Below, in pieces: positions 1 to 64,000 of a stretch of DNA of 64,000 bases (its first letter is position 1; the number at the start of each line of letters is the position of its first letter). Both the position numbers and the translations under genes were made by a program. The stretch lies in assembly GCA_002632265.1 (NCBI GenBank), contig NQOV01000012.1, forward strand, positions 1 through 64,000, written 5' to 3'. This stretch comes from Rhodospirillaceae bacterium MC! (GTDB lineage: Bacteria > Pseudomonadota > Alphaproteobacteria > MC1). Below the pieces are notes generated by a model. That model saw only the letters and a program-made list of their open reading frames with translations, was not told the origin of the DNA and did no database searches.

Positions 1-9473: not shown

Positions 9474-10136
9474 ATGACAAACTTTATTGATGATCTAGAA
9501 TGGCGTTACACAACTAAAGCTTATGATCCCACTAAAAAGATAAGTGATGAAGATTTTAACTTTATACTAAAATCTTTAGATCTTGCTCCAAGTTCGATTA
9601 ATTCTCAACCTACAAGATACTTTATTGCGTCATCCCAAGAAAGTATCAACAGGATTGCAGAATCAGCCAATGCTCCAGCCTATGAGTATAATAGAGCGAA
9701 AATCTCAAAAGCGTCTCATGTGATTGTTTTTACATCTAAAGTTGATTATACTAAAGATGACATTACAAAATTGGTAAAGCTCGAACAAGATAGCAATCGT
9801 TTACCTTTTGGTTCTGTGGATGAATTATCAACCAGATACGCAGGAGTCGTAGAGGTAAAAGGAAAACAACCAAACGGCGTACCAGTTTGGTTATCTAAGC
9901 AAGCTTATATCTCGCTAGGAGTTTTAATTTCTGCAGCAGCTACCTTGCGTATTGATTCTACTATTATCGGCGGTATCGATTTTGATATTCTTAGCGATAG
10001 TTTGGATCTATCATCCAAGGGATTAGCGGTGGATTTAGTGGTTAGTTTAGGTTATCGTTCACCCGATGATCTTAACACTCCTGACAAAACTAAAAAATCA
10101 CGCTTACCCATGAGTGAACGATTCTTTACACTTTAG
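9474..10136 (+). CDS. Nitroreductase family protein, paralog 3 (diverged)
   Basis: MTNFIDDLEWRYTTKAYDPTKKISDEDF; ATG at 9474 preferred over TTG at 9453. Confidence 0.86.
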   Translation: MTNFIDDLEWRYTTKAYDPTKKISDEDFNFILKSLDLAPSSINSQPTRYFIASSQESINRIAESANAPAYEYNRAKISKASHVIVFTSKVDYTKDDITKLVKLEQDSNRLPFGSVDELSTRYAGVVEVKGKQPNGVPVWLSKQAYISLGVLISAAATLRIDSTIIGGIDFDILSDSLDLSSKGLAVDLVVSLGYRSPDDLNTPDKTKKSRLPMSERFFTL

Positions 10137-10186
10137 TAAGATCTCGTAAGATCTAGTATATTTGTGTAATAAATATAAATAGAAAT

Positions 10187-10226
10187 AAAAGGATAACTAA
10201 ATATTAATCTTTAGTTATCCTTTTTT
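10187..10226 (+). terminator. Intrinsic terminator after the nitroreductase genes
   Basis: AAAAGGATAACTAAA-tattaatc-TTTAGTTATCCTTTTTT. Confidence 0.8.
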
Positions 10227-10313
10227 CTTTGTATTCATATTTCAATTGTGATATCATACTCAATAAATAAGAGTTTAAAAATTTTAGTTTGAAAGAAAAA
10301 AGGTGTTAAAATT

Positions 10314-11282
10314 ATGATAAATAAAAGTAATGTGGAAAAATTTCTAAATGGAGTTAAAAATGTCCATTTAGTATCTCATAATGATCTTGACGGTTACGCA
10401 TCACAAGCCATATTAGCCAGAGTATTTAAAGATTATAATCTAACATTCTACAATACCCACTATGGCAGACTTCCACAAATCGCCAACAATTTAAAACGTG
10501 AAATTACCGATAATGAAAGCGTGGTTGTGATTTCTGATATCTGCTTTAGTGAAGAGAATCTACGAGATTTAGGGGAAAAGGTTTTTGTTTTAGATCATCA
10601 TATCAGTTCCATATATGCCCAAGATATCGCCACCTATTGCATTATGGACACAAAAAAATCCGCAACCATGATATGCTACGATTTCGCTAAAGATATCATG
10701 GGTGTGGATATTAATGAAGATTTAGCAGTCTTTACCAATGATTATGATCTCTGGTTTCATAAACATCCTGAATCTAAGGTCTTAAATCGTTGGATGGGAA
10801 TGTATAAAAGCGTAAAAGCCACAGATAGGTTTGGCGAGCTGTTAAGATTATATACCGCACAAAAACACGACACAGATATTTTAACATTCTTAAAATCTAA
10901 CTCAACCCACGATATGATTGATGAAAACGTATTTAATTATTTTGAGTATCAAGAAAATGAGTATGTGAAGAAAATAGTTAAAGGTTGCAAAACTGGAATA
11001 TTACATCTTAAGGATGAACAAGTATTTTTAAATGTGTGCTTTGCCAATAGTTACGCTTCCGAAATTGCCGATAAAATTCTCGTGGAAAATCCTGATAATA
11101 TCGTTATGGTTATTAATATGGAGAATCAATCGGGAAGTTTACGAGCAAGTGATGATAAATTCCAATGTAACAAAATAGCCGAAAAGTTTGAAGGTGGTGG
11201 CCACGCCTGTGCATCAGGTTTCCGCATTAGCGATATAGCCGAGTTTTTTGGCGATTATCTGCAAATTTTTTACAATAAGTAA
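10314..11282 (+). CDS. DHH-family phosphoesterase-like protein
   Basis: VHLVSHNDLDGYASQAIL, VVISDICF, VFVLDHH and C-terminal GGGHACASGFR motifs. Confidence 0.85.
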   Translation: MINKSNVEKFLNGVKNVHLVSHNDLDGYASQAILARVFKDYNLTFYNTHYGRLPQIANNLKREITDNESVVVISDICFSEENLRDLGEKVFVLDHHISSIYAQDIATYCIMDTKKSATMICYDFAKDIMGVDINEDLAVFTNDYDLWFHKHPESKVLNRWMGMYKSVKATDRFGELLRLYTAQKHDTDILTFLKSNSTHDMIDENVFNYFEYQENEYVKKIVKGCKTGILHLKDEQVFLNVCFANSYASEIADKILVENPDNIVMVINMENQSGSLRASDDKFQCNKIAEKFEGGGHACASGFRISDIAEFFGDYLQIFYNK

Positions 11283-11419
11283 TCACTTTAATAAATCTTA
11301 AGCAAGGGCAGATATCAGCCCTTATAATTAAATATAATAAAAAATTGTTGACTCTTTATACTAAATTAGATTATATTAAAGTTAATAAGAATAAAATAAC
11401 AACTCTTGAGGTTAAAGCT

Positions 11420-11728
11420 ATGTTTTTAGTAATGTATGTAGACAAAAATAATTCACTAGATGATCGTTTACAAAATAGGGACGCTCACATTAAGCACCTA
11501 GAAAGCCTAATGGCTGAAAAGAAATTAATCGTTGCAGGCGGTCTGAGAAATGACGACGGTTTCGAAATTAATGGTACAATGATACTATTAAACACAAATA
11601 CAAGAGAAGAGGCAGAAGAAATCGCCTACCAAGATCCCCTATACAAAGCTGGCGTATTTGAAAGCGTGATTATACGTTATTGGAAACAAGCTATGCCACG
11701 TGAAAAACAAATGATTAATTTTTATTAA
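11420..11728 (+). CDS. YciI-like protein
   Basis: MFLVMYVDKNNSLDDRLQNRDAHIKHLESLMAEKKLIVAGGLRNDDG ... AYQDPLYKAGVFESVIIRYWKQ; ATG at 11420 preferred over the upstream ORF-track start. Confidence 0.8.
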   Translation: MFLVMYVDKNNSLDDRLQNRDAHIKHLESLMAEKKLIVAGGLRNDDGFEINGTMILLNTNTREEAEEIAYQDPLYKAGVFESVIIRYWKQAMPREKQMINFY

Positions 11729-11796
11729 TTGTAAAGTTTAAAGTATAAGGTTAATATCATACTTTCAATTTAAAGTTAAGGTTAAAGATAATAATT

Positions 11797-12456
11797 ATGA
11801 AGAGTAATTTTATATTATCATGTAATAATATCACTTTAAATTATGGACAGAATCAAATATTTTCTAATCTCACACATGATTTTAAATCTGGTGAGGTTAT
11901 TTTATTATGTGGAAATAACGGCTCGGGAAAATCTAGCCTGTTAAAGATTATATCAAGATTAATAACATTATACGATGATCATAGTCATATGTATCTTAAA
12001 GCTGAAACCGAAACCGAACAGCAAGCCATAAATACAAAAGATATCTTTTACATGGGCCACAAGCAACCATTAAAAGATAATCTAACTATTTTCGATCATT
12101 TATATTTTCACACTAAAGATAAAAAGCTAATTGATGAATCTCTAGCATATTTTAATCTGTATGAGTATAAGCATACCCAAGTAAAAAATCTTTCGGCAGG
12201 GCAGAAAACTAAAATTATACTCTCAAAGCTATACATACAACGCACCATAAAAAATATTTGGTTGCTAGATGAACCCTTTAACACTATCGATAAAACATCG
12301 TCAGATCTCTTAATTAAGTTGATAAAACAAGCCATATTAAAGAATGTTTTAGTTATTATCTCATCCCATCAGATTCCCAAGAATTTAGATGTGTCAACAA
12401 CCGTTAACATGAATGATTACATATCTGCTCATGAGAGATTAGAGGAGAAGCTATAA
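11797..12456 (+). CDS. ccmA: Heme exporter ATP-binding protein CcmA
   Basis: Walker A GNNGSGKSS, signature LSAGQKTK, Walker B IWLLDEP; directly upstream of ccmB/ccmC. Confidence 0.9.
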   Translation: MKSNFILSCNNITLNYGQNQIFSNLTHDFKSGEVILLCGNNGSGKSSLLKIISRLITLYDDHSHMYLKAETETEQQAINTKDIFYMGHKQPLKDNLTIFDHLYFHTKDKKLIDESLAYFNLYEYKHTQVKNLSAGQKTKIILSKLYIQRTIKNIWLLDEPFNTIDKTSSDLLIKLIKQAILKNVLVIISSHQIPKNLDVSTTVNMNDYISAHERLEEKL

Positions 12457-13154
12457 TGTTGGAAAATATATACAATCTCTCGCTTTTTGAATTTAAAAAT
12501 CATAGAAGTAATATAACTTCTTCCATATTTATACTAATATTCTACGCCCTAGGAATTATTATATTTTCCTTTGCTATGGGCGGGAATGTCTATGAGAGTA
12601 TCAATAAAAAGAATGATATCCTAAACATGGCACAAATGAACGCCATTAATATAAATATTGGTATCATATGGGGCATTACTATATTCGCCTTGCTTTTTTA
12701 CAGCCTCTCCCTCTTCAAAGAAGATATATCCGACGGCACATTAGAACAATTAATAATAAACGATATGGGATTAACTTCATATGTAGTAATTAAGACTTTA
12801 ATATCATGGGCCTTCAACTGCCTACCATTTATAATCTTACAGCCACTATTTACCACGATTTTAAACATTCCACCTAGCTATTGGTTAAATATTATGCTAT
12901 CTTTAGTTATCGGAAGTTTAGCCTTAAGTTTTACCCTATCTTTATGTGTGAGCTTTATAGTAAATCACAGTAAAAATAACTTTATATTAAGCATTCTATT
13001 TATCCCCTTAAGCATACCCATTTTGATATTTGCCATATCATCCAGTGAAAACAATTCTTATAGCTTGCTAATATTGTTAGCATTTAGTATAATATCCATA
13101 TTTATATACCCCATAATTACAGGATATATCTTAAAACAACTAACAAATCAATAA
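12456..13154 (+). CDS. ccmB: Heme exporter permease CcmB
   Basis: Polytopic; LFKEDISDGTLEQLI; between ccmA and ccmC. Confidence 0.88.
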   Translation: MLENIYNLSLFEFKNHRSNITSSIFILIFYALGIIIFSFAMGGNVYESINKKNDILNMAQMNAININIGIIWGITIFALLFYSLSLFKEDISDGTLEQLIINDMGLTSYVVIKTLISWAFNCLPFIILQPLFTTILNIPPSYWLNIMLSLVIGSLALSFTLSLCVSFIVNHSKNNFILSILFIPLSIPILIFAISSSENNSYSLLILLAFSIISIFIYPIITGYILKQLTNQ

Positions 13155-13166
13155 CAAGAGTGTAAC

Positions 13167-13844
13167 ATGAAAATTAAAAAAATTGAGATACTTTTAGTAT
13201 TCTTATTAATAGTGAGCTTAGCAACTACATTTGTAGGTTCTTATATTGGTTTGATATCATCGCCACCAGATTCTAAACAGGGGGACGCAGTGAGAATCAT
13301 GTATATTCACGTCCCAACCGCCATGTGGAGTCTTATGGCTTATACGATTATGGCTCTAGTTTCATTCATATATTTATGGACGCATAAAAAGATCTTTCAT
13401 CTTATCGCCAACGCCATAGCCCCCATAGGCATGATATTTACAATCCTATGCTTAATTACAGGCTCAATCTGGGGAAAACCCATGTGGGGTACATACTGGA
13501 CATGGGATCCTCGCTTAACATCAGAATTGATCTTACTTTTCATATACATAGCTTATCTAGCCATAAACATCGGCTTGGAAACCCTACGCCGAAAAGCCAC
13601 CATTTTAGCAGTGTGGACAGTAATAGGAGCAGTTAACATCCCCATAATAAAATTTTCCGTAACATGGTGGCATTCAATTCATCAAGGATCATCCATGATA
13701 AAAAAAGGCGGTGGCAGTGCCATAGATCCAAGCATGCAAACACCCTTATATATAATGATAATTGGCATAACATTACTTTTTATCACGCTCTCATTAATCA
13801 ATATCTTACGCTTAATCAACGAAGAGAAAAACCTAAAGGCTTAA
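13167..13844 (+). CDS. ccmC: Heme exporter protein CcmC
   Basis: MYIHVPTAMWSL and tryptophan-rich WGKPMWGTYWTWDPRLTSELIL. Confidence 0.95.
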   Translation: MKIKKIEILLVFLLIVSLATTFVGSYIGLISSPPDSKQGDAVRIMYIHVPTAMWSLMAYTIMALVSFIYLWTHKKIFHLIANAIAPIGMIFTILCLITGSIWGKPMWGTYWTWDPRLTSELILLFIYIAYLAINIGLETLRRKATILAVWTVIGAVNIPIIKFSVTWWHSIHQGSSMIKKGGGSAIDPSMQTPLYIMIIGITLLFITLSLINILRLINEEKNLKA

Positions 13845-13848
13845 AAAA

Positions 13849-13956
13849 ATGTTCGATCAATACGCAAACTACATCTACACATCTTGGGGAATTTCATTTC
13901 TAGCCATTCTTTTTATGCTAGTATATTACATAGTTAAATACATCAAGACTAGATAA
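13849..13956 (+). CDS. ccmD: Heme exporter protein CcmD (35 aa, missing from ORF track)
   Basis: MFDQYANYIYTSWGISFLAILFMLVYYIVKYIKTR, single TM, immediately after ccmC. Confidence 0.85.
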   Translation: MFDQYANYIYTSWGISFLAILFMLVYYIVKYIKTR

Positions 13957-13963
13957 AAAGGCG

Positions 13964-14000
13964 TAAAATAGGCTAATATGCACTTGGAAAAGATACTAGT
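13964..14000. repeat. Degenerate fragment of a family 2 palindrome (left arm)
   Basis: GGCGTAAAATAGGCTAATATGCACTTGG resembles GTGTAAAATTAGCTAATATGCACCTT. Confidence 0.55.
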
Positions 14001-14085
14001 GTAGGCATTTAACTCTTATTAGTAATTTTTAAATATTTTATCTGTATAGTATAGGGATTATATAAATAAAATAAGCGGATAAGCG

Positions 14086-15528
14086 ATGTCTACATATGGG
14101 ATAAAACTGTTAAAAATAATCTTGAAATTCATAACAATACTTTATGTTTTAAGTATTGTTACAAATGCTTATGCCATTACCAAAAGCAACAGCAACAGTC
14201 ATAATCTTACCACCTTACAAAAAAACATCGAAAAAGAACTAAAACAACAACAGGAATTAGATCTTAAACAACGCAATATCGAAAAAGAAAAGTTGGAAAT
14301 TCATCAACGCATGGTAAACCAAGCCAATGACATCCAAGGATATGAAGATAAAATTATCGATATTGAAAAACAAATCTCCATACTTGGCGGACAAGAATCC
14401 AAACTAAAAAAACAACTTAAAATTAAAGATGTCCATACAGCTAAATTACTTGGAGCAATTGAGCGTATCGCCGCTTATCCGCCTGAAGCCTTGGTTTTCT
14501 CGCCAAATATTTCGCCTACAAATGTAGTACGTAGTGCCATTATGATGAGATCGATCATACCGCAAGTTAATTCACAAACCGCCTTACTGCGTGAACGCTT
14601 GGAAAATCTCATCGAAACCGAAGAGCAACTCTCTCGCCAACATGAAGAGTTGAAAATTGTCTCGAAAGAATTATCAGGCCACCGCCAAAATATCGAGATC
14701 ATGTATGCCAAACTCAAACAACAATCGGACACTAATACCATACAACAAAAGAAGCTTTCTTCAAATATCAGTAATTTAAAGTTACGTGCAAAAAATATGC
14801 GTACCTTGATTCGCAAATTACAACAACAACAACAATTAAGAGAAGCCGAAGAAAAAAGAAAGAAAATCAGAAAGTATCAATTGGAACAAGCTCGTAAAAA
14901 ACGCTTAGCACAATTGGAACGTTCTCGCAAGCTCAAACAAGCAAAAGAAAAAGCTCTCAAAGAACAAGAAATCGCTCGCCTAAGAAAAGTAAATGCCGAA
15001 AAAGCTCGCCAAGAATCCCTTAAATTAAAGCAACAACAAGCCCGCTTGAAAAAAGAAGAAGACCAACGCAAAGCAAGGGAAAAACTAGCCCTAAAACGCA
15101 CAAAACATAGCGATAGTTTAAAATCGGTTGTAACACGAGAGTTACGCCGTCATCCATTTTCCCATGCTTTCCATAAGTTAAAATTACCTGTGGCAGGCGT
15201 CTTGCATAACAATTATAACTACCGCCTAGCCGACGGGACACGTCAAGCAAGCGTATATATTAGCACAAGAACCAACTCCCAAGTGGTAGCTCCCTATGCA
15301 GGCTTAATCTATTTTGCCGAAAACTATCGAGGATACGGTCCAATGATCATTATTGAGTACGGCCCAAGTTATCATGTGGTCTTATACGGCATGAAGAATA
15401 TTACCATTAAAGCAGGACAATACGTCTTAAAAGGCGATCCCATCGCTCGCATGGGCGATAGTAAAATCTTAAAAATAGAAATACGCCATAATATGAGTCC
15501 CATTAACCCCATGCGTTGGCTACAATAG
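14086..15528 (+). CDS. EnvC-like murein hydrolase activator / M23-type peptidase domain protein
   Basis: Long Lys/Gln-rich coiled coil then VVAPYAGLIYFAENYRGYGPMIIIEYGPSYHVVLYGM ... AGQYVLKGDPIARMGD. Confidence 0.88.
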   Translation: MSTYGIKLLKIILKFITILYVLSIVTNAYAITKSNSNSHNLTTLQKNIEKELKQQQELDLKQRNIEKEKLEIHQRMVNQANDIQGYEDKIIDIEKQISILGGQESKLKKQLKIKDVHTAKLLGAIERIAAYPPEALVFSPNISPTNVVRSAIMMRSIIPQVNSQTALLRERLENLIETEEQLSRQHEELKIVSKELSGHRQNIEIMYAKLKQQSDTNTIQQKKLSSNISNLKLRAKNMRTLIRKLQQQQQLREAEEKRKKIRKYQLEQARKKRLAQLERSRKLKQAKEKALKEQEIARLRKVNAEKARQESLKLKQQQARLKKEEDQRKAREKLALKRTKHSDSLKSVVTRELRRHPFSHAFHKLKLPVAGVLHNNYNYRLADGTRQASVYISTRTNSQVVAPYAGLIYFAENYRGYGPMIIIEYGPSYHVVLYGMKNITIKAGQYVLKGDPIARMGDSKILKIEIRHNMSPINPMRWLQ

Positions 15529-15578
15529 TTAAATTTCTCCCAACCCAATACACATTCAACAACATTTAAGGATCAACA

Positions 15579-16508
15579 ATGGACACTCTAAAGCATACAG
15601 ATTTTGAAAAGCATAATGATAAATATGAAGTTAGTATAGTACTAGTTACTTATAATCACGTGAATTTTATCGAACAAGCTTTGAATTCTGCTTTAAATCA
15701 GCAAACCAACTTTAAATTTCAAATATGTGTTATCGATGATCATAGTACGGACGGCACAAGCGAATTAGTCGCCAAAATATCACAGCAGTACGACAATGTA
15801 AAGCATATTCTAGCCGAAGAAAATAAAGGCATAGCAAATAACAACATATTACATTTCAACGAATTTTTACCCCATATTGATACGAAATACATAGCCCTAC
15901 TAAGTGGCGATGACTATTGGATAAATACGCAAAAACTACAAAAACAATACGATATCTTAGAAAAGAATCCAGACGCTGTAGTTACCGCATGTTCCTACCA
16001 CTTCGGCGAAAATCGTGAGATGATCCACGAAGATAAAAAGCACAACGATTTATTTTTTAGCCAAGGCTCAACTCTTTTCCTAAGAAATGTTATTGATTTT
16101 ACCAGATATCCTGGTATTTTACGTGATGATTCAGGCTATCGCTTTATCTATCATCTCTACGGTACTCAAATATCCACTAGCCATATGGATGTATACTACC
16201 GAGTATTCGACAAAGAAGAAGATAAAGAACACTCTTCCCTATACGTAAGTCAAGAAAATGACATAAGAAGAAGATACAACTACTACGTAATAGCCATTGG
16301 ATTCGGCTACATCCTAGATCATAAAATAAATTACAACATCTTAAATTTCGATAGAGAAGGATTCTCCGAATTTGTAATAGACTGGGCAAAAAATATCGAA
16401 TACGGCGAACACTTAGTAAGTCGTTTCTACGTATCAACAGAAGATAAAAAATATCTAGACATCATTAAAAGCCTTGATACATCCACCCTTCCCCCACGTT
16501 CCATTTAG
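15579..16508 (+). CDS. Glycosyltransferase family 2 protein
   Basis: VSIVLVTYNHVNFIEQALNSALNQ, CVIDDHSTDGT, LLSGDDYW. Confidence 0.9.
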   Translation: MDTLKHTDFEKHNDKYEVSIVLVTYNHVNFIEQALNSALNQQTNFKFQICVIDDHSTDGTSELVAKISQQYDNVKHILAEENKGIANNNILHFNEFLPHIDTKYIALLSGDDYWINTQKLQKQYDILEKNPDAVVTACSYHFGENREMIHEDKKHNDLFFSQGSTLFLRNVIDFTRYPGILRDDSGYRFIYHLYGTQISTSHMDVYYRVFDKEEDKEHSSLYVSQENDIRRRYNYYVIAIGFGYILDHKINYNILNFDREGFSEFVIDWAKNIEYGEHLVSRFYVSTEDKKYLDIIKSLDTSTLPPRSI

Positions 16509-16668
16509 GAACGTGAAAAAGCAGTTTTTTCCATTTCTTAGAGGTATGTTTTAGTTCATTTTAAAAATAAAAATAAATAATTATTGTAATTTATTTTTTG
16601 TTAATAATTATCTGATAGTATGTGTGAATAAGAGATATTTTAATGAGAGAAGAAAAGGGTATAACAGA

Positions 16669-17166
16669 ATGACTTGTCCTAAAGATTTAAGAAAACACAT
16701 GGAAAACGGCGAAAGAGCTAGACACCATTTTTTAGTAAAAGAATCAAATAACTATTTATTAGTAATGATTCCAGTAACAATATTTTTAATACTTCCAAGT
16801 ATAATTTTACACAAGGAAATCCTAACATTATACGCACCTGTAGCATTAGTTTTATTTTTTTCCATATCATTTTTTACAAAAAGAGATTTTGCAAAAAGTG
16901 GGACAAAAAAATATTTCCTAACTAATAAGCGTTTGATTTTAGTTACAAAAAATGATGTTCACAGCGTAACCTTAAAAGATATCAACAGAATAACACCTAC
17001 ATATCAAAAGCCTAAGAATTCTTATCATGATAACAAACTTGTAAAGGCGATTACAATTAGCACCAACACAAGACAAATTGTTACATTAAATTCTTTACAG
17101 AATCCTGCAAATGTTTATAATAAGATAATGGAAGCTTTAAAAGCTCAACCAGAAAGATCTATTTAA
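16669..17166 (+). CDS. PH-domain-like membrane protein
   Basis: Two TM segments then YFLTNKRLILVTKNDVHSVTLKDINRI. Confidence 0.65.
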   Translation: MTCPKDLRKHMENGERARHHFLVKESNNYLLVMIPVTIFLILPSIILHKEILTLYAPVALVLFFSISFFTKRDFAKSGTKKYFLTNKRLILVTKNDVHSVTLKDINRITPTYQKPKNSYHDNKLVKAITISTNTRQIVTLNSLQNPANVYNKIMEALKAQPERSI

Positions 17167-17336
17167 GATAGCATGAAAAAACCACTCATTTTTTGGAGGT
17201 TAGAGTAAATCAATCTAACTAATTCAAATGGTTACACTACGTTGTAAAAATATATCTATGATTCTTTAACAAAAATCTATATAATGTATAGAAGAATTTA
17301 AATGATCAATTTACTTCAAGTCAAGGTGTAAATAAA

Positions 17337-17786
17337 ATGGCTGATAAACTTCATATTAGTTGGGATGAATTCAATGAACGAACCATCCAACTCGGTAATC
17401 AAATAAAAGCAACAGGCAAAGATTATAAAGGCATTATCACAATTACACGTGGAGGGCTTGTGCCTTCCGCTATTTTGGCTCATGTATTAGGGATTCGCAT
17501 GCTGGATATTGTAGCGACGATTTCCTATAATGGTCAGGATCAAAGCGACGAAGTAAAAATCACAAATCAACCAGAACTTGCCTTAAAAGATAATAAAGGC
17601 GAGGGATGGTTGTTAGTTGATGATCTATCGGATACAGGAAAAACATTCAAAGAGTTGAAAAAATTGTTGCCGAATGCTACAACTACTACAGTGTATGTTA
17701 AACCACAAGGGAAAAATTATGTTTCTCATTTTCTTTTGGAAGTACCCCAAGAAACTTGGATAGTACTACCATGGGAACACGATTAA
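17337..17786 (+). CDS. gpt: Xanthine phosphoribosyltransferase
   Basis: ITITRGGLVPSAILAHVLGIR and PRPP motif WLLVDDLSDTGKTF. Confidence 0.9.
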   Translation: MADKLHISWDEFNERTIQLGNQIKATGKDYKGIITITRGGLVPSAILAHVLGIRMLDIVATISYNGQDQSDEVKITNQPELALKDNKGEGWLLVDDLSDTGKTFKELKKLLPNATTTTVYVKPQGKNYVSHFLLEVPQETWIVLPWEHD

Positions 17787-17801
17787 TAAGTAAAGTGCTG
17801 T

Positions 17802-17913
17802 GAAAAAGCACTCATCCAGTGCCTTTAAGGCATACTTATGTATGGGGATATACACCCCCTATGCCTTAAAGACGCTGGCTAAGCACTTTTCCCATTCCTT
17901 AAGTAACATGAGT
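17802..17913. repeat. Palindromic element, family 1 copy B
   Basis: GTGAAAAAGCACTCATCCAGTGCCTTTAAGGCATACTTATGTATGGGGATATACACCCCCTATGCCTTAAAGACGCTGGCTAAGCACTTTTCCCATTCC. Confidence 0.9.
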
Positions 17914-17936
17914 CATAAAAAAGGTAAGAGTAAAAA

Positions 17937-18713
17937 ATGAGTCCGCATGCTATTAATTTTCAAGATCTATTATCTTTGAATATATTTCATTTTTTATTGG
18001 TTTTTATTCGTCTAACATCATCTTTTTTGATCTTGCCATTTTTTAGCACTCAACAAATTCCCATGAAAGTAAAAGTATTATTTTCCTTTTTTGTCTGTTT
18101 AATTGTAACCCCTGCGGTATCCGAATATTTACCAAAAGAACCCTCTGGTGTGCCTGTATTGGTTGTTCTTATTTTACGAGAATTTCTCATAGGCTTATTT
18201 TTTGGTACTATCACATTAGTAATGACAAGTATTGCCGATACTACAGGGCAGTTTATTTCACGTAACATCCAATTGGCGAACTCAATGGTGCAAGATTCCA
18301 TTAGTATGCAACAATCATCGATTGTATCAACCATGCTTAATCAGTTGATCTATTTGATTTTTATTGTATCAGGATTGTTCGAAGTCTTCATAAAAGTAAT
18401 GATTGAAAGTTATACAATTTTCCGTATAAACGATGTCCTATTAGTGGGAGATATGGCAAACTATTTAGTGAAAGAAGTGAATATGACATTTATTCTAGGT
18501 GCACAATATTCCATGCCATTTATTATTCTTAGTTTGATAATTCAGATAATATCTGGTATAATAGCGAAATTAACTCCGCCATTACAAATGTTTTTCGTAA
18601 CAATGCCTTTAAATATTGGGATAGGGATATTGTTACTTTACACAACTCTTCCAGTAATGGTCCAGCAAATATTAACGAAATTATCCGAAATGTTTATGGA
18701 GTTTTTACCATAA
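17937..18713 (+). CDS. fliR: Flagellar export protein FliR
   Basis: FIRLTSSFLILPFF, LILREFLIGLFFGTI, FISRNIQLANSMVQD. Confidence 0.9.
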   Translation: MSPHAINFQDLLSLNIFHFLLVFIRLTSSFLILPFFSTQQIPMKVKVLFSFFVCLIVTPAVSEYLPKEPSGVPVLVVLILREFLIGLFFGTITLVMTSIADTTGQFISRNIQLANSMVQDSISMQQSSIVSTMLNQLIYLIFIVSGLFEVFIKVMIESYTIFRINDVLLVGDMANYLVKEVNMTFILGAQYSMPFIILSLIIQIISGIIAKLTPPLQMFFVTMPLNIGIGILLLYTTLPVMVQQILTKLSEMFMEFLP

Positions 18714-18779
18714 ACATCATACATAATACATAAAGATATACAAGTATATACGAGCATAAATAACTAAGGAACATATTTC

Positions 18780-19865
18780 ATGGCAGATCCAGAAGACGAG
18801 GGTAAAACCGAAGAACCCACCGATAAAAGATTACAAAAATTAAAAGAAGAAGGCAACACCATACAATCTCAAGAGTTCGGCAGTCTTGGGGGGATGTTAG
18901 CTACATATATAATATTTACCTTTCTAATTCCCTTTTATGTAACAAATATAGGAGAAAAGTTAAAGGGCCTAGCCTTAACATTTAACACCTTTGGGAATAT
19001 CACAACCGAAAGCCTAGTAATGTTATTCCGTATAGTTTTCTTAAATATTTTATCGTGGGTTTTTTTAGTAGGGCTAGTGCCTGTTATATTTAAATTTGCA
19101 ACAGAAATAATTATGCACGGTTGGGTATGGAATCCCAAAAAAGCATGGGATCCCAAATTATCCAACTTAAGTCCGTTAAACGGAGCTAAAAAGCTCAACG
19201 CATTTTCTCCGCCAAACTTGGTAAAAAATGGCATGAGTTTCGTGAAGTTAATAGTACTAAGTCTTGTGCTAGGTTGGTATATATACACAGAAATCCCAAA
19301 GTTCAGTGATGTAATAACCAACGGAATCATTGACTCATTATTATATTTAAACCATTTAGTAAAAGTATCTCTAGTAATTATTTTACTATTTATGCTTATT
19401 CTAGGAGTGAGCGATTGGCGTTATCGTGTTATGAAATACATGAACGATAACAAAATGAGCAAGCACGAAGTAAAAGATGAACACAAAAACACCGAAGGCG
19501 ACCCCCTAGTAAAACGTAAAATCAGATCGATTCGTATGCAACGCCACCAAGAAAGATTAGTCCAATTCTCATCACGTGCCGACGTTCTAATAACCAACCC
19601 CACCCATTTCGCCGTTGGTCTCGAATACAAACCCGATACCATGAACGCCCCCGTTGTTGTTGCCCTAGGTCAAGATCTAGTAGCCCTACGTTTAAAAACT
19701 CTAGCTAAAGAAAATGACATCCTAATAGTAGAAAATCCCCCCCTAGCACGTGCCTTATTTGCCAGCTGTGAACTAGACCAAGAAATCCCCGCCGAACACT
19801 ACCACGCCGTAGCCGAAGTGATTGGATATATTATGAAGATGAAAGGCGTCATCATCGAAAACTAA
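18780..19865 (+). CDS. flhB: Flagellar export protein FlhB
   Basis: EGKTEEPTDKRLQKLKEEGN; autocleavage NPTH in VLITNPTHFAVGLEY. Confidence 0.97.
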   Translation: MADPEDEGKTEEPTDKRLQKLKEEGNTIQSQEFGSLGGMLATYIIFTFLIPFYVTNIGEKLKGLALTFNTFGNITTESLVMLFRIVFLNILSWVFLVGLVPVIFKFATEIIMHGWVWNPKKAWDPKLSNLSPLNGAKKLNAFSPPNLVKNGMSFVKLIVLSLVLGWYIYTEIPKFSDVITNGIIDSLLYLNHLVKVSLVIILLFMLILGVSDWRYRVMKYMNDNKMSKHEVKDEHKNTEGDPLVKRKIRSIRMQRHQERLVQFSSRADVLITNPTHFAVGLEYKPDTMNAPVVVALGQDLVALRLKTLAKENDILIVENPPLARALFASCELDQEIPAEHYHAVAEVIGYIMKMKGVIIEN

Positions 19866-19974
19866 AAGGATTGGGAAAAAGCACTCATCCAGCGGTTTTA
19901 AGCCATGCTCATGTAGTGGTTATACACCACGCATGGCTTAAAACCACTGACTAAGCACTTTTTCCTAATCCTTT
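19865..19974. repeat. Palindromic element, family 1 copy C; overlaps the flhB stop codon
   Basis: 44-nt arms with 7 mismatches; bulge TCATGTA; apical GTGGTTATACACCAC. Confidence 0.93.
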
Positions 19975-19983
19975 GGGGATTGG

Positions 19984-20847
19984 TTATTTCATATATATAA
20001 ATCGTTCGCCAGGTACGAAGACGTGATTTTTTTTGTGGGAATAGTTTTGAGATAGGTAATCTAAGTAATAGATTATGTTATCCGAATTGTTGGAGAACAT
20101 ATCGAAATGGCAAGGGATAATTAAATCGCCGTTTACATCGTTAAAGAAATCACAAGCTTCTCTAAAGTTCATATTTGGAGCTATGTCCCTATTAGCTCTA
20201 TAATAATCGCCACCATTAATGGCTAACATCATGATATCAGGCGATAATTTTTTGACTTCTGCTATTAATTCTTTAGTTAAGGATGTATCGCCACTATGAT
20301 ATATTTTGATATCATCGCATGATATAAAATAGCCCACATAACGATCATTTCCTTGTTCATCCTTATCATAATCTGCGTTTTCATGAGCTGACGCTATGGG
20401 CAGGATCTCAAAATTACCTATTTTAATGGTTTTACCTGTTAAAGTAGCATTAACTTGCCCTTTAAGATCAGGATAATCTTCTTTTAAGCTGTTATGATCT
20501 GGAGTAGGGATATAGTAGGGGATTTTATTGTTAACTTTTGTTAATTCTGTTAGTGTTCCAACATCCATATGATCATCATGAAAATGTGTAACAAATACGC
20601 CGTTAATATTTGCCAACTGTTGCGGATCTAAGACAGGGGGATATTCACGCTTGAATTCTGTGGTAGGGTCATTTTTTTCTATGTTATAACTAAGATACGG
20701 ATCAACCGCTATCATATCCCCATAAGCATTTTTAAATATAAAGCCTGTTTGTCCCAAACTCCATATTGCCATAGATCCCTTAGGTACATCCGTATGATTT
20801 AGTTCATTTTCCATTTCTTTTTTATTGCGTAATTCTTTATATAACAT
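19984..20847 (-). CDS. MBL-fold metallohydrolase (UlaG-like)
   Basis: THFHDDHMDVGTLTEL, IYHSGDTSLTKE, LIIPCHFDMF; ATG at 20847 preferred. Confidence 0.87.
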   Translation of the reverse strand: MLYKELRNKKEMENELNHTDVPKGSMAIWSLGQTGFIFKNAYGDMIAVDPYLSYNIEKNDPTTEFKREYPPVLDPQQLANINGVFVTHFHDDHMDVGTLTELTKVNNKIPYYIPTPDHNSLKEDYPDLKGQVNATLTGKTIKIGNFEILPIASAHENADYDKDEQGNDRYVGYFISCDDIKIYHSGDTSLTKELIAEVKKLSPDIMMLAINGGDYYRANRDIAPNMNFREACDFFNDVNGDLIIPCHFDMFSNNSDNIIYYLDYLSQNYSHKKNHVFVPGERFIYMK

Positions 20848-20986
20848 AATACTTTCTTTCCTATTTTTTATCATAATTAATCGATGAGAATATTTTAATC
20901 CTATGGAAATATTCTCACATTTTTAATTATAACAAATTTTATCACACGAGTCTATAATTATATTTATTATATCGTCTCATATTATT

Positions 20987-23900
20987 TTATTTCTTAAATA
21001 TTATCTGATCGGATGTGAATGGTTGGGCGGGATTAGTGGTGTTTAGGCTGTGGACTATGGCTGTTTTAAGATTGGTGGATATAGAGGTGGTTAAGGGCGT
21101 GTTATCGAAGAGTTTGCAGGATAGTTGGTGGGTTAGATGTGCTAATACTTTAGTGGTATCGTTATCATAGATGCCAAGAGCCTCTTGATAGGTGGGGATT
21201 ATGCTTAACAGATTGTTAAGTTGGCTGTGTTCTTTTTCGCTGATATTGTTGATATCTTTTATCTTGCTAATGATTGCAACCATTTGTTCTTTTATGGGAT
21301 TGTTAAAGGGATCTGACAGGTGGCTAGGCTGATACTTATAGGGTTGATCCTTAAGATTGGTTTTGTGGATTTTACATAAGATTGGTTCTGCCCAACCGTT
21401 TTGGAAGATCATGGCAATACCTTGTTTTAAGGTTGCCAACTGTCCTAACTGTTGTTCTTTTGCTCCTGCGGAAAGGCCGGCGATTTTGCAATCTTCATTA
21501 TCTGGCAGGCGATGAATGATTTTTGTGTTAGTGTTTTTAATGGCAGAACTATCAACTTTTTCAGGCGATTGATCAACAATAATAAAGGCCTCGCCATAGG
21601 TTCGCATTTCGGCGATAGCGTCCGATATTACTTCGATTGATTTATTGGATGTATTCCCCTGTGGACGTTGATGAGTGTTGATGTTTGGTAGCAGATTATG
21701 AGCCTCTTCTAGAACGGTAATATGCTTGAGTTTTGAATTGGATTGTATGATGTCATTTTCCCATTGTTCCATGCGATATTCTTGAAGTTTAATGAATAAA
21801 AATCCTGTAATTAAAGATTTTGTTTTCAAATTACCAACGCTAGATAAATCAATGATACATTTACTATCAAATAAGATATCTTCTGTGATTTCATCTTTTA
21901 CGAAGATATCCTTATGGAATCTTTTTGTTAATTCTTTTACGTTTTCCACAAGAGATCCCCTATAGTTTTCCTTTACTTCATCGCTAAAGCTTGAATTTTT
22001 GATGATCAGATGTAGGCTATTGATGAGATCGTTAAAATCAGGATATTCTTTATCTTCATATATATATTGCGAGCGAGAAATTATCCAGCCTTTACTTTCG
22101 TAGGCATGTTCTAAGGCTGATCTTAATATGGTTGGCATGGTTTTATACATTGCCCAAGCGGAATTAAAGATCTCCACGAGCTTATCCATATGTTCGGTTA
22201 GAGTTATACTTTCAGGAAAGGAAAAGGGATTAATTCTTAAGAGATCTGTTTTTTTATGGTTTGTCCCAAATACATGCACATCCGAACCACCGCCTAAGAT
22301 GTTTTTATATTCGCCCTTTGTTGGTTCGATGATCAAATAAGGGATCGATGAACAGTTATTAAGTATGGTGTTTATGGTGTTAGATTTACCTGATCCTGTT
22401 GATCCTGTAACAAAAACATGGGATGTAAAGAGATTTTTATCTAGTGCTACGGTGTTTTTAAGATCCTTATCCATATGGTGGATTGTGCCAATTTCTACTC
22501 TATTATCTTTGTCTGGCACATTAGGGGGATTGACGCCAAAGGATTCCAAATGAAGTACGGTTAGATTATCGAAAGATTTCTCTGGAAAAGGCAAGCCGTA
22601 AGCAAGTTCATTGCTTGTTATGGGAAGACCGAATTCCATACCGTTGTTGCTTTTGAGATTGTTTAAGGATAACACTGACTTTTTAGCATATTTTAGATTC
22701 TCTTTGGATTTTTCTTGGTCTATACTAAAGCTATAGGGCGGTATATTCTCCATTTCTTCGCCTAAGAGAATCCCTTGAGTGATATCTGTACATAATTTGG
22801 CGTCTTCAATGTTTTCTGTGAAGAAATACGAGGCATATTGCCACATCCCTTTACTTAAACCTTGGTTAAGGCGGTTTATTTCTCTGTCTATGAGTTGTAA
22901 TTCGTTGGTTATGGCTTTGTTTTCTTGGGTGTAGTTTATGGTTTGTCCTTTTGTTAGATTGTTGGATAATGTTTCGGCTATACTGTTGGATACTCCTACC
23001 GTGCTACTTTCTCCGATGATTGATGTTGTTTTCTTAGCGTTTTTCTTATCGCCACTCACTAGAGATCCGAGAGTTGCTCCCAAGCTTGTACCTACAACTC
23101 CGCCCAATGCCAAACCCACAGGCCCAGCAAAACCGCCAGCCATTTCGCCCAATGTTGCCCCTACTGTTGGTAATAATGTTTGAAAGAGTGCTTTAGTTCC
23201 TGCTTGTGCTTGTTTGATTTCGTCATCTTCGCCTTTGGTTTTTTCATTGCTTGTGCTATCGGTACTTGTGTTGCTGTTGGTATCTGTGGTTGTTTTTTCG
23301 TCGCCTGTGCTTGATGATTGGTTAAGCGAACCGCTGATATTTGCTAGGCTACTACGTTCGGTATATGCTTGTTCAAAAAAGGATTTACTTTCTGCTAATC
23401 TGTTTTTATTTATGGGTTCAGCTAGTAAAAGCATGGTGAAATTATCTAGATTAATTGAATGGGCGATTTTTTCCAAGCCTTGTATGTAATTCTTTTGCTT
23501 ATTTTTTGCAGAAGGTAAAAGCTGTAATCCCGAAAATGCTTGAAAATCCTGTTCTATTTCAACCATTAATCCCGTTTTTTGCGAAGATTCGTTGCCGTTT
23601 TTAAGCCTTGTGGTTTCAATTCCGCAGAAGATCCCCCCAAGTAAGCCCTCCACGAGCTTTTCCGCTTTGGCTGAATGTTCGGAATTGTTCTTTTTTACCA
23701 ATAAATAGAAATTGGTTTTGCCGTTCGTACGCTTTAACATGATAGCAGTTGTTAAATCGTATTGATAGAATGATGTATACATCATTTTGAGCTTTTCTTG
23801 AGTATCTTCGGATTTATCATATACGAGCTTGGTTATATTAAACATTTCTATGTTGTTAGTAACGATGTTTTCAAGACTTTTTTCATCATAGGGCATGACG

Positions 23901-24046
23901 TTTAATTCTAAGTCTTCATATGCTAAAGATTTATTAAATAAGTTATTTTCAAATACTTCTTTGAGTTGTGATTCTTCTAATTCCTTTAACTTAGTTAGTG
24001 TTTGAGAATTGATGTGCTGTAGTTCTTGATGTTCGTTTTTAGTCAT
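20987..24046 (-). CDS. HerA/DUF87-type ATPase with glycine-zipper hydrophobic segment
   Basis: Walker A VFVTGSTGSGKSNTINTIL, Walker B ITVLEEAHNLLPN; GATLGEMAGGFAGPVGLALGGVVGTSLGATLGSL in the middle of the chain. Confidence 0.85.
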   Translation of the reverse strand: MTKNEHQELQHINSQTLTKLKELEESQLKEVFENNLFNKSLAYEDLELNVMPYDEKSLENIVTNNIEMFNITKLVYDKSEDTQEKLKMMYTSFYQYDLTTAIMLKRTNGKTNFYLLVKKNNSEHSAKAEKLVEGLLGGIFCGIETTRLKNGNESSQKTGLMVEIEQDFQAFSGLQLLPSAKNKQKNYIQGLEKIAHSINLDNFTMLLLAEPINKNRLAESKSFFEQAYTERSSLANISGSLNQSSSTGDEKTTTDTNSNTSTDSTSNEKTKGEDDEIKQAQAGTKALFQTLLPTVGATLGEMAGGFAGPVGLALGGVVGTSLGATLGSLVSGDKKNAKKTTSIIGESSTVGVSNSIAETLSNNLTKGQTINYTQENKAITNELQLIDREINRLNQGLSKGMWQYASYFFTENIEDAKLCTDITQGILLGEEMENIPPYSFSIDQEKSKENLKYAKKSVLSLNNLKSNNGMEFGLPITSNELAYGLPFPEKSFDNLTVLHLESFGVNPPNVPDKDNRVEIGTIHHMDKDLKNTVALDKNLFTSHVFVTGSTGSGKSNTINTILNNCSSIPYLIIEPTKGEYKNILGGGSDVHVFGTNHKKTDLLRINPFSFPESITLTEHMDKLVEIFNSAWAMYKTMPTILRSALEHAYESKGWIISRSQYIYEDKEYPDFNDLINSLHLIIKNSSFSDEVKENYRGSLVENVKELTKRFHKDIFVKDEITEDILFDSKCIIDLSSVGNLKTKSLITGFLFIKLQEYRMEQWENDIIQSNSKLKHITVLEEAHNLLPNINTHQRPQGNTSNKSIEVISDAIAEMRTYGEAFIIVDQSPEKVDSSAIKNTNTKIIHRLPDNEDCKIAGLSAGAKEQQLGQLATLKQGIAMIFQNGWAEPILCKIHKTNLKDQPYKYQPSHLSDPFNNPIKEQMVAIISKIKDINNISEKEHSQLNNLLSIIPTYQEALGIYDNDTTKVLAHLTHQLSCKLFDNTPLTTSISTNLKTAIVHSLNTTNPAQPFTSDQIIFKK

Positions 24047-24072
24047 GATTTTGATCCTGTAAATAGAGTTGG

Positions 24073-24501
24073 TTAATCTTGTGATTTTTCTTGAGTTTGT
24101 GTTGTTTTTCCTGTTGTGCCACTATCTGATAAGCTTAAGTAAATGACGCTAATAAAGACAATAAGAATTATCAAACCTGCAATAGCCATATATTTTTTTG
24201 AGAGTTTTTTCTTGGGGATTGCATTGGCGGCCACTTGAGTATCAGGCAGAAGAGCCAACAATTGGTTAATCTTTTTTTGGGAAAAATTCACTTTAATACT
24301 AGCAAAGAGATCTTTTTTATTGTTGCTGATTGTTAAGCCGTCATCCACATCAAAGAAATTATTGCCGAATGTGTTCAAACATTTACGCAAATTTTTATTA
24401 AATTCTGCTTTAGTACTTATTTCTTGCCTGATACTTGCAATAATAATACTTCGGCAATTGTTAATGTTTTTATTATTAAGTGCATTTTTAAGCTGATCCA
24501 T
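24073..24501 (-). CDS. Small protein with one C-terminal TM helix, unknown function
   Basis: 142 aa; KKYMAIAGLIILIVFISVIYLSLSD near the C-terminus; packed between the GTPase and ATPase genes. Confidence 0.75.
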   Translation of the reverse strand: MDQLKNALNNKNINNCRSIIIASIRQEISTKAEFNKNLRKCLNTFGNNFFDVDDGLTISNNKKDLFASIKVNFSQKKINQLLALLPDTQVAANAIPKKKLSKKYMAIAGLIILIVFISVIYLSLSDSGTTGKTTQTQEKSQD

Positions 24502-24516
24502 TTGTGCTATTTCCTT

Positions 24517-26937
24517 TTATGATTTTTCGTTATCGTCTAAATCTTTATCGATAAAAATATAATCTAGGGCTTGCTTGAAGGTATCTAGTTTGTCTTTATG
24601 TTTGATAAGTTCTTGATCTTTTTTTGAGATATTGATGTAATCGCTAATTTTATCGATAATATCATCAATGCTTTTATTTAGATTTTGCTTAAAGTCTTTG
24701 AAATTCTCTTCGGCTATTATCTGAATATTCTTTGCATATTGATCGCATTCACTTTCAAGATTAATAAGGATATTTTGTATTTCTTGTTCGATGTCAGTTT
24801 TCTCATAATATTCGGGCTTTTTCGGACTCCATAAGAACGCAGGCATATATTTATTCCAAACAAAATCTCGACATTCGTACCATATGTTAGATTTTGTTTT
24901 AAGTTCCACATTACGAACCTGAATAGCCTCTTTATTTACTGCGACATTGGAGAAATCGTTGGATATCTTTAAGCTTTCCTTAATTCCATATTCTTGCAAT
25001 TCTTCATCGCTAAAAAGACCAATGATAACATTTTCCGATTTTTTAATGAGATCTTCCCTTAATTCGATGTTTTTCTCTTCCACATCGGCTTCAAAGGCAC
25101 TTGTTACATTCGGAATATGATTGATGAATTTTTGTATTTCCTCTTGGATTTTCTGATTAAATGGTTCAAAATCCGCAGGCTTGATCGAGCTTTTTAAGTG
25201 AGAGAAATCTTCATTTATCAATTTTGTGAATTTATCTAACTCTTCATTTAAGTTGGCAGATATATTATTAAAGATCGGATTGATTTCTTCATTGAAATTA
25301 AGACTGTTAGATTTTCTCTTAACATCTTCAATTACTATGGAATTTTGGAGTTTTTCTAGTAATCTTTGAGTTTTAGCTTTAAATTCGGCGTATTTGTTTT
25401 CATCAAGTTCATTATCGCTATTTAGTAGGGATTCGACGTTTTTTGCTTTGGTAAAGGCGAAATCTAACTTGTGAGAAATTTCCGACAATATGGCGTTTAA
25501 TTTAATGGGTAGGGTATATTTAGAAACGTAGTTTTTAATATAATATTCCACCGCTGGCACGCCTGAATAGTATTCCACTTGTTCGGTTAGGCTTTTGCCT
25601 TGGAATTGGTTTTTGAGTTCCTTTTTATCGTGATTGCTTAAGGTAGAAAGATTTGAAAGGTTAAATAATTCATTATCGGTAATATAGCTTTTTAGTTTAT
25701 CTAAGGTATCTTTGGATTTTCTTCCCAGTTCGGATTCTCGGTTGGCAAGTAATGAATGCTCGGCACTAATGGGGAATATTTTCGGATTTCTGATATCGTA
25801 AGAATGTTCCGAAAGCTTGTTTGACCATTTTTTGATGTGATCTTCTAAAGCCTCTTGGATCTCATCAAGATTTTTATCTTCTAGGGTTTCGGCGTCGGCT
25901 TTATTTAGGATGAAAATAAATCTATCGGAAATGGTGGAATTCTTGGCATTATTTAGAACTTTACTCACTTCTTTTAGAATGATCTCGGCGTCTTCTGTAA
26001 CATCGCCATTGGTAATGTTGGCGATGAATAAAACTATAGGCTTTGTCTTTAATTTTGAATTTTGACTATTGCCATGGATATAATCAAAGGTTATTTTGCA
26101 ATGTTCTTTGTTGCTTGCGTTATTCGTGCCTGGAGTATCAATGAAAACAAAACTATTATTATGTTCATTATCATCAACCAACTTGGAAAGTTTGTGCTTA
26201 ATTGTGATTTGTTGAAGTGGCTGATTGCTTTCATTTGTCTTTTCGTTATTTTCGTTATTGTCGTTATTTTCGGAGCTTTTCTCGAAGAATTCCGCTTGAA
26301 TGTTGCCTTTATGGAGATTTTTGATGTCTTTATAGTTGAATTTATTCCATGTTTGTTGATCATCAATGGAATATTCCGTCTCGTCGATATCCGCATGGAC
26401 GATTTTTGTAATGATAGACGTACAAGCCTCATTGCCTGACGCAAGAATCTCACTGCCGATCATACTATTTATAAGCGTAGATTTGCCCGCACTCATGGGA
26501 GCAGTAACGATAATTTCTGTCGGTTCGTTGATATAATCTTGAACAGCGTTCATCTGCAGATCAAAGTTATCTTTTAAGTAAGAGGCGTTAATACTATTTA
26601 GTAAGTTTTCTATTTTGCTTTTTATGGTGTGCAATTCTAGCCCCTGATCGATCTCATATTTAGGTTGATTGGTGGTATCTTTAAATTTATTGTGATGATC
26701 TTTTATATATTGTTGGAAAATATCGCAATCTTCTTGCCTAGCCTTTAGGGTAAATGTGATTTTATCCACATTAATTTCCTGTATGATATCGGCTAATTTC
26801 GGCAACCATTCCCAAATAAAATTCGCATTGTTTTCTATTTTTGTAATAGTTAAGGTTTTATTTAAGCTTGGTGGCAATATAAACTCTGTTTTTTTTAGAT
26901 ATGTATTGTGTTTTATGACAATTTCCATTTTATACAA
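24517..26937 (-). CDS. Dynamin-like GTPase
   Basis: G1 APMSAGKSTLINSMIGSEIL, conserved T in ACTSIITKI, G3 FIDTPGTN, G4 LNKADA, long helical C-terminus. Confidence 0.87.
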   Translation of the reverse strand: MYKMEIVIKHNTYLKKTEFILPPSLNKTLTITKIENNANFIWEWLPKLADIIQEINVDKITFTLKARQEDCDIFQQYIKDHHNKFKDTTNQPKYEIDQGLELHTIKSKIENLLNSINASYLKDNFDLQMNAVQDYINEPTEIIVTAPMSAGKSTLINSMIGSEILASGNEACTSIITKIVHADIDETEYSIDDQQTWNKFNYKDIKNLHKGNIQAEFFEKSSENNDNNENNEKTNESNQPLQQITIKHKLSKLVDDNEHNNSFVFIDTPGTNNASNKEHCKITFDYIHGNSQNSKLKTKPIVLFIANITNGDVTEDAEIILKEVSKVLNNAKNSTISDRFIFILNKADAETLEDKNLDEIQEALEDHIKKWSNKLSEHSYDIRNPKIFPISAEHSLLANRESELGRKSKDTLDKLKSYITDNELFNLSNLSTLSNHDKKELKNQFQGKSLTEQVEYYSGVPAVEYYIKNYVSKYTLPIKLNAILSEISHKLDFAFTKAKNVESLLNSDNELDENKYAEFKAKTQRLLEKLQNSIVIEDVKRKSNSLNFNEEINPIFNNISANLNEELDKFTKLINEDFSHLKSSIKPADFEPFNQKIQEEIQKFINHIPNVTSAFEADVEEKNIELREDLIKKSENVIIGLFSDEELQEYGIKESLKISNDFSNVAVNKEAIQVRNVELKTKSNIWYECRDFVWNKYMPAFLWSPKKPEYYEKTDIEQEIQNILINLESECDQYAKNIQIIAEENFKDFKQNLNKSIDDIIDKISDYINISKKDQELIKHKDKLDTFKQALDYIFIDKDLDDNEKS

Positions 26938-27210
26938 GTCTCCGAGAAATTTTTTAGTAATAAGATTATATAAAAAAATACTGTTTCATAATAACATGTA
27001 TAATTAGAAAAATCAAGATTAAAATTACTTTATTATGGGAATTTTAACAATGATATTTTTTACGATAATTTCACTTAAATGATTCTATTGTTTAGAGTCT
27101 TTTATTAAAAAAGCCTTAAGAAAAATCGTATAATAATTTATTTTATTGATTTATGGGATCTTTTATGCTTATAATGGTTCTAATAAACTAAAACTATCTT
27201 TAAGGATCTT

Positions 27211-29388
27211 ATGCACATGAAAAAAACATTATTATATTCTCTAGTTGGATTGTCATTGTCTTCTACATCCTTTATTGCTCAAGCATATGGGGCTTGTTCA
27301 TACACAGCTAAAGGAGCGGATATTATAACAAAAGGTACATCAGCATGTATTGACGCAGGAACATTAGGGCAAGATATCACTATCGATACACCTATCACAA
27401 CCATTACTTTAAATGATAAAAATAACGTGCTAAGATTACATAATGACTTCTCGGCAGATATTGACGGTAAAAAGGGTAGTGATGAAATTGTCTTACAAGA
27501 ACTTCATAGCCCTTTACCGTCTGATCCATGGTTGGGAGCAATCACAACCGAAACAATAAGCGGAACACATAAAATCACAGGTGCAATCAAAGGTATCGAA
27601 AGTATAGAAACCATAGACGGTACATGGGAATTTACTAAAGAAGTTCATTTAGGAGCGGATGTGCCATCAATTACAGAACTGGCCGCAAGTAATGGAAGTC
27701 AAACACCGAATTTAGAATCTGTAAAACCAGCTACCGCAAGCTATTTCCCTACACTTGCCCAATTATCGAGTGCCACATTGATTTTCGATAAAAAGTTATA
27801 TTTAGGCTTGACCCTACAATCGCCAAAACCGACGGACGCCACTCAAAACCAACCGATAAATGCTCATATTACCGCTGGTCATGTGCAACTTAAAGGCGGT
27901 TTTCAACTTGAGATATTCCAAGGTTTACAAGCCTTACCGAAAAAAAATTATTCCACCACTTTAATCGATAGTGCCGATATTACCGACGGTAACGGCAGTA
28001 AGGATATTACAGACACCGCAGGGAACAAATTAACCCCAGGTACGCCAAATGTTTGGGATGATGGTAACTGGCACATTCAAGAAACCCTTGATGATAAAGG
28101 TTTACACATTAAAGTAGCCGCTGGTAATAATCCCAATTTCTCTGCCATTCCTGACGCCACATCTACCACCACAGCCACAGCCACAGGTACAGGTACAGAC
28201 GCAGGCTCAACCACAACAGACGGCGATTCAAGTGGCGGTGGTGATGCTACCTTAAACTATAATCCGAAAGAATTAAAGTATAATGATGATATAACCTTTG
28301 CCATAAGTAACCAAGCGTCCAAATATCGTACAGATACCATAGTGGCTCACGATTCTAAATTCATTGATTTCTCCGTAGCAAGGGATTCCGCAGGGACTTA
28401 CCAGAATTTATCTTTAATTGAAGCTCATTTAAATATCTCAAGTGCTTTCACCCAAGACGCTCCAGTCTTACACAATACCGATGAACGTAATATGATTAAC
28501 TTACAAGTGGGTTATTATCATGGTTCTGGTCAAACAGGAAAAGAGGGAGCTGATAGTCAATCATATATGGGATCAGATACAGAATCCGACATGGAATCAG
28601 ATATGGAATCCGATACAGACTCAAACTCAACCGCAGATTTTAAAAGATTTGTCAACGCCTATTCCATAGGTAGTGCCGTTAAATTCTACAATCCTTTTAA
28701 ACGCAAAAATGCAGGATTCCTAAGAGATTTATGGTTCAGTACAGGCTTTGATTTGGGCTTTGCTCAACAATATGACATCTCAAGAATGAATGTCGATTGG
28801 GACCAAACAACTCTAGAGGGTAAAGAAAACGATTTCTTCTTAACCAACACATCATTAATAGGGATAGATTTATACGGTCATTTCAAATACAAAAACGGTG
28901 TCAAGCTAGTAGTTAGCCCATATGTGGGACTAGGGTTAAACGCCTATAGATTCGGAATGTATACAGAAGTCGCTCGTAATCCATTAATTATCGATTCCAC
29001 ATATCGCTTTAATGCTTACGGCATTTTTGGCGTTCATGCAAAAACCATATACAGATTTAAGAATAATCAAGTGGTAGGCATAGGAGCTACAATTGAAACA
29101 AACTATCGCTTTAGAAATACCGCTAGCACAGATAACACAGACATAACCGAAAAAACCGTCAGCACCGATAAAGACGGAAAAACTAGCACTTTCACTCGTA
29201 GATTCTCCTACAAACATTGGAAATCTTCCGACATAATAGATAATGTATACAAAAAGTATCCCATAACTTTCGGAATTGACGCAACCTACCAACCAATCCC
29301 AAACCTTGCCTTATTCACCAAAGCCAACTACTCAACCGCCGAACTATATAACTATAATGTAGAAATTGGAGCAAAATTCAACTTCTAA
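27211..29388 (+). CDS. Autotransporter-like outer membrane protein
   Basis: N-terminal signal peptide, Thr/Ser-rich passenger-like region, C-terminal beta-barrel-like strands ending NYNVEIGAKFNF. Confidence 0.75.
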   Translation: MHMKKTLLYSLVGLSLSSTSFIAQAYGACSYTAKGADIITKGTSACIDAGTLGQDITIDTPITTITLNDKNNVLRLHNDFSADIDGKKGSDEIVLQELHSPLPSDPWLGAITTETISGTHKITGAIKGIESIETIDGTWEFTKEVHLGADVPSITELAASNGSQTPNLESVKPATASYFPTLAQLSSATLIFDKKLYLGLTLQSPKPTDATQNQPINAHITAGHVQLKGGFQLEIFQGLQALPKKNYSTTLIDSADITDGNGSKDITDTAGNKLTPGTPNVWDDGNWHIQETLDDKGLHIKVAAGNNPNFSAIPDATSTTTATATGTGTDAGSTTTDGDSSGGGDATLNYNPKELKYNDDITFAISNQASKYRTDTIVAHDSKFIDFSVARDSAGTYQNLSLIEAHLNISSAFTQDAPVLHNTDERNMINLQVGYYHGSGQTGKEGADSQSYMGSDTESDMESDMESDTDSNSTADFKRFVNAYSIGSAVKFYNPFKRKNAGFLRDLWFSTGFDLGFAQQYDISRMNVDWDQTTLEGKENDFFLTNTSLIGIDLYGHFKYKNGVKLVVSPYVGLGLNAYRFGMYTEVARNPLIIDSTYRFNAYGIFGVHAKTIYRFKNNQVVGIGATIETNYRFRNTASTDNTDITEKTVSTDKDGKTSTFTRRFSYKHWKSSDIIDNVYKKYPITFGIDATYQPIPNLALFTKANYSTAELYNYNVEIGAKFNF

Positions 29389-29395
29389 CAAGCCA

Positions 29396-29945
29396 AGGAT
29401 TGGGAGAAATGAGCTAATATGCACCTTACCTTAGGGCTTATGTAGACGTGAGTACACGTCGCCCTAAGTTAAGGCCCATCTTATCTCATTTCTCCCAATC
29501 CTGCGGATCGTGATAAATAAGCTAATCTACAACCTTAACTTAGGGCTTATGTAGACGTGAGTACACGTCGCCCTAAGTTAAGGCCCATCTTAGCTCATTT
29601 CTCCCAATCCTGCGGATCGTGATAAATAAGCTAATCTACAACCTTACCTTAGGGCTTATGTAGACGTGAGTACACGTCGCCCTAAGTTAAGGCCCATCTT
29701 AGCTCATTTCTCCCAATCCTGCGGATCGTGATAAATGGGTTAATATGCACCTTAACGTAAGGCTTATGTAGACGTGAGTACACGTCGCCCTAAGTTAAGA
29801 TACATCTTATCCCATTTCTCCCAATCCTTGGGCTTGCGGTGGTGGATGATTGGGCTAATCTGTACCTTAACTTAGAATTTATGTAGACGTGAGTACACGT
29901 CGCCCTAAGTTAAGGCATATCTTACGATCTTTCTCTCAATCCTGC
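29396..29945. repeat. Second tandem array of five ~109-bp family 2 palindromes
   Basis: Five repeats of the CTTATGTAGACGTGAGTACACGTCGCCCTAAGTTAAG core; first unit has outer stem AGGATTGGGAGAAATGAG pairing with CTCATTTCTCCCAATCCT. Confidence 0.95.
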
Positions 29946-30276
29946 GGATTGCGGGGGAAGATTGGTATTGTATATTATATCTTCTCACACAAATAGAAAC
30001 GCTTTTTATATATATAGTTTCTATTGTTTATTGTTTATTGTTTATTGTTTGCTGGCCGAAATTAGGTATAATATAAGTATATATATTGCTAGTTTAGATA
30101 TATATAAGGTAACTGTTTCATTAAACCATATTTAAAGTATTATTAAATATACTCATTATATACTAATATTAGGCCGTAAATTATAATAGGCAGTAGAATA
30201 TAAAATAATCATTTGTATTTATGATGTTCTCTGATAGTTATGTGATAACAGTATGCAGTTTTTATATTCTTGTATA

Positions 30277-30317
30277 TCTATCACTTAAGGCCTAAATAAT
30301 AGGCCTTAAGTGATAGA
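30277..30317 (-). terminator. Perfect long hairpin, probable terminator of the DUF1460-like gene
   Basis: TCTATCACTTAAGGCCTA-aataa-TAGGCCTTAAGTGATAGA. Confidence 0.6.
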
Positions 30318-50798: not shown

Positions 50799-51965
50799 TT
50801 ATGCTAATACATCTTGAATGTAATCTATGGCTTTTGTGATATTTTTTTCGCTCACAATCAAGGGCGGTAATAAACGCAAGGTGTTATTACTAGCTGGTAA
50901 GCATAGGAAATGGTGTTTTTCTCTTAAGTTTTTGATTACATCTTGTACATTGATGTTATCTGCTAGTTTTAAGCCGATCATTAAGCCGACAATATTTATA
51001 GAGATAATATTTTTGTTATTTTCCAACTTATTCTTGATTTCTTCTTGTATTAGTTGTGATTTCTTTTGTACAGATTGTAAAAAATCAGCATGGAAAATTG
51101 TTTCGCATACCACACGAGCGACCGACATGGCAAGGGGAGAACCGCCGAATGTAGTGCCGTGAGATCCTGCATTGAAGAAATCCTTATATTCTGATTTTGC
51201 AAACATTGCTCCCATGGGATATCCGTTGCCTAAGGCTTTGGCCATGGTTATGATATCAGGAGATATATCGTATTGTTTAAAGCCGAATTCTGTGCCTAAG
51301 CGTCCGAATCCTGTTTGTACTTCGTCGATAATTAGTAGGCTTTTGTTTTTCTTGCATAGTTCTTCTAGTTTTTTAAGGAAATCCTCTTTGGCGGAAGTTA
51401 CTCCGCCCTCGGCTTGGAGAACTTCAACAATGACAGCGGATAAATCATCATCGAAGTATTTTTCCAAGCCGTTGATTTCGTTGTATGGAGCGTGGAGCAT
51501 GCGTTTTGATAGGGGGAAGAATCCTTGTTTTACTTTATCTTGACCAGTGGCGGAAAGGGTTGCCAGTGTGCGGCCGTGAAAGGAATTCTTAAAGCTTAGC
51601 AGTTTTTTTCTTTTGGTGGCTTTGGTTGCGAGTTTGATGGCGGCCTCGTTGGCTTCTGCTCCGCTATTACAGAATAGTCCTTTGTAATCACCGCCTAGAG
51701 CTTGGATGATTAGACCCGCAACATCTTCTTGCCCTTGAATTTCAAACAGATTAGAAATATGAGTGAGTTTTTGAGCTTGAGCAAGAAAAGCTTTATTTAT
51801 ATCGGTATTGTTATGCCCTAAATTAAGGACAGAAATACCGCTGATGAAATCTAGATATTCTTGGTTATGCTCGTCATATAAAAATTCATCTTTTCCAGAA
51901 ATGAAATTTATATTTATTCTCTTGCCGTAGTTTTGAAATAGATTAGTCATGATTTTGTTCTCCAT
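50799..51965 (-). CDS. argD: Acetylornithine aminotransferase
   Basis: FCNSGAEANEAAIKLA; LLIIDEVQTGFGRLG; MAKALGNGYPMGA. Confidence 0.93.
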   Translation of the reverse strand: MENKIMTNLFQNYGKRININFISGKDEFLYDEHNQEYLDFISGISVLNLGHNNTDINKAFLAQAQKLTHISNLFEIQGQEDVAGLIIQALGGDYKGLFCNSGAEANEAAIKLATKATKRKKLLSFKNSFHGRTLATLSATGQDKVKQGFFPLSKRMLHAPYNEINGLEKYFDDDLSAVIVEVLQAEGGVTSAKEDFLKKLEELCKKNKSLLIIDEVQTGFGRLGTEFGFKQYDISPDIITMAKALGNGYPMGAMFAKSEYKDFFNAGSHGTTFGGSPLAMSVARVVCETIFHADFLQSVQKKSQLIQEEIKNKLENNKNIISINIVGLMIGLKLADNINVQDVIKNLREKHHFLCLPASNNTLRLLPPLIVSEKNITKAIDYIQDVLA

Positions 51966-51975
51966 ATCATTGATA

Positions 51976-52740
51976 TTATTTAATAAATGTTGTGCCTTGG
52001 GTTAGGTTGTTGTTTTGTCCGTTAATGATTTTTACTTGGTTTATGCCGTTGTTTATGAGTTCCATACAACTCTCAACTTTTGGGATCATCCCGTCGGTTA
52101 TGATTTTATCTTGGATTAGCTGATTGCATTCTTTTATGGATAGCTGGTTGATGAGTTGTTTTTGTTCATTTAGAACGCCGTCCACATCAGATACGAAAAT
52201 GACTTCCCCAGCTTGTAGGGATTTGGCAATGGCTAGGCACATTGTATCCGCATTGATATTTAAGGCTTGATTGTGATCTTGCTTATGTAATGCCAAAGAT
52301 GAGACTACTAATAACTTATCTAAGTTTAGTAATTTAATGAGTAGATCCTTATTGACGGTTAAGTTAGTGCCAACATATCCGAGATTTTCATAATCTTTAA
52401 TTTCGGCTTGAATAAGAGAGCCGTCTACCCCACTTACACCGAAAGCATCCATGTTATGCGACATTAACTTGAGTACTAGATTGGTGTTAAGTTCTCCGTT
52501 TAGGATCTGTTTAATGACTCTTAGAGTCTGGTTCGATGTTTTCCTTAAGCCATTAATAAATTCACTTTCTATATTTAATGCCTGTTCCTGTGCTTTTATG
52601 GCCACTCCGCCCCCATGGATAAGTAGGATTTTATTCTTATTTTTTATCCATAAATCATGTAGATACTTGTAGAATTCATCCGTTAAACTCTCTAAAACAC
52701 TTCCACCACATTTTATGATTATATAGCTGTTATCTTTCAT
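51976..52740 (-). CDS. argB: Acetylglutamate kinase
   Basis: IIIKCGGSVLESL; LLIHGGGVAIKAQ; FVSDVDGVL; DGMIPKVESCMELI. Confidence 0.92.
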   Translation of the reverse strand: MKDNSYIIIKCGGSVLESLTDEFYKYLHDLWIKNKNKILLIHGGGVAIKAQEQALNIESEFINGLRKTSNQTLRVIKQILNGELNTNLVLKLMSHNMDAFGVSGVDGSLIQAEIKDYENLGYVGTNLTVNKDLLIKLLNLDKLLVVSSLALHKQDHNQALNINADTMCLAIAKSLQAGEVIFVSDVDGVLNEQKQLINQLSIKECNQLIQDKIITDGMIPKVESCMELINNGINQVKIINGQNNNLTQGTTFIK

Positions 52741-52769
52741 AATTCCATCTCCTTAAAGTTTTTTAGTTT

Positions 52770-53996
52770 CTAAGTTCTTTTTGCACCGTTTATGAATACA
52801 TATTCATTAGTCAGATCACATCCCCATGCTTTAGCGTCTTGATTGCCGAGGTTTAGATTAATGGTAAAATGTATTTCATTTTGTTCTAGATAGGCGTAGG
52901 CGGTAGTCTCATCGAATTGTAGGCCTTGACCGTGTTTCATTAATTCTATTTCGTTGTTGTCGCCGGCATATATTTCGGTTTTGCTGATGTCGATATCTAC
53001 TCCAGAATAGCCGATAGCACAGGCGATACGCCCCCAGTTCATATCATTTCCATACATGGCAGTTTTTAATAAATTCGATGAGATGACAGAACGCCCAACT
53101 TGTACGGCGTCTTCTTTAGTAATGGCGTTTAATACGTTAACCACAATAAGCTTAGACGCCCCTTCGCCGTCTTTGGCGATCTGAATGGCTAAGCTTTGGC
53201 ATAATTGTTGAAAAACATCACAAAAATCTCCCCAAGCAGGATGATTTTTATTAAGCTCTTTATTCTGGGCCTTGCCGTTGGCTAGAACGTATACACTATC
53301 ATTAGTTGATGTATCGCCGTCGACACTTATGGCATTGAATGAATACTTTACGCTTTCCTTTAACAGCTCATCTAAGCAATCAACATCGATATTCACATCG
53401 CTAGTAATGAAACCTAACATTGTAGCCATGTTGGGATGAATCATCCCTGATCCCTTAGCTATTCCGCATAAATGGACTTCTTTTTCATCGATGATCATTT
53501 TATAGCCTGATTTTTTTGAAGTTGTATCTGTGGTTTTTATGGCCTCGGCGAAATCTATACCGTTACTTATTTTCGAGCTGGGATTTAGGCTATCTATGGA
53601 ATTTCGTATCTTATCCATGGGTAGATTGTTGCCGATAACCCCTGTGGACATGGGGGCGACAAGGCTTGAATCCATTTGTAATTTATCTCCTATAAGTTTA
53701 GTGATTTCTTGAGAATCTTTTATTCCTTGCTCGCCTGTACCTGCGTTGGCGTTGCCACTGTTAACAACGATAGCTTGCAACTTCTTACTAGGATATATAT
53801 GATCTCTTGAGACTATCACAGGGCCAGCACAAAATTTATTTGTTGTGAATACGGCAACAGCGTTACTGACTACATCGCTTTTTAATAGGCAGAAATCTAA
53901 TTTATTGGGATTCTTACGAATTCCCACATGAGTCCCACAAGCGGAAAATCCTTTGGGTAATAAAAGATTGGGCTGGTCTAATTTTTTGTATATCAT
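52770..53996 (-). CDS. argJ: Glutamate N-acetyltransferase / amino-acid N-acetyltransferase ArgJ
   Basis: VNSGNANAGTGEQG; HPNMATMLGFITSD; SVDGDTSTNDS. Confidence 0.95.
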   Translation of the reverse strand: MIYKKLDQPNLLLPKGFSACGTHVGIRKNPNKLDFCLLKSDVVSNAVAVFTTNKFCAGPVIVSRDHIYPSKKLQAIVVNSGNANAGTGEQGIKDSQEITKLIGDKLQMDSSLVAPMSTGVIGNNLPMDKIRNSIDSLNPSSKISNGIDFAEAIKTTDTTSKKSGYKMIIDEKEVHLCGIAKGSGMIHPNMATMLGFITSDVNIDVDCLDELLKESVKYSFNAISVDGDTSTNDSVYVLANGKAQNKELNKNHPAWGDFCDVFQQLCQSLAIQIAKDGEGASKLIVVNVLNAITKEDAVQVGRSVISSNLLKTAMYGNDMNWGRIACAIGYSGVDIDISKTEIYAGDNNEIELMKHGQGLQFDETTAYAYLEQNEIHFTINLNLGNQDAKAWGCDLTNEYVFINGAKRT

Positions 53997-54045
53997 GATA
54001 ATTTATTCTTTCTTAAAATAGGTGGATTGTTAGAGATTTTAAATT

Positions 54046-55161
54046 TTAAATATGCTTTAATCCTGATGTTTGTGGCAGTGAGAACATAATATTCATATTC
54101 TGTACAGCGTTACCGCTTGCTCCTTTGATTAGATTATCAATTACGCCAACTATTATCAATCTATTTGTGCGTAAATCTAAGTTTAAGGATATATCACAAT
54201 AGTTTGTATTAAGAACTTCTTTAGTTTGCGGGAAGTTTCCCAGTGGACGAATTCTAACAAAAGGCGAATTTTTATATTGATCTTGATAGATTCTATGAAT
54301 CTCTTCTAAGGATATCCCATCATTTTCCAACTGAACATGACATGTTACCATGATACCTTTCATCATCGGCACTAAATGGGGGGCAAAGGTAATAGCTGGG
54401 ATTTTGTTATCTTGCACATGCTGATTGTATTGATAATCTTCCGAATTGGATATTATGCTTAAATGTTGTTCTATTTCTGGTATATGCTGATGTGTGGAAA
54501 CCTTATAAATTGAGAAGTTCTCATTCACATTACCATATATGGTGGTGTTGGTCGGTGTTTTGCCTGCTCCTGATACTCCTGATTTAGCGTCAACTATCAC
54601 GTGCTTTTTATCGATTAAAGCATTCTCCATATGCTTATTTTTCACATATAAAGGACTAAGGCATAATATGGATGTTAAAGCGTAACATCCTGTATTAGCT
54701 ACTATTTTACTGGTAGCTATTTGTTTTTCATTAAATTCGCAAATACCATAAGCAATATGAGATCTGATTTCTTGCGAGCTTGGTTTTTCTATGTTGTACC
54801 ATTTTATTATATCTTGCTGATCTTTTAAGCGTAAATCTCCTGATAGATCAATGATTTTAAGATCCAGATCCTTTAAATCTTCAATTAGCTTTGTGGAAAT
54901 CCCTTTCGGTGTGGCGATGAATAAGACATCGAGATTTTTTTCCATATAGGCAAAATTTATTTCCTGCAAAATGTAATCCTTATCAAAATACATAGGATAG
55001 CTTGAAGAAATATGCTCTCCTGCTCGGCTAGAACTGAAAAGATCTATGCTTGTTATATGTGGATGACGTTCCAAGATCTTAAAGACTTCCAAGCCCGAAT
55101 AGCCTGTAATGCCGATGATACCTGCACGGATCTTCTTCTTGATGTTATTAGTATTATTCAT
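54046..55161 (-). CDS. argC: N-acetyl-gamma-glutamyl-phosphate reductase
   Basis: RAGIIGITGYSGLEVFKIL; VANTGCYALTSILCL; VSGAGKTPT. Confidence 0.95.
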   Translation of the reverse strand: MNNTNNIKKKIRAGIIGITGYSGLEVFKILERHPHITSIDLFSSSRAGEHISSSYPMYFDKDYILQEINFAYMEKNLDVLFIATPKGISTKLIEDLKDLDLKIIDLSGDLRLKDQQDIIKWYNIEKPSSQEIRSHIAYGICEFNEKQIATSKIVANTGCYALTSILCLSPLYVKNKHMENALIDKKHVIVDAKSGVSGAGKTPTNTTIYGNVNENFSIYKVSTHQHIPEIEQHLSIISNSEDYQYNQHVQDNKIPAITFAPHLVPMMKGIMVTCHVQLENDGISLEEIHRIYQDQYKNSPFVRIRPLGNFPQTKEVLNTNYCDISLNLDLRTNRLIIVGVIDNLIKGASGNAVQNMNIMFSLPQTSGLKHI

Positions 55162-55232
55162 TTGTTTTATACCTTTATTCTGGAGATATGTATTCTTGAG
55201 ATATGTATTCTGGAGATATTAATATGGATTGC

Positions 55233-56234
55233 TTAGTCTTTTAGGGTTTCGTATAATACCGCTTTGATTGTGTGCATGCGATTTTCTGCTTGATCAAACA
55301 CTACGGATTGCTCGCTTTCGAATGTTTCATCATCGATCTCGCAAATATTTTCCAAACCGAACTTATGGGCAAGATCTTTCCCTTGTATGGTATCATCATT
55401 ATGGAACGCAGGCAAGCAATGAAGTATTTTTATGGCTTTATTATTGCTAAGTTCTAGTAATTCCTTGTTAATTTTATAGTCTTTCAATAGCTTAATACGT
55501 TCTGCCCATACGCTATCAGGCTCGCCCATTGAGACCCAAACATCACCATAGACAAAATCTGCATTCTTCATGCCGATGTTTTTATCGTCGCTAATTGTGA
55601 TTTTTGCTTGGCTTTTAAGAGCTAGCTTTTTTGCTATGCTTTGTATTTCGTCCTTAGGTTGGAGATCGTTCGGTGCGAGAATTCTCACATCCATTCCCAA
55701 CAAAGCCCCTGTAACTAATAGGGAATTAGCGGTGTTACTACGCCCATCGCCAACAAATACCAACTTGATTTCCTCAATAGCTTTATTGCTATGCTCTTTT
55801 ATGGTTAAGATATCGGCAAGCATTTGGGTTGGATGCCAATCATCGGTTAAAGCGTTATAGGTGGGAATTTTGCCATAGTTTGCTAAATCTTCTACTGATT
55901 GTTGGGCAAACCCCCTAAAGACTATGGCGTTATAAAAGCCTTTTAGCACTCTAGCGGTATCTTTTATGCTTTCTTTTTTGCCGATCTGTGAGCCTTGAGA
56001 GCCTAAATATGTTGCCCCCATACCTAAATCATACGCTGAAACTTCAAAAGAACAACGTGTTCTTGTGGAATCCTTTTCAAAAATCAAAGCGATGTTTTTA
56101 TTCTTGATCTTTGGATGTGCTAAATTGTTCTTTTTGATATGCTTTAACTTGATCGCACTCTCAACTAAATATAAAAACTCTTCTTTAGTCAGTGAGTGAA
56201 TATCCAGTAAGTTTTTATTGTGAAAATTTATCAT
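55233..56234 (-). CDS. argF: Ornithine carbamoyltransferase
   Basis: IFEKDSTRTRCSFEVSAYDLG; ALTDDWHPTQMLAD; HCLPAFH; start at 56234 with AGGAA upstream. Confidence 0.95.
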   Translation of the reverse strand: MINFHNKNLLDIHSLTKEEFLYLVESAIKLKHIKKNNLAHPKIKNKNIALIFEKDSTRTRCSFEVSAYDLGMGATYLGSQGSQIGKKESIKDTARVLKGFYNAIVFRGFAQQSVEDLANYGKIPTYNALTDDWHPTQMLADILTIKEHSNKAIEEIKLVFVGDGRSNTANSLLVTGALLGMDVRILAPNDLQPKDEIQSIAKKLALKSQAKITISDDKNIGMKNADFVYGDVWVSMGEPDSVWAERIKLLKDYKINKELLELSNNKAIKILHCLPAFHNDDTIQGKDLAHKFGLENICEIDDETFESEQSVVFDQAENRMHTIKAVLYETLKD

Positions 56235-56247
56235 TGTGTTATATTCC

Positions 56248-59200
56248 TTATGCTTTATAGTATTCTTGAATTGGTAAGACATTTGTCTCTTGAGTTTTAT
56301 TACAGTATATGGCCTCTGCTAGGGTTTTCATGGCTAGGATAGAAGTGAAGTATGGTATACCGTAAAAAGTTGCTTTTCTTCGGAGATTAAACAACTGTTC
56401 TAACTTATTTAGTGTTATATGCTCTAAATAATAATTGTTTATCACCGAAATAATTGAGACTATGTTGTAATCCTGTAATATATTCTTGATGTTATCTTCA
56501 TGAAGTTCTTTAGCATGTATTATTGTATCGATTGTAACATTGTTTTTGTCAAAATGGACTACTTCATCACTAAAACAAGCTATTTTAAAGCCGATAATAC
56601 TCAATCCATTCAAGATAGAGGCTAAACTATCTTCTAAATGGTTAATGCTTAAGAGAATAGTTCCTGTTGTTGGTAATATCTGCATGGAACTGGCGTAAGC
56701 TTTAATTAAAGCTTTGGAGAAATCATGATCTATCCCCATAACTTCCCCTGTGGATTTCATTTGTGGACCTAGAAGAAAATCATTGTTGGGGAATCTATCA
56801 AAGGGTAAAACCACATCTTTTATGGAATAGTATTTGGGGAATTCCATAGGTAAAGAGAACTCACTTAGCTTTTTATCTAATAAGGTTAATGTCGCATAAA
56901 AAGCTAGAGAGTATCCTGACGCTTTGGCGATAAATGGAATTGTGCGACTGGCTCTCGGATTAACTTCTAACACAAAGATCTTGTTATTTTGAATGGCGAA
57001 TTGGATATTCATTAAACCTTTGATAGCTAACGCTTTACCTATTTTTATTGTATGCTCTTTTAAGGAGTCTATAATGTAATTATCCAGTGAGAACGGCGGA
57101 AAGGAGCAAGCGGAATCGCCCGAGTGAATGCCTGCTTCTTCAAACTGTTCTAAAATACCCGCCACATGGATATTTTCGCCGTCGCCAATGGCGTCCACAT
57201 CCACTTCTATGGCGTCATTTAGATATTTATCCAGTAATAAACTTCCTTCAAAATCGGCGAAATTAACGTCGTCTAGATATTTATTTAACTGATCGATGTT
57301 ATAGACAACGCTCATATTCTGCCCACCAATTACATAAGATGGACGAATAACTAAAGGAAAACCAAGCTTTATCGCTTCACTTTTCGCTTGATCTTTAGAG
57401 TGAGCAATGGAGTTTTGTGATTGGTTAATATCTAAGGAATTCATAAGGTTAGAGAAGTATTTGCGTTCTTCACATTGTAAGATATTGTCAATGCTCGTAC
57501 CTAAGATCTTAACTCCGTGATTTTCAAGATCCTTAGCTAAATTTATCGGCGTTTGTCCGCCAAATTGGACGATGACTCCCAGCAGTTCGCCCTTAGATTT
57601 TTCCAAGTTAATGACTTCGAGAATGTGTTCGATACATAAGGGTTCAAAATATAAACGATCGGCAACATCGTAATCAGTTGAGACGGTTTCGGGGTTCGAA
57701 TTGATCATAATTGCTTCAATCCCCACACTTTGCAAGGCCCATAAGGATTGAACGCAAACATAATCAAACTCCAATCCTTGCCCAATTCTGTTAGCTCCTG
57801 CACCGATAACTATAACTTTTTTCTTATCTGTAGGTTTGGAATCAGAATCCATTATCTCGTTGCCGTTAATATCCGTATAGCTATTTTGATAGCATGAATA
57901 ATAATAATTATTATGTGCTAAAAATTCCCCTGCACATGTGTCTATCTGCTTAAAGGCAGGTTTTATCTGAAATTTTATGCGTGCTTGTGTAACATCATGT
58001 TGAGCTAAATTCGCCAGTTGTTCGATTCTGGTATCGGCAAAGCCGTTGAGTTTATAATGAAATAAAGCTTGTTTGTTGGCAAGAATATTCGCTCCTAACT
58101 TCTTGATTTCCTGTTCAAGATCAACCATTTTTTTAAATTCATGTAAGAACCATTTATCAATATGTGTTATTTCGTTGATTTTATCTATGCTGATACCTTG
58201 TCTTAATGCTTGAATTACTAGAGGAATTCTTTTGTAGTGAGTCTTTGGTAATTGTGCTAAAATTTCATCATTAGATAAATGAGTGGTTTCTTGAAGATCA
58301 TTGAGTTTTTTATCTAGAGAAGAATACGCCTTTTGGAAACTTTCTAAGAAATTATTGCCAACGGCCATAACTTCGCCCACTGCCTGCATGGATGTATGTA
58401 ATAATCCTGAACTTTTAGGGAATTTATCAAAGTTAAATTTTGGGATTTTACAGACAACATAATCAATTGTTGGTTCGAATGAAAAGGGGGTGGTTTTTGT
58501 GCAGTCATTTTGCAGTTCATCCAAGGTATAGCCAACAGATAACAAGGCCGCAACCTTAGCAATGGGGAATCCTGTAGCCTTGCTCGCCAATGCTGACGAT
58601 CTGGAAACTCTAGGATTAACTTCAATCACGATCATATCCCCATTTTTTGGATTAATGGCAAACTGGACATTTGCTCCACCAGTTTTTAAACCGACTTCCC
58701 TTAAAATATCAAAACTTGCATTTCTCATTATTTGGAATTCTTTATCTGTAAGGGTTAGGGCGGGGGCGATTGTGATAGAATCTCCAGTGTGAATCCCCAT
58801 GGGATCAAGGTTTTCAATGGAACAAATAACAATACAATTTCCCACCTGATCGCATACAAGTTCTAGCTCATATTCTTTCCAGCCGATTAAGGATTCATCG
58901 ATTTGAACTTCGCCCACAGGTGAGCTTTTGATTGCATTTTTTATGATTTGCGATAGCTCATCCTTATCCTTAGCAATTCCGCCACCTTGCCCGCCCATGG
59001 TGAATGACGGTCTTAAGATACAGGGAAAGCCGTTTTCTTCTGTGAATTTTAAGGCCTGTTCATAGCTAGATACTACGGTTGATTTGGGAAATCCTAAGTT
59101 TAATTTTTCCAGTAATTGCGAGAATAAGGCTCTATCTTCGGCTTTTTTGATGCCTTCTACGGATACTCCTAGAAGTTCAACCTTATATTTATCTAGAACG

Positions 59201-59517
59201 CCATTTTTATGGGCCTCTAAAGCACAATTTAAGGCCGTTTGTCCGCCAACTGTCGCTAAAATCCCTTGCGGTCTTTCTTTTTTGATGATCTTTTCTAGAT
59301 TTTTCCATGTGATTGGTTCGATATATGTGGCGTCAGCCAAATTGGGATCTGTCATGATCGTTGCAGGATTGGAATTCAATAAAATAACTCGAATACCCTC
59401 GCTTTTTAAGGCTTTTATCGCTTGAGTTCCTGAATAATCAAACTCGCAAGCTTGCCCAATTACAATCGGCCCCGAACCGATTATCAAAACCGATTTAATG
59501 TTGTTATTTTTAGGCAT
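56248..59517 (-). CDS. carB: Carbamoyl-phosphate synthase large subunit
   Basis: [31 protein letters not shown]; duplicated ATP-grasp halves. Confidence 0.97.
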
Positions 59518-60736
59518 TAGCTTGCTCCTTAGTATTATTATATTTACGAATTAGTTGATAAAAATCATTAAAATTATAGATACTATCATGCGGTCCCGCT
59601 GAACTTTCTGGATGATATTGTAAAGAAATTATAGGTTTATTCTTTATCCTGATCCCTTCAATTGTGTTATCGAATAAATTAATATGAGTAACTTCAACAT
59701 CTTGAGATAAATTTTGTGATACTGCATACATATGATTTTGAGATGTTATTTCTATTTTGTTTGTCTCTAAATTCTTTACAGGATGATTAACTCCATGATG
59801 TCCATAGGGTAGCTTTTCCACCTTACATTCCAAACTTAAAGCTAAAAGCTGATGACCTAAACATATGGCTAATAAGGGAATTTCATTTTTTACTAACTCT
59901 AATATGCTATCTTTCACATGGGGAATTATCATGTTAGGATTCCCAGCCCCATTAGATAAGATAACACCTACAGGATCATACTTTTTTATTGTCGCATAAT
60001 CTGATTTAGCAGGTAGAATATGAACATTAAAGCCTTGATTGTGTAAGATATTTGCGATGTTATCCTTATAACCAAAGTCAATTAGGACAATATTTTCACC
60101 GTTGTTGTTTATTTTACTTTTTACTTTACTTGCTTCTTTACTTTTTTCTTTATTTTTTGCTGTATTGTTTACTTTGTTATTGATTTTAGGATCATACAAA
60201 AACTCTTTTTTAGTTGATATTTCTATGGCTAATTCTTTTTCGTTGATACTTGTACCATTTTTTAATATATCTTGAGCTTTTTTAATATCATCTTGAGATA
60301 TGGGATTATCTAAAGCCACGATACAAGCGTCCATTGTCCCTTTATTTCTAAGCTTTTTTATGATAGCTCGAGTATCGACATCCGTTAAAGCTAAAACCTT
60401 ATTTTTTACTAGCCATTTCTCCAAGCTTATTTGCCCTTGGTGATGGCTATAATTTTCAATATAATTGTTAAATATCACACCCTTAGCATATATTTTATCG
60501 GATTCACTATCAAAATCATTCACACCAATATTACCCACATGTGGCATACTAAAAGTAATGATTTGCTCGGCATAAGACGGATCGGATATGGTTTCTTGAT
60601 AGCCAAAAAGTGTAGTATTAAAACATAACTCCGCCTTAACAAAACCTTTATCGCCCAACGATTTGCCTTTAAATATCGAACCATCTTCTAATAATAAAAA
60701 TCCATTTTTATATTCATAATCATCCATGTTAGACAT
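59510..60736 (-). CDS. carA: Carbamoyl-phosphate synthase small subunit
   Basis: [35 protein letters not shown]; class I GATase [27 protein letters not shown]. Confidence 0.96.
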
Positions 60737-60890
60737 TATACATTCTCTTTCTTTACTTCAAGAATTTATGAAGTATTACATTAATATTCATAAGCTGATA
60801 TTTAACATCATAATACATAATTACATAAAATGCAAGAAAAATAAATAAAATGCTTTTATTATGCGTTTATAAACTAAAATATGCAATGTT

Positions 60891-60927
60891 AAAAAGAGCC
60901 AGTTATATTACTATAACTAGCTCTTTT
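60891..60927 (-). terminator. Terminator-like hairpin in the untranslated region upstream of carA, possible attenuator
   Basis: On the minus strand GAGCTAGTTATA-gtaa-TATAACTGGCTC followed by TTTTT; no gene lies upstream in that orientation. Confidence 0.5.
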
Positions 60928-61139
60928 CATATATTTAAGAAATAAATTATTATATCTTTTATTATACTATATTTTATTTGTGTATAAAATTAACATCTTA
61001 TATTGCAAGGAAATTTCCCATGAATATAATTTCTTCATAAAATACTCTTGATTTGTGGATTTTTATTTGCTAGTATGATAATAAAGAACATGTTATGTCC
61101 AAATTAATGGAGGCAGGTTTTACTTTTTAGGTATAAATT

Positions 61140-61433
61140 ATGGCAGATAACATTTTAAAAATAGAAAATAGAAGAATCACGGTAGAAGTTTTGTGCTTGT
61201 CTTTAGATGACGGTTTTGCTAAAGCTATGGTGAGCATGCGTAAGAAGTTAATGGAAGAAAAACAAGAGCTTTTCCTTAAGATCGAGATTCTTGGAGTTAA
61301 GATTTTAGAGAAAAAGGAAATCTATCCACAAGGTTTATTGTCTAAAATTACTTTAAAGAGTAAAATTGAGATGTCTTTATCATTGGAATTCGAAGTGGAA
61401 GTTCGTTACATTAATTTCACTGAAGTTACGTGA
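61140..61433 (+). CDS. Small conserved-looking protein, unknown function
   Basis: 97-aa ORF, balanced composition, ATG start; no family recognised. Confidence 0.55.
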   Translation: MADNILKIENRRITVEVLCLSLDDGFAKAMVSMRKKLMEEKQELFLKIEILGVKILEKKEIYPQGLLSKITLKSKIEMSLSLEFEVEVRYINFTEVT

Positions 61434-61556
61434 TATGATACGCTTTTATGTGAAAAGCGAGCTATAATGAGTGCTTTTTCATCTATCTTATTTCTTTTTG
61501 GTTCTTTTTAGTTCTTTTTGGTTTTTTAAAGAATTATATTAATATATATTTTATGG

Positions 61557-61585
61557 TTGACAGTTTGCACATATAATAGTATACT
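61557..61585 (+). promoter_or_regulatory. Sigma70-like promoter upstream of the DegT-type aminotransferase
   Basis: TTGACA-17 nt-TATACT about 100 bp upstream of the gene. Confidence 0.65.
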
Positions 61586-61684
61586 TTTTTCAATTCGTTA
61601 TGACTCGGAAATTTAAATATTATCATTTGAATTCTGACTATATAAATTCTGACTATCTAAATTCCGATAAGCAAGCAAACAAGC

Positions 61685-64000: not shown

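Follow-up and report, generated by a model that had tools for sequence, protein, structure and literature searches.

ERIC- and NEMIS-type repeats are intergenic imperfect palindromes of about 110-130 bp that are co-transcribed with genes, and Rickettsia palindromic elements (RPEs), which like the repeat described below are dispersed palindromes of Alphaproteobacteria, sit in frame within genes. The RPE tag is CGTC, and the tags of REP and REPIN sequences are GTAG or CGTC (PMC3733652). REP and REPIN sequences are likewise high-copy palindromes outside coding sequence, with compensated hairpin stems and a constant tetranucleotide; REPINs form tandem arrays too (PMC3116915), and in E. coli 260 of 496 REPs are found no more than 15 nt from a stop codon (figure cited in PMC12306157). 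In attC sites, it is the antisense strand, relative to the gene, that folds and is used, and in chromosomal integrons this strand lies on the leading-strand template (PMC11023631).

The window, i.e., the whole 64,000-nt stretch of DNA that was analysed, contains a repeat with similarities to each of these systems (Table 1). The copy adjoining flhB is a 110-nt imperfect palindrome with arms (19865-19908 and 19931-19974) that are 84% complementary. About 75 hairpin-forming copies of the repeat family are present in the genome (G000; 2.05 Mb, 19 contigs), which the relatives of its carbamoyl-phosphate synthase place no finer than as a deep alphaproteobacterium. Approximately 50 of the copies are full family 1 elements, and 73 copies, including family 2 and divergent relatives, were fetched in total. 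We refer to the strand that pairs by G-U and carries GTGCTTAG at its 5' side as W (the minus strand in the window), and to the opposite strand as C.

Table 1. Repeat copies and adjoining features in the window.
Feature	Position	Strand	Remarks
flhB (PF01312)	18780..19865	+	TAA stop at 19863-19865 shares its last base with the first base of the element
Family 1 element adjoining flhB	19865..19974	-	W (better folding) on the minus strand; flhB sense on the plus strand
GCAC, left arm	19881..19884	+	First half of the GCAC...GCAC direct repeat
GCAC, right arm	19955..19958	+	Second half of the GCAC...GCAC direct repeat
CTCATGTA	19908..19915	+	Variant of CTTATGTA (TACATAAG on W), the conserved one-sided bulge at the apex
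Family 1 copy	113..224	-	
Family 1 copy	17792..17901	-	5 nt past the stop of a + strand phosphoribosyltransferase gene; 36 nt before fliR (+)
Family 1 copy	39641..39753	-	Overlaps the stop of an ABC-ATPase gene on the + strand (37962-39641)
Family 1 copy, divergent	44449..44559	-	No adjoining + strand stop
Family 2 tandem array	7296..7980	-	Unit about 112 nt; cores at 7323, 7435, 7546, 7658 and 7770; core layout GCAC-N12-CTTATGTAG...GTACA.GTCGC-N12'-GCAC
Family 2 tandem array	29395..29985	-	Unit about 109 nt; begins 6 nt past the stop of a + strand gene, 27211-29388
Family 2 copy	37626..37736	-	1 nt past the stop of a + strand GCS2 gene, 36236-37624

The repeat differs from REP and REPIN sequences in several respects. 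Where REP/REPIN-RAYT systems have a palindrome of 20-40 nt tagged with GTAG or CGTC at a single end, it has the tags GCAC, GCAC and CTTATGTA within a 60-110 nt hairpin, and the 110-nt form is a single long hairpin that bulges on one side. Its orientation is fixed relative to both genes and replication skew, and it is not accompanied by a Y1/RAYT gene: PF01797 (Y1, IS200/IS605-type/RAYT) is absent from G000 and from the three genomes of a second lineage (G198, G398 and G399, described below), with a positive E. coli control. These genomes are 78-96% complete. The elements differ from RPEs in starting at stop codons and in lacking the CGTC tag. They resemble ERIC- and NEMIS-type repeats in size, imperfect palindromy and co-transcription, a likeness of general description. 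To our knowledge, neither the GCAC/CTTATGTA tags nor a replication-linked orientation is a feature of ERIC or NEMIS.

The closest working analogue is attC. Like an attC site, the element is an imperfect palindrome placed right after a stop codon (at 37 of the 56 loci that result when arrays are collapsed, its C strand begins no more than 6 nt from where a C-strand gene has its stop codon), and the strand antisense to that gene, W, is the more stable one. Unlike attC sites, however, none of the 73 elements contains the boxes RYYYAAC ... GTTRRRY both in order, matches to the integron integrase model TIGR02249 were Xer-like and below the cut-off in all three genomes searched, and the elements adjoin dispersed housekeeping genes instead of cassettes. 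In G198, one element copy lies approximately 140 bp from a gene encoding an Xer-type tyrosine recombinase (G198:C2:691081-691828), which may be a coincidence or possibly a lead to the mobilising enzyme.

Several other features of the window were recorded. A gene on the minus strand (4404-7367) encodes a 987-aa flagellar hook-type protein of the FlgE/F/G family; its longest open reading frame begins within a family 2 array, and the actual start probably lies downstream of 7296. Three consecutive genes of the nitroreductase family (PF00881; 8051-8707, 8787-9443 and 9453-10136) are tandem duplicates with 60-79% DNA identity over shared stretches. A row of minus-strand genes (20987-26937) encodes a HerA-like ATPase of 1019 aa (PF01935), a protein of 142 aa and a dynamin-like protein of 806 aa (PF00350); PADLOC gives HerA/mad8-type matches there, and the genes are possibly an undescribed defence or membrane operon. 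A single 733-aa protein (45715-47916, minus strand) fuses PTS EIIC, EIIB, EIIA and HPr domains.

Direction of arm mismatches and folding of the two strands

An earlier note on this DNA had proposed, from a hand count of about 20 mismatches against about 3, that the arm mismatches are of a kind that wobbles in the minus strand and that the palindromes act as minus-strand RNA. We aligned the left arm of each copy with the reverse complement of its own right arm. The four copies at 113, 17792, 19865 and 39641 gave 22 G-U versus 4 A-C mismatches on W, close to the hand count, and the genome-wide tally was far from balanced, with 344 G-U versus 72 A-C mismatches among the 73 copies, although these cells are not independent, most of the excess being inherited at a few fixed positions. 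G-U mismatches were in excess in 66 copies, with the reverse in 5, and in 24 of 25 clusters formed at 25% divergence. To avoid circularity from the structured model, we also oriented copies by the loop motif alone, which yielded 234 G-U versus 47 A-C mismatches, and a sequence-only model gave the same copy orientation as the structured model; the orientation of the copies is therefore not derived from pairing.

Folding of both strands agreed with the tally. W was more stable than C in 67 of the 73 copies, and the consensus of a 29-copy alignment folded at -29.7 kcal/mol for W and -4.8 kcal/mol for C. W was again more stable with DNA parameters (mean -30.9 versus -24.0 for C), and a G-T mismatch is tolerated in DNA as well. 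Had selection acted to keep a hairpin of C, G-U pairs would be expected on that strand, and a two-strand cruciform would give no direction, as the earlier note had reasoned for a DNA-only cruciform. The observed direction thus indicates that pairing on W matters, unless pairing on C is selected against. Strand-asymmetric mutation was considered and rejected as a source of the bias, since an excess of C-to-T changes on C (the coding, G-rich strand) would place the G-U pairs on C, whereas they are seen on W.

Conserved core and second lineage

GCAC is present in the same sense in both arms and hence forms a direct repeat. When the two copies oppose each other in a hairpin, they give C.A and A.C on C but U.G and G.U on W, so this repeat by itself produces two of the recurrent wobbles on W. 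The core GCAC/GTGC wobbles described previously are thus present, and this part of the signature is a direct repeat. The first unit of family 2, for which the same pair had been claimed, does contain GCAC/GCAC (the 7296 unit) and has zero A-C mismatches. The GCAC repeat is kept in divergent subfamilies in which the surrounding stems have been swapped with compensation, and the conserved elements as a whole are GCAC in both arms and the one-sided bulge CTTATGTA with GTACAC.nCGC opposite. Stem covariation is strong: both sides have changed in 23 of 48 pairs, and none of 500 shuffles reached the observed values.

A weak match to the structured model was found in G198, a genome from another alphaproteobacterial order. 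G198, G398 and G399, which belong to one genus, carry GCAC-N12-CTTATGTAC...GTACAC.nGCGC-N12'-GCAC many times over, enclosed by longer outer stems, with the 12-nt spacing held in 22 of 23 copies; family 2 of the window has this same 12-nt GCAC-N12 layout. The stems differ between the two orders, and GCAC-N12-CTTATGTA...GTACAC...GCAC is common to both. W is the more stable strand in all 23 copies of the second lineage (mean -72.1 versus -58.7), in which G-U mismatches number 41 and A-C mismatches 3 when the GTGC motif and apical loop are set aside. Together, the mismatch asymmetry, its presence in a second lineage and the compensatory changes point to W folding as a single strand.

The distribution of the repeat is patchy. 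Among 387 genomes of the class, the layout was clearly above control in only two, G000 (48 versus 1) and G198 (14 versus 3), as expected of something that spreads. The exact DNA pattern of family 1 had no match in 85,488 genomes or in viral contigs, the core pattern of the second lineage had none in viral contigs, and BLASTN searches with the 19865 copy against plasmids and with the 7296 unit against phages returned zero matches. Weak R2 matches in G094 and G058 proved to be unrelated palindromes.

Gene ends and replication-like skew

The proximity to stop codons described above would be expected by chance at approximately 2.4% of intergenic positions (p about 1e-46, using a rough null). The adjoining genes are full-length and ordinary (rpoB, rpsB, recG, lon, ftsK, purH, mnmE and the transketolase gene), and copies are present between the operon partners rpoB-rpoC, rpsB-tsf, pyrH-frr (pyrH being assigned only as an amino-acid-kinase family member adjoining frr), pta-ackA and transaldolase-transketolase. 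Because the abutting genes are on C, the expected transcript, the messenger, carries C. The mirror arrangement was seen once (G000:C11:47297-47410), in a copy with its loop inverted relative to its arms, so that by arm polarity this copy fits the gene-end rule too.

The orientation of W is unchanged across long stretches of contig and agrees with the local GC skew in 35 of 38 regions (p=7e-8), in that W is the strand richer in C. Skew was measured with gene strand controlled, using third codon positions of plus- and minus-strand genes as well as intergenic bases. In G198, 14 of 14 copies were found on one strand, while about one third of the local coding sequence is on the other. Orientation that follows skew is a property linked to DNA replication, which RNA function alone does not predict. 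The sense strand, C, is probably the lagging-strand template. Essential genes tend to sit on the leading strand, and the leading-strand bias of the elements may partly reflect the essential genes that they accompany.

Some copies are incomplete. Twenty-four retain just the stop-codon half of the element and one retains just the other half, although the two halves are equally informative (78.8 and 77.7 bits). Mini-hairpins in G000 (for example C2:137441, C12:4195 and C11:35479) are still located at stop codons and resemble elements that have lost their interior between TAAGC/AAGC repeats.

A proposed strand-specific hairpin element and rival explanations

These data identify a new repeat family, of a known kind, with unusual strand, site and orientation rules. 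The explanation that we prefer, if tentatively, is a strand-specific hairpin element that operates as single-stranded DNA in a manner similar to attC sites or REPINs but is a member of neither group. Each palindrome would be a copy of a small, non-autonomous repeat that is recognised as a one-strand (W) hairpin, most likely as ssDNA or as the W arm of a cruciform, and a putative trans-acting enzyme would use this hairpin when the element is copied or moved; we infer movement from the copy number and the patchy distribution. G-T pairs would keep the W hairpin intact, and because the same positions are A-C on the other strand, the sense strand would carry a weaker, bubbled hairpin. GCAC and the one-sided bulge CTTATGTA, with GTACAC.nCGC opposite, would act as recognition tags, and the stems could vary freely provided that pairing holds; copies dock at stop codons. 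Several observations argue against this explanation: the searches found no Y1 transposase, no integron integrase above the cut-off and no enzyme for the element; by the usual meaning of GC skew W lies on the leading-strand template, which is less often single-stranded than the other; and insertion of ssDNA alone does not explain such precise docking at stop codons. A more specific proposal, which we consider doubtful, is that a hitherto undescribed strand-specific hairpin element of at least two alphaproteobacterial orders is copied onto gene ends from the stop codon onward, with single-stranded W (ssDNA or RNA) as the template, and that the enzyme responsible is related neither to RAYTs nor to integron integrases nor to any known reverse transcriptase.

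Alternatively, W could function as RNA, either antisense to the 3' ends of genes, as a trans-acting sRNA or as a template for retro-copying primed at the stop codon, with selection keeping the RNA folded via G-U wobbles. Tolerance of G-U is the classic sign of an RNA-reading strand, W RNA folds better by 12 kcal/mol on average, and read-through would transcribe W at 22 of the 63 copies counted, in which the gene upstream of W is also on W (19 with the downstream gene opposite and 3 with it on the same strand). The truncated copies, moreover, have the polarity of copying from the 3' end of W. That polarity was rejected as proof of target-primed copying, since purifying selection to preserve the end of the gene would produce it as well. 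Most flanking genes, including those of essential operons, are read from C; the 5' end of W shows no conserved upstream flank and no promoter motif or promoter-like excess; Rfam 15 gave no match at gathering score and nothing meaningful; reverse transcriptase (PF00078) is absent in G000; and the orientation tracks replication skew. We therefore regard an RNA form of W as unlikely, and the earlier proposal of minus-strand RNA is supported for folding of the one strand, W, but not for its RNA form. The orientation of the genes, the lack of a W promoter and the replication-like orientation favour W as ssDNA over W as RNA.

It is also conceivable, if improbable, that folding of W is not needed at all and that stable hairpins on C are harmful, such that A-C mismatches survive and G-U pairs on C are lost, C being the messenger right behind the stop codon and the lagging-strand template. 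C is indeed the messenger strand at the 37 stop-proximal loci and the G-rich strand by skew, and elements are present inside rpoBC, rpsB-tsf and pyrH-frr, where a strong hairpin would be costly. Counter-selection on C, however, leaves the compensatory pairing unexplained, as it does the conservation of GCAC and CTTATGTA as sequences across two orders, and the C hairpins of tandem (operon) sites did not prove weaker than those of convergent gene ends (p=0.34; p=0.81 for the asymmetry).

A founder effect, in which an ancestor carried the GCAC direct repeat and a few transitions that its descendants inherited, with no ongoing strand selection, is distinctly improbable. In its favour, four fixed column pairs hold 92 of the 161 G-U cells in the 29-copy alignment. 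Parsimony assigned 107 changes from Watson-Crick to G-U and 77 from Watson-Crick to A-C, which are near balance on terminal branches (64 versus 55), and when recurrent positions are excluded the excess is weak, at 14 G-U versus 5 A-C clusters (p=0.036). Against a founder effect, the same direction recurs in different subfamilies and in the second order, but at other positions, the fixed wobbles last while neighbouring pairs are replaced with compensation, and the older branches give 43:22, a ratio whose gap from the terminal branches is not significant (p=0.12). Considering positions with at least four cells, 23 arm positions lean toward G-U and 3 toward A-C, neighbouring positions not being fully independent.

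A terminator or bidirectional terminator at gene ends, which the location of the hairpin right behind stop codons might suggest, is highly improbable given that a U-tract after the hairpin is absent on both strands (T fraction 0.36 and 0.33), that copies lie within rpoB-rpoC, rpsB-tsf, pyrH-frr and pta-ackA, and that with a terminator acting on C the G-U pairs would be expected on that strand, contrary to the observed direction.

The direction of mismatches can show which strand of a repeat works in single-stranded form, with the caution that a G-U bias should not be equated with RNA function. Here, it picks the strand opposite the messenger; the repeat itself docks at stop codons of essential genes, which it leaves intact, and holds a single orientation relative to the replication-like skew. 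The repeat thus offers a testable system in which to study how a hairpin repeat selects its strand and site independently of RAYTs and integrons.

Follow-up and report, generated by a model that had tools for sequence, protein, structure and literature searches.

Three adjacent genes in the window, by which is meant the whole 64,000-nucleotide stretch of DNA analysed here, very probably belong to a family of cassettes built around dynamin-like GTPases and a HerA-type ATPase. The order of genes in the cassette is (WYL regulator) - dynA - dynB - tail-anchored protein - HerA - polymorphic toxin - immunity protein. The cassette is horizontally spread and probably serves to handle or deliver antibacterial toxins; in the window it is present without a toxin. 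It is apparently both widespread and undescribed; no description of a dynamin-HerA toxin cassette was found in the open-access literature.

The three genes lie on the minus strand and are transcribed in the order dynamin-like GTPase, 142-aa protein, HerA ATPase, with all reading frames open over 5.9 kb. The close spacing claimed in the initial annotation, with gaps under 30 bp, was borne out at 15 bp between the dynamin gene and the 142-aa gene and 26 bp between the latter and the HerA gene. A scan of the locus for promoters and terminators gave signals at or below chance. The genome, 95.5% complete with 19 contigs totalling 2.05 Mb, is that of an alphaproteobacterium, the alpha_tmRNA match being 195.5 bits. 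The features of the locus are:

20987..24046, minus strand: HerA/DUF87 ATPase, 1019 aa, with a predicted ferredoxin-like N-terminal domain, a Ser/Gly-rich hydrophobic linker and a HerA ATPase core
23327..23908, minus strand: N-terminal domain of HerA, residues 47-240, conserved in the family (alignment of 71 sequences)
23042..23209, minus strand: Gly/Ala-rich hydrophobic segment of HerA, approximately residues 280-335, KD19 maximum 1.59
22382..22405, minus strand: Walker A motif of HerA, GSTGSGKS, residues 548-555, in invariant alignment columns
24073..24501, minus strand: tail-anchored protein, 142 aa, with a helical domain (residues 2-84) carrying the NF[S] motif, then one TM helix
24112..24207, minus strand: TM segment of the tail-anchored protein, residues 99-130, from hydrophobicity
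24517..26928 (ATG start) or 26937 (TTG start), minus strand: dynamin-like GTPase of the dynB type, from Dynamin_N and motifs
26476..26502, minus strand: dynamin G1 motif APMSAGKST, residues 146-154
26128..26139, minus strand: dynamin G3 motif DTPG, residues 267-270
25894..25905, minus strand: dynamin G4 motif NKAD, residues 345-348
19984..20874, minus strand: UlaG-like metallo-beta-lactamase-fold (MBL) hydrolase, in the position of the relatives' toxin and immunity genes and judged to be outside the module

Each of the three proteins proved to be of the kind named in the initial annotation. The GTPase matched Dynamin_N at 58.7 bits (cut-off 27) with its G1, G3 and G4 motifs intact, as in the dynamin superfamily. 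Its start is more likely the ATG at 26928 (803 aa) than the TTG at 26937 (806 aa), since the GGAG at 26943-26940 is 11 bases from the former and 2 from the latter and homologues start at the ATG. With regard to the membrane-binding paddle and oligomerising stalk of dynamins, what was observed is an aromatic WYKPWTW-like stretch in many dynB relatives, of which the window protein has a looser version. The ATPase matched DUF87 at 49.7 bits, above the curated cut-off of 23.2, and has an intact Walker A motif and a Walker B motif, LEEAH, at residues 779-783, as in the HerA/FtsK superfamily; its core also resembles VirB4 and CedD. An AlphaFold2 model of residues 1-245 (mean pLDDT 75) predicts an alpha/beta ferredoxin-like fold for the N-terminal domain, whose matches to parts of VirB4/TrwK and ESX-5 were non-significant (E 0.06-0.1) and are treated as a lead. 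The unusual glycine-zipper segment reported earlier for HerA is a real Gly/Ala-rich hydrophobic stretch, but it is weak (KD19 1.59); a hydrophobic stretch at this place is present in 59 of 86 family members and missing in 27, which makes it common though not essential. The 142-aa protein has the single C-terminal TM helix ascribed to it: residues 99-130 form a strong hydrophobic segment (Kyte-Doolittle 2.83), after which come about 12 hydrophilic residues. The NF[S] motif common to its family reads VNFSQKK in the window, and the model (mean pLDDT 81) predicts a helical domain, a linker and a TM helix. A PDB search with this protein found no relatives (best E 1.4).

Co-occurrence of the three genes elsewhere had been set beforehand as a test of the module. 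A tblastn search of plasmids recovered this arrangement from Lactococcus cremoris pB26B, E. coli pTW10590_133 and Treponema saccharophilum pTS2, each with a second dynamin upstream and, downstream, a gene for an HNH-type nuclease and a small gene, the latter being SMI1/KNR4 on the E. coli and Treponema plasmids. A search of genome contigs with an alignment of six HerA proteins as query (a single-protein query matched nothing) gave at least 567 relatives. The best 80 of these, each taken with as much as 10 kb of flanking sequence, were combined with five close plasmid loci to give 85 loci; as the 80 contig loci are the best matches to the window HerA, the cassette counts apply to this portion of the family alone. 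Since the loci were picked on HerA alone, the counts of neighbouring genes form an independent test of whether the trio is a chance assembly. In this sample one or two dynamins on the same strand lay directly upstream of HerA in 81 loci, with two dynamins in 63, and a small protein whose last 60 residues include a TM segment was encoded in 67. Among the four loci with no upstream dynamin, L085 and L097 are at contig ends and L074 has its dynamins downstream. A short gene, X, directly followed HerA in 81 of the 85 loci, and in 29 of these 81 the two genes share exactly 4 bp; a further small gene, Y, came after X in 74; L044 and L081 had no adjacent X despite kilobases of sequence there. The trio is thus conserved beyond the window, where dynB, the small protein with the C-terminal TM segment and HerA are adjacent in cassette order.

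The 85 loci span seven phyla (Bacillota, Pseudomonadota, Bacteroidota, Fusobacteriota, Spirochaetota, Verrucomicrobiota and Synergistota), including both Gram-positive and Gram-negative bacteria, with some copies on plasmids and many on long chromosomal contigs. The HerA proteins of Veillonella caviae (L054) and [Clostridium] aminophilum (L062) are near-identical, with branches of 0.003 and 0.0008, which is a sign of recent transfer. Not every cassette is complete, dynA being missing in about 15 loci, so that dynB alone is not confined to the window. The dynB proteins of L036 and L037 have lost the GTPase domain and kept the N-terminus. Taken together with the loci lacking dynA, this suggests that GTPase activity may be dispensable, and dynB may do more than hydrolyse GTP.

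Judged by family models, X and Y are mostly polymorphic toxins and their immunity proteins. Among 80 X proteins examined there were 41 WHH, nine LHH, nine Endonuclea_NS_2, two glutamine-amidase papain-fold toxins and one Ntox15, while 72 Y proteins included 29 SMI1_KNR4/SUKH, 16 DUF6985, one Tdi1_C and one YezG-like protein. At about 150-380 aa the toxins are short, and they combine a constant N-terminus of about 40-70 residues with swapped C-terminal domains. This was seen in L077, L113 and L119, where the HerA proteins are 71-75% identical, the toxin N-termini are 49-71% identical (E<=1e-15) and the C-terminal domains are not alignable. This pairwise comparison was used because the statistic for an N-terminal motif, 29 of 81 toxins against 5.8 in shuffles, is partly circular, the motif having been drawn from the same sequences. 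In L042 two toxins stand in tandem, alike at the N-terminus but not at the C-terminus, and a second, different cargo is found downstream in L101, L102 and L105 as well.

These are the hallmarks of polymorphic toxin systems such as CDI, Rhs and LXG/T7SS (Zhang et al. 2012, PMC3482391), in which a constant N-terminus precedes a swappable C-terminal toxin, a cognate immunity gene lies directly downstream, cargo occurs in tandem and the WHH, LHH, NS_2 and SUKH families recur. The cassette is classed here as a variant of these systems. It differs from them in its partner genes (dynamin, tail-anchored protein and HerA), in the shortness of its toxins and, in the window, in lacking cargo; a text search of that review found no mention of dynamin. 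Type VII (ESX) and type IV secretion also place an FtsK/HerA-superfamily ATPase (EccC/YueA, VirB4) beside nuclease toxins, and no ESX, mating-pair, conjugation or secretion components were found in the cassette or among the 25 commonest nearest-flank families. Eleos/LeoABC and other paired bacterial dynamins (PMC6104087) share the pairing of dynamin-like GTPases in an operon, to which the cassette adds HerA, a toxin and an immunity gene. The window dynamin matched LeoBC only at E = 0.042, and the relatives' matches to LeoA/LeoBC were likewise weak, at 24-34 bits.

The initial annotation had suggested a membrane-acting defence or membrane-remodelling module. A real module, conserved across genomes and with membrane-associated parts, has been upheld, but phage defence as such has not. 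The window HerA shares the DUF87 core with antiphage HerA and with mad8 of MADS (81.7 bits). However, the trio has no SIR2, DUF4297 or MADS partner, the HerA_antiphage model (cut-off 800) scored no more than 43.6 bits and another model (cut-off 850) 41.5, and the match to mad8 was to the ATPase core alone. The PADLOC models, which give no cut-offs, matched weakly or only in the ATPase core, and no NCBIfam model covers the cassette proteins at its cut-off. The constant neighbours are instead polymorphic toxin and immunity genes, which suggests that the cassette serves either in conflict between cells or as a toxin switch within the cell.

For the first of these the following mechanism can be proposed. 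HerA, as a hexamer, would be anchored to the cytoplasmic membrane by the tail-anchored protein and by its own hydrophobic linker, and the constant N-terminus of the toxins would be a tag recognised by the machine. HerA would spend ATP in bringing the tagged toxin to the membrane or across it, the dynamins would shape or open the membrane for release, and the immunity protein would shield the producer and its kin. As a whole, this scheme of toxin handling and delivery by a membrane-anchored HerA motor working with dynamins has about an even chance of being right. The narrower proposal, that dynamins, tail-anchored adaptor and HerA motor form an unrecognised protein delivery machine exporting short N-tagged antibacterial toxins in both Gram-positive and Gram-negative bacteria, is more tentative and has perhaps one chance in three. 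The immunity families and the tandem cargo favour delivery. A Sec-type N-terminus was sought in 81 X proteins, with an h-region-like segment in none and a TM-like segment in one, so that the toxins would need another route if they leave the cell. Counting against delivery, the cassette has no outer-membrane or cell-wall component and yet is found in both Gram types. The loci without dynA or without the GTPase domain of dynB, the HerA proteins that lack the hydrophobic stretch and the missing cargo of the window copy also weigh against the scheme.

The same lack of an export signal and of an envelope-spanning part leaves room for an intracellular suicide or phage-defence switch. Here HerA and the dynamins would respond to phage or to membrane damage by releasing the toxin within their own cell, the toxin-immunity pair acting like a toxin-antitoxin effector. 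HerA ATPases and bacterial dynamins do occur in phage defence (PMC8844932 for DynA), a WYL regulator, of a class listed by PADLOC with CRISPR loci, stands near 33 of the 85 loci, and Abi, McrC or Csm6 genes lie near some plasmid loci. Defence genes are nevertheless few in the cassette flanks, in a scan that had no control set. The SUKH, Tdi1_C and YezG immunity families are mainly known from delivered toxins (PMC3482391, PMC7033585), and a constant tag joined to swapped toxins and tandem cargo pairs also argue against a switch, which is considered less likely, at about one chance in four.

The window copy itself lacks dynA and has no toxin or immunity gene after HerA, and is thus a cargo-less machine whose toxin role is taken from the family only. 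In place of the cargo stands the MBL hydrolase. It was considered as a replacement effector and rejected, being an ordinary UlaG-like enzyme separated from the trio by 112 bp and sharing 50% identity with common MBL hydrolases carried by Klebsiella and E. coli plasmids. No WHH, LHH, NS_2 or SUKH genes were found elsewhere in the genome, the absence of WHH being weak evidence because the WHH search matched in no control genome either. In the tree the window HerA is basal, on a long branch beside two Bacteroidota sequences, with its placement unsure. The copy is described as divergent, minimal and cargo-less, and is either in early decay or serving an unrecognised cargo. That it is a decaying remnant with no function at all is improbable. 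The long branch, the missing cargo and dynA, the retention by HerA of 118 of 148 near-invariant family positions (the lowest among 86 members) and the occurrence of the cassette in this genome alone among 385 of its class would all fit such a remnant, but the three reading frames are open, the catalytic motifs are intact, the operon spacing is tight and dynB keeps 21 of 25 near-invariant positions, including the GTPase motif residues.

Least probable of all is a membrane-repair or DNA-transfer module with the toxin pair as a plasmid-stabilising passenger, for although some copies are plasmid-borne and HerA is VirB4/CedD-like in its core and weakly VirB4/TrwK-like in its N-terminal domain, conjugation genes are absent from the cassette, many copies are on long chromosomal contigs, and the toxin, with its cassette-specific N-terminus, is coupled directly to HerA (gap -4 bp in 29/81).

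The reading preferred here, toxin handling and delivery, bears on how short polymorphic toxins with no known secretion domain leave the cell and on what most paired dynamins do, for the cassette joins both to a motor ATPase. If toxin delivery is true, it would represent a new secretion principle, and export by the cassette would make it categorically new; if the action of the cassette is intracellular, it would amount to a toxin-based defence of a new kind. In both cases a functional context is offered for many proteins annotated 'ATP-binding protein' or 'dynamin family protein'. The cassette is a compact, mobile and testable unit, available on an E. coli plasmid and a dairy Lactococcus plasmid among its seven phyla. 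In E. coli a copy was present in one of 5426 genomes, too few for a comparison of the same machine with different toxins. Seven relatives were also found on viral contigs.

In two cassettes that still contain HerA, the GTPase domain of the dynB relative has been lost (L numbers denote loci with a HerA relative and the coordinates are those within the locus).

L036:6971-8947, dynB relative, GTPase domain lost
L037:7243-8874, dynB relative, GTPase domain lost

Since the GTPase domain has gone while HerA stays, GTP hydrolysis is suggested to be dispensable in some cassettes.

The gene directly after HerA also varies. Two Bacteroidota cassettes have there a helical protein of 166-174 aa in place of a nuclease toxin, and these loci are possibly the nearest relatives of the window copy.

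L064:12886-13875, Bacteroidota cassette locus with the helical protein
L106:4325-4825, Bacteroidota cassette locus with the helical protein

In L064 the helical protein is followed by a small HNH-like gene, for which a Pfam search gave no match. Plasmids of Acinetobacter, Photobacterium and Rhodococcus (L038, L039 and L040) encode distantly related sister HerA proteins that are similar in length and have no accompanying dynamins. Small Gly-rich or large Pro-rich proteins are encoded downstream of them. These HerA proteins may be a related group with different cargo.

Other genes in the window were as follows.

2486-4150, fliF
4404-7367, minus strand, FlgE-like flagellar hook protein
17937-19865, flhB-like and fliR-like genes
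19984-20874, minus strand, UlaG-like metallo-hydrolase
27211-29388, plus strand, protein of 725 aa, divergent from the dynamin gene
31522-32631, plus strand, Ser/Asp/Gln-rich protein of 369 aa
45715-47916, PTS gene with IIC, IIB, IIA and HPr domains

The UlaG-like hydrolase of this alphaproteobacterium is ∼50% identical to plasmid genes of Klebsiella and E. coli and, because the PTS gene is also present, the host may have acquired a sugar pathway. The FlgE-like protein, whose gene adjoins fliF, has an unusual length of 987 aa. Pfam searches with the two plus strand proteins gave no match. The 725-aa protein has a signal-like N-terminus and an autotransporter-like C-terminus resembling an outer-membrane barrel. 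In the 369-aa protein, a motif of the type 'TQSQ(K/E)DL' is repeated close to the N-terminus.
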